A stretch of DNA of 64,000 nt, from contig JANQNQ010000011.1 of assembly GCA_028279515.1 (NCBI GenBank), positions 62,001 through 126,000 on the forward strand, in the 5' to 3' direction. Below, piece by piece: positions 1 to 64,000 of this stretch (positions within the stretch are counted from its first letter, which is position 1; every line of letters begins with the position of its first letter). The stretch comes from Flavobacteriaceae bacterium (GTDB lineage: Bacteria > Bacteroidota > Bacteroidia > Flavobacteriales > Flavobacteriaceae). The notes beneath the pieces were generated by a model. It saw nothing but the letters and a program-made list of their open reading frames with translations, had not been told where the DNA came from and made no database searches. The position numbers and the translations under genes were made by a program.

Positions 1-1
1 G

Positions 2-133
2 TTTTTCAAATGTCTACGTTGCGGCATGAATTTCGACCAAAGCGCAAAGGTCTGGTCATTGGCCAACGACATACGTATGGAGAGCCCGATTAACTTTTTC
101 GGCGGTAAGATCTCAATTCTTGGAGTCATTTAG
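2..133 (+). CDS. C-terminal fragment of an unidentified protein
   Basis: The window opens inside a plus-strand reading frame of 43 residues that ends at TAG 131-133. It carries a Cys-X2-Cys pair near its start (KCLRCG) and ends in a hydrophobic tail (NFFGGKISILGVI). The pair could be half of a zinc ribbon, but the other half would lie upstream of the window. It runs towards the minus-strand genes that follow. I do not recognise the family, and so short a piece could be chance. Confidence 0.45.
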   Translation, partial: FFKCLRCGMNFDQSAKVWSLANDIRMESPINFFGGKISILGVI

Positions 134-226
134 TGCGTTTTTTGTGATGATGATATGGTTTTGTTTTAACGCCGTTTTCAAAGTATTGCCTGAAGGCATC
201 AAAATTTACTTTTTTAATTGCTTCGA

Positions 227-622
227 TCAAGAAGAATACCGCTGCAACATTTCGCCCATTTTTTCATGGACTTTATGCATCGCTTTTAACGGACGCACCA
301 TTACTTTAAAACTCTGAATCTTGCCAGCTTCGTTCAGCTCAATCATATCGACTCCGTTAACGGTGATTCCGTCGATTGTGGTGGTAAATTCAAGGATGAA
401 GTGCTTCCCATTTTCTACCTCTCTCACATAAGTGAAATCACCACTCTTACTAGCAAACACTTCCAAAGCAGCCGTCAGATACAGCTTCGTAATGTGCTTT
501 CCTTCTTGGGGTGTCCACACCACAGGAGAGAACATGGTGGCGTCATCAGCCAATAAGGTATCCAAGGCGTCGACGTCTCTATTTTTTATGACGGAATGCC
601 ACGCTTCAATTGAAAATTTCAT
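227..622 (-). CDS. SnoaL/NTF2-like family protein
   Basis: A 131-residue single-domain protein with no signal peptide. The pattern is that of the NTF2/SnoaL cone fold: an N-terminal helix (AWHSVIKNRDVDALDTLLADDATMFSPVVW), a middle segment holding a Gly-Lys-His turn, and beta strands ending in DMIELNEAGKIQSFKVMVRP. The family includes ketosteroid isomerase-like enzymes and many small-molecule-binding proteins of unknown role, so a substrate cannot be named. It lies 20 bases downstream of the 643-1107 gene on the same strand and may be co-transcribed. Two other SnoaL-type proteins occur at 13608 and 36715. Confidence 0.75.
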   Translation of the reverse strand: MKFSIEAWHSVIKNRDVDALDTLLADDATMFSPVVWTPQEGKHITKLYLTAALEVFASKSGDFTYVREVENGKHFILEFTTTIDGITVNGVDMIELNEAGKIQSFKVMVRPLKAMHKVHEKMGEMLQRYSS

Positions 623-642
623 GTGGTATTTTTTTAAAGGGT

Positions 643-1107
643 TTAATAGCGAATGTCGACATCTAGTTGGTTTCCATTCTCTTTGGCTTTCTTATCTAGC
701 ATGATTCCCAAAAAGATACCGATGGCCATTCCAATAGGGATGCCACTGCCTAAAAATGCCATATTGCCCATAGAAGCGCCAAAGGCAGCGCCCAGCGGAA
801 TACCAAACGCACCCATACCCAAAGGCATCCACATCGTACGATAATAGTTTTTAGGGACCCATTTGTACTTTTCACGAACGATCTTTAGGATGTTCATCTG
901 TGACTTTCGCAACTGTTTTGAAAAGGGCTTTCCTTCTCCAGGAATGTCATTTAACGCCTGAATATTTTCATTGATGCCCGAAAGATCGTGTGCAGGAATG
1001 TCTTTCATTTCAAGCACATTCAACAAGTTTTGGAAGCTTTGATAGCGAGGGGCGAGCTTTTTATTTTGAGAGACCGCCGGTCTTTCTTTTAGTTTTTTTA
1101 AAGGCAT
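643..1107 (-). CDS. Hypothetical protein with a Gly-rich membrane hairpin
   Basis: A 154-residue protein. Residues 1-85 are basic and soluble (KLKERPAVSQNKK and onward). Residues about 93-137 form two short hydrophobic, Gly/Ala/Met-rich stretches (MPLGMGAFGIPLGAAFGASM, then GIPIGMAIGIFLGIML), ending in a charged tail. This suggests a hairpin inserted in the inner membrane, with the N-terminal part probably cytoplasmic. No known family was recognised. It sits just downstream of the tiny membrane gene at 1126-1302, and the two probably form one unit. Confidence 0.6.
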   Translation of the reverse strand: MPLKKLKERPAVSQNKKLAPRYQSFQNLLNVLEMKDIPAHDLSGINENIQALNDIPGEGKPFSKQLRKSQMNILKIVREKYKWVPKNYYRTMWMPLGMGAFGIPLGAAFGASMGNMAFLGSGIPIGMAIGIFLGIMLDKKAKENGNQLDVDIRY

Positions 1108-1125
1108 GTATAAGGGATTTGATGG

Positions 1126-1302
1126 TTAGTGGTCTTGTTTTTTATGCGCCTTGTCCAGTTCGAAATAGCCCCATACCAAGCTTGCGCCACATACGAGCCC
1201 TATAATATTGGTGTTAAGGTCATCGCTTTTCAGTAAACCATATATACCCGAGGCCAAGCCAAGGATTCCGATAACAAGAAGTATGTATTTAGAACTTTTC
1301 AT
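1126..1302 (-). CDS. Small two-segment membrane protein (58 aa)
   Basis: ATG at 1302-1300 and stop at 1126-1128 give a 58-residue protein. Residues 5-24 (KYILLVIGILGLASGIYGLL) and about 33-47 (IIGLVCGASLVWGYF) are hydrophobic, with a polar linker between them and a basic C-terminus (DKAHKKQDH). The frame fills the gap between the neighbouring minus-strand genes and ends 18 bases before the 643-1107 gene, as in an operon. The function is unknown. The good fit of the membrane segments and the operon spacing argue that it is real. Confidence 0.6.
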   Translation of the reverse strand: MKSSKYILLVIGILGLASGIYGLLKSDDLNTNIIGLVCGASLVWGYFELDKAHKKQDH

Positions 1303-1359
1303 AAACTGAGTCTTTATCTGATAAGTTGCAATATTTTAACAATGTTACAATTTTTCAGG

Positions 1360-3390
1360 TCAATTTCTTTCATAGGTCTTTTTGTCAACGCCAATGCCAG
1401 TCATTTTTAAGGACTTCCATTTCTTCGGTAATTCTGTATCTAATTGTATGATTCCGTTTTCGGTAATATCAAGTCCGCCAATGCCGAAGATCACTGATTG
1501 CAACGTACCTCCAGCTCCTGTTGCAAAATACGGATTCGTTCCACCCGCAGTTTCGGCTAATACCTTAAACGGCGGAAGCTCATTGGGCTCATAACTCTTC
1601 TTAAACATCTGATAGGCCTTTTCAGGATTGTCAAGTCGCGCATAAAGCACCGCCAGGATAGCACCGCCCATGGCCGGACCATCAGGAGCCAACCTCGGTT
1701 CATAGTATTTTAGGTCTTTGAGGATGTCTTCTTTTTTAGTGACCACCTTAAGTGGATAGGAAAGTAGGTTGACATCGGCTTGTTTGATCATTACACCATT
1801 ATACGTTTCGTTTTCCTTGGTGGTTCCATCTGGAAACTTAAGTATGGGAATGTTCTCAGCTACATGTCTCCAATCAGGATTTGCTTTATGACCAAGCGCT
1901 TCAGCAGCTTTCGAACTATATTCCAATACGGTTTTTACCATTCCGTTGGTAAATGCATTATTGTCGATGTTTTCTTCCCACTCATTGGCACCTATTACAT
2001 TATTGATCTCGTAACGTCCCGGGCCTTTTCGCTCTACTCGGCTTGACCAAAAATCGGCCACTTCTTTGAGAACAGGATATCCCCGTGTGGCTAACCACTC
2101 CTTGTCTTTGGTCACTTCATAGTATTTCCAGAAAGCCCAACCAACTGTGGCCGATATATGCTGTTGAAACGGACCCGTTAACGCCCAGACCGGAGTGTCT
2201 TCAGACCCATATTCGGCTGATTCCCAGGGGAACATGGCTCCGTCATACCCATGGGCAAAGGCATTCTCTTTGGCTGCGCCCAACCGTTCAAAACGATATT
2301 CTAGCAACGACTTGGCGATATCAGGTTGAAGCACCAACAACGGCGGATACATCCACAGTTCAGTGTCCCAGAAAACGTGTCCGTTGTAACCAAGCCCTGA
2401 AAGTCCCATTGGCGATAGAGAATACGCGGTTCCTTTTCTAGCAAAGGAATACAAATGATACACGGCCGATCGTACGGCACGTTGCGATTCAAGATCTCCT
2501 TCAATGATGAGGTCACTTTTCCACAGGTCATCCCAAGCTCTTATATGCGCGCTTTCAAGCCGTTGGATGCCTTCGAGCTTAGCAAAGATCGTCAAACGCT
2601 CGGCTTCATTATGTGGGTCATTGTTATGCACCGAAGAGATGGTAGAGCCTACCAAAGCAAAGCGATAGGTTTCGCCTGCCATTAGTGTTTTTTTGAATTT
2701 CATCAAGTGCATGTTATAGTCCCAATCTTCATGGATGATCTTAGGTTCATGTCCGTGTTTTTCTGGAAAGATGAAAGAAGTCGATGTGGCCAGTTTCTTT
2801 TTACCGGGGCTAAAAGCTACCGAGCTCATCAATGGAATTAATACATGCGGACGATCAATTTCTGAATACAAGTTTCGCACATCCGAGAGGTGATTCGGTG
2901 TATGAATGTAATTGATCGGAACAATTTCAACATTCTTCTTCGCCTTTATTTCAATAATGCTCATCGCCGTGTAAGGCAGGTTGCGTAGCGACATCAATTC
3001 GTGGGTTACCGAGAGTTTATTTCCAACATCAAATGTGGTGATCAACTTCGCCTTTTTCATGTCCAAAGTTTGCGCATAGTTCGCAATACTTCTCCGATCG
3101 ATGCGCCTTTTGTCAACTTCAAGGTGCATGTTCATATGGCTAAAGGATTTTAAAATATTGCTAACCCTTCCTCTTTGATAATAGTCATAAACACCGTTCA
3201 AGATGACCTCTTCGACCTTTAACGGTTCTGGAGAAGAAACCATGCCCACCATACCATTGGCAACCGTAATCCCGTAATAATTGTTGGGATCAATGTCAGT
3301 TGCTTGAATGTGCCAAGGAGATTTCGAGAAGTTTTGTGAAAATAGGGCAGGGGTGATCAATAGAAACAATAGCGCGATTCTTGTTTTCAT
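1360..3390 (-). CDS. Secreted glycoside hydrolase family 65 protein
   Basis: 676 residues with a signal peptide (residues 1-19, ending in ALFSQ). An N-terminal beta-sandwich is followed by the GH65 (alpha/alpha)6 barrel. GHVFWDTELW (337-346), PWESA (388-392), NEWEENIDNN (469-478, with Glu470 as the expected general acid), KQADVNLL (536-543) and the Gly-rich loop AGGTNPYFATGAGGT (615-629) follow the family order. GH65 contains trehalose, maltose and kojibiose phosphorylases, acid trehalases and glucosyl-galactosyl-hydroxylysine glucosidases. An exported Bacteroidota member is more likely a hydrolase of an alpha-glucoside, but the substrate cannot be read from sequence. No SusCD pair lies nearby. 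The length is close to the family's shorter members. Confidence 0.85.
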   Translation of the reverse strand: MKTRIALLFLLITPALFSQNFSKSPWHIQATDIDPNNYYGITVANGMVGMVSSPEPLKVEEVILNGVYDYYQRGRVSNILKSFSHMNMHLEVDKRRIDRRSIANYAQTLDMKKAKLITTFDVGNKLSVTHELMSLRNLPYTAMSIIEIKAKKNVEIVPINYIHTPNHLSDVRNLYSEIDRPHVLIPLMSSVAFSPGKKKLATSTSFIFPEKHGHEPKIIHEDWDYNMHLMKFKKTLMAGETYRFALVGSTISSVHNNDPHNEAERLTIFAKLEGIQRLESAHIRAWDDLWKSDLIIEGDLESQRAVRSAVYHLYSFARKGTAYSLSPMGLSGLGYNGHVFWDTELWMYPPLLVLQPDIAKSLLEYRFERLGAAKENAFAHGYDGAMFPWESAEYGSEDTPVWALTGPFQQHISATVGWAFWKYYEVTKDKEWLATRGYPVLKEVADFWSSRVERKGPGRYEINNVIGANEWEENIDNNAFTNGMVKTVLEYSSKAAEALGHKANPDWRHVAENIPILKFPDGTTKENETYNGVMIKQADVNLLSYPLKVVTKKEDILKDLKYYEPRLAPDGPAMGGAILAVLYARLDNPEKAYQMFKKSYEPNELPPFKVLAETAGGTNPYFATGAGGTLQSVIFGIGGLDITENGIIQLDTELPKKWKSLKMTGIGVDKKTYERN

Positions 3391-3517
3391 AATGTCAAGT
3401 TAGATTTCTCAGGCTAACAAAGGGTATACGCCTGACTGTTAGTTATTTGTTCTTTCCTCTAACTTACTAAATTTTAGAAAAACACACAATTGTAACAGTT
3501 AGCAGTCATATCATAAA

Positions 3518-4171
3518 TCAGTGGCTTATGACCGGAAGTTTACCAATCAGTGATTCATCATTCAATGAGTCAATCATGAATTGGGCAAGCCCATGTCGGC
3601 CGATGGTCATTCTAGGCTTCGGAAGGTTGTCATAGCTCACAATCACTTGACGTTCTTTTTTTGAATTGGTTAGCCCCACCGGACGCACAATGGTCCAATC
3701 TAATGTAGAGTCTTTAATGATGGCTTCTTGACGTTCGTGATCTTGGTAAGCCGCACCAATATTGCTATTGTCTATAAACCAACGAAACCAATACGGAATG
3801 TCCTTTTTCGTCTCCGCCGCACCCCAAGCCGAACACACTATCAACCGTTTGACCTGCTGTTCGTTCATTAAAGCAATCACATTTTTCATAGTATCGGACA
3901 TCAAGTTTTTTGGTGACCGTAGCTTGGCCCAAGGAAAATCGGACGTGCGAGAAACATTTAGGGCACTTACAACCGCATCGCAGTCTATCATCGCCTTTTG
4001 CAGCAAATCCTTGTCCAAAGGTGAGCCTTCAAACAGAGATAGATTATGATGGTCGATCAACAGTTTTTCAGGTGAACGAACTAAGCAGTTCACGGGATAG
4101 CCTTTTTGCAAAGCAGTTTCAGCGATTAATTTTCCGGTTCGGCCAGTAGCACCTAAGAGCAGTAGTTTCAT
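3518..4171 (-). CDS. NAD(P)-binding NmrA-like SDR protein
   Basis: 217 residues forming an atypical short-chain dehydrogenase fold. It starts directly with the dinucleotide-binding strand and the Gly motif GATGRTGK (residues 7-14), followed by CLVRSPEKL, which suits binding of the NADP phosphate. The mid-part VSALNVSRTSD and CSAWGAAETKKD, and then WTIVRPVGLTN, are typical of the NmrA/HSCARG group (YwnB-like), which often lacks dehydrogenase activity and senses redox state. It is the last gene of an operon with DinB (4186) and an HxlR regulator (4730). HxlR regulators commonly control such oxidoreductases. Confidence 0.8.
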   Translation of the reverse strand: MKLLLLGATGRTGKLIAETALQKGYPVNCLVRSPEKLLIDHHNLSLFEGSPLDKDLLQKAMIDCDAVVSALNVSRTSDFPWAKLRSPKNLMSDTMKNVIALMNEQQVKRLIVCSAWGAAETKKDIPYWFRWFIDNSNIGAAYQDHERQEAIIKDSTLDWTIVRPVGLTNSKKERQVIVSYDNLPKPRMTIGRHGLAQFMIDSLNDESLIGKLPVISH

Positions 4172-4185
4172 AATTCAGCATTACC

Positions 4186-4725
4186 TTATAAATAACGTTC
4201 TTTGATTACATTAAAATGGCGTAATTCATGCCCAGCAATGTGATAGGCAAGTCCGCGAACAGTACGTTCGTTAACAACGCTTCCGTCTGTATCGATACCC
4301 GCACCCTTCCGCATAAAGGAACCTTCCGGCAGGTGTTCGAACAAGGCTATCGTCGATTTTCTGACCCACTCATATTCTTCAAAGATGCTCTCGAGCGATC
4401 GCTCGTTTGCATTCGAATACTTGGCGTAATCATCCTGCTCGAACCCGTGAAGGGGAGTGTCGTCATTTCTGGCATAGCGCAACGCTCGATACGCAAAGAT
4501 ACGTTCGTCGTCAATAAGATGAACCAATATTTCTTTGATGGTCCATTTGCCGTCTTCGTAGCGATATAGTAATTTTTCCTCAGGAAGGGTATAGACAAAT
4601 TCTTTGATCGCCAAGAAGTTGTCCCAAAGATGCTGTAATACGTTATCATCGTCTTCAAGCAGATCCAAATAGATGCTCGAATACGCCGGATATTCTCCGG
4701 GAACGGGTTTGGTGATCTTTCTCAT
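4186..4725 (-). CDS. DinB family protein
   Basis: 179 residues if started at the ATG at 4725, which lies 4 bases beyond the stop of the HxlR gene. A longer frame upstream would overlap that gene and add non-family sequence, so the shorter start is preferred. The four-helix DinB bundle is visible, with conserved DGKWTIKEILVHLIDDERIFAYRALR and a C-terminal AYHIAGHELRHFNVIKERYL. The histidines in these two helices form the usual metal triad. DinB proteins are putative metal-dependent thiol S-transferases (bacillithiol or mycothiol class). Here it is co-transcribed with an HxlR regulator and an NmrA-like protein, which suggests electrophile or redox stress. A clear paralogue is at 55010. Confidence 0.85.
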   Translation of the reverse strand: MRKITKPVPGEYPAYSSIYLDLLEDDDNVLQHLWDNFLAIKEFVYTLPEEKLLYRYEDGKWTIKEILVHLIDDERIFAYRALRYARNDDTPLHGFEQDDYAKYSNANERSLESIFEEYEWVRKSTIALFEHLPEGSFMRKGAGIDTDGSVVNERTVRGLAYHIAGHELRHFNVIKERYL

Positions 4726-4729
4726 AGTT

Positions 4730-5062
4730 TTACGATTTAAATTTTTTGGCCCACGAATGACGCGCCCAACTTCCAAGGGGTTCTATCAATTCGTACAATT
4801 CTTTACCTTCTTTGGTAAGGGCGTATCCTTCAACGGTTCGCTCTAACAGATGAGACTCTCTAAGTTCTTTCAACCGTTTGTTGAGTGTGGTGGGTGAGAT
4901 AGACTCGCAATAGGCCTGTAATTGCCTAAAAGTGCTGGGACCATTGTACAAATGCCAAACGATACCCATCGCCCAACTGCGACCCAATAGGTCTAACAAC
5001 GCCATGATAGGTTGTCCGCTTTTCGAACCACGTACTGGTTGCCCTGGTTTTGGTAATGACAT
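4730..5062 (-). CDS. HxlR-family transcriptional regulator
   Basis: 110 residues forming a single winged helix-turn-helix of the HxlR (DUF24) type: IMALLDLLGRSWAMGIVWHLYNGPSTFRQLQ, then SISPTTLNKRLKELRESHLLER, then YALTKEGKELYELIEPLGSWA. The N-terminal Cys used for thiol sensing by YodB/HypR-type members is absent (Ser or Gly stand there). The only Cys is in AYCESIS, at the start of the recognition region. First gene of a three-gene operon with DinB and an NmrA-like SDR. Two 17-bp inverted repeats just upstream (5067-5103) overlap the promoter, so autoregulation is likely. Confidence 0.88.
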   Translation of the reverse strand: MSLPKPGQPVRGSKSGQPIMALLDLLGRSWAMGIVWHLYNGPSTFRQLQAYCESISPTTLNKRLKELRESHLLERTVEGYALTKEGKELYELIEPLGSWARHSWAKKFKS

Positions 5063-5066
5063 ACTC

Positions 5067-5103
5067 GCTACTTTTTATGTAGCAAAGCTATAAAAAGTGT
5101 AGC
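5067..5103 (-). promoter_or_regulatory. Tandem HxlR-type operator over a TAnnTTTG promoter
   Basis: Two inverted repeats share arms of the form GCTAC, seven AT bases, GTAGC: 5067-5083 (arms perfect) and 5087-5103 (one arm mismatch). Their starts are 20 bp apart, about two helical turns. On the minus strand a TAGCTTTG element (5083-5090) matches the Bacteroidota -7 box and lies between them, 20 bases before the ATG. DUF24/HxlR regulators are known to bind paired short palindromes at their own promoters. Assigning the site to this regulator is inference from position. Confidence 0.6.
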
Positions 5104-5150
5104 ATCTTGCCAACTATTTTTTCTACGGAAAGGTTTCTGCTTAGAAAATG

Positions 5151-5753
5151 TCAGTTAGAAAATAGGTGAGAAACGATGATTTTAGCAGCCGATTCACTTC
5201 CTTTTTGAGAAGGGTGGAAGCCATCTGCACTATAATAATTGAAGTTGTTGGTGGTATCAAAATACGCTTTCCATACTTCACCCACCGGAAGCAATATGGC
5301 TTCGTTGAGTTTGGCCGCGTCTCTATGGTTTTCGATCACACCCGAATAGGTATGATAATAGCGCCTTGAAGGCCAAACCATAAAGTAGCAGAGCTTAGCA
5401 CCGTTTTCTTTGCACAATTCGCTGTATTTTTTGCCATAGTCAATCAACATTTCTCGACCATCAGCTTGTGACGACGGACCTTGTTGAATGATTACAAAAT
5501 CGAACTGTTTGCTAGCAATCAATTTCTGTACGCTACCATCATTCCAATGATCTTCTATGGCATAGTTAGGAAAGGCGAGCATCTTAGTTTGTATATCTAC
5601 TCCGTATTCTTGGCCAACTTCTTCAACCAATTTTGGTAAGTTGTTGCTGTATGTGAGACTATTGCCAACAAATAGCAATCGCTTACTTTGGCCTTGCAGC
5701 GATGTGAAAGCCAACAGAAAAGTAAATACTAAAAGACAACAATATTTTTTCAT
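5151..5753 (-). CDS. Secreted SGNH/GDSL hydrolase
   Basis: 200 residues. Signal peptide about 1-21 (ends in SLQGQ). The SGNH blocks are visible: LLFVGNSLTYS with Ser32 as nucleophile, an FVIIQQGPSSQ segment holding the oxyanion residues, and ADGFHPSQKG with the catalytic Asp177 and His180. It is exported and probably acts on ester-linked acyl or acetyl groups of a carbohydrate or lipid. The actual substrate is unknown. It is 3 bases downstream of the 5757-6338 gene and co-transcribed with it. Confidence 0.83.
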   Translation of the reverse strand: MKKYCCLLVFTFLLAFTSLQGQSKRLLFVGNSLTYSNNLPKLVEEVGQEYGVDIQTKMLAFPNYAIEDHWNDGSVQKLIASKQFDFVIIQQGPSSQADGREMLIDYGKKYSELCKENGAKLCYFMVWPSRRYYHTYSGVIENHRDAAKLNEAILLPVGEVWKAYFDTTNNFNYYSADGFHPSQKGSESAAKIIVSHLFSN

Positions 5754-5756
5754 GCC

Positions 5757-6338
5757 TTAGCTTTTTTCCAGCAAGGATTTCGGCAATAGCTTTTCTAGAA
5801 TAGGTCTCTGTTGTTGCTCGATGGCCAAAAACTTCCAAGTGTCCTTACCATTTTCTGAAATGGCCCAAACCTTTTTGTCCGATGTAATTTGAAAGCTCTT
5901 GTCTTTTTCATCATAAACAACGTTTCCTGAACCAAAGGATTGCTCGAGCGCTGCCTTTGTTGCTTCGGGATTCATGGTGTTTGCTTCCCCTTCAACATTG
6001 AGGCGCATACTCATGACGCTTGTATATGAGAATAAGGCGTAAAAGCGACCTTCAACCTCTTCGACGTCTTGTGGATCTTGCACGCGGGCTTCCTTGAATC
6101 GAATTTCAACTTGAGGGTCTTTTAAGGTTTGCTCTAGCATCGTGAGCATCTGGTCTCGTGGAACGATCTCAAAGAACTCAGGAAGTACATAGTCTAATGC
6201 TTTGTCAAACTCTGTTTCTTTGAGTAGTTCCCAATATTTGGTGAAGTCAGATTTGATCGTTTCTTTCGGGCTCTGTGCCCAAGTGATAGCGGTGAACGAT
6301 AAAAATAAAAACAGTGCTTTGATTACTTTATTTTCCAT
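5757..6338 (-). CDS. Secreted protein of unknown function
   Basis: 193 residues with a signal peptide (cleavage after ITWAQ, about residue 22). The mature part is an alpha/beta domain of SnoaL-like character: FTKYWELLKETEFDKALDYVLPEFFEIVPRDQML, then repeated beta strands and VWAISENGKDTWKFLAIEQQQ. The C-terminus (RPILEKLLPKSLLEKS) is helical. I do not recognise a named family. It is the first gene of a two-gene unit with the SGNH hydrolase and is preceded by a well-formed promoter at 6368-6396. Confidence 0.7.
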   Translation of the reverse strand: MENKVIKALFLFLSFTAITWAQSPKETIKSDFTKYWELLKETEFDKALDYVLPEFFEIVPRDQMLTMLEQTLKDPQVEIRFKEARVQDPQDVEEVEGRFYALFSYTSVMSMRLNVEGEANTMNPEATKAALEQSFGSGNVVYDEKDKSFQITSDKKVWAISENGKDTWKFLAIEQQQRPILEKLLPKSLLEKS

Positions 6339-6367
6339 GAATTCTTTTTTGCTAAATATACAGGATT

Positions 6368-6396
6368 CAAACTTATAAAAGCAAGCACATCTGCAA
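6368..6396 (-). promoter_or_regulatory. Bacteroidota-type promoter (TTG, 18 bp, TAAGTTTG)
   Basis: On the minus strand TTG (6394-6396) is separated by 18 bases from TAAGTTTG (6368-6375), matching the -33/-7 pattern of Bacteroidota. The -7 element lies 30 bases before the ATG of the secreted protein at 6338. Confidence 0.5.
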
Positions 6397-6426
6397 CAGT
6401 TATAATTTTTCTACAACTATCTTTCC

Positions 6427-6434
6427 TATATTTG
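6427..6434 (+). promoter_or_regulatory. -7 promoter element TATATTTG
   Basis: TATATTTG matches TAnnTTTG exactly and lies about 40 bases upstream of the 6473 start codon, back to back with the minus-strand promoter at 6368-6396. No clear TTG is seen at the -33 distance, so this is weaker evidence than its partner. Confidence 0.45.
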
Positions 6435-6472
6435 ATAGGAGGCTACTGTAGGGCCTTTGTAAATCAAACAGG

Positions 6473-7135
6473 ATGCGGTTATTCAAAATGAACAAAAAAA
6501 TCAACTGGAAGTACATTTTAGGCGAGCTCTTGCTGATCTTCTTGGGGATTAATCTGGCGATCTGGTTCAACAACTGGAATAGTTCTTTGGCGATGGATAA
6601 GAACAAGGAGACCGCTTTAGAGCGTATTGAAGAAGAGGTCAAGAACAACCAACAAGAACTATCACAGGCAAGGCAGACCAACCAATTATTTTTAGAGAGC
6701 TTTCAAAGCTATCAACACTTATTTCGAAAAGACCTGAACACCCTATTGTCAACTCCTAAAGAATTCAGTGCGCTTCAAAAGAAATATCCCGATTTCTTTG
6801 ACTTGACCGATTCTATTCCGCATGAGGGCGGAACCTATTATTATCGTGGTTCAACAAGTGCCGACCTTGCATTGTCTGAACTTAGCGAGATCGCCTGGGG
6901 TACCACACGATCTATGAATATCACTAATGAGTTCAACTACGATTGTCTATACCAACTTGAGGGAGTTTACAACTTGCAGCGCCAAGTGACGGCACAAAAC
7001 AAACTACTCACTGACGCCATACTTAACAATGATATGGGAAACCTCACCCGAGTTTTGGTCGTCATGGGACAGCTAGAAGCACAGCTTCTAGAAGATTATG
7101 AAGAATTGCTTGCTGATATTAAAAATTGTAGGTGA
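6473..7135 (+). CDS. Membrane-anchored protein, DUF6090-like
   Basis: 220 residues (215 if the second ATG at 6488 is used; the family usually starts close to the membrane helix, which favours 6488). One N-terminal membrane segment, YILGELLLIFLGINLAIWFNNWN, is followed by a mostly helical domain with coiled-coil character (ALERIEEEVKNNQQELSQARQTNQLFLESF). The segment G-E-x-x-L-x-x-x-G-I-x-x-A-x-x-x-N-N-W-N is the hallmark of a large Bacteroidota family (DUF6090) of unknown function. A second member is at 54358. It is followed after 3 bases by the 7139 gene. Confidence 0.72.
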   Translation: MRLFKMNKKINWKYILGELLLIFLGINLAIWFNNWNSSLAMDKNKETALERIEEEVKNNQQELSQARQTNQLFLESFQSYQHLFRKDLNTLLSTPKEFSALQKKYPDFFDLTDSIPHEGGTYYYRGSTSADLALSELSEIAWGTTRSMNITNEFNYDCLYQLEGVYNLQRQVTAQNKLLTDAILNNDMGNLTRVLVVMGQLEAQLLEDYEELLADIKNCR

Positions 7136-7138
7136 GCT

Positions 7139-7576
7139 ATGGCCGACCAACAATACCCTGAAATAGAAGCCCTTCAGCAATATCTGAGAAAACACCGAAT
7201 TACGATTGAAAAGACAGAGGATGCACCAATCTTAGATTGGATCTTCTTCGTCAAACTTGGTATAGGTGATCGCTCTTGGAAAATACTTGTGGATGATGAA
7301 TACAATGATTTTGATGTTCGTAATCCGTTGGCATGCTTGTTTCTAACATTGAATGCCTTGGACACCTATCATGACAGTGATGATTATTTGGTTTGGTGTA
7401 AAGAGCTCATGCTTAATGTCTCTGATTCGATTTTGTTGGATTATTATCGATCCTTGGCACAGACCTATCGGGAAATTGAAGCGATAATCGGTCCTATTGA
7501 TCCACAAATAAAACCCTTTGACTATGAATTTAGAACAGGAGTGGTCAAAGCCTTGATAAGTCATAAGGCTAAATGA
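7139..7576 (+). CDS. Hypothetical cytoplasmic protein
   Basis: 145 residues, acidic, with no signal or membrane segment. Features are a helix-rich N-terminus (QYPEIEALQQYLRKHRI), a predicted strand pair DWIFFVKLGIGDRSWKILVDDEYND and an aromatic central helix (DDYLVWCKELML). No family recognised. It starts 3 bases after the stop of the membrane-anchored gene at 6473, so the two are co-transcribed and may work together. Confidence 0.65.
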   Translation: MADQQYPEIEALQQYLRKHRITIEKTEDAPILDWIFFVKLGIGDRSWKILVDDEYNDFDVRNPLACLFLTLNALDTYHDSDDYLVWCKELMLNVSDSILLDYYRSLAQTYREIEAIIGPIDPQIKPFDYEFRTGVVKALISHKAK

Positions 7577-7739
7577 TTCGGCGGGATTGTTTAATGACTT
7601 CATGATATTGACGATTCAGACGTGTTAAAAGTTCGAAATCCGGGCTACTCAAACCATTATTTATTTCTATTTTTATTCTGAATAATCACAGAACTTGCCT
7701 GTTTCCGAAGAAATAAGAGAAATCAGTAATCAACCAAGC

Positions 7740-9647
7740 ATGAGCAACTACCACATAAAACATTTAGAAGAATATTTTCAAGTATATAGAAAATCTGTAC
7801 GTGATCCAGAAGCGTTCTGGGAAGAGATTGCCGAAGAGCATTTTCTATGGCGCAAGAAATGGGATACCGTACTTCAGTGGGACTTCACCAAACCCGAAGT
7901 GAAATGGTTTGACGGAGCCAAGCTCAACATTACGGAAAATTGCTTGGATCGCCATTTGCCTACCAGAGGCGACAAGACGGCCATATTGTTCGAGCCCAAC
8001 GACCCAAACGAACCGGCCCAGCATATTACATATAACCAACTTCATGAAGAGGTTTGTAAAATGGCCAACGTATTGAAGGAGCAGGGCGTGAAAAAAGGAG
8101 ACCGGGTTTGTGTTTACCTTCCCATGATACCTGAGCTGGCCATTACGGTGTTAGCCTGTGCGCGAATTGGGGCCGTTCACTCGGTTGTATTTGCTGGCTT
8201 TTCTGCGGTGGCACTGGCGACCCGAATCAATGACTGTGATTGTAAAATGGTTATTACTTCTGACGGTTCTTATCGAGGTGGAAAAACCATCGATTTAAAA
8301 GGCATTGTCGATGCTGCTGTGGCCGATTGCCCTGGTGTGGATTGTGTGTTGGTGGCCAAACGCATCGGAAGCGATATTGAAATGAAAGACGGAAGAGACC
8401 AATGGCTGCAGCCGCTATTGGACAAGGCAAGTACGATTTGCGAAGCAGAAGTCATGGACGCCGAAGATCCACTGTTCGTCCTATATACCTCAGGATCTAC
8501 TGGAAAACCGAAAGGCATGGTGCATACTTGTGCTGGGTATATGGTTTATACGGCATACACCTTTAAAAATGTGTTTCAATACAAAGAAGATGATGTCTAT
8601 TGGTGTACTGCTGATATTGGATGGATTACGGGCCACTCGTACATTGTATATGGTCCGTTGGCCAATGGAGCTACGACGGTGATGTTTGAAGGCGTGCCTT
8701 CCTATCCTGATTTCGGACGTTTTTGGGAAGTGGTCCAGAAGCACAAGATAAATCAGTTTTACACGGCACCGACCGCGATCAGAGCACTGGCCAAAGAAAA
8801 TCTGTCATTCGTTGAAAAATACGACTTATCATCATTAAAAGTGTTGGGTACGGTCGGCGAACCAATCAATGAGGAAGCCTGGCATTGGTATAATAACAAT
8901 GTAGGGAAGAAGAAGAGTCCGATTGTCGATACCTGGTGGCAAACCGAGACGGGAGGTGTTATGATTACTCCGATACCCTACGTTACACCCACAACTCCAA
9001 CCTATGCGACCTTGCCATTTATAGGCATTCAACCTGCTTTAATGGATGAGGCAGGAAAAGAGATCAAAGGAAATCAAGTAGAAGGGCGTTTGTGTATCAA
9101 GTTTCCGTGGCCGTCGATGGCACGTACCATCTGGGGTGACCATCAACGATACAGGGACACCTATTTTTCGGCCTATGACCAGATGTACTTTACGGGTGAT
9201 GGTGCTTTACGTGATGCGGTAGGCTATTACCGAATCACTGGAAGGGTGGATGACGTAATCATTGTTTCGGGACATAATCTCGGAACTGCTCCGATCGAAG
9301 ATTCTATCAACGAACACCCAGCAGTTGCCGAATCTGCTATTGTAGGATTTCCGCATGATGTTAAAGGAAACGCTTTGTACGGCTACGTGATTCTGAAGGA
9401 AACAGGTGAGGGCAGGGATCGTGATAATCTTCGAAAGGAGATCAATCAACAGATCACCGAACAAATAGGGCCCATTGCCAAGCTTGACAAGATTCAGTTT
9501 GTTCCGGGGTTGCCGAAGACGCGTAGTGGGAAGATCATGCGACGCATTCTTAGGAAGATCGCTTCTAAAGACACGAGCAACTTGGGAGACATTAGTACCT
9601 TGTTAAATCCAGAGGTGGTTGAACAGATCATGAAAGATTCTCTTTAG
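7740..9647 (+). CDS. acs: Acetyl-CoA synthetase (AMP-forming)
   Basis: 635 residues from the ATG at 7740. An in-frame TTG at 7695 would add 15 residues, but family members start at MSNYHIKHLEEY. Converts acetate, ATP and CoA to acetyl-CoA through acetyl-AMP in the cytoplasm. Seen: the ACS N-terminal region (WEEIAEEHFLWRKKW), the phosphate-binding loop YTSGSTGKPKG (249-259), WWQTETG (399-405), the hinge region with YRITGRVDDVI and the C-terminal PKTRSGKIMRR, whose Lys598 is the known acetylation-regulated catalytic lysine. Full length. It stands alone, downstream of two unrelated genes and facing the CPBP gene. A CRP-type site was looked for and not found. Confidence 0.95.
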   Translation: MSNYHIKHLEEYFQVYRKSVRDPEAFWEEIAEEHFLWRKKWDTVLQWDFTKPEVKWFDGAKLNITENCLDRHLPTRGDKTAILFEPNDPNEPAQHITYNQLHEEVCKMANVLKEQGVKKGDRVCVYLPMIPELAITVLACARIGAVHSVVFAGFSAVALATRINDCDCKMVITSDGSYRGGKTIDLKGIVDAAVADCPGVDCVLVAKRIGSDIEMKDGRDQWLQPLLDKASTICEAEVMDAEDPLFVLYTSGSTGKPKGMVHTCAGYMVYTAYTFKNVFQYKEDDVYWCTADIGWITGHSYIVYGPLANGATTVMFEGVPSYPDFGRFWEVVQKHKINQFYTAPTAIRALAKENLSFVEKYDLSSLKVLGTVGEPINEEAWHWYNNNVGKKKSPIVDTWWQTETGGVMITPIPYVTPTTPTYATLPFIGIQPALMDEAGKEIKGNQVEGRLCIKFPWPSMARTIWGDHQRYRDTYFSAYDQMYFTGDGALRDAVGYYRITGRVDDVIIVSGHNLGTAPIEDSINEHPAVAESAIVGFPHDVKGNALYGYVILKETGEGRDRDNLRKEINQQITEQIGPIAKLDKIQFVPGLPKTRSGKIMRRILRKIASKDTSNLGDISTLLNPEVVEQIMKDSL

Positions 9648-9671
9648 AAACCTATTGAACGTCTCGACCTT

Positions 9672-10373
9672 TTACGCTTCCGCAGGTAAAATTTTAGCGG
9701 ACCTATATGCAAAGACGGCGGCATAGATATCTACAAGAATATGGAGTACGATCGGTAGCCAAAGTGACTTGGTAAGCAGGTAGGCTCCTGAAAAAATCAT
9801 CGCCAACACAAAGGCTCCAATCGTGTTTTTAATGCCTGTTGATGTCAAATGCGCCAAGGCAAACGGAATGTTCGCACAGAGAAGCGCTGGGAACACTGGC
9901 ATGTAGTTAGACAGAAACCAAAACAAGAAACCTCTATAGATGATCTCTTCGCAAATTCCGGCGACAAAAGAAACGAAGACCATGTGTTGATATTCGTCTT
10001 TTTTAGTGGGGAGTATGAATTGTACATCGGCATTCTTATTGACCAGCTTTTGCAACGTTTCTTCTGATAACTTTGCTGACTTTAATATCCAGAAACCTAT
10101 CAGACTAACTGCAAACAAAGCGATGACCCAAAGAGGATCAAATACAAAACCCAATCCGATGATTCCCAGATATATTTCTTCAGAAAATAAAGGTAGGAGT
10201 ACCACAACGGTTAAAATAATGAGCTGAATGGCCGTCTGTTTATAGACCAAGATTTTTTTACTGGGATTTTCTAGTAGTAGTTTTCGGGTCTTTCCGCCAA
10301 AAATTAGGGCATAGGCAGGGAAAAGTACACCAACGATCAAAGCGGCGATAATAAATGAGCTATTTAATTCCAT
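9672..10373 (-). CDS. CPBP family intramembrane metalloprotease
   Basis: 233 residues with about six to seven membrane segments. The CPBP (Abi) motifs are present: motif 1 EEIIYRG (Glu142, Glu143, Arg147), motif 2 PFALAHL (His175) and motif 3 IVLHILVDIY (His211). These residues correspond to the glutamyl protease site of Rce1-type enzymes. The bacterial substrate is unknown. The gene start overlaps the end of the AraC gene by 14 bases, so translation is probably coupled and the regulator and protease belong together. Confidence 0.87.
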   Translation of the reverse strand: MELNSSFIIAALIVGVLFPAYALIFGGKTRKLLLENPSKKILVYKQTAIQLIILTVVVLLPLFSEEIYLGIIGLGFVFDPLWVIALFAVSLIGFWILKSAKLSEETLQKLVNKNADVQFILPTKKDEYQHMVFVSFVAGICEEIIYRGFLFWFLSNYMPVFPALLCANIPFALAHLTSTGIKNTIGAFVLAMIFSGAYLLTKSLWLPIVLHILVDIYAAVFAYRSAKILPAEA

Positions 10374-10974
10374 TTTCTGTATAGTTTAATAGGGCTTTCC
10401 ACATTTTTTGATTTTCTGCAATAACAAACTTATTTCTAACAAGTGTTTCGGGTGTTTGGTTTCCAACTTGTTTGGGCATCACTGATATAACTTTGGCCTT
10501 TTTGAGGTCTTCTTTCGAATATCCTCTCTCGACAAACAGTTCCTTGAGCTTTTCGGTAACCTCGTCTAATTTGGTCATCACTTCGCTCAGTGTTTCCACC
10601 TCGAAGGTCTTGATGATCAAATCGTTTGGGCCAACCTCCATTTCTGACTGGATTTTCTGGGCAACAGCTTTGAGGTCATCGGGCGCTAAGACATGATGTT
10701 TCTTAAAGGCGCGTGTAAACGTCTCATAGTCTTTGTATCCAAACTGTTCGCTGAGATCATGCACGCTTACCTTCCCGGATATAAGCATTTGAAAGGCCTT
10801 GGTCATTTTTAAGTCTTCAATGAAGGTAAAAGGAGTATAACCCGTTTCCTTTTTAAACGTACGGTGAAAATGAGAAGGGGACATACATGCGATATCGGCC
10901 ATTTCCTGAAGCGAGAGCTTCTTTGACAAATGGCTTTCGATGTGGTCCAGTGTTTTACGAATACGATCGTCCAT
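10360..10974 (-). CDS. AraC-family regulator with C-terminal extension
   Basis: 204 residues. The AraC DNA-binding domain is at the N-terminus (residues 3-105): IESHLSKKLSLQEMADIACMSPSHFHRTFKKETGYTPFTFI, then SVHDLSEQFGYKDYETFTRAFKKHHVLAPDDL. The remaining 100 residues form a poorly conserved helical domain (TKLDEVTEKLKELFVERGYSKEDL) that may bind a ligand, as in the MarA/Rob group with a GyrI-like tail, but it is too short for a full GyrI domain. It overlaps the CPBP gene by 14 bases and is its likely partner or regulator. Confidence 0.82.
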   Translation of the reverse strand: MDDRIRKTLDHIESHLSKKLSLQEMADIACMSPSHFHRTFKKETGYTPFTFIEDLKMTKAFQMLISGKVSVHDLSEQFGYKDYETFTRAFKKHHVLAPDDLKAVAQKIQSEMEVGPNDLIIKTFEVETLSEVMTKLDEVTEKLKELFVERGYSKEDLKKAKVISVMPKQVGNQTPETLVRNKFVIAENQKMWKALLNYTENGIK

Positions 10975-11043
10975 ACCTCAAATGTAGGCATTAGTATGCA
11001 GAGGGTGTATGACGAATCTTGTCGTTTTGATGTTGTTTTAATA

Positions 11044-11075
11044 AAATAGGACCTGCAGTAATGCAGGCCCTATTT
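11044..11075 (-). terminator. Intrinsic terminator
   Basis: A hairpin with arms AAATAGG-a-CCTGCA and TGCAGG-c-CCTATTT: 13 pairs with one mismatch and a 4-base loop. On the minus strand the second arm runs into CCTATTTTATTAAAAC, a T-rich tail. It ends transcription coming from the AraC gene at 11429 or from the small frame at 11100-11225, and shields the AraC-CPBP operon downstream. The 10975-11428 gap otherwise holds only that small frame and a second imperfect hairpin (11076-11106, arms AGGATAG/CTATCCT). Confidence 0.65.
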
Positions 11076-11099
11076 AGGATAGAAGCCAATGGGAGGGAC

Positions 11100-11225
11100 C
11101 TATCCTTTCTTGAACATCTTTTTAGTGGAACACTCTAAATAAACGATCATTTGCTTTCCATAGCACTTGCATTGGTTTTGCCCAGGTAAATTATAACATG
11201 ACAAAAATCTTGTTGCTTTTGGCAC
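11100..11225 (-). CDS. Possible small Cys-rich peptide (41 aa, GTG start)
   Basis: In the 454-base gap between two AraC genes a frame runs from GTG 11225 to TAG 11100-11102. The peptide is basic with four Cys, in the contexts FLSCYN, QCKCYG and LECST, and ends in KKMFKKG. The frame is open for a further six codons upstream but has no ATG. A second overlapping frame (LGPGTDLRAKSNKIFVML) also reads plausibly, so this may be a decayed gene. What favours it is the Cys pattern and the strong terminator 25 bases downstream. Confidence 0.28.
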   Translation of the reverse strand: MPKATRFLSCYNLPGQNQCKCYGKQMIVYLECSTKKMFKKG

Positions 11226-11428
11226 GCAGATCGGTACCTGGACCTAATTAAAAGCTAGCTCCCCGTTACGATGATTTGCCAGCAAAAAACGACATTCCAG
11301 ACCAATCTGCGATTTTTAATCATGCGCTATACCCAATGCTAAATAGCACAGAGCCAAAAGCTTCACTATTATTATCATGACAAATTACGTGTACAGGATT
11401 CTTTGAAAATAGAATGAAATTAGTCCTA

Positions 11429-12235
11429 CTAGATGCGTTCAAATTGTTTTGGAAGAAGGCCCGTGAAGATTTTAAAGTTTCGCGTAAAATGACTCTGGTC
11501 AGAAAAACCACATTCAAACGCCACTTGTGTTAGCGACATCTCTGAGTTCTTGATCAAAGACAGACTTTCCCTGATTCTTAACCCTCTCATGTATTGACCG
11601 TACGAACAATGAAAGTATTTTTTAAAGTTCTTTGAAATGTTGACCGGGTGAATGCCTGCTATTTTTGAAAGATCAGAAAGGGAATGCTTGTTTTGCCAAT
11701 TATCATTCAAGTAGTTTCTTAGCAATCCAACCCAGCCTGGCACAAAGCGAGATCGCTCTATACCCCAATTATGAAAGAGTTCTAGGCAAAGTATCTCGAG
11801 AGACAACGGTGTTATGTCATCATAGGTGTACATCTCTTCTAAAATTCGTAACGAAAGGAAGTTCTTGTGAATGTTTGTTTCAATGGTTTCGCGAAGGTCA
11901 CTTGGGGAGAGCTCTGTTTTTAAGTACGAAACATCCCTAATTTCGGCGTTGAGATTCTTTGAACTTTTTAGGGTGGTGATCGTTCGATGAGGTTCGTCGG
12001 CATCGTAAAAAAAGATCTCACCGGCCTTTCGCGTATAGGACAGTTCGTTTTCACGACTTTCGATATCGGTTCCTTGAAAAAGGAAACAGATATGGGGATT
12101 CTTATGCGCGTGCAATCGCGTCTCGCATTGTGATTGTAAATATTGGGTGGTGGAAACAATGAAGTTGGCCGTAGTTACCTTGTTGAGTAAGTTTCCGGTA
12201 TAATTCCCTTCGTCCAATTCTTTAATGAATTTCAT
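11429..12235 (-). CDS. AraC-family regulator with N-terminal cupin-like domain
   Basis: 268 residues. The N-terminal part resembles a cupin sensor: LHAHKNPHICFLFQG, then GEIFFYDADEPHRTIT, with the His-rich strands typical of the fold. The C-terminal AraC domain starts at about residue 165: NKHSLSDLSKIAGIHPVNISKNFKKYFHCSYGQYM, then MSLTQVAFECGFSDQSHFTRNFKIFTGLLPKQF. No target gene is obvious. The neighbours are the TauE-like exporter upstream and a long gap with a terminator downstream, so it is probably transcribed alone. The effector is unknown. Confidence 0.86.
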   Translation of the reverse strand: MKFIKELDEGNYTGNLLNKVTTANFIVSTTQYLQSQCETRLHAHKNPHICFLFQGTDIESRENELSYTRKAGEIFFYDADEPHRTITTLKSSKNLNAEIRDVSYLKTELSPSDLRETIETNIHKNFLSLRILEEMYTYDDITPLSLEILCLELFHNWGIERSRFVPGWVGLLRNYLNDNWQNKHSLSDLSKIAGIHPVNISKNFKKYFHCSYGQYMRGLRIRESLSLIKNSEMSLTQVAFECGFSDQSHFTRNFKIFTGLLPKQFERI

Positions 12236-12357
12236 AGTGAAATCTGGTTAGTGATAAATAAAAGACGTAACGGGAGTATTAATGTTGAACTAACGGTTAT
12301 AGGTCTTATTTATTGTGAAAAGTGGTGCTTTTAACAGGACGATTGTGTATTTGGCAT

Positions 12358-13131
12358 TTAGATAAAACCTGCACCTAGTGCGACCGATATGAGGATCAGC
12401 ATGATGGCTACTGTTATTTGCAAGAATTTTAGGGTCACTTTCTTTAAGAGCTTGTTGCCAATATAGGCCCCCGTGATCGCGGCTATCGTTGCACAGAGTA
12501 CGACGGTGATATTGTCGGTAAGACCCGATTTGGTAAAACGTGTAGCATAGACTCCCAAACGTGTAAAATCGACGAAGGTTGACACCACGACTGCGGTACC
12601 AACAAAGACCTCTTTGGAGAGTCCGAGTTTGATTAGAAACGCGGTGCGCAAAGCACCTTGATTTCCCGAAAGTCCGCCAAAGAATCCGCTGAGCGCCCCG
12701 CCGATCGGCAGTTTACTTTTTCCGAATTGTAGTTTTTGGAAATAGGGGATGAGGTCCATCGTGGCAAAGATGATCAGGATGATGGAGATAATGAACTTCA
12801 CAGGGAACACTTCAAAAGTGCTTCCGAATAGCGAATAAGTGAATAAGGGTTTCGCATCCGGAATGTGCAACAATACCCAAGCACCGATAAAGGCGAAGAT
12901 AACGGCTGGTATTCCGAAGCGAAACAATACACTTCTATCTGCGTTTTTTCCGACTAAAAAGATTTTAAAGATGTTATTGAAAAAATGAACGACACCGGTC
13001 AATGCAATGGCCAGTTCCACTGGAAAGAACAACATAAAGACAGGAGTAAGTATGGTTCCTAAGCCAAAACCTGAAAAGAAGGTAAGAATGGCGACTAAGA
13101 AGGCTACGATCGATATGAGTACAATTTCCAC
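12358..13131 (-). CDS. TauE/SafE family anion permease
   Basis: 257 residues with eight predicted membrane helices. The two repeat motifs of the family are visible: FFSGFGLGTILTPVFML near the N-terminus and GGALSGFFGGLSGNQGALRTAFLIKLGLSKE in the middle. Family members export sulfite, sulfoacetate or related anions across the inner membrane; the substrate here cannot be assigned. The next gene downstream on the same strand is the AraC gene (122 bases away). Upstream lies a DUF1801 gene after a 28-base gap, so a shared transcript is possible. Confidence 0.88.
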   Translation of the reverse strand: MEIVLISIVAFLVAILTFFSGFGLGTILTPVFMLFFPVELAIALTGVVHFFNNIFKIFLVGKNADRSVLFRFGIPAVIFAFIGAWVLLHIPDAKPLFTYSLFGSTFEVFPVKFIISIILIIFATMDLIPYFQKLQFGKSKLPIGGALSGFFGGLSGNQGALRTAFLIKLGLSKEVFVGTAVVVSTFVDFTRLGVYATRFTKSGLTDNITVVLCATIAAITGAYIGNKLLKKVTLKFLQITVAIMLILISVALGAGFI

Positions 13132-13159
13132 GTTTGGTGTTGTGTTTTTATGGATGAGC

Positions 13160-13588
13160 TTAAATTCCGAGAGTGGGCAAATGCTTTACTTGATGGTAGG
13201 TCAGGGTGGCTTTGATACATTGTTTCAATGCTTCCTTCGGAAGCGCTGCATCCATGCGGAAGATGATGGCGCGGTTTCCTTCAAAATCAAAAGTGTTTTT
13301 ATACACTATTTTAAATGTGGAAACCAATCGACTCGTACATTGAAAATACAGGGCATATTGATCGGGTGTCTTTGATTTCCAGTCCATGCGTAGGGTGCTT
13401 CCTTTTTTCGTCACATAGCTGGGTTCGCCCCATTTCAAGGTTTCTTCGAGCTTTGAGATATCGTCGATCTCTTTAGCCGTCTCAATGACCAAAGACCTTA
13501 GCGCATGCATCTTTTCTCTTATGGCTACGGGGTAATTCTCAAAGACGTGATTAACTCGTGGATCTGTATTTATTTCTAGGTTTTTCAT
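13160..13588 (-). CDS. DUF1801 family protein
   Basis: 142 residues forming a YdhG-like alpha/beta domain: VFENYPVAIREKMHALRSLVIETAKE, then LEETLKWGEPSYVTKKGSTLRMDWKSK, and a C-terminal FRMDAALPKEALKQCIKATLTYHQVK. The LKWGEP(S/A)Y signature is diagnostic of DUF1801. The biochemical role of the family is not established; some members bind iron or act with stress regulators. It lies between a SnoaL-like gene (19 bases upstream) and the TauE exporter (28 bases downstream) in a same-strand run. Confidence 0.82.
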   Translation of the reverse strand: MKNLEINTDPRVNHVFENYPVAIREKMHALRSLVIETAKEIDDISKLEETLKWGEPSYVTKKGSTLRMDWKSKTPDQYALYFQCTSRLVSTFKIVYKNTFDFEGNRAIIFRMDAALPKEALKQCIKATLTYHQVKHLPTLGI

Positions 13589-13607
13589 CTAAATGATACA
13601 ATGAAAA

Positions 13608-13985
13608 TCAATACATCGTATTCGGATTGGCCGATTTCTTAGGAATCTGTTGGATAGCATCCCAATGTTCGCAAATCTTTCCGTTTTGATCAAACCTGAA
13701 GAAATCCATGGTCACATATTGGTCATTGCCAGGCCATGTCTGATGGGTGTGCAGCGCCACTAGATCACCTTCGGCAATACATCGCACAAATTCAATGGAC
13801 TTTTCTGGGTACTCTTGTTGCATACGTTCAAAGTAATCGATGAATCCCTTAGTACCATCGGCCACGTCAGGGTTGTGCTGAATGTATTCTTTACCGATGT
13901 ATTGGTCTACCGCTGCTTTTGGATCTCCTTCATAGGCCATTTTGTAGAAGGCAATGGCATTTTTCTTGTTTTCGTCTAGGTTCAT
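13608..13985 (-). CDS. SnoaL-like/NTF2 family protein
   Basis: 125 residues. The typical pattern of this polyketide-cyclase-like family is present: NAIAFYKMAYEGDPKAAVDQYIGKEYIQHNPDVADGTKGFIDYF, then FVRCIAEGDLVALHTHQTWPGNDQYVTMDFFRFDQNGKICEHWDAIQ. The conserved QHNP motif and the HWD near the C-terminus occur in the SnoaL subgroup common in soil and marine bacteria. Enzymatic function is unproven for this subgroup. It sits 40 bases downstream of the MarR gene, so it may be under the same control. Confidence 0.85.
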   Translation of the reverse strand: MNLDENKKNAIAFYKMAYEGDPKAAVDQYIGKEYIQHNPDVADGTKGFIDYFERMQQEYPEKSIEFVRCIAEGDLVALHTHQTWPGNDQYVTMDFFRFDQNGKICEHWDAIQQIPKKSANPNTMY

Positions 13986-14025
13986 GAGCTTACTGATATT
14001 TAGCTGTTAGAAGTAGAACTGGTCA

Positions 14026-14634
14026 CTATGCGCTCTTTTCTTCAAACTCAGGGCAATCTAAGCGTATGTCTTGGGTTTTCAGTTCTTTCTCTAGCAAGTT
14101 ACAATAATTTCGGTGTCCATCCTTCATGAAAAACTTGCAACCCATACAGGTACGCTGTACAGATAGGATTCCAGTTTGATTAAGCTTGTAGATGAGCTCG
14201 CTCAGTGTTTTAAATACACTGTCAAGGTCGGTCTGATCGAAGTTGCCGAAAAGGGATTGTAAAGGAGCGGCAAAGTCCTGTGTTTGCGCAACTATTTCTT
14301 TTCCGAGCTCAGAAAGGTGAAGGGTGTAGCTTCTGTTGTCGGATGAAGAGTAATCTTTAAGCACCATCTTTTTTCGGTCCAATACCTTTATGGCGTCGCT
14401 GATTGTGGGTTTGGTTACATTGAATTCTTTGGCCAAATGACTCACATTACACAAAGGCTCCTTGTGATAGGCAATGAAGATGAGGATTTGAATTTGAATC
14501 GGACTTAGCCCTACCTGTTTTGCCTTATCCCAAAGTAATGCTTTGAATACTTCTGAAATACGTTCAAGACCCGCCACAATTTTACTTGCGGTATCGGCTT
14601 GTTGTTGGTTGGGATCGAAAACACTTTTGCTCAT
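14026..14634 (-). CDS. MarR-family regulator with C-terminal four-Cys domain
   Basis: 202 residues. Residues 15-155 are a MarR winged helix (LSPIQIQILIFIAYHKEPLCNVSHLAKEFNVTKPTISDAIKVLDRKKMVLKDYSSSDNRSYTL region). The last 45 residues are an added domain with Cys163-X2-Cys166-X11-Cys178-X15-Cys194 (CMGCKFF, YCNLL, DCPEF), which could bind zinc or a Fe-S cluster or act as a redox switch. It is the last of four same-strand genes (15738, 14954, 14680, 14026), and three copies of one palindrome lie in that cluster (14669, 15702, 16012). It is the obvious candidate to bind them. Confidence 0.85.
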   Translation of the reverse strand: MSKSVFDPNQQQADTASKIVAGLERISEVFKALLWDKAKQVGLSPIQIQILIFIAYHKEPLCNVSHLAKEFNVTKPTISDAIKVLDRKKMVLKDYSSSDNRSYTLHLSELGKEIVAQTQDFAAPLQSLFGNFDQTDLDSVFKTLSELIYKLNQTGILSVQRTCMGCKFFMKDGHRNYCNLLEKELKTQDIRLDCPEFEEKSA

Positions 14635-14639
14635 AATAA

Positions 14640-14668
14640 TTGCCTGCCAGAATTTGTCTGACAGGCAA
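14640..14668 (-). promoter_or_regulatory. Inverted repeat directly upstream of the MarR start
   Basis: Arms TTGCCTG-c-CAGA and TCTG-a-CAGGCAA around a 5-base loop: eleven pairs with one mismatch. It ends 5 bases before the MarR ATG. On the minus strand it is not followed by a T-run, so a terminator is unlikely. It could be a second operator or an RNA hairpin that limits MarR translation. Confidence 0.4.
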
Positions 14669-14686
14669 AGTTAGTAATCCTAATTA
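14669..14686. promoter_or_regulatory. MarR-cluster palindrome, copy 3 (TTAGTAATCCTAA)
   Basis: TTAGTAATCCTAA differs by one base from the perfect TTAGGAATCCTAA at 15705-15717. It overlaps the stop codon of the DUF2024 gene and lies 35 bases before the MarR start, so it could control an internal promoter for the MarR gene. Confidence 0.45.
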
Positions 14687-14952
14687 AATGAATGGCAATT
14701 CTCCATTTCTATGATGGCATATCCTCTATCTTCGATGGAAGAAAGCATCTCTGGAGTTGCTTGCTCAATGTGACAGAATCGGCATCGGTTTGCGGTGATT
14801 CCGGCTGTTTTAAAAGACTTTGTACTCAAATAGTCCTTGCCAAAGTCGAAGATGATACGGTGATCATTGAGATCGCTTGGCACTAAGATGTCGAAATGCA
14901 TCGTGAGACCATCTTCTCTTTTTACATAGGTGTCCCAAACTGATATTTCCAT
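14680..14952 (-). CDS. DUF2024 family protein
   Basis: 90 residues, close to the family's usual length. It shows the family features VWDTYVKREDGLTMHFDILVPSD, then CRFCHIEQATPEML and a C-terminal GYAIIEMENCHSF. The conserved Cys-X2-Cys-His (CRFCH) could bind a metal or act in redox chemistry. The biochemical role is unknown. The start codon is 1 base after the stop of the secreted protein at 14954, so they are translated from one mRNA, together with the thioredoxin-like gene upstream and the MarR gene downstream. Confidence 0.83.
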   Translation of the reverse strand: MEISVWDTYVKREDGLTMHFDILVPSDLNDHRIIFDFGKDYLSTKSFKTAGITANRCRFCHIEQATPEMLSSIEDRGYAIIEMENCHSFN

Positions 14953-14953
14953 A

Positions 14954-15670
14954 TTATTTTACTTTATATGGTAAGGAAAGGTCACCACTGGCAACACTGT
15001 ACACAGCGTATACCCCGAGCATTGGCAAATTTTCCTTACTTGTGTTTACCTGCATAAAGGCCGCAACTGCGTCATAGTTGAATTGCGTTTTATTATTGAT
15101 CCGATAATCAGGAACAATCACTTTGATAGTGGCCGCTTTCGTAACCACCGGATATCCTGGAGAATCCATATACATGGGCATTCCGGGGTTTGTTGGTGGC
15201 AGTATTACTGTTTTATCGGCTTTTTTGAATTGCTTTACAGCGAGTCCGCCTTTAACCCTTTTGTCTTCGTGAAGTACCACCCAATGTGGATGCCAAATAA
15301 CGCCGTCATTGTTGTAGATGGCATCATTGTTTTCGTCCCATAACGGGGTGTCATCAAAGTCAGGATGCGAGGTCAATGCCAGTGCAACGATGCCTATAGT
15401 TTTACTGAAGCCTACATCTTCGGGCTTAAGACTTGTTGGAAACACGTAACCTAAAACAGGTGCTCCGTCCAGTTGTCCGGCTTTAGTTGGGACCGTTCTC
15501 CCAGCTGTTCCTTTTACAGCGATTTCCCAAACTGTAATGCCTAGGTCGGCCTTGTGCGTAACTCGTACGTTTTTGATCGAAAAATCGTCGTTCTTGTAGT
15601 TTTCTCCTTGCGAATACCCGCTTAGGAAGCAAAGTAGAAAAGCCATTGAAAATAAAATAGTTGATTTCAT
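14954..15670 (-). CDS. Secreted protein of unknown function
   Basis: 238 residues with a signal peptide (cleaved near SGYSQG, about residue 21). The mature domain is rich in beta strands with conserved-looking segments FPTSLKPEDVGF, LTSHPDFDDTPLWDENNDAIYNNDGVIWHPHWVVL and LPPTNPGMPMYMDSPGYPVV. The HPHW and several Asp clusters suggest a metal site, but I do not recognise the family. It lies between a thioredoxin-like gene and DUF2024 in a MarR-linked cluster, and has its own copy of the cluster palindrome 32 bases upstream. Confidence 0.7.
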   Translation of the reverse strand: MKSTILFSMAFLLCFLSGYSQGENYKNDDFSIKNVRVTHKADLGITVWEIAVKGTAGRTVPTKAGQLDGAPVLGYVFPTSLKPEDVGFSKTIGIVALALTSHPDFDDTPLWDENNDAIYNNDGVIWHPHWVVLHEDKRVKGGLAVKQFKKADKTVILPPTNPGMPMYMDSPGYPVVTKAATIKVIVPDYRINNKTQFNYDAVAAFMQVNTSKENLPMLGVYAVYSVASGDLSLPYKVK

Positions 15671-15701
15671 AACATATGTTTTTTAGGTAGCTAGGAGTTA
15701 T

Positions 15702-15720
15702 ATATTAGGAATCCTAACTA
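15702..15720. promoter_or_regulatory. MarR-cluster palindrome, copy 2 (TTAGGAATCCTAA)
   Basis: A perfect 13-bp palindrome, TTAGGAATCCTAA, at 15705-15717 in the 67-base gap between the thioredoxin-like gene and the secreted protein gene. MarR dimers usually bind 13-20-bp palindromes of this kind. It is the best-conserved of the three copies. Confidence 0.6.
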
Positions 15721-15737
15721 TTTAAACTAAAAATAGG

Positions 15738-15971
15738 TTAACCTTTCACATCAGCCATGGACGCGCCAAAATTGATGTGTAGCGTATTGCCGTTGGGGGT
15801 AACCAAAGCTGGAACCGATTGTACACCAGCCTGTTCGGCTTCAGAGATACGCGACCTTTCTTCGCCAATGTTTACGACTTCGACATTGTCAGCACCTACT
15901 AGCGCTATGATGTCATGTTCTGCACTTACACATACTGGACATCCTGCGTGATAAAAAATTGATTTACTCAT
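15738..15971 (-). CDS. Thioredoxin-like family protein
   Basis: 77 residues forming a minimal thioredoxin fold: strand KSIFYHAG, redox motif Cys11-Pro-Val-Cys14, EVVNIGEERSRISEAEQAGVQSVPALVTPNG with the cis-Pro (SVPALV). No signal peptide, so it is cytoplasmic. Likely a small thiol-disulfide reductase or glutaredoxin-like partner. First gene of the MarR-linked cluster. Its promoter carries copy 1 of the cluster palindrome between the -33 and -7 positions, so it is probably directly repressed. Confidence 0.82.
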   Translation of the reverse strand: MSKSIFYHAGCPVCVSAEHDIIALVGADNVEVVNIGEERSRISEAEQAGVQSVPALVTPNGNTLHINFGASMADVKG

Positions 15972-15989
15972 TTGTTGTGATTTAAGTTA

Positions 15990-16030
15990 TTGCAATATTG
16001 CAATGCAAATATAGTAAGGAATCCTAACTA
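15990..16030 (-). promoter_or_regulatory. Promoter with embedded MarR operator, plus TTGCAATATTGCAA palindrome
   Basis: On the minus strand the -7 box TATATTTG (16006-16013) follows immediately after the palindrome copy at 16012-16030 (arms TAGTAAGGA and TCCTAACTA, one mismatch). A regulator bound there would cover the core promoter. Downstream of the -7 box is a perfect 14-bp palindrome TTGCAATATTGCAA (15990-16003), inside the leader and about 20 bases before the ATG, which may be a second binding site. Confidence 0.62.
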
Positions 16031-16086
16031 AAAAAATATTTTCACTTTTTTTTACGATTTTGGCGTAATAAAGGAGGAAGGGTTAC

Positions 16087-16662
16087 TTAAAAGTCATACC
16101 CGAAAAACTCAATGTCCTTACTGCACTTTTCAGCTACGAGTTGTTGACTTCTTTTTGTGTAGTAGTTTTGGTAGTTTTTCATCGAGGATCCATTGACTGC
16201 AGGAATGGTATCAACCGATAGGCCTAGCCGTTTTGTTAGACGTAGCACTTCGGACTCATAATTTTCATACCGAAAGATATCAGTTGTTTTCAGACCACCA
16301 TTTTCATCGGTGAAATAGTCCAGCGAATTGTAATAAAATGTGTTGGTATTAAAATCAGCAGCAGCGTCTGCTGCAAGAAACTCCTCGAACCGCAGTCTTT
16401 CTTCTGTTATGTCTTTTGGGTCATTTTGATGAATCAACGCATACCATGACAGCAAACGCGCCCATGGATTTCTGGTGAACCCGAAAATAAAGTAATGTGG
16501 ATATGCATCAAGTTTCCGAATATCAGGATTACGAATATTTCCATGTTCTGAGATGATTTCTACATCTCGGCCTAGAGCTGATTTTAAAAGGGTATTCAAT
16601 GAGGTACCTCCTGTGCGATGTACATGGATAAAAACAAACCCGGCGCTGTGTGATAACGTCAT
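16087..16662 (-). CDS. Sulfotransferase family protein
   Basis: 191 residues. The PAPS-binding elements are present: the 5'-phosphosulfate loop HVHRTGGTSL (residues 13-22) and the 3'-phosphate motif FGFTRNPWARLLSWY with Arg-Asn-Pro-Trp, as in Sulfotransfer_2 and heparan-type enzymes. It would transfer sulfate from PAPS to a hydroxyl, probably of a carbohydrate. The protein is short and lacks obvious membrane segments. The acceptor is unknown. It lies 7 bases downstream of the secreted protein gene at 16670. Confidence 0.83.
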   Translation of the reverse strand: MTLSHSAGFVFIHVHRTGGTSLNTLLKSALGRDVEIISEHGNIRNPDIRKLDAYPHYFIFGFTRNPWARLLSWYALIHQNDPKDITEERLRFEEFLAADAAADFNTNTFYYNSLDYFTDENGGLKTTDIFRYENYESEVLRLTKRLGLSVDTIPAVNGSSMKNYQNYYTKRSQQLVAEKCSKDIEFFGYDF

Positions 16663-16669
16663 GATTGCA

Positions 16670-17302
16670 CTATTCTGTGGTGAGTTCTTTCTTTAAAGTT
16701 AGGATAGCGTATTCGGCAACTTTGTCCTTGTTGAGTTTTAGTTTAACTCCATTGTTAGCCACCGTCATACCTTCTACACTCATGAAATCTACGTCGTCAT
16801 TCAATTCTGGGTGAATAAAGAAGATCTCTCCCGATTTCGGAGTCAATTTGATTTTCTCGACTTCATAATTTTGTTTACAGCTGTAAACGTGCTCTCCACC
16901 TACCTTTATCTTGTGCAAATAATACGAACCCGCCTTAATTTTTATCAGCTTTTCACCATTGTGGTGTACTTTAGCCCCTGGACTCTTGGTGCTAAATAGA
17001 TACACATGGGCAAACCCAGGTGCAGGCTTTTCGATAGTTCTGTTTGTCGGCTTTTCCAAAACACTCGGATCACTCATATAAATGTCTTTTAGTGACATTA
17101 GGTTCACAGCGTAAGGCTGCGATTTTTTATAAAGACGGTAACGAACCCTTCCGTTTTTCACTTTAGTGATTTTGCAATTTAAACGAACTCCTTTTGTATC
17201 TATTATGTGATCGACCTCATAGTCTTTGGCAGTATTTTGAGCGCTCGACTCCATTGCAAAGCCAATTGTCAGAAGGAAGGAAAGTAGGATTGTTTTTTTC
17301 AT
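16670..17302 (-). CDS. Secreted protein of unknown function
   Basis: 210 residues with a signal peptide (cleaved after MESSAQ, about residue 22). The first mature part (DYEVDHIIDTKGVRLNCKITKVKNGRVRYRLYKKSQPYAVNLMSLKDI) looks like a small beta domain common in Bacteroidota periplasmic proteins. The second (FAHVYLFSTKSPGAKVHHNGEKLIKIKAGSYYLHKIKVGGEHVYSC) resembles DUF2846. No function is known for these. It is transcribed with the sulfotransferase. Confidence 0.65.
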   Translation of the reverse strand: MKKTILLSFLLTIGFAMESSAQNTAKDYEVDHIIDTKGVRLNCKITKVKNGRVRYRLYKKSQPYAVNLMSLKDIYMSDPSVLEKPTNRTIEKPAPGFAHVYLFSTKSPGAKVHHNGEKLIKIKAGSYYLHKIKVGGEHVYSCKQNYEVEKIKLTPKSGEIFFIHPELNDDVDFMSVEGMTVANNGVKLKLNKDKVAEYAILTLKKELTTE

Positions 17303-17351
17303 GGTATTCGTACTGTATTTATAAGTTGAGTTTTATTTTTTCTGCGGAAAC

Positions 17352-18062
17352 TTACCGGTCATTGTTTATGTCTTCCGGCTTTTTTGGCGGTATTACTGGT
17401 TGAAAATTTTGCAAATTAAAACCATAGATCAGCGGAAGCCCCACGAATTTGGCTTTCAGCTCTTTGCGCTCCTGAATGTTCAACGCTCCGATACTTTTTC
17501 CGAAGAACTCCTTCGAACGATCTTCCATCAGTTTATCAATGCCTAAAAGCACCTGAACAAAGCTCTCTTCGATCTTGTCTTTGGATGATGCCGTATCCCA
17601 GGAAAATGAAAACAGCAACGCCGTGTGTTGTTTTTGTGAAATACGTTCTTTGGCAACTGCAACGATCTTATCGGCGATCTTGTCGTTACCATGAACTATG
17701 GCATCATCAATGATGATATTGTGTTGTGCATTAAGAACAACAGGCACCACATTGTGCGCTGTCGCATAACCCGAGCAGTTTTTATGGATGATTATTGGAA
17801 ATTCATAGGTGTGACCTGCGACGGTGAGTCGAGAGATTCGTGTGGGATCGTCGCAAAGACTAATGGTGGCCTGCGCTTCTATTTGTTTAACAAGTGCAGG
17901 TTCTTCAAGCGAGAAATCTAGGGTCACTAACTCTTTTTGTTCTTGGAAATGATTGAAGTCGGTAAATGATGGTTTTTGGTCTTTACAGCTAAGAAAGATG
18001 AAGGCTCCGACCAACAGAATCAGGACTTGATAAATTGAAACTTTATTTATATTCATGTTCAC
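17352..18062 (-). CDS. Lipoprotein of unknown function
   Basis: 236 residues. A hydrophobic N-terminus ends in a lipobox (GAFIFLSC, Cys about residue 26), so it is a predicted lipoprotein. The mature part has VVPVVLNAQHNIIIDDAIVHGNDKIADKIVAVAKERISQKQHTALLFSFSWDTASS, which is reminiscent of the periplasmic domain of ExbD/TolR-type proteins but without their membrane helix. A Pro-rich C-terminus follows (PVIPPKKPEDINNDR). Family not recognised with confidence. It begins 9 bases downstream of the YitT gene. Confidence 0.62.
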   Translation of the reverse strand: MNMNINKVSIYQVLILLVGAFIFLSCKDQKPSFTDFNHFQEQKELVTLDFSLEEPALVKQIEAQATISLCDDPTRISRLTVAGHTYEFPIIIHKNCSGYATAHNVVPVVLNAQHNIIIDDAIVHGNDKIADKIVAVAKERISQKQHTALLFSFSWDTASSKDKIEESFVQVLLGIDKLMEDRSKEFFGKSIGALNIQERKELKAKFVGLPLIYGFNLQNFQPVIPPKKPEDINNDR

Positions 18063-18071
18063 TTTTCGTTG

Positions 18072-18941
18072 TTATTCTTTTTTACTCAGATACCTTCTTA
18101 GTTTTCCGCCTTTTACATTGTTGACATCAAATTCGATAACAAAGGCTTCTTCGTCAATGTCTTCGATCATTCGATGAATGCGTCTGATATCTATTCGATT
18201 AATGATCAGGTGAATGATCTCGCTGGTTTCAGTCAAGCCTTTTTTGCCGAACCCTTTGACACCTTTGTACACCGTGGCGCCTTGTCCCAATTGGTCAAGA
18301 AAGGATCGTTGGAGCTCTTCACTTTGCTTAGACACGATCATAAGTCCGACGTAATTCTCAAATCCTTGCAATGTAAAGTCAATGGCTTTGGCCGTAACCA
18401 GGTAGGTCAAAATTGAATACATAGCGATCTCAGGAGACAGTACCAATGCTGTAATGGCGAAGAGTATGATGTTAAAAACCAGAATGACCGACCCAATTGA
18501 GAAACCATATTTTTCATGGATGTGTATTCCTACCAGTTCTGACCCATCCAATACTGAACCATTTCTGATGGCCAGGCCGATACCGGTACCTAAGAAGATG
18601 CCGCCAAAGGTGGCAATGATCAACTTGTCATTGGTGATGGGCGTAAAGTTCTCGAAATAGATCATCAGAGAGAGTCCGATGATTGAGAGCAGAGATTTGA
18701 ATAAGATTCTTTTGGTAATGCTAAAGTAACCAAGTATAAAAAACGGAATCGAAATGATGGGAAGGATCCATGAGATGTTCAGGTCAAACAGTTTACTCAA
18801 TAAGATGGCAATACCTGTAACACCCCCATCCAGAAAGCCATTGGGCAATAAGAATGCTTTAAGACCAATACTTGCCAAGAAAATACCAAACCCAATTTGA
18901 AGGATCTCTGATAAGGAATTTTTCAAGGTGTTTGTGCTCAT
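18072..18941 (-). CDS. YitT family membrane protein
   Basis: 289 residues. Five to six membrane helices (residues about 10-170) carry the DUF161 pattern: GFGIFLASIGLKAFLLPNGFLDGGVTGIAILLSKL, then GIFLGTGIGLAIRNGSVLDGSELVG. They are followed by a cytoplasmic DUF2179 domain (residues about 200-289) with GQGATVYKGVKGFGKKGLTETSEIIHLIINRIDIRRIHRMI. The transported substrate of the family is not known. It is the first gene of a pair with the lipoprotein at 17352. Confidence 0.87.
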   Translation of the reverse strand: MSTNTLKNSLSEILQIGFGIFLASIGLKAFLLPNGFLDGGVTGIAILLSKLFDLNISWILPIISIPFFILGYFSITKRILFKSLLSIIGLSLMIYFENFTPITNDKLIIATFGGIFLGTGIGLAIRNGSVLDGSELVGIHIHEKYGFSIGSVILVFNIILFAITALVLSPEIAMYSILTYLVTAKAIDFTLQGFENYVGLMIVSKQSEELQRSFLDQLGQGATVYKGVKGFGKKGLTETSEIIHLIINRIDIRRIHRMIEDIDEEAFVIEFDVNNVKGGKLRRYLSKKE

Positions 18942-19042
18942 GCGGCCTGGATATGATCGTTACTTTGGCGTTTCAATAAACATACGAAATTTTGGGCGAG
19001 GGGAGAAGCCTTTTCGCAAGAGTGTTTCGGTTTATTTCGCAT

Positions 19043-19627
19043 TTACTCCTCTACAATGTCAACACCGTATATGTTGTTTGTGTTTTCAGGATATAGTGCA
19101 CGCATGGTGGTGGAATAGTCTATCACGAACCGACTGACTTCTCCCAAACCTTCTGCATAGAAACGGAGGGTATCTTTTTTGGCGCTAATTATCAGCACAG
19201 GGCGAGAGTTCTCACTCGGTATTTCCCGCATCTTATTTCTATCTACAAACTCACTGAACTTCCAAACGGTATCTGATGCATGTACGTTCTTCTCATATAT
19301 TTTTTCCCAGTCTGCATCATTGCCTAAGGTGGTGTCCTTGAACATACTCTTTATGCAAATCGAATCGGACGCTTTGGTTATTTGAAGTCGCTCATACGCA
19401 TTATACATACACATCGAATGATTGAATGAAATGTTCAACGTGTCCAGCTCGGTCATTTGGTTTTTGAAATCTACCATATCAGTCTTAAGATCAAAAGCAG
19501 AAGCTTGTATTTCGGGCTCAGCTTCAACCTCGGGTTGAGGGCTTTCTTGGCAGGCACCAAAGAACAGCACTAAGCTAAGCAAGGCTAGCCCTTTTTGTAT
19601 TGACAATATTTGAGATGATTGAGCCAT
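19043..19627 (-). CDS. Lipoprotein of unknown function
   Basis: 194 residues. The N-terminal hydrophobic segment ends in a lipobox (LVLFFGAC, Cys about residue 26), followed by an acidic, Pro-rich tether (QESPQPEVEAEPEIQ). The mature domain has four Cys and alternating polar and hydrophobic strands (KDTLRFYAEGLGEVSRFVIDY). No family recognised. It starts 1 base after the stop of the FG-GAP protein, so they are one operon, and it may sit on the outer membrane with that protein. Confidence 0.65.
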   Translation of the reverse strand: MAQSSQILSIQKGLALLSLVLFFGACQESPQPEVEAEPEIQASAFDLKTDMVDFKNQMTELDTLNISFNHSMCMYNAYERLQITKASDSICIKSMFKDTTLGNDADWEKIYEKNVHASDTVWKFSEFVDRNKMREIPSENSRPVLIISAKKDTLRFYAEGLGEVSRFVIDYSTTMRALYPENTNNIYGVDIVEE

Positions 19628-19628
19628 G

Positions 19629-20735
19629 TTATTTATTTTTCGTCAAATAGTACAGGTTCCATTCGTCAGAATTGGATTCGATGATATCTATGAGTCCGTC
19701 GTTATTAAGGTCTCCCAATGTCACATTATATGTATCTGCTTTCATTTCCTTTGATAGAGGAAGCTGTGTGTAAGTGCCATTTTTATTCCCCATATAAACA
19801 TAGTTGGGCGCTTCAGCATTGCCTTCCGCAATATCCAAGAATCCATCGCTATTGATGTCAGCTACAGCAATGGAAGCCGTTGCGAGCTTTTCTCCGAATT
19901 CATGCCCTTTTTCAAAAGGCTCTTTTTTGCTTCCAAAATAGATGGCATTCTTTGCATTCAAATTTCCGACAAGTACATCCAAGTTTCCATCTTTATTAAA
20001 ATCAGCAATGGCTATGGATCGTGTAACATCATTTTCAGCCCCAAATTCCATGCCTTTCATAAACTGCGTTTGTCCATTATTGAGAAAGATCTGATTTTTC
20101 CGATTTCTTTCCGCAGTAATCAAATCCAAATGCCCATCTCCGTTTATATCAACTACTTCGACCTGCAGCGTTTGATCGGTATCGTTTCCGAAGAAAAGAA
20201 CGTTGTCAAAGTTTCCTTTTCCGTCGTTCAGGCAAATTTCATTAGGCGCTCGTCGATTGGCGAGAATCAGGTCTAGGTCGCCATCTTGGTCGACATCACT
20301 GACCGTTAAGTTTCGACTTGGTGTATTTTCGTTCCCGAACAGGGTTGGTTCTTTGAACTGTTGATTTTCAGCACCCCAGTGAATTTGATTGGGTGTGTTG
20401 TCATTGGCTACTGCGATGTCATGGTAGCCGTCTCCATTGAAATCTCCAACTCCAATGGCATAGCTGGCATCCAGCCATCTTCCGATGGGTTGCCCGGTCT
20501 TGAAAGCCCCTTTTCCGTTGTTGTAAAAGATATAGTTTTGTTCGGCCCAGTGTCTACCATTGGCTACAAGTGCGTCTAAGTCTCCGTCGTTGTCTATATC
20601 AAAAAGTGTAGTGCTGGCCGTTCTATTTTTCATCGTGCCGACAGAGAAGAATCCGTCGTAGTTGCGAAATTCGATTGATTGAGAGCATAGCATATCGAAA
20701 CATGCCAAAAAAAGCACCAAAGTTGTTCTTTTCAT
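19629..20735 (-). CDS. Secreted FG-GAP/VCBS repeat protein
   Basis: 368 residues with a short signal peptide. About seven repeats follow the pattern DVDQDGDLDLILANRR or DFNGDGYHDIAVAND, each with a Dx(D/N)xDG calcium loop, as in integrin-type beta-propellers (FG-GAP/VCBS). This predicts a calcium-stabilised seven-blade propeller outside the cell. No enzyme domain or C-terminal sorting signal is attached, so it probably serves in binding. A TAGCTTTG -7-like element lies at 20758-20765, 23 bases before the ATG, without a clear -33. Confidence 0.85.
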   Translation of the reverse strand: MKRTTLVLFLACFDMLCSQSIEFRNYDGFFSVGTMKNRTASTTLFDIDNDGDLDALVANGRHWAEQNYIFYNNGKGAFKTGQPIGRWLDASYAIGVGDFNGDGYHDIAVANDNTPNQIHWGAENQQFKEPTLFGNENTPSRNLTVSDVDQDGDLDLILANRRAPNEICLNDGKGNFDNVLFFGNDTDQTLQVEVVDINGDGHLDLITAERNRKNQIFLNNGQTQFMKGMEFGAENDVTRSIAIADFNKDGNLDVLVGNLNAKNAIYFGSKKEPFEKGHEFGEKLATASIAVADINSDGFLDIAEGNAEAPNYVYMGNKNGTYTQLPLSKEMKADTYNVTLGDLNNDGLIDIIESNSDEWNLYYLTKNK

Positions 20736-20833
20736 GTCAGGTGGTTGATTGTTGGATCAAAGCTAGGGCATTTTCTTCCTCTAAAATAGGACTAATGAGT
20801 CAAGCTAGCTTTTGACTGAGCGAAGCGACCTTC

Positions 20834-21400
20834 TTATTTGATTCGTTTGGTCATCATTCGGATCTGTCCCATATGATTGGCCTGGTGCTCCATAACGTGA
20901 TACCATGCCCAGTGGTTGTTCATGCTACTTCCACTTACCATGGCATCGAACCATATATCATCCTTTGTCTTTAGCAATCGCAAGGTTTCCTTTCTGACTT
21001 CGTCCCAGATATCAAGGTAATAGCTGATGGGCTTCCCTTTGATCTCATCTCGTGCTCTATCCCCGAGGTTTAACGGCATGTTCCACTGTTTGCGTTCTTC
21101 CCTACTGAATCCACGATTTTCAAAAGTATATACCTGATAGTACTTTTCGGTGGCCGCCAAATGAAAGATAAGCGCCCCAATGCGATTGGCATCCTCATCC
21201 ATCAGGAAATCGGTTTCGGCTGTTGATAGACCTTGTACGCTTCGTGTGACGCGTTCTTTCAGGTCCTCTAGCATAGAAACTGTCGCACCGATCTGCGGTG
21301 TATATCCTTTGGGTGACGAGATGATGTTTTGACCCTTGGCCGCAAGTGTACCAAGAAACATGATCACTGAAAATGCTAGGAGTTTGGCTGTCTGTATCAT
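20834..21400 (-). CDS. Secreted DinB family protein
   Basis: 188 residues. A signal peptide is present (TLAAKGQ, about residue 24), unusual because DinB proteins are mostly cytoplasmic. The four-helix DinB fold follows: TVSMLEDLKERVTRSVQGLS, IGALIFHLAATEKYYQVYTF with a His, and WAWYHVMEHQANHMGQIRMMTKRIK with the two metal-binding histidines in the last helices. It is therefore a periplasmic metal-binding DinB protein. The substrate is unknown. Monocistronic by spacing. Confidence 0.83.
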   Translation of the reverse strand: MIQTAKLLAFSVIMFLGTLAAKGQNIISSPKGYTPQIGATVSMLEDLKERVTRSVQGLSTAETDFLMDEDANRIGALIFHLAATEKYYQVYTFENRGFSREERKQWNMPLNLGDRARDEIKGKPISYYLDIWDEVRKETLRLLKTKDDIWFDAMVSGSSMNNHWAWYHVMEHQANHMGQIRMMTKRIK

Positions 21401-21489
21401 TTTGAGCGGTATTAGATACCTCTCAAGATAGAAAGACTTTTGCTCAAACAGTCATAAGCAAATCATAAAATATCGATGGGTCAGTACGT

Positions 21490-21843
21490 CTACTCAGTTT
21501 TACACGAACACAGCTTGAATATGTCTGAAGTTGAGGTCAATTTGTCGTCCACCTTGTTCAGTGTGTGGGTTTGATATCCATCAAAATATTTGATGACGAT
21601 TCGATCATCTACCACCTCATAGGTGCCTGCAACGTTCAGTTTGTTTCCTAAAGAGGGATTTCGTTCGACCAGGTCATTTGGAACAAGGTCTAGAAAGACG
21701 TTTCCGCCGTCCTTAAAATGAAGGGTCGCACCAAAGTCGCCATTCGCCATTTCACAAGCATATGTTGCACATAGGTTATCGGTGTCACTTTTACAAGAAG
21801 CGGCAACCATCATAATTAAGATCAGGAATGTGATTTTTTTCAT
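21490..21843 (-). CDS. Small lipoprotein
   Basis: 117 residues. The lipobox VAASC puts the lipid at Cys17. The mature part has Cys in the contexts LCATYACEM and LCSCK, and a beta-rich body (ATLHFKDGGNVFLDLVPND, AGTYEVVDDRIVIKYFDG) that resembles lipocalin-like or META-type small lipoproteins of Bacteroidota. No specific function. It is 33 bases downstream of the 21877 membrane protein. Confidence 0.68.
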   Translation of the reverse strand: MKKITFLILIMMVAASCKSDTDNLCATYACEMANGDFGATLHFKDGGNVFLDLVPNDLVERNPSLGNKLNVAGTYEVVDDRIVIKYFDGYQTHTLNKVDDKLTSTSDIFKLCSCKTE

Positions 21844-21876
21844 GTTGTTGTTGAATTAAGGTTGTTTTTGGTAATT

Positions 21877-22284
21877 CTATTTTTTTGAGGCCCATTTTCC
21901 GCCAATCCAAGCCATTGGGATATAAGCGAGTACTAGGTCGGTCACTGTGAACCAGGTTGGTGCAGGAATAAGGGTGCTGACCCAAATACCTCCAGCTAAG
22001 AACAGGACACCGATGGCCAAAGCAAATTTCATTTTATGGGAAGCGGCGATGAAGGCGGCAACCGCGGCACCTACCAAGGTACCCAACGCATGAGCCAAAA
22101 ACGGAAAGATAAAATGTTTGTTTTCTGCTGATTTCATTGCGTTGGCTACAGATTCGATGTCGTCGGGATTTAAACCCTCTAACGGAAATACGGTATGCCC
22201 AAGTTGAACGAGACCAATGTTGACCACACTGCCGACCACCCAACCGAGAATTATTGCTAAAATGTTTTTGAGAATGGGATTCAT
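21877..22284 (-). CDS. Four-helix membrane protein of unknown function
   Basis: 135 residues with four predicted membrane segments: ILAIILGWVVGSVVNIGLVQLG, FPFLAHALGTLVGAAVAAFIA, FALAIGVLFLAGGIWVS and FTVTDLVLAYIPMAWIGGKWA. A soluble loop (LEGLNPDDIESVANAMKSAEN) follows the first. The pattern is that of a family common in Flavobacteriia without assigned function. It lies between the TlpA-like gene and the 21490 lipoprotein on the same strand. Confidence 0.68.
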   Translation of the reverse strand: MNPILKNILAIILGWVVGSVVNIGLVQLGHTVFPLEGLNPDDIESVANAMKSAENKHFIFPFLAHALGTLVGAAVAAFIAASHKMKFALAIGVLFLAGGIWVSTLIPAPTWFTVTDLVLAYIPMAWIGGKWASKK

Positions 22285-22325
22285 AATTTGTTGGTTATTT
22301 GGTTGTACGATTCTAAGTTACATTT

Positions 22326-22982
22326 TTATTCTAAGTAAGATGCCAAGAGTTGAACAAGCTCATCGTAGGTCTTTCTTCCGAAAAATCGCTCTTGCACCTG
22401 TCCTTTGTCAATGATCACGGTTAGTGGCAAGAACTTCTCTGGATTGATCCATTCATTGTCCTTTTGAGCGCCGATGATCGATGGGGTTTCAATATTGGCT
22501 ACAAACGTTTTGATTTTTTCAGGTTCTTCATCGCTTACTGCTATGACTACTACTTCATCCTTAAAGTTGTTTTGTATTCTTTTAAGGTCTGGTAGTTCTT
22601 TCACACAGGGAGGACAGTAGGTTCCCCAAAAGTTAAGGATGACCAGCTTTTCACCGTATTTATCAATAGCTTCAATTTCATTGGTGGCGACATTTAAATA
22701 CGTAAAATCGACCATTTCTTTTCCTAGAGAATCATCAACAGTAGCCAATGAGCTGATCATGGGTTTAAGCGGAAAGTTTATCATATAGATCAAAGCTCCC
22801 AGGATTACCGTAGAGGCGGTTATCAATAAACGAGCGACTTTCTTTTTGTGTTTTCCAACGGAAGCTTTTGCGACTTTCGAATCGACAATGAAGGTAAGGA
22901 TGAACAAAGGAATAAGCACGTAATTACCGTAGTGGTAAAAAAAGTTGGCATATTCTGCAATAAGCTGAATGATCTTTTCCAT
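22326..22982 (-). CDS. Membrane-anchored TlpA-like thiol-disulfide oxidoreductase
   Basis: 218 residues. Two N-terminal membrane segments (about residues 20-34 and 52-70) precede a periplasmic thioredoxin domain of TlpA/ResA type. The active site is WGTYCPPC with Cys123 and Cys126, followed by KELPDLKRIQNNF and a cis-Pro in KFLPLTVIIDKGQ. Such proteins reduce periplasmic disulfides, often for cytochrome c maturation, but no cytochrome genes are near. The upstream region carries the AATG-phased repeat at 23017-23088. Confidence 0.85.
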   Translation of the reverse strand: MEKIIQLIAEYANFFYHYGNYVLIPLFILTFIVDSKVAKASVGKHKKKVARLLITASTVILGALIYMINFPLKPMISSLATVDDSLGKEMVDFTYLNVATNEIEAIDKYGEKLVILNFWGTYCPPCVKELPDLKRIQNNFKDEVVVIAVSDEEPEKIKTFVANIETPSIIGAQKDNEWINPEKFLPLTVIIDKGQVQERFFGRKTYDELVQLLASYLE

Positions 22983-23016
22983 TCTTGGTCTATAGGTGCA
23001 ATGCTGCTTTTGTCCT

Positions 23017-23088
23017 TATAAACTTACTTAATTTCAATGAATTAATGATATAATGCCTAAATGTGTTAATGTTTTTAATGTAACAATG
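23017..23088. repeat. TATAAAC block followed by seven AATG words in 8-bp phase
   Basis: After TATAAACTTACTT and AATTTC, the word AATG occurs at 23036, 23044, 23052, 23060, 23068, 23077 and 23085, spaced 8, 8, 8, 8, 9 and 8 bases, with variable bases between. The same start and phase recur at 55539-55593, where 28 of the first 32 bases are identical. The element lies upstream of the TlpA-like gene and accounts for most of this 203-base gap. Confidence 0.7.
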
Positions 23089-23185
23089 TAGCAATAAAGT
23101 GATGTATAAGTGACGTTACTTGAGTGATCCGAAACACCAAGTGCGAAGGGTTTTCGTTCGAAATAAGAGTATGCCTGACCGATAA

Positions 23186-24268
23186 TTACCACGGACCATT
23201 TTGCCCAATATACTTAACTCGTTTTTTATTTTTTTTGGCTGACGCGGAAGGGTCAAAACGGTAGAGGCCTGTGTGTCCGCCAAACCAAATTCTTCCTTTG
23301 TCATCTTCAAAGGTTGATTGTACGGCATTGCTTTCTAGCCCATCATCTGTATGAAAATTGGCGAAGGCATTGCCGTCGTATCGGTACATGCCATATCCTT
23401 CAACCGGAAACCAGATATTGCCAGAAGTGTCCTCATATAGATCCCAAGTTTCATTGCCCTTGACACCTTCCTCTTCGGTGATATGCGTAAAGGAAGCTCC
23501 ATCCCAGCGGCAAACGCCATTGTGATGCGTTGCGAACCAAATGTTTCCACCTTTATCTTCTAGAATACAGTTTACCATATTGTTACAGAGTCCGTCTTTT
23601 TCAGAGAGGTTGGTCAACGATTTTCCATCATAGATATAGGCACCGCCGTTGGTTGCAAACCACATTTTTCCTTGACGATCTTGCACGATGCAATGCACTA
23701 TTTTAGCGCTGGTAATACCGCGTGTTGGATCTGGAGTTCCTTCGGGGAGTTCAAAATAAGAAAAGGTCTCCCCGTCAAAACGATTAACACCTTGCAAGGT
23801 GCCAACCCAAAGAATTCCGTTGGTGTCGAAGGTGAGTGCCCAAATGTCCTTGTCTGCAAGCCCTTGTTTTTCGGTGTAGGTGGTAAAGTATGCTCCATCG
23901 TATTTGATGAGCCCCCAGTTGGTTCCAAACCAAACATTTCCAGACTTGTCTTCAACGATACCACGCACGGCTACCCCTACAAACCCCTGATCTGCTGAAA
24001 AGTATTCTAGGGTCTTTCCGTTGTAACGTGCCACTCCATCACCGTTAGTGCCTAGCCATAGATTTCCTTTAGAATCTTGAAATATTCTGCGAACAAAGGT
24101 GCTAATCCTTCCGTCCATATAAAAAACATCTGGATTGCCCTTGAGACCTTCTGATACTGAAGGTGGGTTCGTTACAGCCTTATTGCTCGTTGGTTTACTT
24201 TTGTTTTGCCCAGTACATGCAGCAATGCCTATAATCATACATAAAAAGCAGAGAAACTTTATCATCAT
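23186..24268 (-). CDS. Lipoprotein beta-propeller (two-component-regulator-type repeats)
   Basis: 360 residues from the ATG at 24268; a longer frame starting at 24313 would put 15 odd residues before the lipobox MIIGIAAC and is not preferred. Seven to eight repeats of the Reg_prop type follow, for example VEDKSGNVWFGTNWGLIKYDG and YEDTSGNIWFPVEGYGMYRYDG, predicting a beta-propeller. In hybrid two-component systems such propellers bind carbohydrates. Here no Y_Y_Y, kinase or DNA-binding domain follows, and it ends in a basic tail. Role unknown: perhaps a ligand-binding lipoprotein. Confidence 0.8.
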   Translation of the reverse strand: MMIKFLCFLCMIIGIAACTGQNKSKPTSNKAVTNPPSVSEGLKGNPDVFYMDGRISTFVRRIFQDSKGNLWLGTNGDGVARYNGKTLEYFSADQGFVGVAVRGIVEDKSGNVWFGTNWGLIKYDGAYFTTYTEKQGLADKDIWALTFDTNGILWVGTLQGVNRFDGETFSYFELPEGTPDPTRGITSAKIVHCIVQDRQGKMWFATNGGAYIYDGKSLTNLSEKDGLCNNMVNCILEDKGGNIWFATHHNGVCRWDGASFTHITEEEGVKGNETWDLYEDTSGNIWFPVEGYGMYRYDGNAFANFHTDDGLESNAVQSTFEDDKGRIWFGGHTGLYRFDPSASAKKNKKRVKYIGQNGPW

Positions 24269-24355
24269 TTTCAGACTTGTTTCCTCAAAGATATATGGAA
24301 GTCTTTCATACACTTCAACCTGAAGTGTAAAATAGTGTCAAAAAAGTGTCAAATT

Positions 24356-24850
24356 TTATGGTTGGCTCTTAAATTGTGTGCTTAGGTACACCTGTTTCCA
24401 TGTGCCATCTTGATAATCGCCGACCTTGAAGTTGTAGGTGTTGTCATCAACGTATTCCCACATATCAGTGACGGTTGAGGTGCCATATTGATATTGATAA
24501 ATGATGTTCTTGCCTTTAGCAAAGACCGTACCTTCGGTCAAACCGCCAAAGGCATCAAACTCCCAAAACCTCACAGTTTTTGTTTTAGGGTCAAATTGAC
24601 GAATACCGTGATTTCGTGGCCCTAACTTGGTTTGTTGCTTATCAATGAATCCTACAGATTCTGCAATGACAGCCGTTTTGTTGAGGGCGTATTTTATTTC
24701 GATCTCTTGGACGAATTTAGTGCCGTCTCCCCAGCTTCCTTCAGCTTTCCAAGTTTTATTGACCAAATTGTCGAACATCGAGAGCGGAGCATCTTGCCCG
24801 AAGGATAGACAAGCGACCAAAAGAGCGATCAGTAATATAGTATGTTTCAT
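24356..24850 (-). CDS. Secreted DUF1579-like protein
   Basis: 164 residues with a signal peptide (cut at SFGQ, residue 19). The mature domain (WKAEGSWGDGTKFVQEIEIKYALNKTAVIAESVGF, then RFWEFDAFGGLTEGTVFAKGKNIIYQYQYG) is a small beta-barrel pattern like DUF1579 or other lipocalin-like proteins with repeated Trp and Gly. No function is known. It is transcribed alone by spacing. Confidence 0.7.
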   Translation of the reverse strand: MKHTILLIALLVACLSFGQDAPLSMFDNLVNKTWKAEGSWGDGTKFVQEIEIKYALNKTAVIAESVGFIDKQQTKLGPRNHGIRQFDPKTKTVRFWEFDAFGGLTEGTVFAKGKNIIYQYQYGTSTVTDMWEYVDDNTYNFKVGDYQDGTWKQVYLSTQFKSQP

Positions 24851-24972
24851 AGTGGTGTGTTAGGTTGAAAAAATAGCCGCTTAATCTTAAGCTACGATGA
24901 AATATACCAAAAAACCTTCAACTCGAACCCCTTCTTTTCGGCCCTTAACATCATTTTAATACAATGAAAGCC

Positions 24973-25296
24973 TTACTTTGGAGGTAGGCTCATGACATAA
25001 TCATAGCTTTCATCTAAGTACCCTGCCAACGTATCCAGATCGTCCCACATATGTTCGGGAATCAAAACATAGCCATGCATGATCGAATTGTATGATTTAT
25101 ACAGGGTTGTGTCCCATTCTTCTATATACTTTTTCTGGACTTCCTTTGAGAATCGAATTCCGATTTCTCCTGCTTTGTTGAATAATGAAAACATATAGCC
25201 ATTGGCAGCGGTGAATGGCATGGTCTTTCCTTTGCGCTCAAATCGGTCACATTTGGCGATCAAGGCGTCGTATACTTTTAGTTTTTCTTTCCACAT
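24973..25296 (-). CDS. TfoX N-terminal-like protein
   Basis: 107 residues. The pattern GKTMPFTAANGYMFSLFNKAGEIGIRFSKEVQKKYIEEWDTTLYKSYNSIMHGYVLIPEHMW follows the TfoX/Sxy N-terminal domain (mid-protein Met/Phe, then a Y-V-x-I-P strand) at its usual length. The domain is widespread and not by itself evidence of competence control. It starts 3 bases after the stop of the SRPBCC gene, so the two are co-expressed. Confidence 0.72.
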   Translation of the reverse strand: MWKEKLKVYDALIAKCDRFERKGKTMPFTAANGYMFSLFNKAGEIGIRFSKEVQKKYIEEWDTTLYKSYNSIMHGYVLIPEHMWDDLDTLAGYLDESYDYVMSLPPK

Positions 25297-25299
25297 GGT

Positions 25300-25740
25300 T
25301 TATTGCTTTTCTACAAATTCTTTAAACTGTTTCATCCATCTGTGCCCATGTTTTTTATATGTGCCTGGAAACAATATGGCCATAAGTTTTGGCATCACCC
25401 AACTAATGCGGGTGTATTCAAATTCATATTCGTATTTCGTTTGATTTTCGCCAAGGGCCTTAAAACGACAGGTCATTGTATTGTCCATGTGTTTGTGATG
25501 ATAGAACGCCTCAAACCTCGTTGGGAGACTGTTGTCAATGACGGTTTCGGTAAGCACCATGTCTCGATTTCCATATTTGTAGTAGAGTGTAGAAATGGCT
25601 CCGTTTTTTCCTTCTTCGCCTTTTTGCAATTCTTTTTTTACAAATCCGTCCTGATATTCCTTAGGACTGTTTGGGTCAGCGAAAATTTGGGTTACCAATG
25701 CGATGGGTTTGTTGATTGTTACTGCACCTTTGAATTTCAT
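25300..25740 (-). CDS. SRPBCC (START-like) family protein
   Basis: 146 residues. It starts with a strand and helix pattern GAVTINKPIALVTQIFADPNSPKEYQDGFVKKELQKG and ends in a long helix (MAILFPGTYKKHGHRWMKQFKEFVEKQ), the classic helix-grip fold of polyketide cyclase/AHSA1-like proteins. These bind hydrophobic ligands. A ligand cannot be assigned. First of a pair with the TfoX-like gene. Confidence 0.83.
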   Translation of the reverse strand: MKFKGAVTINKPIALVTQIFADPNSPKEYQDGFVKKELQKGEEGKNGAISTLYYKYGNRDMVLTETVIDNSLPTRFEAFYHHKHMDNTMTCRFKALGENQTKYEYEFEYTRISWVMPKLMAILFPGTYKKHGHRWMKQFKEFVEKQ

Positions 25741-25818
25741 AGATCCTCTTTAATTGATTAGTTGAGGCATAATTATGAATTTCACACTATACTTAGGTTA
25801 CAGAACGGTTTTGTAACC

Positions 25819-26925
25819 TTAATTTGCTGAATTTTCTTCAGCTTTCTTTTGTTCTAGATACACCGACGGCGCCATATTCTCATGTTCTTTGAAAGCTCTG
25901 TAGAAGGAAACTTTATTGTTAAAGCCAGCCTGGTGTGCGATATCGATCAATTTGACCTTGGGGTCATTCGTGTTTTCAATGATGCTTTTTGCTTCGCCGA
26001 CGCGGTATTTTGAAATCAATTTTTTGAATGAACAATTGAACCGTTGATTGATAATCTTAGAGACATAGGAAGGCGGAAGTGATATGGACTCAGAAAATCT
26101 TTGCAGGTTGAGCATATCATCCAGATACACTTTGTCTTTCTCAAACTGCTCAAGGATCAGTCGTTCATGTTCTTTTCGTTTTTCTAGATCCTTTAGATCG
26201 GGTGTTTTGGTGTTGAGGAGGTGAGATTTAGAGATAAGTTTAAACGCAATGGACTGAATGATAAATGCCATGGCTAGCATGCTTACCTGGTTGATCAATG
26301 CAAAATTGTATTGCCCTAATGGCTGTATCAAGAAATAGACCAGATGAAGCACCAAGAAAATGCTGTATATAAGTAGGATAACACGATACCAGTTTACTAA
26401 TGCGTTGTTGACCACCTGTTTTCTGAATCGAGTCAGTTGTTTCAACGAAAGAAAAATATAGATTCCGATGTATGCGAAAAAACTTAGTGTAAAGTAGAAC
26501 TCGAAGCTTTGATAGGACGGAATCTTTTCCATGAAGGCGGTGACCGTCTGAAGTTTCTCAGCACCACTTAAAAAATAGAAAGGGACATTAAGCAGCAACA
26601 TCAACCCGAATGGTATAAAGTGCAAATACCTCTTTCTTGAAAGTTGAAACGTTTTATCGGTAATCGCCAGCGCCATGAATAGGAGCAAAGGCGGTTTTAA
26701 AAAACTGATAGGATGACTGATGCCTAATAGATGGGGCAGGTCATTGATTAAGGAGGTTTCGACCAAGAGCCTTTCAAAAAGGGTGATTCCTTCAATAATC
26801 AACAAAGTGGCAAAAAGTTTATTGAATAAGCTTTTATTGGACCGCAAAAGGATGATTGCCAAGAAGAAAGCCTGACAAGTACCGTAGGCAATCAGAACGT
26901 TGATGATCAGTGAGGTTTGCTCCAT
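25819..26925 (-). CDS. AraC-family regulator with seven membrane helices
   Basis: 368 residues. Residues about 5-230 form seven hydrophobic segments (INVLIAYGTCQAFFLAIILL to SMLAMAFIIQSIAFKLI). A linker rich in charged residues leads to an AraC DNA-binding domain (residues about 255-360: FSESISLPPSYVSKIINQRFNCSFKKLISKYRVGEAKSII, then KLIDIAHQAGFNNKVSFYRAFKEHENMAPSVYL). Such membrane-bound AraC regulators are frequent in Flavobacteriia and probably sense a membrane or periplasmic signal. A target cannot be named; the neighbours are an alkaline phosphatase and small enzymes. Confidence 0.87.
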   Translation of the reverse strand: MEQTSLIINVLIAYGTCQAFFLAIILLRSNKSLFNKLFATLLIIEGITLFERLLVETSLINDLPHLLGISHPISFLKPPLLLFMALAITDKTFQLSRKRYLHFIPFGLMLLLNVPFYFLSGAEKLQTVTAFMEKIPSYQSFEFYFTLSFFAYIGIYIFLSLKQLTRFRKQVVNNALVNWYRVILLIYSIFLVLHLVYFLIQPLGQYNFALINQVSMLAMAFIIQSIAFKLISKSHLLNTKTPDLKDLEKRKEHERLILEQFEKDKVYLDDMLNLQRFSESISLPPSYVSKIINQRFNCSFKKLISKYRVGEAKSIIENTNDPKVKLIDIAHQAGFNNKVSFYRAFKEHENMAPSVYLEQKKAEENSAN

Positions 26926-26958
26926 ATGATTAGGAAGAATCGGTTTCTAAATCAGGTC

Positions 26959-28143
26959 TTAGGGCTGCTCATCAGATTTCTGGTCTAATGAAATCAACCT
27001 TTTTAAGCGCTGACCAATTTCCCAATTTCTATGGACATCTGCAAAGTTTTCAGCTCCTGGACCGTCAGCAAAAAGAGGAACCACCGCTGCCGTATGATCT
27101 TTGGTCGTCCAACGGATCTGTAAATTTGGATAGTTATCAAAATCTGCCACTGCTGAAAGTCCGCCTGTTTCATGGTCTGCAGTAAATATGACCAAGGTCT
27201 GACCGTTTGCTTTGGAAAACTCCATGACCAAGGCCAGTGTTTTTTGAATCGCTTTCAGCCCTTTCACGACCCGGTCGGAGTCATTTTCATGTGAAGCAGC
27301 GTCCATTTCTTCGCTTTCCAATAACAACATGAAAGGCTTGTTTTGGGCAGAAAGATATGTAAAAGCGACTTCGGTGAGTTTGGGAAGTGTTGGCGAAGAG
27401 TTCAAGTTTTGCACTTGGTCTTCGTCAAAAACGGCCGCAATCGGTAATCCTTGTATTGTACTTGGTAGTACCAAAGATTCATCTAGTAGTGTAAAGCGTT
27501 TGGTCAAGATGTTTAGGGTTTCTTCTTTTTCAGGAACATCATCCTCTCCAAGATCTTCAAGTTCACCAAACAAAAGATCGAGCTCGCTTGCTGCCATTTG
27601 CGTCATAATGTCCCGTGCATCGTCCTCATTTCTGGTATGAGCCGCAAAAGCAGCAGGAGTGCCGTCCCAAATGTACGAATCGGTTACAATTCCGGTGACG
27701 TAGCCTCGATTAGAGGCCATTTCAAAGACATTTTCTAAACGGTTTCCGTCGGTATCAATACCAATATGACCAAAGCCTGTGGGGGTTCCTGTGGCAATTG
27801 CAGTAGCAGAAGCCTCTGAATCGGTAAGGGGACCATAGGCCGATCGGGCGTCATGCCACCCCTTTGCATCAAACTCTTGCCATATTGAAGTTTTATCAGT
27901 TGCTTGTTGGGTCATCATGGCTAAAGACAGGTGACCAAAGCCCATACCATCCACCATAAAAAGAATGATGTTTTTAGGTTTGTCCTGATACTCGGCATTG
28001 CTGTTTAATTGTTCCTTTGCAGGAGAAAACTCGATATCTGAGGAAGAAACGGAAAGGTTTACATTGAGTATATAGCCTAAGCAAAAAAGAAATGCCAATA
28101 GGATTAAAGCCGTGAGAAGGCTTGTTTTTTTCCAATTTTTCAT
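26959..28143 (-). CDS. Alkaline phosphatase
   Basis: 394 residues from the second ATG (28143), which puts the hydrophobic signal anchor LLTALILLAFLFCLGYIL at the N-terminus; the longer frame adds 7 residues. The metallo-hydrolase motifs are complete: NIILFMVDGMGFGH (first metal ligand Asp), LTDSEASATAIATGTPT with the phosphorylated Ser after Asp, and HETGG near the C-terminus (ADHETGG). It hydrolyses phosphomonoesters in the periplasm or at the cell surface. The protein is close to the size of the core PhoA fold. No Pho box was identified. Confidence 0.88.
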   Translation of the reverse strand: MKNWKKTSLLTALILLAFLFCLGYILNVNLSVSSSDIEFSPAKEQLNSNAEYQDKPKNIILFMVDGMGFGHLSLAMMTQQATDKTSIWQEFDAKGWHDARSAYGPLTDSEASATAIATGTPTGFGHIGIDTDGNRLENVFEMASNRGYVTGIVTDSYIWDGTPAAFAAHTRNEDDARDIMTQMAASELDLLFGELEDLGEDDVPEKEETLNILTKRFTLLDESLVLPSTIQGLPIAAVFDEDQVQNLNSSPTLPKLTEVAFTYLSAQNKPFMLLLESEEMDAASHENDSDRVVKGLKAIQKTLALVMEFSKANGQTLVIFTADHETGGLSAVADFDNYPNLQIRWTTKDHTAAVVPLFADGPGAENFADVHRNWEIGQRLKRLISLDQKSDEQP

Positions 28144-28230
28144 GATGAGAAGTATATTGCTCACCCCTGAAATCTAGGGAGAGAAAATTTCGAGTAGTTA
28201 AGATAGCAAAATTCATCAAAATGGACTTGG

Positions 28231-28917
28231 TCATTTACTATTGAAATAGACCGATCGCGTAACCAATTTATCATTGATAAAATCCTCAATGGCATCATAC
28301 TTTCGATTGTACTTTTGTAACTCATCAAAGTCAAAATTCTTAGGGATTCTCATCAGAATTTGGGGAAAGTGCTTGAAGGCTAGGTCGAGTACTTTTTCAC
28401 CGTTTGGAGAAAAATTATCAAGTTTAAATTTATTGATCTTCTCATAGCCTGGCCCTCCCCAAGGCGGATCTACGAAAATTGAGTCGGCTGATATGTTGGG
28501 CACTTCTTCAAAATAATCTCCATGTATAAATTGAATTTTGTCTTTTACGCCATAAATTTCTGCATTGTTCTTCGCCATCTCAAGCCGATCCTTGTCGATC
28601 TCGATCATATAGACCTTTCGGGCAAACTGGGCAAAAGCAATGGCATTTCCACCAACACACCCAAATCCATCAACAATGACTTGGTCTTTAAACCTCTTTG
28701 CATGATGAAGCGCATTTTCCTCAGGAGTTACCGAAAACAAGGCTGTCTCATCTATTTGAATGCCTTCGTCAAACTTTGAGAAGAGCTCGTACCTCTTGTC
28801 CCAGTATCTTTGTAGTTTTTCGCCAAAAGGGCAACGGTCTGTATTATTCATAGCTGCATCGCATGGATTGAAAGAATCAATATTATAAAAGGGACGGTTA
28901 CTTTCTAGATTAGACAC
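28231..28917 (-). CDS. TGS1-like RNA cap guanine-N2 methyltransferase homologue
   Basis: 228 residues. Residues 38-56 (YWDKRYELFSKFDEGIQID), LFSVTPEENA (60-69), VDGFGCVGGNAIAFA (82-96, SAM-binding) and VDPPWGGPGY (149-158) follow, in order and spacing, the catalytic domain of eukaryotic trimethylguanosine synthase TGS1, where the Trp of PPWGGP stacks on the m7G cap. Pfam Methyltransf_15 (PF09445) includes bacterial members. Bacteria lack such caps, so the substrate is unknown; a guanine in another RNA or a modified nucleotide is possible. It is cytoplasmic and appears complete. Nothing nearby suggests a partner. Confidence 0.82.
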   Translation of the reverse strand: MSNLESNRPFYNIDSFNPCDAAMNNTDRCPFGEKLQRYWDKRYELFSKFDEGIQIDETALFSVTPEENALHHAKRFKDQVIVDGFGCVGGNAIAFAQFARKVYMIEIDKDRLEMAKNNAEIYGVKDKIQFIHGDYFEEVPNISADSIFVDPPWGGPGYEKINKFKLDNFSPNGEKVLDLAFKHFPQILMRIPKNFDFDELQKYNRKYDAIEDFINDKLVTRSVYFNSK

Positions 28918-29063
28918 GGTAGTGTAACGTTACATTGCGTTTAGAATAAGAAGAATTCTGAGATAACAAATACAATTTGACCGATGTCGATACTTAGAAA
29001 ATAGCAAACACTAGCGCATGCTTCGGAAGCTTCGCTTTAGCCTTCAACTAAATTAGCAATTTT

Positions 29064-29501
29064 TTATTCAAGTCTGGTCAGTGTATAGGTTTCGTTTCCG
29101 TTGTCAAAAGAAAGTTCAAGGGTAGAACTTGTGACACTGGTTATGGAGAACCTGGCGGTTCCCCCGTCAATGATCAGTTCTTCTCCCTCAAGACTCCACG
29201 GAAAAAATTGCGCTTTGTTTTCATTGCGCCATATGAGATCTAAAGTACTGTTGGCCATCAATTCGAATCCAGAAGAGTAATCCATTACGAAAAAGTAGTA
29301 ATGACCTAATTCTGTGTTTAAACCCCAGGCAAGTGTTTCACGGATGCCATCATCGTTTACAACTGTGGTCTCTACGATTTCCCATCTGCCTATCAATTGT
29401 TCCTCCAAATTAGGAGAAGCCATTGCATCATCTTTACTGCATGACAATAAGAAAGACATAATTGATAATAGAGCGATTGCGTAGTAGTTTATTCTGTTCA
29501 T
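29064..29501 (-). CDS. Lipocalin-like lipoprotein
   Basis: 145 residues. The lipobox FLLSC gives lipidated Cys21, followed by a short tether. The domain starts with QLIGRWEIVETTVVNDDG, then DLIWRNENKAQFFPWSLEGEELIIDGGTARFSITSVTSSTLELSF, the usual plan of the lipocalin_4/5 group common in Bacteroidota (L-x-G-x-W and a C-terminal T-L-x-L). No ligand is known. A similar protein is at 33467. Monocistronic by spacing. Confidence 0.72.
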   Translation of the reverse strand: MNRINYYAIALLSIMSFLLSCSKDDAMASPNLEEQLIGRWEIVETTVVNDDGIRETLAWGLNTELGHYYFFVMDYSSGFELMANSTLDLIWRNENKAQFFPWSLEGEELIIDGGTARFSITSVTSSTLELSFDNGNETYTLTRLE

Positions 29502-29688
29502 AACGTTGGTATTAGTAGTGTAAAAACACCAAAATAGGGATGTAAGCGCGTTTAAAATAGAACGGAATTAGTCTGGAGGAATAGAAAATATCTCGATTTT
29601 CAATAGGTGAGATGAAAACGTAACAACTGTAACAATCAGTTTCTTTGGTTGTCATTTCATTAAACAATCAACCAAAAATACTAACCAA

Positions 29689-30858
29689 ATGAAATTTTTG
29701 ATTACTAAAAAGTCAGGATTCGTACTGACCCTTCTACTATTTTTTGCTGTTAGCTGTAAAAATTCTGATAAGAAGGCAAGTACTGAGGAGAATCCAAAAA
29801 CTACCGACGCACATGCACTTATCAAAAACGCCGAAATTGAAATAGATGAAAAGATCATCGAGGCAATGCACGAAGCCATCTCAAAAGATGAATACCCAAA
29901 CATTCACAGTTTGCTGATCTCAAAAAATAATACACTGATCTACGAGGAATATTTCAAAGGTCAAGATGAAATTTGGGGCGACGCCATCGGAGAAATAGAA
30001 CACAGCAAGGATCTTCTTCATGATGTTCGAAGCATTTCTAAGACCATTGTGTCACTTTGCGTAGGCGTTGCATTGAAACTCGATCAAATAGATTCGGTAG
30101 ACCAAAAGGTTTCAGACTTCTTTCCTGAACACAAGAAACACTTTGCAGGGGATAAAGCTGGCTTGACGGTGAAGCATCTGCTCACAATGACCTCTGGGCT
30201 TGAATGGAATGAAGACGTCCCCTACAATGACCCAAGAAATAGCGAAATTCAAATGACGTCTAGTTCAGACCCTATCGAATTCATACTGAGCAGACCATTG
30301 ACATCAAAACCTGGAGAAGCTTGGCGTTATAACGGAGGAACCACACAATTGCTGGCGGTTATTATTCAAAAAGTTTCCGGCTTGTCCATTGATAAATATG
30401 CAGAAAAACATCTCTTCCAACCGCTGCATATCGAATCTCATGAATGGACCAAGTTTCCGCAGATCAATTTACCAGCAGCAGCGTCAGGATTGAGATTGAC
30501 ATCCAGGGATCTATTTAAATTCGGAGTTTTGATTTCTCAAAACGGAAAATGGAAGGGTCATCAATTGATCCCACTTGAATATATGCGCGATGCCATGAAA
30601 TCTCATATCACCTTCGGAAGAAACAACAACGTTGGGTACGGCTATCAGTTTTGGATACTTAAGGCAAGCACGATCTTTAAAGGCGAAAACCACTCGATCG
30701 TAGCTGCTTTTGGTAACGGCGATCAGCGAATCTACTTTGATGATACGCACGACCTGTTAGTTGTATTTACTGCAGGAAACTACAATAAGTGGGATATAAA
30801 AAAGGACTCAGAATCTGTTTTGAGTGATTTTATTTACCCTGCTTTGATAAACCAGTAA
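29689..30858 (+). CDS. Serine hydrolase, beta-lactamase/DAP-aminopeptidase-like lipoprotein
   Basis: 389 residues. A lipobox at AVSC (Cys23) suggests an outer-membrane lipoprotein. The catalytic pattern is Ser115-Ile-Ser-Lys118 (VRSISKTIVS), with the expected second motif near WRYNGGTTQLL (Tyr-Asn-Gly) and a later HSIVAAFGNGDQRIYF segment in place of the K-T-G triad. It belongs to the class C beta-lactamase/EstB-like family, which acts on esters or peptides rather than antibiotics in most members. It is the only plus-strand gene of this half. An 8-bp inverted repeat (29644-29651 with 29669-29676) precedes its start. Confidence 0.84.
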   Translation: MKFLITKKSGFVLTLLLFFAVSCKNSDKKASTEENPKTTDAHALIKNAEIEIDEKIIEAMHEAISKDEYPNIHSLLISKNNTLIYEEYFKGQDEIWGDAIGEIEHSKDLLHDVRSISKTIVSLCVGVALKLDQIDSVDQKVSDFFPEHKKHFAGDKAGLTVKHLLTMTSGLEWNEDVPYNDPRNSEIQMTSSSDPIEFILSRPLTSKPGEAWRYNGGTTQLLAVIIQKVSGLSIDKYAEKHLFQPLHIESHEWTKFPQINLPAAASGLRLTSRDLFKFGVLISQNGKWKGHQLIPLEYMRDAMKSHITFGRNNNVGYGYQFWILKASTIFKGENHSIVAAFGNGDQRIYFDDTHDLLVVFTAGNYNKWDIKKDSESVLSDFIYPALINQ

Positions 30859-30869
30859 GGTTTAGCCAG

Positions 30870-31970
30870 CTATCGCAACGAACGATTCGATTTAAAGCTC
30901 CCTTTTTTGGCAGAGATCTTTCCTGCATTCAAATAGCGCTTTGTAACGATGGCCCTTTGTTTGGCGTGTGTCATAGGCGAAGAACCATAGGTTTCTCGAA
31001 TCTTAAGATACAGATCGATCACGCGTATCTCATCCCTGTCATTGCCGTTTTTGAGTTGGTCAAAGGTGAGTCCGGAACTTTTAACGGCTTTGGCAACGCA
31101 TGGCCAGAGATAGCCGGGTCGATTGACGTGGTTGTCCAGAAACAAGGCGGCCGCATATTCAGAGGAGAGCAGATCGTATAAGGTGTGCCCTCCTAATTTG
31201 CTAGTGTTGTTAAAATAGAAGCGGTTAAAGCGATTGATCGCATGTAGGATCTGCACGGCGTTGACTCGTTTATCCATTCCGGCGGCGGCAAAGCGGTACG
31301 CTACAATATTGCTACGGAAGAATTGTTTTTCAGAAGCTGTGTCAACCTTTTTGTTATTGTAGATCAAGTATCCATAGTTACTATCTGTATCAGCCGAGAC
31401 GGTCAATCCGAATTGTCCGCAAAACTGTTCAAACGCGTCTGGATACTTTTCTTTGACCAGCTTGGCAAGTGCAGGTAATTCTCCTTTGTTATTCTTAGCG
31501 CCTAGTGTCCACTGAAACATTCCGAAGCTCATGAACGAATTGTCCCAAGTGTTGATAGCATCGAGGTTTCCTTCATTTTCAGAAGTGGCCAATAAGGCAT
31601 TGGCCTCTGACTCGCTGATCTTGAGTTTGGCAAGCAGGTCGGGGTTTTCTTGAATAAAGTCTTCGGTGTTTTGAGTCCCTGTTCTAAAAATTCCTTTCCT
31701 AAATTTTTTGCCTAGAAAACGTTTGGTGGGGTCATTTTGATAACGGTAAAATACACGATCGTTCTCTTCAATGATGATCACATCAGCTGTTCGGGTACTG
31801 GATTCTGGTGCATGCATGATGGGCAACACCAATACTTGGCCTACCGAGATGTTGTTTGGGTTAACAAGATCGTTCAATTCGGCAATTTCTCGCCATTTAG
31901 CCGAAGATCCCAATTTTTTGAATGCAATCGACCCCAAGGTGTCGCCGCTTTTAACTTTATACGTTTTCAT
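30870..31970 (-). CDS. LysM protein with lysozyme-like domain and no signal peptide
   Basis: 366 residues from the ATG at 31970, which starts directly with the LysM domain (MKTYKVKSGDTLGSIAFKKLGSSAKWREIAELNDL to LVLPI); the longer frame only adds 7 residues. After a linker, residues about 120-240 (LKISESEANALLATSENEGNLDAINTWDNSFMSFGMFQWTLGAKNN) resemble a lysozyme or transglycosylase core (a Glu in SENEGN and the FGMFQW loop). The N-terminus has no export signal, as in phage-tail or injection-system LysM proteins, but no such genes are nearby. The C-terminus is basic. The catalytic assignment is tentative. Confidence 0.72.
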   Translation of the reverse strand: MKTYKVKSGDTLGSIAFKKLGSSAKWREIAELNDLVNPNNISVGQVLVLPIMHAPESSTRTADVIIIEENDRVFYRYQNDPTKRFLGKKFRKGIFRTGTQNTEDFIQENPDLLAKLKISESEANALLATSENEGNLDAINTWDNSFMSFGMFQWTLGAKNNKGELPALAKLVKEKYPDAFEQFCGQFGLTVSADTDSNYGYLIYNNKKVDTASEKQFFRSNIVAYRFAAAGMDKRVNAVQILHAINRFNRFYFNNTSKLGGHTLYDLLSSEYAAALFLDNHVNRPGYLWPCVAKAVKSSGLTFDQLKNGNDRDEIRVIDLYLKIRETYGSSPMTHAKQRAIVTKRYLNAGKISAKKGSFKSNRSLR

Positions 31971-32128
31971 AGTGAAGGTGTTATACAACACGTTCTAAAT
32001 AATGAATAACGTGCTGATATGTGGTTGGTTATGTGTTCACTAAGATAGGCAATAAAGCGTTTTAATTGGATGGGGAAATTTCCCCGTAGCTAAAAAAAGG
32101 AGCAAACAGTAAAGTTGTCGTTAGCGGT

Positions 32129-32827
32129 TTACCACTCAATGATTTCTTTCTCTAGTTCAAGGATGCCATTTTCTTCCTTGAACTTTCCGTTGGTATAAAA
32201 ATGAACGATTTTCTTGGCGACATCTAAGGCTTCGATATCAGCATCCTTTGCAGCGATTTCTGTCTTCATTCTCCCTGGATGTAGGCTAATGAACTTTATA
32301 CGGTCTTTGAATTCAGCTCGCAAGCAATTGGTCAGCATGTTTTGAGCGGCTTTGGCAATTCGGTAGGAGTAGCTGACGTCTATATTTTGATAGGTTCCCA
32401 AGCTTTGTCTGGTGATCGAACCGAAGCGGCTGTTCAAATTTAGAACCATCGGCGCTGCGGAGCTTAGCAAATTGCTTCTCAACGCTTTCGTAGTTCGTAA
32501 GACACCTAGACAATGTACGTTGAAAAGTTCCTGGATTTCATCAGATTCTGTTTCTTCTAGGCGGAAAGTAATACCGCCGATACCCGCATTGTTAATCAAA
32601 AGATCGATAGGGGAGTCCTCTACAGCATTTTGTATGGTGGCTATCGAATCATCGGAAGACAGATCGGCAAGAATAACCCTTCCGTTATTCGGAAGGTTGA
32701 GCGCTAATTTTTCGGCTTCGACTTTGTTTCTGAGTACCCCATAAACCAAGAACCCTTCCGATATAAATAATCGAAACAACTCTTTTCCGAGTCCGCGATT
32801 CACTCCAGTAATGAGAACGGTTTTCAT
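32129..32827 (-). CDS. Short-chain dehydrogenase/reductase
   Basis: 232 residues. Classical SDR: cofactor motif TGVNRGLGKE (residues 7-16), NNAGIGG, a Ser-containing segment (LNLNSRFGSI) and the active-site Tyr-x-x-x-Lys in YSYRIAKAAQNML. The specificity loop is short. The substrate is unknown. Its ATG overlaps the stop of the 32824 gene by 4 bases (ATGA), so the two are translationally coupled. The C-terminus is complete. Confidence 0.85.
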   Translation of the reverse strand: MKTVLITGVNRGLGKELFRLFISEGFLVYGVLRNKVEAEKLALNLPNNGRVILADLSSDDSIATIQNAVEDSPIDLLINNAGIGGITFRLEETESDEIQELFNVHCLGVLRTTKALRSNLLSSAAPMVLNLNSRFGSITRQSLGTYQNIDVSYSYRIAKAAQNMLTNCLRAEFKDRIKFISLHPGRMKTEIAAKDADIEALDVAKKIVHFYTNGKFKEENGILELEKEIIEW

Positions 32828-33429
32828 TTTATTTTGGTGTCGGCGATCAGTGTGTTTCCGTAGTACACTTTGAATTTTTTCAAATCCTTTGGCAATGAAA
32901 AATACAGGTCAATTTTGCAGGACTTTAGTTCCTTGTGATCCAGATAGGGTGAAGACATTTTAGGCTTTCGCTTTGTACCAAAATTAATGACTGGGCAGAT
33001 GTCTTGATATCCTTCCATCTTAAAATCGTCGAAGGTGTTTTTAACTTCAGGCCTGTACGATAACCAATCGGTGAGCTTTTTATCTGTTGGTTGAAAATCT
33101 ACCAAATAATCGAACCCGATGTATATCCAACCTGCTGCATAGTTGTGTCGCACATCGATGGGGCGCACCCTCCATTTATAGCTGTCAGAGACCAAGTAGA
33201 ATTTATTAGGGTCAAAGTCTTCTTTTTGCCCTGAAAGGGATTGCATTTTAAACCGAACTTGGGTTTTTCTAACTCCTTTGGGCGTTTTTATGGTGTAATA
33301 ATAGTTTCCGCCAACCGCTTTTTTGGCCTTGATGAATTTGAACCTAAAATCATCTGAATTAATGTATTCTTGACTTAGCGCTTTCGAACAAAAGCCAAGC
33401 AATAAGAGTGAAAGTATAATGTTTTTCAT
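32824..33429 (-). CDS. Secreted protein of unknown function
   Basis: 201 residues from the ATG at 33429, which starts exactly at a signal peptide (MKNIILSLLLLGFCSKALSQ); the longer frame from 33504 overlaps the lipoprotein upstream and is not credible. The mature domain is beta-rich (YYYTIKTPKGVRKTQVRFKMQSLSGQ, PKDLKKFKVYYGNTLIADT) with aromatic residues, and may be a ligand-binding sandwich. No family recognised. It overlaps the SDR start by 4 bases. Confidence 0.65.
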   Translation of the reverse strand: MKNIILSLLLLGFCSKALSQEYINSDDFRFKFIKAKKAVGGNYYYTIKTPKGVRKTQVRFKMQSLSGQKEDFDPNKFYLVSDSYKWRVRPIDVRHNYAAGWIYIGFDYLVDFQPTDKKLTDWLSYRPEVKNTFDDFKMEGYQDICPVINFGTKRKPKMSSPYLDHKELKSCKIDLYFSLPKDLKKFKVYYGNTLIADTKIK

Positions 33430-33466
33430 CGTTTCTTGTTGCGTTTGGACATGTATTACTGTTGAT

Positions 33467-33874
33467 CTAGAAAGGCTCCATAACGGTTCTGGTAACGCCG
33501 TCAAGGCTTTCTATCACCAAGTTTTCCCCATCCCTATAGATCTTAACTACTGTTCCTTGCTCTTCTAAGTAGCGTATTCTGTATTGGCTATTTCCTAGAT
33601 TGCGCCAGTTCCAACCAAGTTCTGTAGCTACGATTCCGCATTCTTCTGGGAATTCATTGGTTATAATGCGATCACTTAAGATTGACTTATCGGCCCTGTA
33701 CTCAGTGTAAAAGTGCGGTTCGCATGTTGAGAGATCAACCTGTACATTGGATTCAAACCGTGCGATGGGTCGCCATTTACCAATGATGATGTCAGAACTT
33801 GAGTCATCATCACTTGAGCAACCAAGCATCGTTGCCACTATCAATAGTAGAAAAGTCAATTTTAGTTTTGTCAT
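33467..33874 (-). CDS. Lipocalin-like lipoprotein
   Basis: 135 residues. The lipobox ATMLGC gives Cys19, followed by a Ser/Asp-rich tether SSDDDSSSDIIIGKW. The domain begins with IIGKWRPIARFESN and shows strand pairs with Cys (LSTCEPHFYTEYRADKS, EECGIVATELGWNWRNLGNSQYRIRYLEEQG), typical of lipocalin-like small lipoproteins in flavobacteria. Function unknown. It lies 63 bases downstream of hutF and just upstream of the 32824-32129 pair. Confidence 0.7.
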   Translation of the reverse strand: MTKLKLTFLLLIVATMLGCSSDDDSSSDIIIGKWRPIARFESNVQVDLSTCEPHFYTEYRADKSILSDRIITNEFPEECGIVATELGWNWRNLGNSQYRIRYLEEQGTVVKIYRDGENLVIESLDGVTRTVMEPF

Positions 33875-33937
33875 TGTATCACTTCATTTAATGTTTATGT
33901 ATGATTTGATTCTGGAACTTAAGATAATAACTTCAAT

Positions 33938-35317
33938 TTACCTGCTGCCCAATTCTCTCATGATTTCACCAAAGGTATTCCTGATTTCATTTTGTTTTGT
34001 GTGACGGCCGTTCTCGACTATCAATCTGCCATGAGAAATGGTTGCCTTTTGCATTGCGCTATCGGAAGCATAGACAATGGTAGATGCCAAGCTTTTGTCA
34101 CTGCAGCTCACCAATAGGGGATGGGTGCCATCAAGAATACATGCATTGAAAGGCGCTCCGATTTTAAAATATTCGTGCTCAAAATTGTTCATGGCCTTTC
34201 TACCTGCAATGGTTGCCATTTCGAGTGCGTAGGTTCCACCGTCGGCTTGTTTTGGAGAGAAATAAGTATTTCGTTTATGAGTGATCAGTCGTTGTCCGTA
34301 GTCCAAAATTCGCAATTCTTCAAGCGGATTTAACCCAATGTGACTGTCAGTTCCGATGCTCCATTTACCGCCTTCTTCTTGGTATTTTCTGAGCGGAAAG
34401 AGTCCGTCGCCTAAGTTTCCTTCTGTGCTCGGGCAGATAACTACGTTCGCCCCACTTTTGGCAATACCCACAGTTTCTTCATCTGTTAAGTGCGTAGCGT
34501 GGACCAAGTGGGATCTTTCATTCAAAGCTACATTGTCTAATAGCCATTCTACGGGCCTTTTTCCTAAATAGGCGATAGAATCTTCTATTTCTTTTAGTTG
34601 TTCTGAAACGTGTATGTGAAACGGAATGTCTTGTGGTCCCGATTTGGCGACTTCGGCTATATCGGTTGGTTCGACACCCCGCATCGAGTGGATCCCAATG
34701 GCGATGTTGGCCTGCTCGTAATGGTTGCAAGCTGCTTTACTCGCCTCCAGTAATTTTAAGTATTCGTCTATGGTAGCAGAGATGAATCTTCTTTGTCTGT
34801 CATTTGGCGGCAGTCCGAAGCCTCCTTTTTGATAGAATATTGGGCACAGTGTGATACCGATTCCGGCGGATTTGGCAGCTGCGACCAATCGACTTCCCAT
34901 CTCGGCAAGGTTGTCATAGGGTTTTCCGTCTTTGTCATGATGCACGTAATGAAATTCGGCTACATTGGTATATCCATGACGTGCCATTTCAGAATACAGC
35001 ATGGTGGCAATCGCTTCCATTTGATCCGGATTCATGCTCAAAGCCAATTGATACATGGCTTCGCGCCAGCCCCAAAAGTCATCGGGATTTTCGGTGCCTT
35101 CGTGCCTTTCCGCTAGGCCAGCCATTGCATATTGAAACGCATGCGAATGTGCATTTTGAAATCCAGGGATGGCGATGGAATGTTCACCAAAGAAAGACGG
35201 GTCTTGATTTTCTGAAGTAGAAATATCAACGATGTTTCCTTTGTCATCTACCGTTATGCTAGCATTTGTGAGCCAGCCTGAGTTTTGTAATAGTTTTTTG
35301 AATTTATATGTTTTCAT
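33938..35317 (-). CDS. hutF: Formimidoylglutamate deiminase
   Basis: 459 residues, amidohydrolase superfamily. It converts N-formimidoyl-L-glutamate to N-formyl-L-glutamate plus ammonia. Motifs: PGFQNAHSHAFQ (His ligands, residues 57 and 59), the HutF-type WGWREAMYQLA, HIHVSEQLKEIE (His and Glu, metal and substrate), HATHL and GTDSHIGLN near the C-terminal part. Length and motifs match HutF. It follows hutG after 29 bases, and together they give the last two steps of the five-step histidine pathway (formimidoyl- to formyl-glutamate to glutamate). hutH, hutU and hutI are not in this window. Confidence 0.9.
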   Translation of the reverse strand: MKTYKFKKLLQNSGWLTNASITVDDKGNIVDISTSENQDPSFFGEHSIAIPGFQNAHSHAFQYAMAGLAERHEGTENPDDFWGWREAMYQLALSMNPDQMEAIATMLYSEMARHGYTNVAEFHYVHHDKDGKPYDNLAEMGSRLVAAAKSAGIGITLCPIFYQKGGFGLPPNDRQRRFISATIDEYLKLLEASKAACNHYEQANIAIGIHSMRGVEPTDIAEVAKSGPQDIPFHIHVSEQLKEIEDSIAYLGKRPVEWLLDNVALNERSHLVHATHLTDEETVGIAKSGANVVICPSTEGNLGDGLFPLRKYQEEGGKWSIGTDSHIGLNPLEELRILDYGQRLITHKRNTYFSPKQADGGTYALEMATIAGRKAMNNFEHEYFKIGAPFNACILDGTHPLLVSCSDKSLASTIVYASDSAMQKATISHGRLIVENGRHTKQNEIRNTFGEIMRELGSR

Positions 35318-35346
35318 TACGAGAATTAGCTATTGAAACGTTTAAA

Positions 35347-36153
35347 TTATAGTACGTTCATGGTGTCAATTAAATCGAGAATCGTCTTCCTCAGAATATC
35401 TTTTACGTCTGAAGCACGCTCTTTATTGTAGGTAAGCTCATTATCATCCATGTACAAGATCTTGTTCATTTCTAGCTGTAATGCATGGACATCATTCCCA
35501 GGTTTACCAAAATAACGGGTGATGTGTCCGCCTTTGAATGGCGAATTGTGATTTACTCCGTACACTCCTGATCTAAGATTGCCTAAAGCCGAGTTGATAA
35601 GGGCCGGATGTGCCGTTTTTTCATCGTTGTTACCAAGGATCATATCTGGGAACACCTCTTTTTGAATGGTGCTGACCTTATGCCGAATGGAATGCGCATC
35701 CCAGAGAAGTACCTTGCCAAATTGTTTTTTGCGTTCTTCGAGTAGTGCTTCGATCTTCCGATAATACGGCCAATAATAGGTGTCCAATCGCCGTTGTTTT
35801 TCGGCCACATCGGGTTCAAGATCTTTTGATTTATAGATATCGTTTCCGAAGAAATCAGTGGTCGGCGTACAGGTGGTGATAAGCCTTCCATCAGTATATA
35901 AAGGAACACTTTCTGGGTCTCTGTTCAGGTCAATCACCCATCTGCTTAAGTTGGCCTTGATGACCGTGATGCCCAGTTCTGGTGCAAAATCATAGAGTTT
36001 ATGGACAAACCAATCTGTATCGTCTACCAAATTTCGCATTCGTTTCTTGTAATGCTTTTTGATCTCGGAAGGAAAGCCTGTTCCAGCATGTGGAACGCTG
36101 ATCACAATAGGTGCGAGGGGAGTGGTTGGTTCTTTAAGGTTGAATAAATCCAT
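35347..36153 (-). CDS. hutG: N-formylglutamate amidohydrolase
   Basis: 268 residues. It removes the formyl group from N-formylglutamate to give glutamate and formate. The family pattern is clear: PIVISVPHAGTGFP near the N-terminus (His metal ligand), VDDTDWFV, WVIDLNRDPES, WDAHSIRH (metal ligands) and GVNHNSPFKGGHITRYFG with a further histidine. It is upstream of hutF in the same operon and its product chemistry fits. It is the FGase-type HutG, not the arginase-like formimidoylglutamase. Confidence 0.9.
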   Translation of the reverse strand: MDLFNLKEPTTPLAPIVISVPHAGTGFPSEIKKHYKKRMRNLVDDTDWFVHKLYDFAPELGITVIKANLSRWVIDLNRDPESVPLYTDGRLITTCTPTTDFFGNDIYKSKDLEPDVAEKQRRLDTYYWPYYRKIEALLEERKKQFGKVLLWDAHSIRHKVSTIQKEVFPDMILGNNDEKTAHPALINSALGNLRSGVYGVNHNSPFKGGHITRYFGKPGNDVHALQLEMNKILYMDDNELTYNKERASDVKDILRKTILDLIDTMNVL

Positions 36154-36235
36154 GTTGCTAATTTAGTAATTAGCAGGGCACTTTCATATGTAATTATGGT
36201 TTAGTTTTTTTACCACTGATCGTTAGCTGCTGGGA

Positions 36236-36679
36236 TTATTTCCAACTTTGTAATTCGATCAAGTTTCCTTCGAGGTCTCTTGCGTATACAAAGGTAATTT
36301 CTCCCACGCCTTCGACTTTTCTCTTTGTGATTTTGCCTGACGATTGTCCGCCATTTTTCAAGAGAGTTTCTAGCGTTTTTTCTACACTTTCAACTTCAAA
36401 AGCGATATGCCCGAATCCCCTTTTGTTTGGAGGAACGAGATCCTGCTCCTCAATGGTCCCATATTGATAGATTTCGAGTGTCGGGCCGTTTTCGCCATAT
36501 CCCGGAAGTAACAAATGAGCTCCTTCTAATTGGGCATTTTTGAGCCCTGTTCCTTTTTCAAGCCACTCTCCAGATTGTTTTCGAATGGGAGGGACAATTT
36601 TACAGTGGAACGTCCTTACGTAGAAATCAGCAAGTGTTTTCCAATTTGTACTTACAATGTTTGTATGGGCGAATCTCAT
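36236..36679 (-). CDS. VOC family (glyoxalase/dioxygenase-like) protein
   Basis: 147 residues forming one vicinal-oxygen-chelate unit: FAHTNIVSTNWKTLADFYVRTFHCK, then GHIAFEVESVEKTLETLLKNGGQSSGK and ITFVYARDLEGNLIELQSW. The metal triad appears as His5 (FAHTN), a His in GHIAFEV and Glu near the end. Members include glyoxalase I, extradiol dioxygenases and fosfomycin-resistance enzymes. The specific reaction cannot be set. It is 82 bases downstream of hutG. Confidence 0.82.
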   Translation of the reverse strand: MRFAHTNIVSTNWKTLADFYVRTFHCKIVPPIRKQSGEWLEKGTGLKNAQLEGAHLLLPGYGENGPTLEIYQYGTIEEQDLVPPNKRGFGHIAFEVESVEKTLETLLKNGGQSSGKITKRKVEGVGEITFVYARDLEGNLIELQSWK

Positions 36680-36714
36680 TTTAATTTAGTTGAAAATTTC
36701 TTCGCTATCTATGA

Positions 36715-37206
36715 TCAGTGAAGACTGATTACTTTTGATATTAACCATTTCTCACCTTCGTTCTTCCAAATTAGAATGAATTTAACTGGCTTGGATTCGG
36801 CATTTGGTTCTTGATTATTGTAAAATTTGTGATACCCAATCTGAACAGCACCATAATCTTTGATCGGATAAACTTCAATACTTCCTTCGACCAAGGTGCG
36901 TGTTACTTTTCCGCAAATGTTATTTTCAATTGACGTTAGGACATCTTGTTTTGAAGTCGACAAACCTCCTTTATCATGATAAAACTCGAGGTCTTCGGCA
37001 TACATAGAAGCTTGCTTTTTCATGTCGCAAGCATTGTAGGCATCAAAATACTCCTTGTCTTTGGCAACAATGGTATCGTATATTTCTTGATTTACAGGGA
37101 TATACTCAGTTTGACGAATTTCTGCGATCGTTTTTTGAGCATGACACACATTACTTGAGAGGATGAGGGTTGCTAAGACAAATAACCCGTTTTGTAGTAC
37201 GTTCAT
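36715..37206 (-). CDS. Secreted SnoaL/DUF4440-like protein
   Basis: 163 residues with a signal peptide (cut near SNVCHAQ, about residue 24). The NTF2-like body is clear: YDTIVAKDKEYFDAYNACDMKKQASMYAEDLEFYHDKGGLSTSKQDVLTSIENNICGK, then YGAVQIGYHKFYNNQE and ILIWKNEGEKWLISKVISLH, the DUF4440 plan. No enzymatic activity is assured. It is one of three SnoaL-type proteins in the window and the only one that is plainly exported. Confidence 0.8.
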   Translation of the reverse strand: MNVLQNGLFVLATLILSSNVCHAQKTIAEIRQTEYIPVNQEIYDTIVAKDKEYFDAYNACDMKKQASMYAEDLEFYHDKGGLSTSKQDVLTSIENNICGKVTRTLVEGSIEVYPIKDYGAVQIGYHKFYNNQEPNAESKPVKFILIWKNEGEKWLISKVISLH

Positions 37207-37329
37207 AGTTTAAATTTGATTTTCAGTGCAACCGAAGATACTTAATAAGAACCAATTTGAGAGCGCAAATTTAACCTAAATGAAGGGCAGTTGTTGTTGA
37301 TCATGTTTTCGTTCCTGTTCTGTAAAGGT

Positions 37330-37986
37330 TTATGACTTCGGAAACTTTTTTAATCCGTATTTGTATACGTATCCAATGAACCCCACAATGATAAGCATGC
37401 CAAGCGCTGATGGAATGTATTGACTGTGGGGCTGGTACTGATCGAGCACGGTTCCTACAAAAGCTGAAAGCAGGGCAAAAAAGGCACTGGTCATTTTATA
37501 AATATGTTCATAGATCCAAATGCGGTGTTTTTGGTAGGTTTTCTTCGGAATTAGATATCGCAGAAAGTCATAGGTGATGATGAAGAGTAGGGCACCTACG
37601 GTACTGTAAATGATGACCGGAGACCAGATCATTCCGATGGATTTGAAGTAATAGAGAAAATAGACCAGAACCACTAAACTGATGACCGCCGCTGCTATGT
37701 CGATTCTCTTCGGTGTGTTGGATTTTGACAGCAATACGCGATAACCTGAAAAGGATACATATCCACTCAATACGGTAATAACCAATAAGAACGTATTTCT
37801 TCCGAAGACAAAAACACCGATCAATCCTGTGAGAATGACTATCGAAATAAATCGAAGAAAGTACTTTCCGCTTTTGTTATGTGTCTTTCCTCCCTTTGTG
37901 CTGAGTAGCGCGACAAGCCCGAGTATTAGCGCCGAAGCACCTGTTATGATGTGAAGCAGAATGTTTACTTGATGAGCGGTTTCCAT
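37330..37986 (-). CDS. DUF2306-like membrane protein
   Basis: 218 residues from the ATG at 37986; a longer frame from 38028 adds 14 non-hydrophobic residues. Seven predicted helices with the pattern VNILLHIITGASALILGLVALLSTKGGKTHNKSGKYFLRF near the start (His in helix 1, then G-x-x-x-H) resemble DUF2306 and related heme-oxidase-like membrane proteins of Bacteroidota. Function not known. It is separated by 130 bases of empty DNA from the LytTR gene. Confidence 0.7.
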   Translation of the reverse strand: METAHQVNILLHIITGASALILGLVALLSTKGGKTHNKSGKYFLRFISIVILTGLIGVFVFGRNTFLLVITVLSGYVSFSGYRVLLSKSNTPKRIDIAAAVISLVVLVYFLYYFKSIGMIWSPVIIYSTVGALLFIITYDFLRYLIPKKTYQKHRIWIYEHIYKMTSAFFALLSAFVGTVLDQYQPHSQYIPSALGMLIIVGFIGYVYKYGLKKFPKS

Positions 37987-38159
37987 ATTTAAAGGCTTTT
38001 TGGTTATTAAAGATGAATTCGAACACAAGTAATTGAAATACAGGTGTCAGCGAAAGTGAAATCCAGTGAATGGCCTAAATGAACGGTGAGCGATATGAAA
38101 AACTGGGTGAGTGATCTGCTGTGAAACTAATGGTCAGGAAAGTATTACCTCCGGTCTAG

Positions 38160-38981
38160 CTATTCGATCTTAATGAGTTTTCGAATGGTGGTCGAGTAGC
38201 TTTTGCTACTTGTGATAGCGGTGATTCCGTTGTCGAATTCGATCACATACCTTCCGTTTAGATGTGGTTTGATTTTTTTGATGTGTGTTTCATTTACAAT
38301 ATACTTTCTATGCACTCTAGAAAAGTTTTTGTTCAATCTTTTTTCCAGAAAGAGTAGGGAATAATCACACAATTTTTTCTCTCCCGAGTTGCTATATACA
38401 AAAGAGTAGTTGTCAAAGGCCTCAAAATAGACGATATCATCAATGGGAATGAGTAGGATGGTTTCGCCTTGTTTCACTGGAACGCTTGTCATGGGTTCTC
38501 CAGAGTCCAATAGATTAATGTCGTCTTCATGGTTATCTTGTTTGGTATCTCTGTTTTTAGGAAAGTAACTTTGGAAAAAACTAAAACCCAAGATCAAAGA
38601 GATGATACCATTGAACACATACATTTTTCCAGCCGAGAAAGGCTGAAAAGGTTGACGCTGAAACACCAAGGACCTAATCAAGTGCTCTATCTCGGTAGCC
38701 AAAACAGCTACTAAAAAGAAAGCGATAAACAAGAATAGGTATAATTTCCCCTTTGCATTAAAATAGGAGATGAACCAGTTTCGATTTAAGCCGATAAAGA
38801 CAAGGGTATATCCAATAATAAAGCTGGTTGATAACGATTGAATACAGGATTGAATCCAATTAAGACCGTCATTCATGACGTAATTGGCAGTGCCTATTCC
38901 GATGCCCACCAACACAATGTGCGGTAGAAATCGATTAGCTGCTTTAAGGTCCAATTGTGTCGAATGTATACTTGTATTCAT
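38160..38981 (-). CDS. LytTR-family regulator with membrane anchor
   Basis: 273 residues. Four hydrophobic N-terminal segments (residues about 20-145) are followed by a LytTR DNA-binding domain (about 170-273): IPIDDIVYFEAFDNYSFVYSNSGEKKLCDYSLLFLEKRLNKNFSRVHRKYIVNETHIKKI. The domain has the His/Arg-Lys-Tyr-Ile-Val pattern of that family. Without a receiver domain the membrane part itself must sense the signal. Stop and start distances suggest it leads the DinB gene at 38999. The target promoters were not identified. Confidence 0.87.
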   Translation of the reverse strand: MNTSIHSTQLDLKAANRFLPHIVLVGIGIGTANYVMNDGLNWIQSCIQSLSTSFIIGYTLVFIGLNRNWFISYFNAKGKLYLFLFIAFFLVAVLATEIEHLIRSLVFQRQPFQPFSAGKMYVFNGIISLILGFSFFQSYFPKNRDTKQDNHEDDINLLDSGEPMTSVPVKQGETILLIPIDDIVYFEAFDNYSFVYSNSGEKKLCDYSLLFLEKRLNKNFSRVHRKYIVNETHIKKIKPHLNGRYVIEFDNGITAITSSKSYSTTIRKLIKIE

Positions 38982-38998
38982 TTGATATCAATTTGAAA

Positions 38999-39472
38999 CT
39001 AATTCTCGTCTTTGATTCTTTTCTTAATAAGTAGTATTTGCCCAAGGTGATAATAGGTGTGTTCTATGATCATGTCAATGTTCCTAGCATAGATTCCGTA
39101 TTTGGGTTCGACAAAGCTGCTTTCTAATTTTTCGTTCGTCATGTCTTCAACAAGACGTATGAACCTTTCTGAATCATTGCAAAATGTATTTACCAAACCT
39201 CTCCAGTCTTGTTCTGACTCAATGGGTGGTGCGTCAAAACTGTATTTGTCTCGTATGTCGAGTGAGCCGCCTTCTAGCACTTGCGCAACTCCGGCAAGGT
39301 AATAATGAACATGAAATGTTATGTCGGCAATGGTATTGAAGTCCTCTATTTTCTGCGTAGCCTGTTTCCAATTCAGGTTAAAAATCTGTTCCTTAAAATT
39401 AGTCCCTAAGACCCACTTGCCTTCTGTCAAGACTTCTTTAAGGCGATCAGCAAGGTATGTGTTTAGTTTCAT
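38999..39472 (-). CDS. DinB-like protein (DUF1572 type)
   Basis: 157 residues. DinB-like four-helix bundle with the metal ligands in FHVHYYLAGVAQVL (helix 2) and IDMIIEHTYYHLGQILLIKK (last helix). NWKQATQKIEDFNTIADI and ESEQDWRGLVN complete the pattern. It may be a thiol- or metal-dependent enzyme of unknown substrate. It lies 25 bases downstream of the methyltransferase gene and 17 bases upstream of the LytTR gene, all on one strand. Confidence 0.78.
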   Translation of the reverse strand: MKLNTYLADRLKEVLTEGKWVLGTNFKEQIFNLNWKQATQKIEDFNTIADITFHVHYYLAGVAQVLEGGSLDIRDKYSFDAPPIESEQDWRGLVNTFCNDSERFIRLVEDMTNEKLESSFVEPKYGIYARNIDMIIEHTYYHLGQILLIKKRIKDEN

Positions 39473-39497
39473 TGGTAATGACTAAGGTTGTTTAAAA

Positions 39498-40250
39498 TTA
39501 TTGGCAAACAAAAATCTGCTTATCAGAAGTGTCCATGAATGCTTCTTCTTTAAAATCTCCAAACTTATGTAAGATAGTAAATCCGTTCTGTTTTAAATAG
39601 GAATCCAATTCCTGCGGAAAAAACAATCTCATGTCCAAATTTTGAGTTGAATCGAACGCTCCGTTGATAAAATAATGCCATTCAATACGATTGATCTGTG
39701 TTTTACGCTCATATCGCATGGTTTGTTTTATCAAAACATCCCTTCCGTCACTGGTGGTATACTGTGCGATTTCCTTTTGTTCTTTTTCGGCTTCGACGAT
39801 GTACTCAATATTTGGGCTGAAACAATCAAAAAGAAATAAACCACCTTTTTTAAGATGCTTCTTTATCACTTTTAGCGTCTTGAAAAGATCTTCATTCTGA
39901 TACAAGTGATGGATGGAATTAAAGGGAATAAATATGAGGTCGAATTTTTCGGGCAAGTCCAACGTTCTCATATCTGCTTCTATAAACTCAATTTCTAACC
40001 CTTCTGCGGAAGCTTTATTTCTTGCTTGTTCGAGCATGGACGGAGTAAAATCAATGCCACTGATGTCATGCCCTTCCTTAGCAATAGGAATGGTAAGCCT
40101 TCCCGTACCACAGCAAAGCTCAAGAATGCGGGCTTCCTTACTTTTTGGTAGCCATCGCATGTAGAACTCCAGATCATTTATATGAGTGTTCATTCCATCA
40201 TAAATGTTGGCGTCATATACTAAATCTCCGACGGTATAATTACTGTTCAT
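39498..40250 (-). CDS. Class I SAM-dependent methyltransferase
   Basis: 250 residues. The Rossmann core starts at ARILELCCGTGRLTIPIAKEG (motif I, E-x-C-C-G-T-G), followed by DISGIDFTPSMLEQAR and DLIFIPFNSIHHL (motif IV region), then LKKGGLFLFDCFSP. This is the small-molecule Methyltransf_25 type. The substrate is unknown. It belongs to the three-gene run with DinB and the LytTR regulator. A 247-base gap with a terminator separates it from the upstream porin-like gene. Confidence 0.86.
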   Translation of the reverse strand: MNSNYTVGDLVYDANIYDGMNTHINDLEFYMRWLPKSKEARILELCCGTGRLTIPIAKEGHDISGIDFTPSMLEQARNKASAEGLEIEFIEADMRTLDLPEKFDLIFIPFNSIHHLYQNEDLFKTLKVIKKHLKKGGLFLFDCFSPNIEYIVEAEKEQKEIAQYTTSDGRDVLIKQTMRYERKTQINRIEWHYFINGAFDSTQNLDMRLFFPQELDSYLKQNGFTILHKFGDFKEEAFMDTSDKQIFVCQ

Positions 40251-40449
40251 TTGTGTCTTTCAATATCTAATATAATGTAATCCATGAATCGAAAATAAAG
40301 CGCCATTGCATTAAGCGATGGGCTTCTTACTGGTAATGTATAAACATAGTAAAAATATACTCTAATATTATACTTGCCTTCGGATGATTCTGTCGACACT
40401 TCTTTTGGTAAAAACTTGGGGATTGGGTGGTTTTTCGACTAGACAAAGA

Positions 40450-40476
40450 AAAACCCAAGCAAATAACTTGGGTTTT
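40450..40476 (-). terminator. Intrinsic terminator of the beta-barrel gene
   Basis: Perfect 10-bp stem AAAACCCAAG / CTTGGGTTTT with a 7-base loop, 22 bases downstream of the stop at 40498. On the minus strand the stem runs into a run of T's (GGGTTTTTCTTTG). The rest of this gap (40251-40449) shows no gene. Confidence 0.85.
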
Positions 40477-40497
40477 AAGATGTCGATTGATTAATTC

Positions 40498-41037
40498 TTA
40501 GAAAAAGAAGTAGCCGACAGACAATTGAAATACACCGTTTTGGTTTTTATCCGAAAAACCCTCTACGTTGTTGATGTCAGACAGCCCAAGATTATACCTT
40601 GCACTGAAATTGAGTCCGTTGTCTAGTTTATAGCCTACGCCAAAATTTACACCTAAATCTACCGTATTATATAGGTCTTTCAAGTCTAAATTATCATTTT
40701 TGGCCGAGAGTAAAAACCCTATTTGTGGCCCTGCTTCGAGGCTTAAACCTTTTGTCAAGTAATATTTTCCCATTAATGGAATGTTCAGATAATTTAGAGT
40801 GACATTAGACCCTTGACCTGAATACATCATTTCAGGTTGGAAGGAGAATTTTTCAGAGATTGGTATTTCTGCCATAAGTCCAAAATGAAGATCAGTTGAA
40901 GGGTCGAGGTCACCTGTGTTGTCACCACTGATTTGAGCAAGGTTTAAACCCGCTTTTGCACCAAATTGAATGTCTTGAGCCTGGGACGTTGCTAATCCCA
41001 AAATAGCAATTACAGTTACTAGTAATGTTTTTTTCAT
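40498..41037 (-). CDS. PorT-family outer membrane beta-barrel protein
   Basis: 179 residues with a signal peptide (TSQAQ, about residue 20). The mature part has alternating strands of a small outer-membrane barrel: FGAKAGLNLAQISGDNTGDLDPSTDLHFGLMAEIPISEKFSFQPEMMYSGQGSN, then SLEAGPQIGFLLSAKND and a C-terminal strand ending in GVFQLSVGYFFF with terminal Phe, as in the PorT/OmpW-like families of Bacteroidota. It is probably an adhesion or stabilising barrel rather than a pore. Transcribed alone and closed by the terminator at 40450. Confidence 0.86.
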   Translation of the reverse strand: MKKTLLVTVIAILGLATSQAQDIQFGAKAGLNLAQISGDNTGDLDPSTDLHFGLMAEIPISEKFSFQPEMMYSGQGSNVTLNYLNIPLMGKYYLTKGLSLEAGPQIGFLLSAKNDNLDLKDLYNTVDLGVNFGVGYKLDNGLNFSARYNLGLSDINNVEGFSDKNQNGVFQLSVGYFFF

Positions 41038-41206
41038 AATTCATGATTTTAAGTTATTACGCATCAAATCAACTGATTATTTGAAAGATTAAGTCATGGT
41101 TTAAAACAGTTTTAACTTCATTTAACCGAGTTTAACAGAGGCACTTGAATAATTAGGATTTATTAACATTCAGCAGGGATTTGGTTGTTGTTGAAGATAA
41201 ATTACG

Positions 41207-41240
41207 AATAAGGGCCACCCTTTTTTGGGCGGCCCTTATT
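41207..41240 (-). terminator. Strong intrinsic terminator
   Basis: Stem AATAAGGGCC / GGCCCTTATT extended by three C-G pairs across one mismatch, with a 6-base loop. It lies 37 bases downstream of the end of the reading frame at 41277-41411, and about 450 bases from the next recognised gene on either side. It therefore seems to end a transcript that has no annotated gene. Confidence 0.7.
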
Positions 41241-41276
41241 AATAATAGTAAATGCTATGAACTTTTGAATTTATAT

Positions 41277-41411
41277 TTATTGTTCGCCGTTTGGTTTCAG
41301 TGATTTTTCCCATGGGTATGTTGAATATACAAACGATGGATTCTCAGTCATTGCCGTTGCTGGTAAGGTAGACTCAGTTGGTTGCGATTTATCTAATTGA
41401 AGCGCATTCTG
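41277..41411 (-). other. Protein-like 44-codon frame without a start codon
   Basis: Between stops, the minus strand encodes LQLDKSQPTESTLPATAM and then TENPSFVYSTYPWEKSLKPN, ending in GEQ and TAA at 41277-41279. The composition and codon use look real, but the frame has no ATG at its beginning; the only Met is at codon 21 (which would give a 24-aa peptide). It may be the end of a decayed gene whose 5' part has been lost or frame-shifted, or a small protein with an unusual start. A strong terminator follows directly. Confidence 0.35.
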
Positions 41412-41508
41412 TTATGTTTAATACTTAACAGTGAATTGCTTCTGGGATAAAACTATACCCCTGGGCTTAAAGCTTTGAGCGTAATTTTGCCCGAATTTGT
41501 GAAGTAGG

Positions 41509-41570
41509 AGATAGCCGCATAGGTACTTTGACGCGCAAGTATTTAACTTGCGCGCACGAGCGTGCTATCT
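41509..41570. repeat. REP-like or structured-RNA element
   Basis: Outer arms AGATAGCCGC and GCG-t-GCTATCT pair over ten bases with one bulge. Inside is a perfect 9-bp stem CGCGCAAGT / ACTTGCGCG with a 5-base loop, and short asymmetric internal loops between. It is GC-richer than the surrounding gap and no gene overlaps it. It could be a REP-type element moved by a Y1 transposase, or the core of an RNA. The rest of the 41038-41693 gap shows nothing else besides the terminator and the start-less frame. Confidence 0.55.
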
Positions 41571-41693
41571 AAATGGTAACAACGTTAACAACAGTCTTCA
41601 CGATGGCTTTTGCGATCGAAAGACCGACGCAGAAAACCTATGGCATCCAGATGTTGATTGTGATAGAAGAAAATAACAAATGTTCCTGTGAGA

Positions 41694-42485
41694 TCACTCT
41701 GTCAATGTCACAGTTCTTTTCACTTTATTAAAAGGACCAGTGATTGGATTGCCATGAACATCTAGCAATTCTAGTTGAATTGTTACTTCGCCTTTTGGAA
41801 GTCCTTTAATTATGTAAGGCGCCCATTCTGTAATTAAAAATTCTTCACCGTTGACGGTAGCTTTAACCTTATTTCCGTTTTCGGAAAGGGTGGTGTTCAA
41901 TACGAAGAAATCTAATAAAAGGTTCTCTGTGTCTTTACCAGCATAGGTTCCTTTTGGCCGGCTGTAGATCAATGTAGGTTCCTCCATCTTCAATCCTATG
42001 TTGTCCTTAGCACCAGCACCTACTGTCAACTTTTTAACCACAACTGAGTTTTCATTTTTAACCGATTCATGGTACGAACGACTCAAGAAGGCCACCAAGT
42101 GATGTACACCGTTGGGAACGTCTTTGGAGAAGCTGGGTTCATAGTGAGCTGAATACGGTTGGTTGTTTAGAATAAAATGGATGTGTTGTCCTTTCCCAGA
42201 ATTTGCCAGTTTATTGGAGTTTGGGCCACCAGTTTGGGCACCAAGCTCATAGTTTTCTACTTCAAAAGTAAAGGCTACACTTCCTTCGGCTATGCTATCA
42301 GTACTGCTGGGTTCTTGCAATCGCAATGCGGCATCTGAGTAAGAAGGTGAATCCTTAAGTTTTTCGATTGTGATCTTCTCTGGTTGATCAGCTTGGACGC
42401 TTTCTTTAGCTTTTGGTTGTTCCTTGCACGAAGTGGTTACGATGGCCATGAGAAGCAAGGTTTTAATAAGATTTGACGTATTCAT
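41694..42485 (-). CDS. His-rich lipoprotein, probably under metal control
   Basis: 263 residues. The lipobox TTSC makes Cys20 the lipid site. The central part holds six His within 39 residues: His101, His103 (GQHIHF), His114 (YSAHYE), His128-His129 (GVHHLVAF) and His139 (SYHES). A C-terminal beta domain follows (ITEWAPYIIKGLPKGEVTIQLELLDVHGNP). The promoter carries an operator almost identical to that of the CobW-type GTPase at 44391, so I infer a metal-related role, perhaps zinc binding at the outer membrane or in the periplasm. No named family was recognised. Confidence 0.72.
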   Translation of the reverse strand: MNTSNLIKTLLLMAIVTTSCKEQPKAKESVQADQPEKITIEKLKDSPSYSDAALRLQEPSSTDSIAEGSVAFTFEVENYELGAQTGGPNSNKLANSGKGQHIHFILNNQPYSAHYEPSFSKDVPNGVHHLVAFLSRSYHESVKNENSVVVKKLTVGAGAKDNIGLKMEEPTLIYSRPKGTYAGKDTENLLLDFFVLNTTLSENGNKVKATVNGEEFLITEWAPYIIKGLPKGEVTIQLELLDVHGNPITGPFNKVKRTVTLTE

Positions 42486-42603
42486 TTCTATGGTTTTTAG
42501 TATTGATTTTCCTTGTGGTTTTGTATGGATGTTATTTAAACATAAGTCTTAGAATAGGCCATTAATCGTCTTAGCCATTAAGACTTTAATTTTTCATCTC
42601 TTA

Positions 42604-42647
42604 CAAATGTAGTTTAAAAGACATCTAAATGCAACTCAGTTGCATTT
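42604..42647 (-). promoter_or_regulatory. Zur-like operator on a TAnnTTTG promoter (lipoprotein gene)
   Basis: Perfect 21-bp palindrome at 42627-42647 (AAATGCAACT, one base, AGTTGCATTT). On the minus strand the TTG of its second arm and TACATTTG (42604-42611) are 21 bases apart, so the operator overlaps the -33 element. The same architecture is found at 45637-45683. Fur-family Zur proteins bind palindromes of this type; that Zur is the regulator is inferred. Confidence 0.72.
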
Positions 42648-42773
42648 GACCAGAAGGTGTTGAGGAATGAGCAGGCGATACTGGCCTCAGCGCGGAGAAG
42701 AGTTTTCCTGAATATAAGTTATAAGGTTTTGGCTGTGGTGGGTATATTCAATGATGCGCTTTGGGGATGACTT

Positions 42774-43307
42774 TTACTTTTTCTTAGGCCTGAATGGCTT
42801 TATTACATCTTCATTGCATTCTAAAAAGGGACCGTCCATTAGATCGATACAATAGGGGATGGCAGGAAAAACTGCATCTAAACATTCTCTGATTGACTTT
42901 GGTTTTCCGGGTAGATTTATAATGAGACTGCTTCCTCTAAGCCCAGCAGTTTGTCTTGAAAGAATAGCGGTTGGCACAAACTTCAATGATTCGGCTCTCA
43001 TCAGTTCACCAAAACCTGGCATCATTCTATCACAAACAGCTTCGGTGGCCTCCGGTGTGACATCTCTTTTAGCTGGGCCGGTACCTCCTGTTGTGATCAC
43101 CAGGCAGCATTTTTCGTTATCGACCATATCGATAAGGGTGCTTTCAATCGTTAGCTGTTCATCTGGGACTATTTTATAAACTTCCTTCCATGCTGAAGTA
43201 AGGTAGATATTTAGCGTATCAATAATGGCTTTTCCGCTTATATCCTCATAAATACCTGCGCTTGCTCTATCACTGACAGTAACGATTCCAATTTTGGCTG
43301 TGGACAT
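42774..43307 (-). CDS. mog: Molybdopterin adenylyltransferase (MogA/MoaB-like)
   Basis: 177 residues. It adenylates molybdopterin before molybdenum insertion. Motifs: GIVTVSDRASAG, VITTGGTGPAKRDVTPEAT (phosphate and adenine binding), GFGELMRAESLKFVPTAILSRQTAGLRGSSLIINLPGKPKSI. The TTGGTG and LPG(K/S)P signatures are diagnostic. No other molybdenum cofactor genes are here, though the CobW-like protein downstream in the same run could be linked by co-location only. It precedes nothing in operon spacing. Confidence 0.88.
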   Translation of the reverse strand: MSTAKIGIVTVSDRASAGIYEDISGKAIIDTLNIYLTSAWKEVYKIVPDEQLTIESTLIDMVDNEKCCLVITTGGTGPAKRDVTPEATEAVCDRMMPGFGELMRAESLKFVPTAILSRQTAGLRGSSLIINLPGKPKSIRECLDAVFPAIPYCIDLMDGPFLECNEDVIKPFRPKKK

Positions 43308-43313
43308 ATTTTT

Positions 43314-43688
43314 CTAAGCTGCTTTTCGTAAGATTTTCTCCATTTTACGTCCTTTCGCCAATTCATCAATCAATTTTTCAAGGCGCCTGCATTGTTTATA
43401 CACCTCAAATTCATCTTCTATTTCTTCAATCCGATAGCCACAGACTACTCCTTTGATCAAGTACGCGTTGGGATGTATGTTTGCTTCTTGAAAAAAAGTT
43501 CCAAAAGTTACTTTTTCTTCAATAAGGGTATTTACTTTACTTTCATCAAAACCAGTGAACCATTCTATTACTTGGTGGAGTTCTTCCTTTGTTCTGCCAT
43601 TCTTTACCAGTCTATTCAAATAATGTGGATAGATTGATGCAAATATCATATTTGCAACTTGTTCATTTTTTTCCGTTGTAACTTTCAT
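43314..43688 (-). CDS. DUF2200 family protein
   Basis: 124 residues from the ATG at 43688; the longer frame from 43727 is not in the family pattern. MIFASIYPHYLNRLVKNGRTKEELHQVIEWFTGFDESKVNTLIEEKVTFGTFFQEANIHPNAYLIKGVVCGYRIEEIEDEF, then CRRLEKLIDELAKGRKMEKILRK, matches the DUF2200 plan including the LIDELAKG signature. The family has no known function. It lies 6 bases upstream of the mog gene on the same strand. Confidence 0.83.
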   Translation of the reverse strand: MKVTTEKNEQVANMIFASIYPHYLNRLVKNGRTKEELHQVIEWFTGFDESKVNTLIEEKVTFGTFFQEANIHPNAYLIKGVVCGYRIEEIEDEFEVYKQCRRLEKLIDELAKGRKMEKILRKAA

Positions 43689-43785
43689 TTTGTTAGGTTT
43701 AATTTTTAATCTACTCCCTGAATCCACTCATTCATGTAATTCACAAATTACAATTGTTCCTTTTCAGGACAGTCTTTCAAGAATG

Positions 43786-44271
43786 CTAAGTGTCGTTGAT
43801 GTTAATTTCAGAAATATCCAATCGCATTTTGAGCATATGTTTCTTATAACCCACTTTTTCATAGGCTTTGATGGCAGGTACGTTATCGTTGTAGACCTCT
43901 AGTCGCACTTCTGCTATATTCTTTGACTTGGCCCAGCGTAACATCTCGTTCATGACCAATTGACTTATGCCTTTGCCTCGATGTTCTGGTTTCACATACA
44001 TAAACCCAATATAGGCGTAGAAATCAAATTTTTGAAAAGATTTTGACCTTTGGATTTTGACATATCCAGATCCTACGATTTCATCATTAATTACGGCTAC
44101 TATCACCTCGACATCGATCGCCTGAATCATCGCTTTGATGTCATAGTAACTAATGCGATCTGCCTTCAAGGTTGGTTCAAATGGCCGTTCTGCAGCAATG
44201 ATCCCTTGCTCAAACCCAAGTAGAATATCGAGGTCTTCCAGATTGGCGGGTCTTAAAACGATTTCTTCCAT
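43786..44271 (-). CDS. GNAT family N-acetyltransferase
   Basis: 161 residues. The acetyl-CoA binding core is visible: YIGFMYVKPEHRGKGISQLVMNEMLRWAKSKNIAEVRLEVYNDNVPAIKAYEKVGYKKHMLKMRLDIS, with the R-G-K-G pyrophosphate loop. The N-terminal half carries the acceptor site and cannot be assigned. The gene is separate from its neighbours by about 100 bases on each side. Confidence 0.88.
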   Translation of the reverse strand: MEEIVLRPANLEDLDILLGFEQGIIAAERPFEPTLKADRISYYDIKAMIQAIDVEVIVAVINDEIVGSGYVKIQRSKSFQKFDFYAYIGFMYVKPEHRGKGISQLVMNEMLRWAKSKNIAEVRLEVYNDNVPAIKAYEKVGYKKHMLKMRLDISEININDT

Positions 44272-44390
44272 ACAGCTAAATTAAAAGGCATATAATAAAT
44301 ATAGCAAAAAATGCCGTTTGGAGATGTTAAGCGTATTAGAATTATTGCGTCAAAGGTCTTAGCCCAGACTCATAGTTGTAACTTGTATTT

Positions 44391-45605
44391 TTATTGAAAA
44401 TAGGCTCGTTGAACTGGCCAATTATCATCGTAGCCGTCTTTCCATTTTTGAGTTTCTAATTCTACTTCGGTAGACAAACAAGCGTCAAGTTCGGCTCTAA
44501 TAAGTTCTTCATCCATTTCTTGACCGATAAATACAATTTCATTTTTTCGATCGCCAAAATCTTTATCCCAACCTGTTTCAATGTGCGTTTGATTTTCAAC
44601 AAATGCCAAAAACTGAATTCGCTCTTCAAAAGGCATGCTACTCCACCAAACTCCTGCACTGTCTGCTTTTAGTGAACCTCCTGCCTGACTCCATACCAAT
44701 GCCTGCTCAGGCCGAGATGCTACCCAGAATAAACCTTTGCTTCGTATAATACTGCTTGGAAATTTATACCGTACATAACTCCAGAATCGCTCTGGATCAA
44801 AAGGTTTTTTACTTCGATAAACAAATGACGATATTCCGTATTCTTCAGTTTCTGGGGTGTGTTCGCTTTTATTGAGTTCTTCAATCCAGCCAGCACTTTG
44901 TTCGGCTTCTTCAAAATCAAATAGACCGGTGTTTAAAATTTCTTTTGGTTGAACTTTGCTAAAGCTCGATTCAAGAATTCGTGCAGAAGGATTCAGTTTA
45001 TGAATGGTGGCTTTCAATACTTCAAGATGTTCTTTTGTTACCAAGTCTGTTTTGTTCAGAATGATAACATTGGCAAATTCTATTTGGTCAGTTAGTAGAT
45101 TGACAATGGTACGATAATCCCCTTCTATATCTGTTAACTCTCTATCCATCAGTGTTTCGGGGCTGCCAAAATCTTTAAAGAAGTTAAATGCATCTACCAC
45201 CGTTACCATGGTGTCAACATAGCTGAAGCGCGAAAGGTCAATGTCATTTTCTTCATCTACAAAAGAGAATGTCTGGGCAACGGGGACAGGTTCGCTTATA
45301 CCTGTACTTTCGATAAGTAGATAATCGAATCGGTTTTCTTTGGCCAAACGCTCCACTTCAACCATCAGGTCTTCACGCAGGGTACAACAGATACATCCAT
45401 TGCTCATTTCAACGAGCTTTTCTTCTGTACGCGAAAGGGTGTTTTCACTTTTCACCAATTCGGCATCTACGTTGACCTCGCTCATATCATTGACAATAAC
45501 GGCTACTTTCAACCCTTCTTTGTTGTGTAATACGTGGTTTAGTAAAGTCGTTTTTCCCGCTCCAAGAAATCCGCTTAAAACGGTAACTGGTAATTTAGTA
45601 TCCAT
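44391..45605 (-). CDS. CobW/COG0523 family GTPase (putative zinc chaperone)
   Basis: 404 residues. P-loop [13 protein letters not shown] (12-24), metal-binding motif Cys71-Ile-Cys73-Cys74 in [17 protein letters not shown]-type [17 protein letters not shown], and NKTD (184-187) in ILNKTDLV. The C-terminal CobW_C domain ([23 protein letters not shown]) is complete. COG0523 proteins deliver zinc and related metals to target enzymes when metal is scarce, and many are controlled by Zur. The promoter here carries a 27-bp Zur-like palindrome, which fits that role. It is monocistronic by spacing. Confidence 0.9.
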
Positions 45606-45636
45606 ATTTTGAGTTGCATTGATTGCTGTAATGTTG

Positions 45637-45683
45637 CAAAAATAGCCCTAAATAATTCTAAATGCAACTGAGTTGCATTTAGA
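45637..45683 (-). promoter_or_regulatory. Zur-like operator and promoter of the CobW-type gene
   Basis: A perfect inverted repeat of 27 bases at 45657-45683 (arms TCTAAATGCAACT and AGTTGCATTTAGA around one G). On the minus strand the TTG of its second arm is 20 bases before TATTTTTG (45637-45644), so it covers the -33 element. A half site (AGTTGCATT) also lies close to the start codon at 45612-45620. It is the near twin of 42627-42647. Confidence 0.75.
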
Positions 45684-45828
45684 ATTGAACTATAAGAAAA
45701 TGTATACTTTGATTGAGGAGTATTGAAGTCACTCGTTTTTAAAGAAGATATGCTTTGCGCTGGATTAAAATATGTGTTTTGGGTTAAGCTAAATGACTGT
45801 AAGGGCTGGAGACCCGGTAGAGTGGACT

Positions 45829-47466
45829 TTATTGTTTGACAAATTTGATAACTGCTTGTGCGTTTAAAGTTTTGATTTTCACATAATAAATACCACTGCC
45901 CATCCCTGTGACATCAATGGCTGCATCAGTTGAAGTTAAAACCAATTGACCAGTGACTGCATAAAATGAAACACTTTTAACGGTATTGGGTTCAATATTT
46001 TTCAGAAAAACCAATGACGTACTCGGATTGGGATATAAGACAATGTTCTCTTCGGAAAAGTCATCGGTTGATAGAGCCGATTGGTATTCAAAGGCACCTA
46101 TGTCTAAGGTATTTACTATTTGTTTTACGCTACCATTTGTGTGCATTACATATTCATTCAGCACATCATTATCTGGAAGATGGATGGCCGGAATGGCACT
46201 GCCTTCATCAATCAATGGAGAAGTATCTGTTAGGGTGAAGTCTTGGTTGGCAAAATTGACAAACAATGGGTCTGAGCCATTTAGATTATTTCCTTGGTCG
46301 TTTACAGTACCTGACGCACCATGGGAATCTACCCAGTTTGATTTGATCCAATTATACTGAAGATTTAAGGTACCATCACCATTGATCATTGCCATAGAAC
46401 TTCCACTGCTGCTTGTGTAGACCACATTGTTGAATGCATTCATGGTTTCATCCACAGTTGAGAGACGTGCCAAGGTCGTATTTGAATTTCTTGTGGAAAT
46501 TACTGTGTTATTATAGAAATAGAGATTCCCTTTTCTATATTGAGAAGTCGTTCCATTATCACCCCCATAATGTAGTACTTGAGAGTTTCCGGCTCCATCC
46601 GGTTCTATGAGAATGTTTCCATACACATAGGTGGTTGCGTAGGAGGGGGCGTTGTACAATGCTGAAGCCCCAGATTCAACAAGGTCCAATTGACGATTGC
46701 CACTTTCAATCCAATTATATCGAACTACAAGCCCGGCAGACCTATCTTTAAGATTATTACCTAAGGCGCCTGATCTCAAAGGACCAAATCTGTTATATTC
46801 ATAGGTAATCCCCAGCGCTTCTGTATACGTATTGTGCTCGAAAATTCTTCCAACAATACCATTGTCATAAATGTAATTATTAGCTATAAGAATATCCTTT
46901 GTTTGTCCGCCATTAGCACCTATAAAAATGCCATTCCCAGCGTCATGAATGATACAATCCCGAATAATTATGTGTTCTCCTTTTTCAATGTATACTGCAG
47001 CAGCGTTATTAGAATAGGTGTCTGTCTGGCCATTATCTGTGGTGAAGTTGTAGGCGGGTCGTGCTGATCTTAGTTCCAAATTCTCAATAGTGATATAGCT
47101 CGGCAAGCCATCGGCGGGCACGCTAGAGCCACCGATCTTGATAAGCCCTCTTACTTCATTCCAATAATTTAAATATGTTGGAGTGACGGCCCCATCACCA
47201 TCAATAATCGGTTTTTGACCGCTTGGGCCGCTAACGCCAATGATTTCGATTCTATTCTGTGCGGTTCCTTGTGCATTGACCACCCATTTTTCATAGTAAG
47301 GGGTACTTTTCCAATGGATATAAATTTTATCTCCGGCTTGTAACGCATCCCAAGGAACTGCAGCAATACTAGCTAGGGGTTGTCCGGGGCCCACATGATA
47401 GTCTGTGGCAAACAAAAGATTACATGATAGGAGTAGACATAAGGGAATAGATAAGAATAACCTCAT
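45829..47466 (-). CDS. Secreted beta-helix protein with type IX sorting domain (type A)
   Basis: 545 residues. Signal peptide 1-20 (NLLFA). A right-handed parallel beta-helix fills residues about 100-420: ITIENLELRSARPAYNF, HIIIRDCIIHDAGNGIFIGANGGQTKDILIANNYIYDNGIVG, repeated N-x-I-x-x-N turns. The C-terminal 75 residues are a T9SS type A sorting domain (IVLYPNPSTSLVFLKN to GIYYVKIKTLNAQAVIKFVKQ). Beta-helix proteins of this plan include alginate and pectate lyases and glycan binders; no catalytic residues were assigned. It is exported to the surface by the T9SS. Confidence 0.86.
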   Translation of the reverse strand: MRLFLSIPLCLLLSCNLLFATDYHVGPGQPLASIAAVPWDALQAGDKIYIHWKSTPYYEKWVVNAQGTAQNRIEIIGVSGPSGQKPIIDGDGAVTPTYLNYWNEVRGLIKIGGSSVPADGLPSYITIENLELRSARPAYNFTTDNGQTDTYSNNAAAVYIEKGEHIIIRDCIIHDAGNGIFIGANGGQTKDILIANNYIYDNGIVGRIFEHNTYTEALGITYEYNRFGPLRSGALGNNLKDRSAGLVVRYNWIESGNRQLDLVESGASALYNAPSYATTYVYGNILIEPDGAGNSQVLHYGGDNGTTSQYRKGNLYFYNNTVISTRNSNTTLARLSTVDETMNAFNNVVYTSSSGSSMAMINGDGTLNLQYNWIKSNWVDSHGASGTVNDQGNNLNGSDPLFVNFANQDFTLTDTSPLIDEGSAIPAIHLPDNDVLNEYVMHTNGSVKQIVNTLDIGAFEYQSALSTDDFSEENIVLYPNPSTSLVFLKNIEPNTVKSVSFYAVTGQLVLTSTDAAIDVTGMGSGIYYVKIKTLNAQAVIKFVKQ

Positions 47467-47694
47467 AATATTTAGATTAGGGGTTATGCACGCGAGGTAG
47501 CATAAGGTTATAGGTAGGTTACTTGATGTTCTAAGATAATGAATTTAAGGGAATTAAGGGTTGGTGGGTTTGGAGTAGGAGAAGTTTAGTGCGGAAAATG
47601 ATCTTGTATAACCGTCAGTTAAGAGTTTTGAGTCACCGTTTTTTCAATTAAGCTAAATCTGCGAGGTCTAGAGACCTAACAAAGCAGGTTGTTT

Positions 47695-48243
47695 TCATTT
47701 CCCAACTTGTTTACGAACCCATGTAAGTATAACACTTGCTCCTACAGCCATGAATACTACAAGGCCATTAAATATGATATCATGCATGTCAAATATTCGA
47801 CTTGGTATTAGTATCTGAATACATTCATCTAAAACACCAATTGTAAAGGTTGTTATAAATGCGTACAAGGCAGGTTTGAGAGTCTGATTTTTCTGAGTTG
47901 TCCGTTCAACTAGTGCTTTGTGAATAAAAATTGCCAGCACACTATATTCAATCAGGTGACTACGCTCGGGAAGTCCCAATCTAAGAAAAAAGACGAGGTA
48001 GACAGCCATGAGTCCTAACCAAATTGTAAGCTCGGTCTTGCTCGGTTGGATTTTTAATCCATGTGAAAAAATAGTGACTCCGACAAGGGACATACCAATT
48101 AGAAAAATAAAAGCCTGAATATTTTGATTAGCAAGGATCTTCTGAAGCGGACGTCCCATGACAAGCGTAGAAAAGATTGTGACTAAAACAATTAAGGCAT
48201 ATATCCAAAGTCGCTTTTCTCGAGGTGATTTGAATAGAGCCAT
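47695..48243 (-). CDS. VanZ family protein
   Basis: 182 residues with five to six predicted membrane helices. The VanZ-like pattern is present: RSHLIEYSVLAIFIHKAL, then GVLDECIQILIPSRIFDMHDIIFNGLVVFMAVGAS. The conserved Glu (LIEYS) and the E-x-x-Q-x-x-x-P-x-R-x-x-x-x-D-x-x-x-N signature of the VanZ fold are clear. Function in Bacteroidota is unknown; VanZ of enterococci gives slight teicoplanin resistance. The 229-base gap downstream (47467-47694) shows no gene and no clear terminator. Confidence 0.82.
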   Translation of the reverse strand: MALFKSPREKRLWIYALIVLVTIFSTLVMGRPLQKILANQNIQAFIFLIGMSLVGVTIFSHGLKIQPSKTELTIWLGLMAVYLVFFLRLGLPERSHLIEYSVLAIFIHKALVERTTQKNQTLKPALYAFITTFTIGVLDECIQILIPSRIFDMHDIIFNGLVVFMAVGASVILTWVRKQVGK

Positions 48244-48301
48244 AAGTTTTTCACTTCGTTATTATAAGATTGTTATTCCTCAATATTATTCAAAGTTACT
48301 A

Positions 48302-48319
48302 TATAAACATAGCCAATTT
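48302..48319. repeat. 18-bp repeat copy (left) TATAAACATAGCCAATTT
   Basis: Identical 18-bp sequence to 55539-55556, both in the same orientation and both upstream of a minus-strand gene. A third, weaker copy is at 23017-23034. The two identical copies lie on either side of the block 48363-55516, which holds the BNR protein and the AT-rich single-gene array. Confidence 0.6.
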
Positions 48320-48362
48320 TCGGTGACTAATAATTAATGCCTTTATCTATTGTATCGTTGCC

Positions 48363-51300
48363 CTAATTCTTTTCAATAATAAGTGCTGGGATATTTAATG
48401 ATTTGTACAGGTTGTTATAGGCATTCATCTCAGTATTTATAATCGCATCTCTCTCATCTTTATATACTTTCCAATCATTCATAAGGTCACGAAAGCGTTC
48501 TTTGGCACCTGAAGTCACTTTTGGATCGGCCTGGTCTATATAGTGTAAGAGTTGTATGAGCTGTGAATTGAGTTTGTTGTTAAAATTGATCACATCCTGA
48601 AATGTTTTCTGCTTCTCTTGTATTAGGTTCTCTTCCCAACTATTGATACGCTCTTGTAGTTCTTCTCCTTTTTCAATCAGTGCCTCTGCCTTGTCATTTC
48701 CCTTTAAAAGTTTGGCATAACGGGTCAGTTGTGTTTTCGCAGAGCGCATTTGGTTGACAGATTCATGCATGTCTTTTAAGGTGTTTTCTATGCGGACCAG
48801 CATGTCTTGCTGTTCTGCAAAATCTTCTTGAGTGGATTGAATTGCTGGATTTGGAAGAATGACTGCAGTAGTTTCTACGGTTTCTCCTTCTAGCGATAAG
48901 CGCAATGTATACTTTCCTGGCGCAACGCTAGACCCAGAATGCCCTCCAAAGACAAAAACCTTATCAATGGCAGGAATGGCTTCCCGATCAAAATTCCAAG
49001 TAAACCTATGGTATCCTCTTTTTGAAGGTAAAACCTCAGGTTTGGATGGTCCGCCTGGCCACGATTTAAAGTCTTTTGGTTTTTTATTGGTATATGATCT
49101 GATGACTTTTGCTCCTTGTAAAATATCTAATTTCAGATCCAAGGTATCCGCATCTTTGTCCAAATAATAATCGAAGGTGACGCCGCTTTTAGGATTAAGG
49201 CCTTGACCAACCGCTTTGGAAGTTCCCCCAAAAATGCGATAACTCGCTTTTGGCTCAAAGAGTTGAACCGCTTTGTTCTCTGTGGTCATATTTTGAAGAA
49301 CGCCTAAATCGTCCAGTATCCAGAATCCACGCCCCGAAGTGGCTGCGACCAGATCATTGTCTTGTATGGTCAGATCATTGATGGCAACGACTGGTAAATT
49401 GAGGTCGAGACGTTGCCAGAAAGTACCATCATCATTAGAAACATATAATCCTGTTTCGGTTCCTGCATAAAGCAAACCCTTTCTTTTTTTATCAGCACGC
49501 ACCACGCGAACGAATCCATTGGGGTCATCTAAGCCGTTGACAATTTTAGTCCACGTTTTTCCGTAGTTATTCGTTTTAAACACGTACGAATTGAGGTCCA
49601 GCGATTTGTATCGCATTACCACCACATAAGCCACTGCCGGGTCGTGTTCAGAGATATCAATGCTGTTGATAATTCCATCCGAAATACCTTTTGGAGTAAT
49701 GTTGTCCCAATTTGAGCCTCCATTTCTAGTAATATGCAACAAGCCATCATCTGTACCTACATAGAGCACACCTTCTTCGTGCTGAGATTCTACTAAAGCA
49801 GTAATCGTATTGTAGTTTTCTCCACCGGCAGCTTCGTTGGTATACGGACCTCCACCAGGACCATGTTTGTCTTTTTCGTTTTTGGTCAAATCAGGACTAA
49901 CTGTGGTCCAACTCGTTCCTCCATCTGTTGTTTTAAACACTACATTTCCAGCGTGATAAATGGTATTTCTATCGTGGGGAGATGAAATGATAGGAGCATT
50001 CCAATTGTAGCGATATTTTGAATCTTTTGGTGCTATACTCAATCCCAGCTCAGGGTATTCTTTGATGGATTTCTGCTCTCTAGACGACTTTGTCCACTTG
50101 CTGATATTTCCTTGATAGGTTCCTCCGTACACTGTTTCAGGATTGTCTGGGTCAAAGGCGATAAAAGCACTTTCTCCACCAGCCACAGAATACCAATCCT
50201 TCCAATCGATTCCTCCATCATTGGTGCGACTTGCAATTGCAATGGCCGAATTGTCTTGTTGTCCGCCATACACATTATAGGGAACCAAGTTGTCGGTGAT
50301 CACACGATAAAATTGAGCAGTAGCCTGATTCTGTTGCGTGCTCCAACTTTTTCCACCGTTAAAAGAAATATTGGCGCCACCGTCATTCGAGTTGATGAGG
50401 TTTTTGTTGTCATATGGATTGATCCATAGATGGTGATTGTCCCCATGCGGGACAGGAATATTGGTAAAACTTTTTCCGCCATCAATAGATTTCATCACGG
50501 GTGCATTTAAAACATACACTATGTTCTCATTTTGTGGATCCGCAAAGATTTCCATATAATACCAAGAGCGAGCTATATTTACGCGGTTACTGTTTACTTG
50601 CTTCCACTTTTTTCCTGCGTCATCAGAACGATACACACCGCCTTTTTTACCTTCTGCTTCAATGACCGCAAAAACCCGTTCTGGATTTGCTCTTGAGACT
50701 GAAACCCCAGATTTACCAAAGTCTTTTGGCAAGCCTTCTTTCATTTTAGTCCAAGTATCACCACCATTTGTAGATTTGTATAATCCTGAATGTTCTCCAC
50801 CAGATTCAATGATCCATGGATAACGACGATGTTGCCACATAGCAGCGTACAAAATTCGCGGATTTGTCATGTCCATCGACAAGGAAGAAGCGCCTGTGGT
50901 TGAGTTGATAAACAGCACTCGCTCCCAAGTTTTACCTCCGTCAACGCTTCGGTAAATTCCTCGTTCATTGGTGGGCGCATATTGCGCCCCTTGCGCGGCT
51001 ACATACATAATATCTGGGTTTGAAGGGTGAATGATCACATCTGAAATATGACGTGCTCTTTCCAATCCTAAGTGTACCCATGTCTTTCCGGCGTCCGTAG
51101 ATTTATATACACCATCACCCATGGATGTCATTACACCACGAGCGGCATGTTCTCCCATACCTACAACCACTACATTGGGATCACTTTCAGACACGGCAAT
51201 AGCACCAACAGATCCTGTTTTAAAGAATTTATCTGAAATGTTTTTCCAAGTAATGCCATCGTCGGTAGTTTTATAAACACCGCCACCTGTAGAACCCATA

Positions 51301-51506
51301 TAATAGGTGTGAGGCTGCCCAATGACTCCAGTAGAAGCCACACTTCTACCACCTCTATACGGACCAATATTTCGCCATTTTAAACCATGAAACAACGAAT
51401 CGGTTAGTTTTAAAACGGGCTCTTTGGTTTTCTTTTTTCTTTTTTGTGCATGATTGGTCAAAGGGAGGAAAAACAGGCAAATAAGGAGTAGTTGTAGTGT
51501 TTTCAT
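48363..51506 (-). CDS. Large secreted BNR/VPS10-type beta-propeller protein
   Basis: 1047 residues with a signal peptide (residues about 1-20). Over ten BNR-type repeats with the Ser-x-Asp-x-Gly-x-x-Trp pattern ([61 protein letters not shown]) form one or two ten-bladed propellers, as in sortilin/VPS10-like and sialidase-like proteins. A beta-sandwich and a coiled-coil helical tail (residues about 905-1030) follow. The family in Flavobacteriia is widespread and probably acts in surface or periplasmic binding; a glycosidase activity is not shown. No C-terminal sorting signal was found. Confidence 0.85.
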
Positions 51507-51582
51507 GTAGTTGTTTTAATGCATGATTATAATGAAGTACAACGATATGTATTTGGTTTGTTGCGTTTGCACTAAGGTAGCA

Positions 51583-51637
51583 AATCTGCAATGAATTCCG
51601 ATTAGGAATTCAGCCGCAATGAACTATAGACGTTGTT
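51583..51637. repeat. Cassette-type spacer, copy D (inverted repeat)
   Basis: Lies 3' of the S41 gene at 51646. Contains a perfect TGAATTCC / GGAATTCA stem (51592-51599 with 51605-51612) followed by GCCGCAATGAACTATAG and CGTTGTTG, a tail shared with the spacers at 54278 and 54924. Confidence 0.6.
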
Positions 51638-51645
51638 GTAAGTAG

Positions 51646-52647
51646 TTATTCATTCAACCATTCTTTAGCTCTGTTAATTTGGTTGTCGTTTTCAAAACTT
51701 ACATTATGCTGAAGTTCAATTTTTTCGTCTACACCAACTTTACCATCATACTTGTTTTTGTTTCTATCAATAAAAACATCTTGAGAGATAATTAAAACCA
51801 AATCATCATTGATTTTGTCATAACCATTTCCAGTAGTGTATCCTGCTGTTGCTTCTCCGATAAAAACTGTATTTTCTCTACCCTTAAAAGCAACAGCAAC
51901 TAATTCCCCTGAACTTATGGTATATCTACTTAATAAAACTGCTATTTTTTCACTTGATTTTACTTTAGGTAGATTGTCCATTTGGCAAACTAATCTTCCG
52001 TAATTAGAAAATTGTCCATTTTCAATGGTATATTTCCTTATTTCATTGTCTTTGTTTATCGAACCTGCAATAAAACCTTCTCCAATTAATGGGGCTAACC
52101 CTGAAATCATAGGTTCCATATTTCCGCCACCGTTGAATCTTAAATCCACAATCCATTTATCTACTCCTTTTGATTTTAAGTCAATAAGTCCTTGACGAAT
52201 AAAATCGGATTGCTCTTTGACGTCTCCTGGACCAATTCCAACAATTCTTAAATAACCAATTCCATCATTCAAAAGTTTATAAGAGAATTTTGCAGAAATG
52301 TCATTTATCACAGTATTTATGAATTCCGAATCTCTATTGTCTGTTCCTTCAATTTTGCCGTTGTAACTAACAATGAGTGAATTATCCTTTGCAGAGCGAA
52401 ATTGTCCGTGTTTGTCACCTAAACTATTTATTAAGTACTGTAATCCTTTTTTAAAACCTTCGGCATTTTCCTCTTCTTTTATTAATTCGATAAATTTAGC
52501 ATTAACTTTTTTCCAATTAACTTGGTCAGAATAAAGAGAGGTTTCTTTTGCTTTTAAGACTATTGGATGGTAAGTGATTTCTTTTTTTTGCCCTTTACAT
52601 GAACTTATCAAAAGTGAAATCATTAAAATTGGTAAGACATTTCTCAT
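51646..52647 (-). CDS. S41-family peptidase (lipoprotein)
   Basis: 333 residues from the ATG at 52647, which puts the lipobox SLLISSC next to the start; a longer frame from 52713 would read through the upstream spacer and is not credible. Motifs of C-terminal processing (S41) peptidases are present: GIGYLRIVGIGPGDVKEQ, WIVDLRFNGGGNMEPM and TISSGELVAVAFKGRENTVFIGEATAGYTTGN with the catalytic Ser. The coding region is clearly more AT-rich than the neighbours. It is one of four single genes in the array and resembles the gene at 52810 only in plan. Confidence 0.82.
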   Translation of the reverse strand: MRNVLPILMISLLISSCKGQKKEITYHPIVLKAKETSLYSDQVNWKKVNAKFIELIKEEENAEGFKKGLQYLINSLGDKHGQFRSAKDNSLIVSYNGKIEGTDNRDSEFINTVINDISAKFSYKLLNDGIGYLRIVGIGPGDVKEQSDFIRQGLIDLKSKGVDKWIVDLRFNGGGNMEPMISGLAPLIGEGFIAGSINKDNEIRKYTIENGQFSNYGRLVCQMDNLPKVKSSEKIAVLLSRYTISSGELVAVAFKGRENTVFIGEATAGYTTGNGYDKINDDLVLIISQDVFIDRNKNKYDGKVGVDEKIELQHNVSFENDNQINRAKEWLNE

Positions 52648-52667
52648 TTGTTTTCGTTTGCTATAAT

Positions 52668-52810
52668 TGCCTACAGCGGTCTCGTGTATGAGTAGTAGCG
52701 GATTTCTACTCACAAGCCTTTCGGTTTTGCACTGACCTTTGTTTTATGTTTATACTTTCGTTTTATCACTTAAACCGCTATTAATTATACACTTTGTTAC
52801 CTACAGGCAT
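52668..52810. repeat. Cassette-type spacer, copy B (inverted repeat)
   Basis: Fills the gap between the two S41 genes, 3' of the one at 52810. A TGAGTAG / CTACTCA stem (52689-52695 with 52706-52712) is flanked by GCCTACAGCGG on one side and GTTACCTACAGGC at 52797-52809 on the other. The outer ends share the CCTACAG word. It is longer than the other spacers and may be a composite of two. Confidence 0.5.
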
Positions 52811-54216
52811 TAGTTCAATTTATCGATTACAAAGTCAATCCATTTATATTTAGGAACTTCATTGTAAATAAAATAATCTGGATGAATTCCTTTATTGTCT
52901 ATCGTCATCTCTGGGATTCTCAGACTTTTTGATAAGCAATATATTAATTCAAAATCACCACAAGGTGATTTGGCAGGATATGTATAAGAAATATCTAATG
53001 CTCCAAAAGTAGTTTGTCCAAATAACTTTACTTTCTTACTCTGTTTAGCAGCTAACAAAAATTGTTCGGTTGTACTTGCATTTTGCCCATTTATGATAAT
53101 TCCAATATTTTTGGGATAAGGATAAATGGTATCAAATTTTGTAATGGTTACTTTTGAATCTTCCAAGTTTACATATTTCCCTTCATTTTTAGCTAATTTG
53201 TCATATGCTTTTCTTGCCCATTCCTTTCCTTCTTCTGACCAATTGGGATTTGTAATAAAATCTTTAACACGCTGATTATTTCTTGGTGTTGATAATAATT
53301 CTACTCCTACAGTTTCTATTGGGTTTGTATATAAAAGGGGTAAAAGCACTTTGAAATTATTATCACTTCCACCACCATTATCTCTTAAATCTATTATTAA
53401 ATTTTTTGTCTTTAATATTTCTTCTTTATTATCATTGATTAGATTGTTTGTAATTGTTCTTAAATTACTCGAAAAAGAAGGAATTCTTAATAATAGAGTA
53501 TTTTGATTAAGTCTTTCTATATATGGTTTTTCCGCTGAAATGGCTTTGTAGTACCTTTCAATTTTAGGATCACTTTCAGATTTCGGAAAAACTCTTTCTA
53601 AAGTTACAAATCCTAATTGTAAATATTTGTCTCCTAAAAGCTCTGCGGCATTAAAATTTTTAGGTGAATAATCTCCCATATAATAAATACAAGAGTTATC
53701 TGGCTTTATAACAAACTTAACTTCTCCTTTTTTCCATTGACTATCTGTTACCTCAATTACAAATCCTATATACTCATTTTCAACTTTTTTAACACCAATT
53801 ATATAAGGTTCAGATTTCCATATTCCTTCATAATCATTGTTTTCCTTATTTTGAATATAGTTTTTAAAATCCCTTTTATCAATATTTAAGGTTTCCCATT
53901 GTTTACTTTCAGTAATTTTGTTGGTTTCTTGATTTAGTGGACGAATTCCAAAATGTCCTTTTCTGAAAAATTTCATCCACTCTCGCATCAATTCAAAACA
54001 TTCCGTTTTGTTTGTGACTTTTTTTACTTTAGATAAAAAGGTTTTATTATGTTGTTTATACAGGTCATTCCCTTTTTGCTTTATTGTGTACTCAAAACCT
54101 GCATCATTCTTTTCAAATGTTGTTTTCATCCATTTAAAGTTTAATTCACAATCACAATTTTGAGAGAATGAGAGTAGAGGAATAAATAAGAATAATATTA
54201 ATGTTGATATCTTCAT
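52810..54216 (-). CDS. Secreted S41-family peptidase
   Basis: 468 residues. Signal peptide about 1-18 (LLSFSQ). After an N-terminal domain with many Lys and Asn, the S41 catalytic part has NLIIDLRDNGGGSDNNFKVLLPLL and NGQNASTTEQFLLAAKQSKKVKLFGQTTFG (catalytic Ser in the AS-T-T-E pattern), then YTYPAKSPCGDFELIYCLSKSL. It probably cleaves peptides in the periplasm or outside. AT-rich like its neighbours in the array. The substrate is unknown. Confidence 0.82.
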   Translation of the reverse strand: MKISTLILFLFIPLLSFSQNCDCELNFKWMKTTFEKNDAGFEYTIKQKGNDLYKQHNKTFLSKVKKVTNKTECFELMREWMKFFRKGHFGIRPLNQETNKITESKQWETLNIDKRDFKNYIQNKENNDYEGIWKSEPYIIGVKKVENEYIGFVIEVTDSQWKKGEVKFVIKPDNSCIYYMGDYSPKNFNAAELLGDKYLQLGFVTLERVFPKSESDPKIERYYKAISAEKPYIERLNQNTLLLRIPSFSSNLRTITNNLINDNKEEILKTKNLIIDLRDNGGGSDNNFKVLLPLLYTNPIETVGVELLSTPRNNQRVKDFITNPNWSEEGKEWARKAYDKLAKNEGKYVNLEDSKVTITKFDTIYPYPKNIGIIINGQNASTTEQFLLAAKQSKKVKLFGQTTFGALDISYTYPAKSPCGDFELIYCLSKSLRIPEMTIDNKGIHPDYFIYNEVPKYKWIDFVIDKLN

Positions 54217-54277
54217 TTTGAATTATGATTTTCTTTATAAACCTGAAATTTTCAATTTAGTTACAATTTTTTGTTCT

Positions 54278-54337
54278 GCTTATAGGTAACGGTCTCGGCT
54301 ATGATTTCGCTTAGAAATCAGCCGCAATTGCGGTTAT
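54278..54337. repeat. Cassette-type spacer, copy A (inverted repeat)
   Basis: 3' of the gene at 54358. The stem CGGC, two unpaired bases, TGATTTC / GAAATCA, GCCG (54296-54324, 5-base loop) is the clearest of the four, flanked by GGTAACGGTCT on one side and GCAATTGCGGTTAT on the other. Compared with copy C, the words GTTA(C/G), TATGATTTCG and GCCGCAAT are shared. Confidence 0.65.
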
Positions 54338-54357
54338 AAATAATTAGCAACTAGTAT

Positions 54358-54900
54358 TTATTCATTCAGTATTTTTTGAATGTAGTTTTGTATTCCTATT
54401 TCTGTTCTAATTAATTCTTCTGTCATTAGTTTTAATGACATTTTCTCTTTTTTACCGGTTTCAGTCAAATTAGAATAGATGAAATCCAAAAGTTTATTCT
54501 GTTTGTACTTTAAGAGTTCTTTTCCTTCCTCTATGTCGGCCAACATGGACAATTTTTCGTAATCTAACAATTCTATTTTGGAGTTTGACAGCGCATTCCA
54601 GTAATTGAGTCTAATGGTTGGGCCATTAACGCCCCCGCCTTTTATAAGTACTTCCATCAGCGACAAAGTTTCATTATCTATGTAAACGTTAAGAGTGTCT
54701 ACTAATGCTTTTTGCTGAGGTGTTTTCTCGGTTATTTCTTTATCAGTATCGGTTAGCTCTTTTTTTAAAGAGGTGTAGAAATTGTTGATATATTCTCTGT
54801 CTTTTCTTTCTTGGTTCCAATTGTCTATCCATAATGCTATTAACACGCCCAATAAAACGGGGATAATATCTTTGATAAAGCCTTTAAAATTGTTTTTCAT
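54358..54900 (-). CDS. Membrane-anchored protein, DUF6090-like
   Basis: 180 residues. One N-terminal membrane helix IIPVLLGVLIALWIDNWNQERKDREYINNFY carries the G-V-L-I-A-L-W-I-D-N-W-N pattern of the same family as the gene at 6473 (G-I-N-L-A-I-W-F-N-N-W-N). The soluble part is helical with coiled-coil character (SLKKELTDTDKEITEKTPQQKAL). Function unknown. It is a single gene between spacers A and C and is AT-rich. Confidence 0.76.
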   Translation of the reverse strand: MKNNFKGFIKDIIPVLLGVLIALWIDNWNQERKDREYINNFYTSLKKELTDTDKEITEKTPQQKALVDTLNVYIDNETLSLMEVLIKGGGVNGPTIRLNYWNALSNSKIELLDYEKLSMLADIEEGKELLKYKQNKLLDFIYSNLTETGKKEKMSLKLMTEELIRTEIGIQNYIQKILNE

Positions 54901-54923
54901 TTCTGGGTATTGTGTTCTTATTC

Positions 54924-55006
54924 TGTCTAATGGTATTGGTTATGATTTCGTTGTTATACGGGTAAGTGAACCGCCGCAATGAATTATAGCCATTGTTACA
55001 GGCTGG
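54924..55006. repeat. Cassette-type spacer, copy C (inverted repeat)
   Basis: 3' of the DinB gene at 55010. On the minus strand the words GCCTGTAACAATGG, GGCTATAATTCATTGCGG and CGAAATCATAACC pair imperfectly (GGCTATAATT with AAATCATAACC; TGTAACAATGG with ACCATTAGACA), giving a long imperfect hairpin. This is the longest attC-like structure of the array. Confidence 0.6.
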
Positions 55007-55009
55007 CTT

Positions 55010-55516
55010 TTATTCCAATTGATACTTTTCTAGGATTATATTTATATGGTGTTTTTCGTGCCCAATAATTGACCTAAGAAATTCTTCAAGTGTAATTTCA
55101 TATTGTCTAGCCTTACCTTTTATATCTAATTGATGCTGGGATAAAGTTTCGATAAAACTAATAGATGCTTTTCTTACATTTAAAAAGTCAGTCAACAAAG
55201 ATTGTAGGCTCAGTTCCTCAAACCGACTATTTTCTACCAATGATTCTTGGTCATACCCCCAAAGCTCTACGCTTTCATTTCTGCTTAATTGAAAAGCCCT
55301 AAACATTTTAACCCTCTCATGGTCTGCAATATGCCCGACTATTTGTTTGATACTCCATTTATTAGGTTCATATCGAAAAGTAGCTTTTTCCTCACTTATG
55401 TTTTTTAGAATTTCTATAGTAGGGATTTCTTCAAATATTGACTGCAATGAATTGCTTTTAGCCAATTCAAAATAGTAAGGGAATCCATCTTTAGGTTGAT
55501 AGTTCATCGTTGGCAC
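55010..55516 (-). CDS. DinB family protein (paralogue of 4186)
   Basis: 168 residues. DinB bundle with the metal-binding histidines in IKQIVGHIADHERVKMFRAFQ and SIIGHEKHHINIILEKYQ. NKWSIKQIVGHIADHERVKMFRAFQLSRNESVELWGYDQESL aligns well with KWTIKEILVHLIDDERIFAYRALRYARNDDTPLHGFEQDD of the 4186 protein, so the two are paralogues. The product is cytoplasmic; a thiol S-transferase role is a family inference. It is the array gene closest to uvrB and its upstream region carries the AATG-phased repeat. Confidence 0.85.
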   Translation of the reverse strand: MPTMNYQPKDGFPYYFELAKSNSLQSIFEEIPTIEILKNISEEKATFRYEPNKWSIKQIVGHIADHERVKMFRAFQLSRNESVELWGYDQESLVENSRFEELSLQSLLTDFLNVRKASISFIETLSQHQLDIKGKARQYEITLEEFLRSIIGHEKHHINIILEKYQLE

Positions 55517-55538
55517 TTCATTTATGAGAGTTAACGTT

Positions 55539-55593
55539 TATAAACATAGCCAATTTCAATGAATTAATGAGAGAATGAGTTAATGAATTAATG
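55539..55593. repeat. 18-bp repeat (right copy) and AATG words in 8-bp phase
   Basis: TATAAACATAGCCAATTT (55539-55556) is followed by AATG at 55558, 55566, 55574, 55582 and 55590, exactly 8 bases apart. AATTTCAATGAATTAATGA (55552-55570) is identical to 23030-23048. It lies between the DinB start and the uvrB stop. Confidence 0.72.
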
Positions 55594-55595
55594 CT

Positions 55596-57584
55596 TTACA
55601 AATGCCCCTGCAACACCTTGATCTCATCCCTCAATTTCGCAGCTTGCATAAAGTCCAAGTCCTTGGCCGCCTTTTCCATTTCCTTTCGCTTTTCGCGGAT
55701 CTTCTTTTCGATCTGTGGTTTGGTCAAGTATTCCAAATCCGGTTCAGCGGCCATGTGTGAAGCCGGGTCGTATTCAAAGTTGGTGATCGTATTGCCAGTA
55801 AGCGCATTGTCCAACGATTTGTTCAAGGCTGTCGGAGTCACATTGTTGGTTGTATTGTAAGCCGTTTGCTTTTCACGTCGGTAGTTCGTTTCGTCAATCG
55901 TCTTTTGCATGCTATTCGTGATCTTGTCGGCATACATGATTGCCTTGCCATTTAGGTTACGAGCCGCGCGACCCACGGTCTGGGTGAGCGAGCGAGCACT
56001 ACGTAAGAATCCTTCTTTATCCGCATCCAAGATCGCTACCAAAGACACCTCAGGCAAGTCCAATCCTTCACGAAGCAGGTTCACACCTACGAGTACATCG
56101 AACAAACCTTTACGCAAATCCTGCATGATTTCCACACGTTCAAGAGTGTCCACATCACTGTGAATATAACGACAACGCACTTGAATACGGGTGAGGTATT
56201 TGGTCAATTCCTCGGCCATACGTTTGGTCAGTGTGGTGACCAAGGTACGTTCGTCCTTCTCAACGCGAATTTGGATTTCCTCGATCAGATCATCGATCTG
56301 ATTTAAACTCGGACGCACTTCGATCTCAGGATCTAACAATCCGGTCGGACGAATTACTTGCTCTACGTAAACCCCGTCGGTCTTTTGAAGTTCATAATCA
56401 GCCGGCGTCGCGCTTACATAAATCACCTGATTTTGTAGCGCTTCAAATTCTTCGAATTTGAGTGGACGGTTGTCCATCGCCGCCGGCAATCGAAATCCGT
56501 ACTCCACCAGATTCTCTTTACGGCTTCGGTCGCCACCATACATGGCGTGTACCTGCGAGATGGTTACGTGACTCTCATCGACCACCATCAAATAATCATC
56601 CGGGAAATAGTCTAACAAGCAGAACGGACGCGTACCGGGATCCCTTCCGTCCAAATAGCGCGAATAGTTCTCAATGCCCGAACAGTACCCCAATTCTTTG
56701 ATCATTTCCAGATCAAAGTTGGTACGCTCTTCCAGACGTTTTGCTTCTAGATGTTTTCCGATTTCTTTAAAATATTCGACCTGCTTTCCAAGATCCAGCG
56801 CGATCTGGTCGATAGCACCGTTCAGTACCTCGGGCGAGGTCACGAACATATTCGCGGGATAGATATTCAGTTTCGGATATTTTTCAAGCACTTGGTTGGT
56901 AGCAGGGTCAAACGCTTCGATCTCTTCGATCTCATCACCGAAAAAGTGAATACGAAACGCTTCGTCAGCATAACTCGGAAACACATCCACCACATCGCCT
57001 TTCACTCGAAAGTTTCCGTGAAGAAATTCTACTGAAGTACGCGAGTAGAGACTCTGCACAAGCATGTGTAGAAACTTGGTGCGCGAGATAACTTGGTCAC
57101 GTTCGATTGAGATAACGCTTTTTTGAAATTCCACTGGATTTCCGATACCATACAGACAAGAAACCGATGCGACTACTAGCACATCTCTTCTTCCAGAAAG
57201 TAGGGAAGAGGTAGCACTGAGACGTAGCTTTTCGATCTCTTCGTTGATCGAAAGATCCTTTTCAATATAGGTACCTGTAACAGGGATATATGCTTCCGGT
57301 TGGTAGTAGTCATAGTACGAAACAAAATATTCTACCGCATTGTTCGGAAAGAATTGCTTGAACTCCGAATACAACTGAGCGGCTAGGGTCTTATTGTGCG
57401 CAAGCACAAGGGTAGGGCGCTGTACCGTTTCAACCACATTGGCGACGGTAAAGGTTTTTCCGGATCCCGTGACCCCCAAAAGTGTTTGATAGCGTTCGCC
57501 GTCCTCAATACTGCTCGAAAGCTGTTGGATTGCTTCTGGTTGGTCACCCGTTGGAGCAAATTCTGATTCTATTTTGAATTTCAT
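55596..57584 (-). CDS. uvrB: Excinuclease ABC subunit B
   Basis: 662 residues, full length. Nucleotide-excision repair helicase: Walker A GVTGSGKTFT (37-46), the beta-hairpin that opens DNA (YYDYYQPEAYIPVTGTYIEKD, about 90-110), DESH box (MVVDESHVT, near 334), helicase motifs V and VI (LREGLDLPEVSLVAILDADKEGF and QTVGRAARN) and the C-terminal UVR domain binding UvrA/UvrC (EKKIREKRKEMEKAAKDLDFMQAAKLRDEI). It works with UvrA and UvrC, not in this window. It is GC-richer than the array next to it. Confidence 0.97.
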   Translation of the reverse strand: MKFKIESEFAPTGDQPEAIQQLSSSIEDGERYQTLLGVTGSGKTFTVANVVETVQRPTLVLAHNKTLAAQLYSEFKQFFPNNAVEYFVSYYDYYQPEAYIPVTGTYIEKDLSINEEIEKLRLSATSSLLSGRRDVLVVASVSCLYGIGNPVEFQKSVISIERDQVISRTKFLHMLVQSLYSRTSVEFLHGNFRVKGDVVDVFPSYADEAFRIHFFGDEIEEIEAFDPATNQVLEKYPKLNIYPANMFVTSPEVLNGAIDQIALDLGKQVEYFKEIGKHLEAKRLEERTNFDLEMIKELGYCSGIENYSRYLDGRDPGTRPFCLLDYFPDDYLMVVDESHVTISQVHAMYGGDRSRKENLVEYGFRLPAAMDNRPLKFEEFEALQNQVIYVSATPADYELQKTDGVYVEQVIRPTGLLDPEIEVRPSLNQIDDLIEEIQIRVEKDERTLVTTLTKRMAEELTKYLTRIQVRCRYIHSDVDTLERVEIMQDLRKGLFDVLVGVNLLREGLDLPEVSLVAILDADKEGFLRSARSLTQTVGRAARNLNGKAIMYADKITNSMQKTIDETNYRREKQTAYNTTNNVTPTALNKSLDNALTGNTITNFEYDPASHMAAEPDLEYLTKPQIEKKIREKRKEMEKAAKDLDFMQAAKLRDEIKVLQGHL

Positions 57585-57622
57585 CTATGCGCAATTTCTT
57601 CCGCATAAAAATACAAAAATCA

Positions 57623-60600
57623 TTAGCGCTTTAGACTAAAGTGTCCGCGAACTTCAAAACTTTGTGTGTCCGATTTTATTTCCGCCAAAAACCAGTAATC
57701 TGTCGCAGGTAATTGCCTGCTATTGAACTGTCCGTCCCAACCAGGACTAAAGGCATCCATGGCCTGTAAAAGCTTCCCAAAACGGTCAAAGATGTAAATC
57801 TTAGATTGGGGCATCGTACTGATACCAGCGATCTGCCAAACATCGTTATATCCGTCACCGTTAGGCGTAAAGAATTTAGGATAGTCCATCACGATTACCT
57901 CGCGTGTTTCAGGTGTACAGCCGTTGAGGTCGATCACTGTGACCAAGTGTGGTCCCATGGTCACGTCTTCAAAGACGTTCGATTCTTGTGGCGGACCGTC
58001 ATCTAACTGGAACAGATAATCTCCAATTCCTTGGATTTCGACGGTAATCGAATTGTTATCCGAAAAGTCAACGGTAGTCGAGAAAACGATTTCCGCTTGA
58101 GCTGATTGGATCACCGAGAAGTTCTTGGTCGTCTGACAGCCAAATTCCGTGGTGATGGTCACTGAATAGTCTCCGATGGCGGCGATCACCGTTTCAGGGT
58201 TGGTATCACCTGTAGACCAGAAATAGGTGTCATTCGGATTGCCAGTATCCGCACTCACGGTTAGGTTCCCTAATTCATCGCAAAGCGGAAGCTGATCTGG
58301 GATATCAGCAACAGGCAGTGGGTGTACTAGGGTAATGAACGAACCGGTATCGTAGCATCCAGTTTGATTGTTTTCTATACGGAAAAAGAACGTTTGCTGA
58401 TCGGCAGCGATCAACTCAGGATTGATAGCGTTGCTACCAGCGTCGGCATCGGCTTCAGAAATATAGAAGGTAATATCGTGCGTCCCCGCATTTTGTCCGT
58501 TTAGAATCTGCGGATTGATATCTCGTAGGTCGAAGGAAGCAGTACCATCATCATCGTCGTCACAAGTACCTAGCGGACCAGGAGTGTTCGGTTCTGGATT
58601 GTCATTGATGGTCAAGTTAAAATTGGTCACCGCAAAGCATCCAGTATTCGTATCTGCAATTCTTGCAAAGACTGCAATGCTATTCGCGGGATACGTATAC
58701 GTCGCTGGAAGGGCATTTTGGTCGTTCTGTGCGTCGTTGTTCGATAGGTGATACGAAATACTCACATCGGTCATGTCAGCCACCAAAAGGGCATCTAATT
58801 CGGTTAGGATGACCGTGTCACCTTCCTGAGTTTCACAGACGTTTGGATTGCTCAACGCCGTAAACGCTGGTGGAAGATCCACAATCAGGTCTAATTCCAA
58901 TACAACGCCACAGTTAGACAAGGTATTGGTTACGTTGATGTACACCGTTTGCGGATTTGATGTATTCGGAAAGTTCATCGGATCCGGAATCGGATTCGCT
59001 CCTGTTTCGGCTTCCGTTGGGTCGGTATGATAACTAAATACAATGTCGTCTTGGCGAATGTTCAGGATCTCGATCTCTCGAATGGTGAGGTCATGGATAA
59101 CGCTTCCGTCTAAATTGGTGTCACAAACTTGAATAGGCGCAGGGCTGTTCACCTCTGGTGCCTGAATAATGTTCAACTCAAAGGTCTCAACCAAATGACA
59201 ACCATCATCGTTTTGAATTCTTGTGTATATCGTCTGCGGATTCACCGTATTCGTGAACATACCCGACACAGGGTTCGCGCTATTGTCTGCATCCAAAGAA
59301 GTTAAGTGGAAGGTCACGGTGAGGTTGTCAGTAATACCGTTGGTAACTTCTTGCACCTTCAGGTCGAGGTCAAATGTATCCATCTGGTCGTTGCTGACAT
59401 CGTCACAAACAAAAATGTCCGTTGGCGCGTTATACACTGGCAGGTCTCTTACCAAAATGATAAACGAGCTAGTATCAAAGCAGTTGATGTCTGTGGTATT
59501 CTCAACACGAACGTGGATTGTTTGCGGATTCGAAACGTTGGTGTACGGTGCATTTTTGTCTACAATGTTGGTGCGATCAATAGCGTCTTGAGCCGTTAAG
59601 AAGTAGAGCACTTCCTTTCCTGGTTGTCCATTAAGAATCTCAGCATCTTTGGTCGAAAAGATAAAATCTTCAAAACCGTCTCCGTCGCTCTCACACAACT
59701 GAAGCTCATCAATAGCATTGATAATTGGCAAGGTGTTGACGATCACTTCTTGTGAAACTAAGGCATAACAGCCAGTCGAATCAAATCGAACGCGTGCCGT
59801 AATGGTGGATGTTTGTGCATTGTAACTAGCAGGGGTGGTGATCACATTCACATCATTATTGGCATCATCTACGCTTTCAAAGAAGTCGATAGTAATGCCA
59901 GTTGTACTGCTTACAATTTCTGGGATTTTGGCCACCAAGTCGACAACAAAGAAACCATCTTGGTCGTCATCGCATCTTACCAAAGGAGTAGGAACAGATG
60001 TTGTTGGGGCAGGACGGACATTCAGATTAAAAGATGTTGTATCGTAACAACCGTTCGAAATACTTTGCCCTCGAACGTATATGATTTGGGGAGTTGTTAT
60101 GTTGTTGTACGGAAGAGTTATTGGGTTTGTATTATTTAAAGCATCATCGTTTGTTTCAAAATAGGTGATTTGAAGGTCTGGATTTCCACCAGAAAACTGA
60201 TTATCAAAAACTGATAAGTCTACAGATGTAAACCCATCATCATCTGTATCACAATAGTCAAGTTCTGTTACATCTACTATGGAGACATATTCGTTTACAA
60301 AAAGGTTTATTTCTGCGCTTTCGCTACACGCAGGGCTAGTCAATGTAATGTAGAGCGGTTGCGGATTAGTGACATTAAAAAAAGTGACGGTTTGGTCTAT
60401 AGCATTTGTACTGTTCTGTTGGTCAGTTTGGTTCAAGTAGAATTCTACGCCAACTCCATTGACATTGTTAACAATTTGTTGAGCGATCAGCGAGAGGTCA
60501 AAACCAGAAATACCATCGTTACTTTCATCATCGCATGCGTAAAAATTAATGATTTGCGTGGCGGTTAACAAGGCATTTGTATGAAGAACGATAGTAACCA

Positions 60601-62449
60601 CCGTAAAACAACCTGTTGTAGGGTCTTCAATGCGAATATAGATAGGTTGTTCATTCGGGGTAGTATTTTGATAGTTGGCCGTATCGACAATAGCATTTAC
60701 ATCGTTGTTAGCATCATCTTCAGTTTCATGAAAGGTGATGTTCACATTTGAAGGTGTTGAAGTGATCTCACTCAAAAAAGCGTCCAAGTTAAAGGTTGCC
60801 GAGCCATCGTGGTCAGCATCACAAGCATCAATGATCGTTGTGGTCAATGTTACTTCAGGATTGGGATTAACGATTAGTGTCAATGTGGTCGTGTTCACAC
60901 AACCCGTATTCGTGTCAATCACTCTTACATATACGGTATCAGGAGTGCCGTTGTTGGTAAACGGACTCACTATAGGATCAATTCCGGAATCGGCATCTGT
61001 CTGCGACTCGTGATAGCTTACTGAGAGGTTGGCTTGTCCGTTCGTGATCTCAGCATCTTTTGTGGTCAGGTCAAACTCTGCGGTAAGGTTTGATGCGTCA
61101 GCACAGGCCTCTAATGGGGTGGGTGCTTGTATCTGCGGAAGCGGGTTTACCACCAAGTTAAAATTCGAAAAGGCCAAACAACCTGTGTCTACATCCTCGA
61201 CTCTAAAATAAATGGTCTGTGGATTACTTGAATTGTTGATTGGTGTGAGTATCGGGTTTGTGTTGTTTTGTGCATTCGTGGCCGTTGTATGATAACTTAC
61301 ATTATACGTGGCATTGGGCAAAGCAGCAACAATTTCGGTTGTTTTTGTGGTGAGGTCAAAGGTCTCCACACCGTCTTCACTGATATCATCACAGAGTTCG
61401 TAATCGGTTATTCCTGTTATTGTTTGTTCAGAAGTTAGTGTAACTTCAATGTCATCACTAACACTACAAGTGGTGTTATTTAGAGGAACGGTTACCGTTA
61501 CGCTATAGGTTCCCGAGTTGGAAGCTACAAGAGTTGCTCCGCCTGCAATCGGGTTACCGTTGAAGAACCAATCGTACACGGCTTGCGGATTCCCCATATC
61601 AGCGTCCAAGGTAACTTGCTCGGCACAAGTACTAATGTCGTTTCCTAGATCGACTGAAACATCAAAACTACTTCCTTCGATAAAAATAGCCGAATCAAAG
61701 TTTTGGTCGCTCTGATCGGCAATGATCAATTTGATGTGATAGGATTGGTTAGGCACTACGCTGGTGGCCGCGGTCATTACTGTGGTACGTCCGTTGTAGT
61801 TGGTGTCTCCTAGGCTGTATCCTTCAAAATATTCTTCGTTGCTTGCATCGCAAAAACCAACGATTTCTTCATGTATGGTGTTAGTGTTCACTGGAGTATT
61901 AGTACCAGGAATCACAGCAATGTTCGTATACGGAGCACTCGATCCGTTAGGACGGATCAAAAAGGCAAAACTATCTGAATATTGACAGGGGAAAGTGCCT
62001 GAGTACTCTTCAGACGCCAAAATATAATTGAACTGGATAAAGTTTGAGGTAGAAATAAAATCAAACTCAATCGAAGTGGCATTTAACGTATTCGATATGC
62101 CCAAAGCGTTCTCAAGATCAATATCATTACCCCAAGCGCCCGTACCTTCATTCAATGGATCGGTAATTTCTGGAGTACCAGCCGATAGTACATTTCCCGT
62201 ACTTAAGATGATTCCATTTTGAAACGGGAAATCTGATCCTGCACGGTCAAAGAAGGCGTAACTGGAAAGTCCGTTGGCAGTTCCGTTGATGGGAGAGCTT
62301 ACGTTGGATACTTGCACGCATCCTTCTACTAAGACATTCTCGATAAGTTGGGTGGGAGTGTACGTATTGTCAATAGTGACTTGTTGGGCTTGTAGGGCAG
62401 CACACAAAAGTGCACAAACCATAAAAAGAAAGCTAGACTTTCTACTCAT
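57623..62449 (-). CDS. Giant surface protein: choice-of-anchor L, 11 repeats, T9SS type B sorting domain
   Basis: 1608 residues. Signal peptide 1-21, a choice-of-anchor L domain (about 25-270: GIILSTGNVLSAGTPEITDPLNEGTGAWGNDIDLENALG, FNYILASEEYSGTFPCQYSDSFAFLIRP), a PKD-like unit, then 11 units of about 90 residues (C-D-D-D-x-D-G at the start; FDL; FHETEDDANNDVN; P-Q-T-I-Y-V-R-V-E-D; T-G-C-F near the end) and a gliding-motility-associated C-terminus (FFTPNGDGYNDVWQIAGI to FSLKR). The DxDxDG starts suggest calcium loops. It is probably a long adhesin exported by the T9SS. Confidence 0.88.
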   Translation of the reverse strand: MSRKSSFLFMVCALLCAALQAQQVTIDNTYTPTQLIENVLVEGCVQVSNVSSPINGTANGLSSYAFFDRAGSDFPFQNGIILSTGNVLSAGTPEITDPLNEGTGAWGNDIDLENALGISNTLNATSIEFDFISTSNFIQFNYILASEEYSGTFPCQYSDSFAFLIRPNGSSAPYTNIAVIPGTNTPVNTNTIHEEIVGFCDASNEEYFEGYSLGDTNYNGRTTVMTAATSVVPNQSYHIKLIIADQSDQNFDSAIFIEGSSFDVSVDLGNDISTCAEQVTLDADMGNPQAVYDWFFNGNPIAGGATLVASNSGTYSVTVTVPLNNTTCSVSDDIEVTLTSEQTITGITDYELCDDISEDGVETFDLTTKTTEIVAALPNATYNVSYHTTATNAQNNTNPILTPINNSSNPQTIYFRVEDVDTGCLAFSNFNLVVNPLPQIQAPTPLEACADASNLTAEFDLTTKDAEITNGQANLSVSYHESQTDADSGIDPIVSPFTNNGTPDTVYVRVIDTNTGCVNTTTLTLIVNPNPEVTLTTTIIDACDADHDGSATFNLDAFLSEITSTPSNVNITFHETEDDANNDVNAIVDTANYQNTTPNEQPIYIRIEDPTTGCFTVVTIVLHTNALLTATQIINFYACDDESNDGISGFDLSLIAQQIVNNVNGVGVEFYLNQTDQQNSTNAIDQTVTFFNVTNPQPLYITLTSPACSESAEINLFVNEYVSIVDVTELDYCDTDDDGFTSVDLSVFDNQFSGGNPDLQITYFETNDDALNNTNPITLPYNNITTPQIIYVRGQSISNGCYDTTSFNLNVRPAPTTSVPTPLVRCDDDQDGFFVVDLVAKIPEIVSSTTGITIDFFESVDDANNDVNVITTPASYNAQTSTITARVRFDSTGCYALVSQEVIVNTLPIINAIDELQLCESDGDGFEDFIFSTKDAEILNGQPGKEVLYFLTAQDAIDRTNIVDKNAPYTNVSNPQTIHVRVENTTDINCFDTSSFIILVRDLPVYNAPTDIFVCDDVSNDQMDTFDLDLKVQEVTNGITDNLTVTFHLTSLDADNSANPVSGMFTNTVNPQTIYTRIQNDDGCHLVETFELNIIQAPEVNSPAPIQVCDTNLDGSVIHDLTIREIEILNIRQDDIVFSYHTDPTEAETGANPIPDPMNFPNTSNPQTVYINVTNTLSNCGVVLELDLIVDLPPAFTALSNPNVCETQEGDTVILTELDALLVADMTDVSISYHLSNNDAQNDQNALPATYTYPANSIAVFARIADTNTGCFAVTNFNLTINDNPEPNTPGPLGTCDDDDDGTASFDLRDINPQILNGQNAGTHDITFYISEADADAGSNAINPELIAADQQTFFFRIENNQTGCYDTGSFITLVHPLPVADIPDQLPLCDELGNLTVSADTGNPNDTYFWSTGDTNPETVIAAIGDYSVTITTEFGCQTTKNFSVIQSAQAEIVFSTTVDFSDNNSITVEIQGIGDYLFQLDDGPPQESNVFEDVTMGPHLVTVIDLNGCTPETREVIVMDYPKFFTPNGDGYNDVWQIAGISTMPQSKIYIFDRFGKLLQAMDAFSPGWDGQFNSRQLPATDYWFLAEIKSDTQSFEVRGHFSLKR

Positions 62450-62617
62450 AGCAACTGTAGGTTTTTAAACGTTATAGGGGCCAAAAACTATGGACAGTAT
62501 TGAATTTGGGATACAATACAACCATATGCGGCTAAAGATACAATGTTTGACCTAATGGCAAAGAAAAATGTTGAGAAATTGTTAAAAAATGATGTAAACA
62601 TGACGATGTCGTAAACA

Positions 62618-64000
62618 TCATCGATTCAGATAAAGCCTTCCTTGTATGGGGCGATAGTTGGCATCGTTGAGATTCAGCACATAAAAGTAAACGCCTGGCG
62701 GAAGTATAGACCCTTTTAAAAGTCCGTATTCTGAGATGCCATCCCAATCTTCTTTATTGTTGTTTCCTTTGTACAAAAGATTTCCGAAACGATTGTAGAT
62801 TCGAAGTTCAAACGCGTCGAAGATATTTCGTAATCCCACAATTTCGAATCGATCGTTGATACTGTCCCCGTTAGGTGAAAAACCATCTGGAATGATGGGC
62901 GGACAATTTTCCGTGGTGATTGAAAAGGTAGAAACAGAAAAACAACTGGCATTGTCTACCCGAACGTAAATGAGCTGAGGGTCTGTGGTATTCTGAAAAT
63001 TTTCAGGTGTTAAGATAATATTGTTGTTGAGAATCGTATCTTCTTCCGAAGTAAAAAAACCAACAAAGGTCTCATTGTCACTTACAATAGGCGTGTTCGG
63101 TGTCAAATCAAAAACTCCGGTGTTGAAACTTTGGTCACACGATAAAAGCTCAGGCAATGGAGCAATGATGGGAGATGCTAAAAACTCAACACTCTGAATG
63201 GTGATGTTGTTATCTTCATTGGCTTCCTGTACGTTTTCTTCAGCATCTACTTGAATGCTCAGGTCAAACACATCGGGTACGGTATCCGGAATTGTGATGA
63301 TTAATGTCTGATTTTCAGAGCCGCCAATTGGTAATTCTGTTGTGGTCGCTCCTTGCTCCAGAAGGATGTCCTCAGCGAAGATTGAAAAGGTCGTGCCTGC
63401 TGGCAACGGATTGGTGCTATTGACATTTCGCACATCGAAATCCAATACCAAGACTCTGCTATCGCAATTAAGTACGACATCGTTGATAACACTACTGGCG
63501 TCCGGAAGCCTACTGTTTAGTACAGTAACGATGTTATTGACCATCACAAAGTCTTGTCCAGATGTAAGCTGAACGAGCGCAGACGTGTCACCAATGCTGA
63601 TATTGTTTTGAATGTTGTAAAAGTCAATATCCATGTTATGGATACCCGATTCTCCTGTAAAGCTATTGGTGCCGTTAAAGGCATTGTCAACAGGGTTTAG
63701 TGGCGGATTCCCGATGATGTTTCCGTTGATGCGAAGGGTTTCATTCACGCTAAGGTTTCGATCTCCTTCCCATGCCAAGAAACCGATCTTGGCACCGACA
63801 TTGTCGAAGACGTTGAGGTTAGTGAGTTCGATATCGATAGCATCGGGAACACTTTGCAATCCGTCATACACATTGACTTGATTTAGAGGGAAGGCATCAT
63901 CTTGAATGATCATCACAATGGCCCAACCACCAAAATTGGTTCCGGTAGAGCAATAGGGACCAATGACATTGGTGAGGTCAAAATCTGAAAGCGTATAGAC
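62618..64000 (-). CDS. Type IX-secreted CARDB protein, 5' end beyond the window
   Basis: The frame is open to the window edge; at least 460 residues. Order from the N-terminal side: a beta-sandwich with a WAIVMIIQ strand and DAIDIELTNLNVFDNVGAKIGFLAWEGDR, a CARDB-type domain (LVLDFDVRNVNSTNPLPAGTTFSIFAED to VDAEENVQEANEDNNI), one unit of the same repeat as the neighbour (LLSCDQSFNTGVFDL to CFSVSTFSI) and a T9SS type B C-terminus (IPDGFSPNGDSINDRFEIVGL to RLYLNR). It is likely a paralogue fused from shared modules and translated before the neighbour, though 168 bases separate them. Confidence 0.85.
   Translation of the reverse strand, partial: VYTLSDFDLTNVIGPYCSTGTNFGGWAIVMIIQDDAFPLNQVNVYDGLQSVPDAIDIELTNLNVFDNVGAKIGFLAWEGDRNLSVNETLRINGNIIGNPPLNPVDNAFNGTNSFTGESGIHNMDIDFYNIQNNISIGDTSALVQLTSGQDFVMVNNIVTVLNSRLPDASSVINDVVLNCDSRVLVLDFDVRNVNSTNPLPAGTTFSIFAEDILLEQGATTTELPIGGSENQTLIITIPDTVPDVFDLSIQVDAEENVQEANEDNNITIQSVEFLASPIIAPLPELLSCDQSFNTGVFDLTPNTPIVSDNETFVGFFTSEEDTILNNNIILTPENFQNTTDPQLIYVRVDNASCFSVSTFSITTENCPPIIPDGFSPNGDSINDRFEIVGLRNIFDAFELRIYNRFGNLLYKGNNNKEDWDGISEYGLLKGSILPPGVYFYVLNLNDANYRPIQGRLYLNR

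Follow-up and report, generated by a model that had tools for sequence, protein, structure and literature searches.

The window, a 64,000-nt stretch of a Flavobacteriaceae contig, carries two arrays in which the word AATG recurs on the plus strand with four bases between copies, and both arrays sit between minus-strand genes. The first array (23036..23071) comprises five cores at 23036, 23044, 23052, 23060, and 23068, in exact 8-bp steps and separated by the spacers AATT, ATAT, CCTA, and TGTT. The original prediction had counted seven copies in strict 8-bp phase; the first five are exact, but the AATG at 23077 follows after a 9-bp step and is succeeded by another at 23085 and then by AATA. Judged from the sequence, this part (23072..23095, plus strand) is a degenerate outer tail, and it fits the pattern of the array set, in which the core decays in phase on the outer side. 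The array is flanked by the gene of a thioredoxin/AhpC-TSA domain protein (22326..22982, minus strand), whose start faces the array across 53 nt, and by a gene with two-component-regulator-propeller repeats (23186..24313, minus strand), whose stop faces the array across about 90–114 nt.

The second array (55558..55593, plus strand) contains five exact copies, in the exact 8-bp steps that had been predicted, with the spacers AATT, AGAG, AGTT, and AATT. It adjoins the stop codon of uvrB (55596..57584, minus strand), with 2 nt separating the two, and the start of a DinB-superfamily protein gene (55010..55516, minus strand) faces it across about 41 nt. The DinB-superfamily gene is without uvrB adjacency in relatives, and this difference in gene order indicates that the second array lies at a rearranged junction. 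A scan of the genome collection found no syntenic relative for the DinB-type neighbor. In the interval 54000–57600, uvrB is followed by the DinB-superfamily gene here and by other sequence in relatives.

When all 4-mers were searched for in runs of at least five at periods 5–12, the window yielded just these two arrays, compared with 0 in 40 Markov resamples, and AATG(N4)AATG(N4)AATG had six matches against 0.05 expected. The phased AATG words are real and beyond chance. A common leader, TATAAAC plus AATTTC, had also been described; it is present in these two arrays only, but the best pair of flanks (17/26 identical) was within chance when all pairs among 42 array flanks were compared (P = 0.12).

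A dispersed octamer family at gene borders

The same array read on the opposite strand, (CATT N4)x4, had 66 matches in the 4.57-Mb genome, corresponding to approximately 43 separate arrays, and the reversed pattern had 0. Three-core arrays numbered 111 genome-wide vs. 0 for the reversed pattern, and CATT at period 7 had 0 matches genome-wide. The random-sequence control that had been proposed as a possible refutation did not yield phased runs at similar rates in this genome, with 66 vs. 0 for the reversed pattern and 0 in the 40 resamples of the window. Approximately 10 kb was then taken around each array, giving 422 kb of sequence selected for arrays, in which gene borders were called with a simple coding-score caller that places start positions approximately. 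In these stretches 42 of 45 arrays were intergenic, which rules out reading-frame selection, as had been argued from the period of 8. The arrays contained 3 to 9 cores, and the core looks perfect partly because the sampled arrays were picked by a search that demanded exact CATT. These results demonstrated that short non-coding tandem arrays form a dispersed family with an 8-base unit, composed of an invariant AATG/CATT core and a 4-base spacer. Flavobacterial AATG-N4 repeats were not found in print in the open-access literature.

The genome-wide scan suggested in the original prediction, with positions taken relative to genes, thus gave about 40 intergenic arrays, most of which point outward. 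In 32 of 42 arrays of this genome, the AATG strand started at the gene-proximal end, whatever the strand of the gene. The AATG strand also pointed outward in two other genomes with similar arrays, G023 (22/24) and G025 (4/6), so that the pooled count for the three genomes was 58/72 (p = 2e-7). Of the 22 arrays whose nearer border was a stop codon, 17 began between −5 and +11 nt from it, several of them overlapping the stop codon itself; where the nearer border was a start codon, the gap was mostly 8–81 nt. Read in the sense of the messenger, CATT therefore stands before genes and AATG after them. The first window array obeys this outward rule, lying 53 nt before a start codon, with the other gene 114 nt away. 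The second has its CATT side 2 nt from the uvrB stop, and about 41 nt separate its AATG side from the next start; it is either an exception to the rule or a short junction with both borders near.

The genes next to the arrays, where identified, were unrelated and shared no common gene class. At L060:14761-16104, three adjacent genes, at least two of which are paralogues with a 2TM domain, each have a CATT array directly after the stop codon, and two of the three arrays end alike, in AATT-GTTT. The G/C skew of intergenic halves was also considered and was set aside because it is confounded by the normally G-poor upstream regions of array-less genes.

Spacer composition and period-7 companions

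On the CATT strand, the spacers have a loose AATT consensus. Neighboring spacers in the 42 intergenic arrays were identical in 0 of 106 pairs, compared with 5.6 expected (p = 0.0016), and next-but-one spacers were likewise never identical (combined p = 5e-5). This absence of identical neighbors persisted after one tandem-gene cluster was removed. At the spacer divergence observed, a neutral decay model of an exact repeat predicted that about 3e-4 of arrays would still have four intact cores, with no preference among the eight registers, and the observed period-8 runs were essentially all CATT/AATG. Neutral decay of an exact repeat therefore cannot explain the arrays, given neighbors that are never identical and cores kept in one register, and the original description of a non-random, non-coding element that conserves nothing but the word and the pitch holds. 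When the columns were treated as independent, the spacers seemed to use a limited set of words, but this restriction disappeared with a position-specific first-order model, which gave the same number of words. The folding of the arrays as RNA gave z-scores of +0.5 to +1.0 with no hairpin, and no Rfam family was matched by the arrays. The arrays of G023 contain many identical neighbors, and those of G025 contain 16-bp dimers. In G023:C1, an intergenic periodicity of 11 bases (lag 11 and 22) was observed besides that of 8.

The array-bearing loci also contained many repeats of period 7. Phased runs of at least four numbered 238 at period 7 and 110 at period 8, with both strands counted, and none occurred at periods 5, 6, and 9–12 in the intergenic DNA of these loci; simulated sequence gave 0. 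Phased runs were rarer in 400 kb of unselected sequence, with five at period 7 and one at period 9; it held 0 CATT arrays and seven period-7 segments, too small a number for judging polarity again. The period-7 families of this genome include TTAGTTG, TGAGATA, AAAGTAC, TTGGGTG, TTTGGGA, and others, and they too have a conserved core, mostly three or four invariant positions of seven. A period-7 array was present in 23 of 39 intergenic regions with a CATT array, compared with 15 of 132 neighboring regions and 5 of 153 regions in unselected sequence. In the sample chosen around CATT arrays, the G-rich strand of period-7 arrays led away from the nearest gene in 39 of 54 cases. Six loci (L054, L050, L051, L056, L059, and L061) carry long, degenerate arrays of period 7 in which the sequence changes gradually from one unit to the next, as in the series TTGGGTG, TTGAGAT, TTGAGTA, AAAGTAC; each unit looks like an imperfect copy of its predecessor.

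Distribution among relatives

The comparison genome set consisted of genomes from outside the genus of this genome. No array was found after uvrB in the relatives examined. At the junction of scoA and scoB, which encode the subunits of 3-oxoacid CoA-transferase, this genome has a 60-nt stretch of which about half is a CATT array. Of 29 relatives, 11 have a stop-to-start gap of −2 to +2 nt at this junction; in the others the gap is filled with different lineage-specific sequence. Such tight junctions imply that the array entered or grew where no such element is needed elsewhere. On these sequence comparisons, the arrays are lineage-specific. Different lineages fill the same scoA–scoB site with different repeats: two relatives (L138 and L140) have a palindromic element (ATTCCCGCGAAAGC...GGGAAT), and L153 and L162 have inverted AAGTT/AACTT-rich arrays.

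Of 296 genomes of the phylum, 36 contained CATT-N4 arrays, each genome with spacers of its own, and TGAG-N3 arrays were found in 78 of 249 genomes of the family. The reversed core also builds arrays in some other genomes of the phylum, which indicates that CATT itself is not a phylum-wide signal and is not special to Bacteroidota. The reversed-pattern matches of one genome (G013) were discounted as a plain TTAC microsatellite. In the whole genome of G025, TTAC-N3 arrays of period 7 are very abundant (27 and 80 matches in the reversed control) and represent a separate heptamer family.

Relation to known repeats and proposed origin

The original prediction knew of no named element of this type, but comparable kinds have been published. 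Heterogeneous heptamers of Xanthomonas and Nostoc, GGGAATC or (GGGANTN)n and GGGGA(C/T)T, have their G-containing strand near the 5′ neighboring ORF (28 nt vs. 160 nt) in any ORF orientation; some overlap the stop codon, and convergent pairs occur (PMC4692102). The AATG arrays resemble them in having dispersed, mainly intergenic units with a short conserved core and variable positions and no gene class, in the small number of units (the mode is four in the heptamers), and in the placement rule, with the repeat strand nearer the 5′ ORF regardless of orientation and with stop-codon overlaps. They differ in a unit of 8 rather than 7 nt, in a core with a single G that cannot make a quadruplex, in spacers that occupy half the unit, in the absence of identical neighbors, and in phylum. 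As for G tracts, AATG contributes one G per 8 nt and the observed spacers give none in each unit, so that no quadruplex-capable tracts were found. In two Xanthomonas species, most heptamer repeats are flanked by the same genes (PMC4692102), whereas the orthologous junctions tested here, which were compared across genera, were without AATG arrays. Since they lack a 7-nt unit and G tracts, the AATG arrays were classed as an octamer variant and not as the heptamer family itself.

TAACTGA direct repeats are exact heptamers of marine Beggiatoaceae, Cyanobacteria, and some Bacteroidetes; in Beggiatoaceae they lie mostly in one orientation before start codons, and a translational role has been proposed (PMC4679880). 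Their unit and period differ from those of the AATG arrays, but they are likewise dispersed between genes, often beside a start or stop codon, and occur among other heptamers; they too are lineage-specific, the orthologous junctions of relatives being free of repeats. The long simple sequence repeats of 5–11 nt (Mrazek et al., 2007, as cited in PMC4679880 and PMC4692102) and the cyanobacterial STRR heptamers are largely exact, and the polymerase footprint has been proposed there as the reason for 7 nt. They are similar to the AATG arrays in having short intergenic units with a patchy distribution between genomes, but in the AATG arrays only 4 of 8 bases repeat, and none of the 106 neighboring spacer pairs was identical, although slippage repeats are expected to have identical or near-identical neighboring units. 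The AATG arrays are thus an octamer form of the heterogeneous intergenic short tandem repeats known as heptamers in Xanthomonas, Nostoc, and Beggiatoaceae.

Several explanations for these arrays were weighed. The main rival to the origin favored below, possible but rather unlikely in our judgment, is that they are binding sites at which a nucleoid or regulatory protein makes contact with CATT at 8-base intervals along DNA or RNA; selection would hold the core and the pitch, the spacers would drift, and slippage would remove identical neighbors. Binding sites would account well for the core and the pitch: the core is invariant beside near-saturated spacers, a state that neutral decay keeps in about 3e-4 of arrays; the pitch is strict, with 66 matches at period 8 vs. 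0 at period 7; identical neighbors are avoided; and the spacers fit a position-specific first-order model, as a degenerate motif would. They would not account for the placement or for the absence in relatives, since the orthologous junctions compared are without arrays, the identified neighbor genes share no class, and the RNA-sense sequence differs, being CATT upstream and AATG downstream. Moreover, CATT arrays of other genomes have quite different spacers, the reversed core forms arrays too, and the exactness of the core was partly imposed by the search. The original prediction considered a DNA- or RNA-binding or nucleoid role more likely; such a role is not favored over a mutational origin, because the arrays are unconserved in relatives and have no evident gene class and no RNA structure.

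Exact tandem repeats that arose by replication slippage and have since decayed neutrally would agree with the exact or 16-bp-dimer expansions in G023 and G025 and with the usual explanation for heptamer SSRs (PMC4679880; PMC4692102). For this genome the idea is strongly disfavored, because no neighboring spacer pair is identical (0/106) and the required divergence would leave cores in about 3e-4 of arrays, in all registers. It is also improbable, to a similar degree, that a small mobile element or REP/MITE-like unit was copied around the genome. The arrays are dispersed and intergenic, one has been inserted where several relatives have a tight junction, and the distribution of the arrays over contigs is more clustered than random; against this, ordered unit blocks common to arrays were within chance (13 repeated bigrams vs. 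11.2), no common flank or hairpin was found, and the number and order of units vary among arrays. Least probable of all, and hardly credible, is a role of the AATG strand in translation, through TAATG/ATGA stop–start overlaps or as a three-frame stop cassette after genes. Although the arrays at stop borders mostly start within −5 to +11 nt of the stop (17/22) and a typical unit reads ATG-NNN-TA(A), stops after each ATG (96/106) were as frequent as in shuffled spacers (95.4), the frames with a stop numbered 4.65 vs. 4.57 in shuffled spacers, and upstream arrays have AATG on the antisense strand.

The outward rule regardless of gene strand, the company of period-7 repeats, and the lack of conservation together favor a mutational origin. 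We therefore propose, with somewhat less than even confidence, that these lineage-specific octamer repeats at gene borders are made by a mutational process and have no dedicated function. DNA synthesis would repeatedly start at gene borders and run outward; it would re-prime on a match of 4–5 bases, and a variable gap would be filled, giving a step of 7 or 8 bases that perhaps reflects the polymerase footprint. Arrays may persist where they are harmless, that is, between genes and without AATG pointing into a start codon, and identical neighboring units may be lost through slippage deletion. Against such a mutational origin, a fixed 4-base core with free spacers fits selection of binding sites as well, and ordinary slippage expects identical neighbors, which number 0 in this genome and are present in the related G023 and G025. 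Two candidate machineries were discarded: for Ku-dependent end joining, Ku, which 20 of 249 family members possess, was not detected in this genome, and neither a telomerase-like nor any other RVT_1 reverse transcriptase was detected in this genome. It is doubtful, though conceivable, that a dedicated process extends the gene borders of this lineage outward, placing a fixed 4-base core in every 8 bases with spacers that are not identical, or that a dedicated protein reads them. If so, the outward rule that the arrays share with the heptamers of Xanthomonas and Nostoc would indicate a single cause for these repeat classes, other than quadruplex formation.

Short repeats of 7–8 bases occupy gene junctions in several bacterial phyla, and the octamer family described here defies the two usual explanations, quadruplex formation and plain slippage. 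Plain slippage does not explain it because identical neighbors are avoided. AATG cannot form quadruplexes yet follows the outward rule, which speaks against quadruplex formation as the basis of the shared placement. If the outward rule is universal, its cause would act on DNA at gene ends and not via G-quadruplexes.

What the first reader, a model, noticed from the sequence alone, without database searches (positions are those of the whole stretch)
28231..28917. Bacterial protein with the full catalytic core of eukaryotic cap trimethylase TGS1
The blocks Y-W-x-x-R-Y-x-L-F-S-x-F-D-x-G-I, F-S-V-T-P-E, V-D-x-F-x-x-V-G-G-N and P-P-W-G-G-P occur in the order and spacing of TGS1, including the Trp that stacks on the m7G cap in the human enzyme. 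Bacteria have no m7G caps, so the protein must act on another guanine, perhaps in rRNA, snRNA-like RNA or a modified nucleotide. PF09445 is the family I would name.
Basis: partly seen in the sequence, partly recalled or inferred. Interest (0 to 1): 0.75.

Follow-up and report, generated by a model that had tools for sequence, protein, structure and literature searches.

The report
Bacterial relative of cap methylase TGS1
A bacterium carries a small, intact enzyme that closely resembles the human enzyme adding extra methyl groups to RNA caps, and the same kind of gene is scattered thinly over unrelated bacteria, so it could show whether bacteria decorate guanine caps or guanine nucleotides the way our cells do.

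Summary
On the minus strand at 28231-28917 (likelier start ATG 28851, 206 aa) lies a PF09445 protein (3.9e-30) about 42% identical to human TGS1 whose predicted fold matches TGS1 far above anything else. Trp766, Ser671, Asp696, Asn731 and Tyr771 are kept, Lys646 and Arg807 conservatively swapped. I found twelve intact relatives, all D-P-x-W, in Patescibacteria, Saccharimonadia, a 'Deltaproteobacteria' MAG and Proteobacteria including Legionellaceae. In two genomes it follows a new zinc-ribbon gene and a Nudix hydrolase gene; all 7 Legionellaceae genomes with it also hold the zinc-ribbon gene, which is in 16 of 143. 'Bacteria have no m7G caps' is too strong: E. coli RNA carries m7Gp4Gm. Best reading: a bacterial TGS1-family N2-guanine methyltransferase, probably acting on a 5'-terminal or free guanine nucleotide. 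Substrate and direction of transfer are open.

The parts
28231..28851 (-). TGS1-like (PF09445) methyltransferase gene, preferred ATG start, 206 aa plus stop (protein P0002)
28822..28833 (-). N-terminal C-P-F-G, signature [CS]P[FLY]G of the bacterial branch
   Evidence: 13 of 13 rows fit the pattern
28759..28806 (-). YWDKRYELFSKFDEGI block (N-terminal substrate-binding subdomain of TGS1)
28720..28737 (-). FSVTPE, motif X; Ser40 = human Ser671, which sandwiches m7G
28645..28674 (-). VDGFGCVGGN, motif I (AdoMet site; Asp61 = human Asp696)
28450..28470 (-). DPPWGGP, motif IV; Asp128 = human Ser763, Trp131 = human Trp766 (m7G stacking)

Best explanation
It is a bacterial branch of the TGS1 (cap guanine-N2 methyltransferase) family. 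The enzyme binds AdoMet in a class I Rossmann fold, stacks a guanine base between Trp131 and Ser40 and transfers a methyl group to the guanine N2, with Asp128 of D-P-P-W standing where human TGS1 has Ser763. The most likely acceptor is a 5'-terminal or free guanine nucleotide, probably already N7-methylated: a methylated Np4N-type RNA cap, or an m7G nucleotide. The reason is that the base-stacking pair is kept and, in the window protein, both phosphate-contact positions keep a basic residue (Arg15 for Lys646, Lys171 for Arg807). The gene is a patchily distributed, laterally moving accessory gene; in a gammaproteobacterial sub-branch it is linked to a Nudix hydrolase and a new zinc-ribbon protein. 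Shown: homology, fold match, conserved residues, rarity, gene linkage, purifying selection in one sub-branch. Inferred: N2-guanine chemistry, the acceptor, lateral movement, the pathway.
For: PF09445 3.9e-30, and 13 of 13 bacterial members match PF09445. Human TGS1 3e-43; with the 7-row bacterial profile 3e-57 against 9.5e-10 for the best non-TGS1 chain and 0.0014 for 2ift (listed as 'Putative methylase HI0767'; I recall it as an RsmD protein). AlphaFold model mean pLDDT 80.3: Foldseek 3gdh 3.6e-22 against 4.5e-9 for the best other chain; VIA Z 24.7 for 3gdh_C against 16.7 for the best non-TGS1 entry. The tree puts the bacterial rows and human TGS1 together, 97/97, against four Patescibacteria outgroup rows. 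Pocket residues over 13 bacterial rows: W766 13/13, D696 13/13, N731 13/13, S671 kept as Ser in 6 and Thr in 7, S763 replaced by Asp in 13/13. In papers: m7G stacked between W766 and S671 (PMC3278928, section 67 and legend passages); K646 and R807 contact the alpha and beta phosphates and the W766 mutant gave no product (PMC4319546, passages); yeast and Giardia Tgs1 accept m7GTP and m7GDP (PMC3278928, passage). Nudix plus zinc-ribbon linkage. dN/dS 0.06-0.15 over six pairs of four Legionella-group genes.
Against: No activity is shown. Asp for Ser763 in 13 of 13, and loss of basic residues at 646 and 807 in several members, mean the acceptor may differ from m7G caps, at least in those. The window protein lacks the Glu equivalent to E667 that the other 12 keep. 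In the model the N-terminal region (1-12, 21-39) has pLDDT under 50, so half of the cap pocket is not tested structurally. The window genome lacks the zinc-ribbon partner and its gene has no obvious operon partner.
Confidence: 0.42

Rival explanations
1. The enzyme makes m2G (or m2,7G) at an internal guanine of rRNA or tRNA; the TGS1-like pocket simply holds a flipped-out guanine, as other N2-guanine methyltransferases do.
For: The motif IV change from S-P-P-W to D-P-x-W (13 of 13) moves towards the (D/N)-P-P-(F/Y) of RNA base methyltransferases (recalled). Basic residues that hold the cap phosphates are lost in several members. Structural neighbours after TGS1 include the tRNA m2G enzymes Trm11 and Trm14.
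Against: These neighbours are far weaker than TGS1 (Z 16.2 or less against 24.7). The protein has no extra RNA-binding domain (206 aa). A patchy accessory gene is unusual for a housekeeping rRNA or tRNA mark.
Confidence: 0.27
2. The enzyme modifies guanine nucleotides of the pool, or guanine in DNA, within a nucleobase-modification pathway; the Nudix hydrolase removes unwanted or modified triphosphates.
For: In two genomes the gene follows zinc-ribbon and Nudix genes that overlap or nearly touch. In Legionellaceae the zinc-ribbon gene is in 16 of 143 genomes, including all 7 that have the TGS1-like gene. A homologue of the zinc-ribbon gene on an Azospirillum plasmid overlaps a gene with Pfam Nmad2, 'nucleotide modification associated domain 2', 7e-8. 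PADLOC mad2 matches the methyltransferase part at 2e-16 over 115 residues.
Against: The window genome and the five other hosts outside the Legionella-like branch lack the zinc-ribbon gene (0 of 6: G000, G450, G451, G453, G455, G876). The mad2 match covers only the common Rossmann part (283-385 of 492) and is weaker than PF09445. The window neighbourhood holds no defence or DNA-modification genes among those scanned.
Confidence: 0.17
3. The gene came from a eukaryote and its product acts on host RNA as a secreted effector.
For: The window protein is nearer to human TGS1 (about 42%; 40% in Foldseek) than to giant-virus homologues (up to 29% in the best five). Legionellaceae, which live in amoebae (recalled), carry it.
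Against: The bacterial rows share features that human TGS1 lacks ([CS]P[FLY]G, Asp at 763). Hosts include groundwater bacteria and Patescibacteria with no known eukaryotic host in their titles. The four weaker Patescibacteria relatives also have Asp-Pro in motif IV (4 of 4), so Asp may be the older state. No secretion signal was tested.
Confidence: 0.06

Closest known systems
Human TGS1 catalytic domain (PDB 3gdh, 3egi), PF09445
   Same: Order and spacing of all blocks, fold, W766, S671, D696, N731, Y771; about 42% identity
   Different: S763 is Asp; K646 and R807 are Arg and Lys; E667 is Thr; no long N-terminal region; no eukaryotic m7Gppp cap or Sm/SMN partners in the host
Cap guanine-N2 methyltransferases of giant viruses (e.g. 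Megaviridae sample A0A5J6VKP4) and Giardia Tgs2
   Same: Same family by fold, E 1.1e-13 for the Megaviridae row; a free-standing small enzyme; Giardia Tgs2 makes only m2,7G (PMC3278928 passage)
   Different: Giant-virus rows are 18-29% identical in the best five, more distant than human TGS1; Giardia Tgs2 was not compared by sequence here
RsmD / RlmG / Trm11 / Trm14 N2-guanine methyltransferases
   Same: Class I fold, D/N-P-P motif (recalled), probably the same chemistry
   Different: Much weaker by profile (Trm14 1.2e-6; 2ift 0.0014) and by fold; no TGS1-type N-terminal block

Membership tests
TGS1 / PF09445 RNA cap guanine-N2 methyltransferase | PF09445 match above gathering score | tested here: met
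   105 bits against 22; 13 of 13 bacterial members match at E 0.001 or better
[quoted passage not shown]
TGS1 / PF09445 RNA cap guanine-N2 methyltransferase | m7G-stacking Trp766 and Ser671 | tested here: met
   Trp131 and Ser40 align; by alignment only, since the N-terminal part of the model has low confidence
TGS1 / PF09445 RNA cap guanine-N2 methyltransferase | Motif IV Ser763 (S-P-P-W) of TGS1 proper | tested here: not met
   Asp in 13 of 13 bacterial rows; so filed as a branch of the PF09445 family, not as a TGS1 orthologue
TGS1 / PF09445 RNA cap guanine-N2 methyltransferase | Phosphate contacts Lys646 and Arg807 | tested here: inconclusive
   Arg15 and Lys171 in the window protein (conservative); Lys or Arg in 7 of 13 and 5 of 13 rows
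TGS1 / PF09445 RNA cap guanine-N2 methyltransferase | Fold nearest to 3gdh | tested here: met
   Foldseek 3.6e-22 and VIA Z 24.7, well above all other entries listed
TGS1 / PF09445 RNA cap guanine-N2 methyltransferase | Makes m2,7G or m2,2,7G from m7G nucleotides or caps | not testable with these tools
   needs enzymology
RsmD-type bacterial rRNA N2-guanine methyltransferase | Match to TIGR00095 (RsmD) above cut-off | tested here: not met
   16.1 bits against a cut-off of 117.5
MADS defence protein Mad2 | Full-length match to PADLOC mad2 | tested here: not met
   only 283-385 of 492 positions, 57.9 bits

The most novel reading that the evidence does not exclude
Some bacteria have their own cap hypermethylation: a TGS1-family enzyme adds N2-methyl groups to m7G-type nucleotide caps (such as m7Gp4Gm) or m7G nucleotides, and in one branch it is paired with a Nudix hydrolase and a new zinc-ribbon protein that read or remove the mark.
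Probability: 0.2. Interest if true: 0.88.

Novelty: new variant of a known kind. Interest (0 to 1): 0.58.

Why it matters
Cap trimethylation is treated as a eukaryotic and giant-virus trait, and the enzymes that methylate bacterial Np4N caps were not named in the passages I read of the paper that found them. A bacterial TGS1 branch gives a concrete enzyme to test for that role, and a sequence set with which to ask where eukaryotic TGS1 came from. The Nudix/zinc-ribbon linkage gives an independent handle on the substrate.

Tried and rejected
Viral origin: six viral-contig scans gave no relative (with 25, 26, 27, 29, 42). tblastn of the window protein found nothing in the plasmid or phage collections. 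A plasmid search with the L. erythra protein gave one weak partial hit, 39% of the query in Nonomuraea.

Contamination: unlikely. The gene lies inside a 278 kb contig of a genome 99.08% complete with 0.08% contamination, is one uninterrupted frame, and its GC is 39.5% against 40.8% for the window.

Defence island or prophage: the genes scanned around it are ordinary chromosomal ones (alkaline phosphatase, AraC-type regulator, beta-lactamase fold, LysM, SDR, amidohydrolase, N-formylglutamate amidohydrolase), with no tRNA between 20000 and 38000.

The zinc-ribbon partner (L017 copy) has no match in Pfam, NCBIfam, PADLOC or PHROGs; the L042 copy has one sub-cut-off Pfam match (TackOD1, 17 bits against 32). 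Its profile finds nothing in the PDB below E 0.5, it is absent from the phage collection, and its single-sequence model is useless (pLDDT 34).

Tree: only one genuine eukaryotic sequence, and a long L047 outgroup branch for which the program warned. Ancestry is left open. I made no tree with RsmD or RlmG rows; that alternative rests on profile and fold scores only.

Literature: the searches listed no paper on a bacterial TGS1-type enzyme (listings only); the library holds open-licence papers only, and the TGS1 structure and mutagenesis papers I tried were not held.

Full report
Observation. The ORF at 28231-28917 is on the minus strand and encodes 228 aa from a GTG, or 206 aa from the ATG at 28851. 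I prefer the ATG because most homologues start within about 11 residues of a shared [CS]P[FLY]G motif. PF09445 scores 105 bits against a cut-off of 22 (E 3.9e-30). The best PDB hits are the two human TGS1 entries, 3e-43 and 1.6e-38, and the next is 3.1e-5. Against NCBIfam nothing reaches its cut-off in the 25 rows shown of 36; RsmD (TIGR00095) has 16.1 bits against 117.5.

Structure. AlphaFold with seven sequences gave mean pLDDT 80.3 and pTM 0.79, with residues 1-12 and 21-39 under 50. Foldseek ranks six TGS1 chains first (3.6e-22 to 9.9e-18), then 4.5e-9. VIA-align gives Z 24.7 (rmsd 2.7 over 185 residues) for 3gdh_C and 21.9 for 3egi_D, then 16.7 for a CbiT homologue. Among viral predicted structures the best is a Megaviridae cap guanine-N2 methyltransferase at 1.1e-13 and 24% identity.

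Pocket. In published human TGS1, m7G lies between Trp766 and Ser671 (PMC3278928, section 67 and figure legends), Lys646 and Arg807 touch the alpha and beta phosphates, and the Trp766 mutant has no detected product (PMC4319546, passages). In the alignment of 13 intact bacterial proteins with human TGS1, Trp766 is kept in 13 of 13, Asp696 in 13 of 13 and Asn731 in 13 of 13. Ser671 is Ser in 6 and Thr in 7. Ser763 is Asp in 13 of 13. Lys646 is Lys or Arg in 7 of 13 and Arg807 is Lys or Arg in 5 of 13; the window protein has Arg and Lys there. E667 is Glu in 12 of 13 and Thr in the window protein. The window protein is one of the more TGS1-like members (42% to human, against 26-44% over all 13), while many Legionella-group members have drifted in the phosphate site.

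Distribution. With the window protein, only the own genome matched among 60 relatives. With PF09445 at E 1e-14, 1 of 395 genomes of the phylum matched. With the bacterial profile A3: 1 of 249 in the family; 7 of 143 in the family of the L. erythra genome, one of them broken by stops; 5 of 379 in the phylum of the Patescibacteria genome, of which 2 are strong and 3 hold only distant relatives; 1 of 46, 1 of 36 and 1 of 249 around the other three centres tried, each being the centre itself. The scan of genome contigs gave 6 relatives out of 77 pattern matches: Patescibacteria, 'Deltaproteobacteria', Legionella erythra, Saccharimonadia, a Gammaproteobacteria MAG and an uncultured proteobacterium. 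That scan used two narrow patterns, so it is a lower bound. The pattern is that of a rare, laterally moving gene (inference).

Tree. The 13 bacterial rows plus human TGS1 are separated from four distant Patescibacteria methyltransferases with 97/97 support. Inside, the branching of human TGS1 among the early bacterial rows is unresolved, and a single bacterial clade is not rejected (p-AU 0.397). The program warned of a long outgroup branch. So 'ancestral or acquired' stays open.

Partners. In the Gammaproteobacteria MAG (L048) and in one Legionellaceae genome (L042) the gene follows a 302-aa duplicated zinc-ribbon protein with no Pfam family above cut-off and a Nudix hydrolase (PF00293, 7.6e-13 and 7.1e-14); the genes overlap or lie a few bases apart. 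In the broken copy (G515) remains of the zinc-ribbon gene stand directly in front. In Legionellaceae the zinc-ribbon gene is in 16 of 143 genomes, including all 7 with the TGS1-like gene, though in the other genomes of those seven it lies elsewhere in the genome. The chance of this overlap is 5e-8 if genomes were independent and about 5e-4 after my rough collapse to three lineages. The Nudix gene sits beside the zinc-ribbon gene in 14 of 14 further loci examined, so the pair is the stable unit and the TGS1-like gene an optional third. On an Azospirillum plasmid the gene after a 38% identical zinc-ribbon homologue has an Nmad2 domain (7e-8). Of 14 genomes with the TGS1-like gene, 8 have a zinc-ribbon match and 6 do not (G000, the window's own, and G450, G451, G453, G455, G876). 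The partner evidence therefore bears on one branch of the family, not directly on the window gene.

Selection. Six pairwise comparisons of four Legionella-group genes give dN/dS 0.06-0.15, so the protein is kept for a function there. No close relative of the window gene is in the data for the same test.

Mechanism. The fold, AdoMet motif and base-stacking residues argue for guanine-N2 methylation (inference from TGS1). The premise that bacteria have no m7G caps does not hold: m7Gp4Gm was identified on E. coli RNA and is more abundant in stationary phase; its methylation protects from RppH but not from ApaH (PMC7044304, passages). TGS1 enzymes of yeasts and Giardia accept m7GTP and m7GDP (PMC3278928, passage). 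A 5'-terminal or free m7G-type nucleotide is therefore my first choice, with internal RNA guanine second and pool or DNA guanine third. None is shown.

Noticed in passing
L048:6615-7523 (same gene L017:6679-7584), L042:8922-9833: A duplicated zinc-ribbon protein of about 302 aa with invariant PGG..WG, H-x-H-A-R and CxxC pairs, with no family above cut-off in the libraries tried; beside a Nudix gene in 14 of 14 further Legionellaceae loci examined.
   Followed up: partly
L077:4821-6514 (Azospirillum argentinense plasmid p3): A 38% identical homologue of the zinc-ribbon protein overlaps a gene with a nucleotide modification associated domain (Nmad2), which hints at a modified-nucleotide setting.
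   Followed up: partly
L045:7941-8546, L046:7361-7984 and 18230-18853: A separate Patescibacteria methyltransferase group distantly related to the TGS1-like branch, with D-P-D-W or D-P-G-W in motif IV; two copies lie about 10 kb apart in one genome.
   Followed up: partly
L043 (G515): A decayed copy of the zinc-ribbon and TGS1-like genes with stops; no Nudix gene was seen between them.
   Followed up: no
window 33938-36153: Amidohydrolase and N-formylglutamate amidohydrolase genes side by side, as in histidine degradation.
   Followed up: no

Follow-up and report, generated by a model that had tools for sequence, protein, structure and literature searches.

The window analysed here, a 64,000-nucleotide stretch from the genome of a Flavobacteriaceae bacterium, carries a cluster of four minus-strand genes, each with an imperfect palindrome directly 3′ of it. 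The first-pass annotation had described these genes as S41, S41, DUF6090-like, and DinB and had remarked on the palindromes, and both were recovered. The cluster is also AT-rich, as had been claimed from comparison with uvrB (GC 0.28–0.32 at 52–55 kb versus 0.45–0.47 in uvrB). Read along the minus strand, it comprises:

55524–55535, minus strand: presumed left end of the cluster, GTTAACTCTCAT (4/10 against the right-end key of the DinB cassette)
55010–55516, minus strand: cassette 1 gene, DinB_2 family protein (PF12867, E 2.5e-16)
54929–54997, minus strand: attC-like site 1, after DinB (R1 43.9 bits, E 4.1e-7)
54358–54900, minus strand: cassette 2 gene, DUF6090-like membrane protein (PF19578, E 0.00096, below its curated cut-off)
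54288–54345, minus strand: attC-like site 2, after the DUF6090 gene, diverged (similarity to relatives with TATAACCGCAATTACGGCGG)
52810–54216, minus strand: cassette 3 gene, peptidase S41 family (PF03572, E 7.3e-17)
52675–52798, minus strand: attC-like site 3, after S41 (R1 82.9 bits, E 2.5e-15)
51646–52647, minus strand: cassette 4 gene, peptidase S41 family lipoprotein (PF03572, E 2.9e-23)
51541–51637, minus strand: attC-like site 4, after the S41 lipoprotein gene (R1 60.5 bits, E 1.3e-10)

The words said to be shared among the palindromes are real and belong to the D1 family, GCCGCAATGAACTATAG. R1, a covariance model trained on 32 sites from other genomes and none from the window, matched three of the four window sites far above chance (E 2.5e-15 to 4.1e-7, rough values because calibration was short), and beyond these three no match below E 0.2 was found across the 64-kb window. 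Site 2 (54345–54288) was too diverged for R1 and was assigned by eye from relatives. An Rfam scan matched no family.

Each site is bounded by 10-nt boxes, R″ and R′, which serve as the end keys of the cassettes. Site 1 has R″ CCTGTAAC and an R′ eroded to ATTAGACAG; in site 2, R″ is eroded to TTGCTAAT and R′ reads GTTACCTATA. Site 3 has R″ TGTAGGTAAC, which agrees with the R′ of site 2 at 9/10 positions, and an R′ eroded to GCTGTAGGCA; the R″ of site 4, CTTACAAC, corresponds to this eroded R′ at 7/10 with three transitions. The R′ of site 4, GTTGTACTTCAT, faces the next chromosomal gene. The end keys of the window thus agree at 9/10, 7/10, 6/10, and 4/10, near-perfectly in only one cassette. 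Elsewhere in the same genome, a solitary cassette at C10 and one cassette of the C14 array have end keys matching at 10/10. Judged by its sequence, the window cluster is decayed, with end keys eroded unequally. Its left boundary is lost or foreign, given the 4/10 agreement of the left-end key with the DinB cassette. Because there is only one near-perfect key, one site missed by the model, and a mismatch at the left end of DinB, DinB and the DUF6090-like gene are less secure members than the two S41 genes. A 40-bp repeat between uvrB and DinB (55554–55598) also occurs elsewhere in the genome and was set aside as lying outside the system.

The check that the first-pass annotation had itself proposed as decisive, a search for the spacers next to unrelated genes, had a clear outcome: in relatives they stand beside many unrelated genes. 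The segment holding the window sites was matched in 34 of 60 related genomes, and R1 matches at E ≤ 0.01 occurred in 41/60, with up to 58 per genome; G014 holds a 93% identical copy of site 3. In related Flavobacteriaceae the element lies 3′ of gene after gene, in a single orientation per array. Conserved synteny of the four genes, which had been named as a refuting observation, was not found among relatives; homologues occur singly, in G026 and G033, with no sites beside them at the loci checked. Relatives of two cargo types are cassettes elsewhere, S41 in L217 and the DUF6090-like family in L031. In the predicted fold of the sites, compensatory changes occur in 13 of 16 stem pairs (covariation 0.443 versus 0.096 in shuffles), and two A.C non-pairs are almost fixed, being unpaired in 139/145 and 144/145 sequences. 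The bottom strand is predicted to fold more stably in 62 of 66 sites (DNA parameters, p 1.3e-10). A DNA search of plasmid and phage collections with one site returned no match.

Sequence comparison shows that a gene and its 3′ palindromic site form one cassette, with both ends inside GTT. The R boxes are 10 nt long (GTTRN5M), and the R″ and R′ of one cassette are complementary in related arrays and, only partly, in the window. Comparison of neighbouring sites gave 7/7 agreement in 43 of 71 pairs and 6/7 in another 23 (random pairs, 0.8% and 2.6%), and full matches always extended over exactly 10 nt. In a second set, drawn from named genomes, all 57 neighbouring pairs agreed at 8/10 or better. 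The codirectional longest ORF was found in 66/69 cassettes, filling a median of 92% of the space. In G014, a 557-bp cassette is present in four copies within one array, each with different neighbours, and identity begins and stops at GTT. Gene and element together make up a single mobile unit, whose ends carry an inverted repeat of 10 nt that is private to it and starts at GTT. These boundaries bear on another explanation, in which palindromic repeats of a dispersed kind (REP/MITE- or terminator-like) happen to lie at the ends of immobile genes. Short palindromes are indeed common at such positions, and copies of the sites recur both within one genome and between genomes. However, the keys belong to the gene, since the R′ of one site matches the R″ of the next, and whole cassettes are duplicated with exact ends. 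Dispersed repeats also fit poorly with the uniform orientation within each array, the recombinase and attI found at its head, and the solitary matching-end cassette at C10, and we consider this explanation extremely unlikely.

A dedicated tyrosine recombinase, hereafter the array integrase, was present in 34 of 36 array-bearing genomes. Array and integrase occurred together in 34 genomes, the array without the integrase in two (one being the window's genome), the integrase without the array in two, and neither in 22 (p 4.8e-12); G019, with 36 sites, also lacks the array integrase. In six genomes checked, the integrase lies 0.7–2 kb from the first site. Among 18 array integrases no variation was seen at the catalytic residues R, K, H, R, H, and Y, and enzymes of this kind were found in about half of the 295 Bacteroidia genomes covered. 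In intact arrays the first element is an attI-like site, which lies 30–140 nt from the integrase gene's array-facing edge. In 9 of 13 loci, the 7-nt key of the first cassette was present again, intact, at one GTT 37–139 nt from that edge, and the same attI-like pattern was seen in two Winogradskyella. The integrase gene is mostly codirectional with the array, placing attI behind its stop codon, and less often divergent. Co-occurrence, adjacency, and attI together suggest that the array recombinase acts on the array sites. By contrast, the window's genome showed neither an attI nor an array-type integrase, the latter searched for in the window, the genome, and at contig ends; a tblastn search of the window, contig ends, and the C10 and C14 loci gave no credible trace of a former integrase.

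Other Xer-based module systems, such as dif-like-flanked genes moved by host XerCD, are favoured by the presence of both XerC and XerD in the host and by the Xer-like character of the array integrase. Nevertheless, dif sites are 28 bp long, whereas the array sites are foldable, show covariation, and measure 120 nt, and the ends differ from one cassette to another. The arrays are accompanied by a dedicated recombinase, whereas XerC/D-like enzymes occur in nearly all genomes, and the probability that we assign to host-driven modules is close to negligible.

With integrons the arrays share an integrase, attI, codirectional one-gene cassettes, a foldable 3′ site, paired R boxes, a predicted bottom-strand bias, and a putative GTT crossover. 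The first-pass annotation had proposed an integrase-less array acquired by an integron-related mechanism, and this is supported by the spacers beside unrelated genes, the lack of an array integrase, and the lack of IntI in the genome, where the IntI search retrieved just XerC, XerD, and one Arm-DNA-bind_5 enzyme that is not of the array type. It had also pointed to the known integrase-less clusters called CALIN. The description as an integrase-less cassette cluster stands; a CALIN in the strict sense does not, because the term presupposes attC sites of the IntI type. Such a reading, in which an ordinary IntI integron left its attC sites behind after losing the integrase, draws on the shared layout and on canonical IntI elsewhere in the phylum. 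Yet IntI scored above cut-off in 0/249 genomes of the family, the same model finding 84 in 296 genomes of the phylum, and array integrases reach ~200 bits against the 265 cut-off and align to the IntI model in two stretches, without the IntI-specific insert. They form a separate lineage from IntI, usually with an extra N-terminal domain, and their gene orientation relative to attI is a further difference from integrons. The array sites carry 10-nt keys and not the attC boxes RYYYAAC / GTTRRRY. Across the wider family, just 18 sites out of 140 conform to GTTRRRY: GTTR is retained and RRRY is not, in agreement with the poor R-box fit noted at first pass. With IntI absent beside arrays, the strict CALIN is refuted as far as tested and very unlikely overall, and the earlier suggestion of a different recombinase is borne out by intact arrays elsewhere, whose enzyme is not IntI. 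The closest solved relatives of the catalytic core are the XerA-type PDB structures 5hxy and 4a8e, plus IntI 2a3v; the XerA-type chains align only to the core, leaving the N-terminal extension uncovered. The sites on which XerA acts are dif-like and double-stranded, and it is not known to have cassettes. When four array integrases were compared with NF040815, two passed the cut-off.

We conclude that the window cluster is very probably what is left, in decayed form and without its integrase, of a cassette array of an integron-like kind belonging to the class Bacteroidia, the word remnant reflecting the absence of a dedicated integrase from the window, the genome, and the contig ends. In the proposed mechanism, the private 10-nt repeats of the two ends would meet in a circular cassette, completing the site (R″...R′). 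The recombinase would act on the bottom strand of this site in its predicted fold, cut at GTT, and insert circular cassettes at attI and at cassettes already in place. Those of the window would have been captured in this way, the integrase then being lost or acting in trans, and the ends would have decayed since.

Among the nearest known relatives of the flavobacterial arrays are the rAID-1 (recombinase-associated acquired interbacterial defence) clusters of gut Bacteroidales, reportedly described by Ross et al. in Nature in 2019. A Parabacteroides distasonis plasmid encodes a homologous integrase, 51% identical to the G009 integrase over 286 aa and matched in a single stretch by the array-integrase profile; behind its gene, Tdi1 and SMI1/KNR4 immunity genes stand in a row, all in one direction. 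Its intergenic repeats, GGTAACAAAGCG...CGCTTAACCATTACC, obey the end-key rule (6–7/7 in 6/7 cassettes), and the matched-cassette-end rule for intergenic repeats is common to L318 and the flavobacterial arrays. The plasmid sites are ~45 nt long with ATT at the left core and mostly immunity-type cargo, whereas in flavobacterial arrays the sites measure 120 nt and the keys 10 nt, the cargo is general, and a genome holds up to ~60 sites. The window departs further from rAID-1: its cargo (S41, S41, DUF6090-like, DinB) includes no T6SS immunity genes, and its genome lacks the homologous tyrosine recombinase that its relatives' arrays have. The uptake of aph(3′)-IVb in Riemerella anatipestifer, of the same order, Flavobacteriales, also appears to be among the nearest known relatives, likened here by the description of its segments: the gene enters the chromosome independently of homology with fixed 27-bp 5′ and 140-bp 3′ segments, the latter with an attC-like fold, by a mechanism that the authors call not yet fully elucidated (PMC13148043, 2026). 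Unlike the present arrays, neither a recombinase nor an array was identified in that report. For tet(X3), a possible cassette, the upstream enzyme TnpF is a truncated member of the integrase family and an attI-like stretch precedes the gene; no site was found after tet(X3). In the literature searched, with preprints and most subscription papers outside the search, the flavobacterial arrays were not described.

An integron-like system with integrase, attI, and foldable sites in most flavobacterial genomes checked contrasts with the reported near-absence of integrons from Bacteroidetes; an IntegronFinder 2.0 survey found only In0 elements in Bacteroidetes proper and one complete integron, in Salinibacter (PMC9024848). 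A widespread Bacteroidota capture system with its own kind of integrase would imply a large pool of swappable genes that is mostly unrecognised. AT-rich singleton genes would become recognisable as a mobile pool, and the array integrase would be a candidate recombinase for the Riemerella uptake. The system is also relevant to the published view that only IntI has the I2 helix and recombines single strands (PMC7790495). Tentatively, and with rather more doubt than belief, we raise the possibility that Bacteroidia have an integron class of their own, recombining single strands without the I2 helix thought to be indispensable, with rAID-1, the flavobacterial arrays, and the Riemerella cassettes forming one system. 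In the longer integrases, the N-terminal domain, weakly reminiscent of HARP and of XPB damage recognition, may aid recognition of the folded site. It has the arrangement beta-beta-alpha-beta-beta-alpha and no Pfam name, and gave Foldseek matches to XPB and HARP that were not significant (E 0.2–0.4). A role as the general key to hairpin recognition is weakened, because integrases of 277–280 aa without the domain also adjoin attI and arrays. Within this system the window cluster would be a modest, decayed example, its four genes foreign to the genome and left over as cassettes. Relatives of the catalytic core were also found on viral contigs, with nearly all matches beginning only after the N-terminal domain.

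The four cluster genes lie between uvrB and a gene whose VPS10/sortilin-like name was taken from repeats, not from a family search:

48363-51506, minus strand, VPS10/sortilin-like gene (1047 aa), one flank
51646-52647, minus strand, first S41-family gene
52810-54216, minus strand, second S41-family gene
54358-54900, minus strand, DUF6090-like membrane protein gene
55010-55516, minus strand, DinB_2 gene
55596-57584, minus strand, uvrB, other flank

The first-pass annotation had reported an imperfect palindrome with common words 3' of each of the four genes and a cluster more AT-rich than uvrB, and both observations held (GC 0.28–0.32 vs 0.45–0.47 in uvrB). A whole-segment search of 60 relatives gave matches in 34, mostly to the spacers and less to the genes; the spacer 3' of the first S41 gene was multicopy among these relatives, and that 3' of the second reached 93% identity over 126 nt in one (G014). 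It had also been proposed that flavobacterial genomes be searched for the spacers next to unrelated genes, and there they were indeed found, as rows of sites with differing genes between them, in a single orientation within each row of the fetched regions. A pattern scan of GTDB genomes located the left arm of the site in at least 118 stretches, mostly from named marine Flavobacteriaceae (Winogradskyella, Bizionia, Lacinutrix, Tenacibaculum, Maribacter, Polaribacter) and some from other Bacteroidota. The covariance model R1, built from 32 sites all from other genomes, matched three of the four window sites and gave 175 matches from 47 of the left-arm loci; thirty background loci (60 kb) yielded no match at E ≤ 1.

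The flavobacterial system probably works like an integron. Sites start ...NNNNNNNAAC and end mostly with CCGTT or CACGTT, and the 7 nt after GTT vary among cassettes (88 distinct keys in 140 sites). Read as reverse complement, they match the 7 nt that precede AAC in the next site, where the same cassette has its opposite end: among 71 adjacent site pairs, 43 agreed at 7/7 and 23 at 6/7, compared with ~3% of random pairs at 6–7. The full match spans exactly 10 nt, GTT included, without exception, and agreement was at least 8/10 in all 57 cases from eight named genomes. In integron cassettes the circular form rebuilds R''/R', and the flavobacterial ends are arranged likewise, although their key reads GTTRN5M over 10 nt and not GTTRRRY. 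The G014 array holds four copies of one 557-bp cassette, each with different neighbours, and the identical stretch runs exactly from GTT to GTT. The longest ORF was codirectional with the site in 66/69 cassettes and occupied a median of 92% of the space, its ATG lying ~28 nt past GTT and its stop ~12 nt ahead of AAC. S41 and DUF6090-like genes are cargo of other arrays, as in the window.

The stem of the site carries compensatory changes at 10 of 16 pairs in the R1 set and 13 of 16 in a 150-site set; covariation was four times the shuffled value and was lost when the partner was slid by one base. Two stem positions are nearly always an A·C non-pair on the top strand, equivalent to G·T on the bottom strand, and folding predicted with DNA parameters favoured the bottom strand in 62/66 sites.

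A PF00589 scan revealed a tyrosine recombinase adjoining the array in most array-bearing genomes. Counting genomes with at least four sites as array-bearing, 34 of 60 had both sites and this array integrase, two had sites only (the window's genome and G019), two had the integrase with few or no sites, and 22 had neither. In six genomes it lies 0.7–2 kb upstream of the first site and codirectional. The usual enzyme (370–402 aa; invariant catalytic R235, K260, H324, R327, H350, and Y359) has a core akin to those of XerA and IntI and an additional N-terminal domain of ~75 residues, modelled with good confidence (pLDDT 86). It lacks the ~40-residue insert found in every IntI compared, and the IntI model aligns to it in two stretches. 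Trees place the array enzymes in a lineage apart from IntI, with values (IntI 100/99–100; array type 88/82 to 93/97) that for the array type are not decisive for strict monophyly. The array-integrase profile matched 145 of 295 genomes of the class. No IntI scored above cut-off in the 249 genomes of the family searched; the same model matched 84/296 genomes of the phylum as a positive control. By the tested features, the system is outside the IntI class. In G021, a second array (C1:1921381-1959380) ends beside a broken tyrosine recombinase fragment (a 73-aa frame with stops), which suggests integrase loss in progress.

If the enzyme inserts cassettes beside its own gene, the insertion point would have to carry the left key of the first cassette. 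This 7-nt key recurred perfectly at a GTT 37–139 nt from the array-facing gene edge in 9/13 integrase loci, and likewise in two named Winogradskyella genomes. An inverted repeat ending 4–6 nt before this attI GTT exceeded shuffled expectation in six of 11 cases (three at 0/200, three at 5/200). Shorter integrases (277–280 aa; G029, L121) without the N-terminal domain are oriented divergently to the array and still have the attI key 106–138 nt from the gene edge. The integrase points away from the array, as in classical integrons, at four loci (L191, L121, L109, L117; three short enzymes of 277–285 aa, one of 376 aa), two of which retain an intact attI key.

The integrase would cut at the GTT of attI and of the site, the latter most likely as a folded bottom strand, and a circular cassette would be inserted via one strand exchange plus replication, as in integrons (PMC8946536). 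A 2020 eLife paper (PMC7790495) holds that only IntI has I2 and carries out single-strand recombination, and that causality has yet to be proved directly. The modelled N-terminal domain of the longer integrases is a candidate substitute for the I2 helix in recombination. Among its best Foldseek matches are the XPB damage-recognition and SMARCAL1 HARP domains, at E 0.2–0.4 only, and short integrases lack this N-terminal domain; we therefore treat this role only as a lead.

On a Parabacteroides distasonis plasmid, a 51% identical integrase heads a row of Tdi1 and SMI1/KNR4 immunity genes, and the short repeats between them follow the same end-key rule. This rAID-like row (L318, 5764-12852) has 45-nt intergenic repeats with matched cassette ends and cores of ATT (left) and AAC (right). 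It looks like the rAID-1 clusters reportedly described by Ross and colleagues in 2019, and the flavobacterial system is probably the same system with general cargo. The array integrase also occurs on two Chryseobacterium plasmids, one with sites. In Riemerella anatipestifer, a 2026 paper described how a gene carrying a fixed, attC-like tail of 140 bp enters independently of homology, by a mechanism called not fully elucidated. On plasmid pHH1107 (L202, 6010-8240), the TnpF/XerD beside tet(X3) is an N-terminally truncated array-integrase member (59% identity to the sequence L177). Between the two genes there is an attI-like inverted repeat, TATACGCCATTTGGCGTATA plus GTTATGTGCCAT. This makes tet(X) a possible former cassette; no site was found 3' of tet(X3) there.

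Cassette keys agree at 9–10/10 in live arrays, compared with 9/10 for the window's S41 cassette at 52.8–54.2 kb, 7/10 for that at 51.6 kb (all three mismatches transitions), 6/10 for DUF6090, and 4/10 for DinB. Two more loci of the same genome carry sites:

C14:48833-53231, six sites, some decayed
C10:424782, solitary cassette outside any array, end keys still 10/10

Searches of this genome, of the surroundings of these three loci and of every contig end found neither an array integrase nor a remnant or array fragment. The eroded keys and missing enzyme thus mark the window cluster as old and without its integrase. The C10 cassette suggests more recent activity of an enzyme, either in trans or prior to its loss. 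This cassette (L205, 5783-6793) holds two ORFs and looks inserted at a secondary genomic site. A VanZ-like gene near the window cluster (47695-48243) has a paralogue within the C14 cassette cluster (L204, 4996-5559). A 40-bp AT-rich element (AATGAATTAATGAGAGAATGAGTTAATGAATTAATG; window 55554-55598) has at least four further copies in the genome (three on C5, one on C12). Several contigs of this genome (L321, L326, L328, L334, L335, L205) end in perfect short tandem repeats, e.g. AACCAAG, GTTTGGT, and GCTGGAT, which probably broke the assembly.
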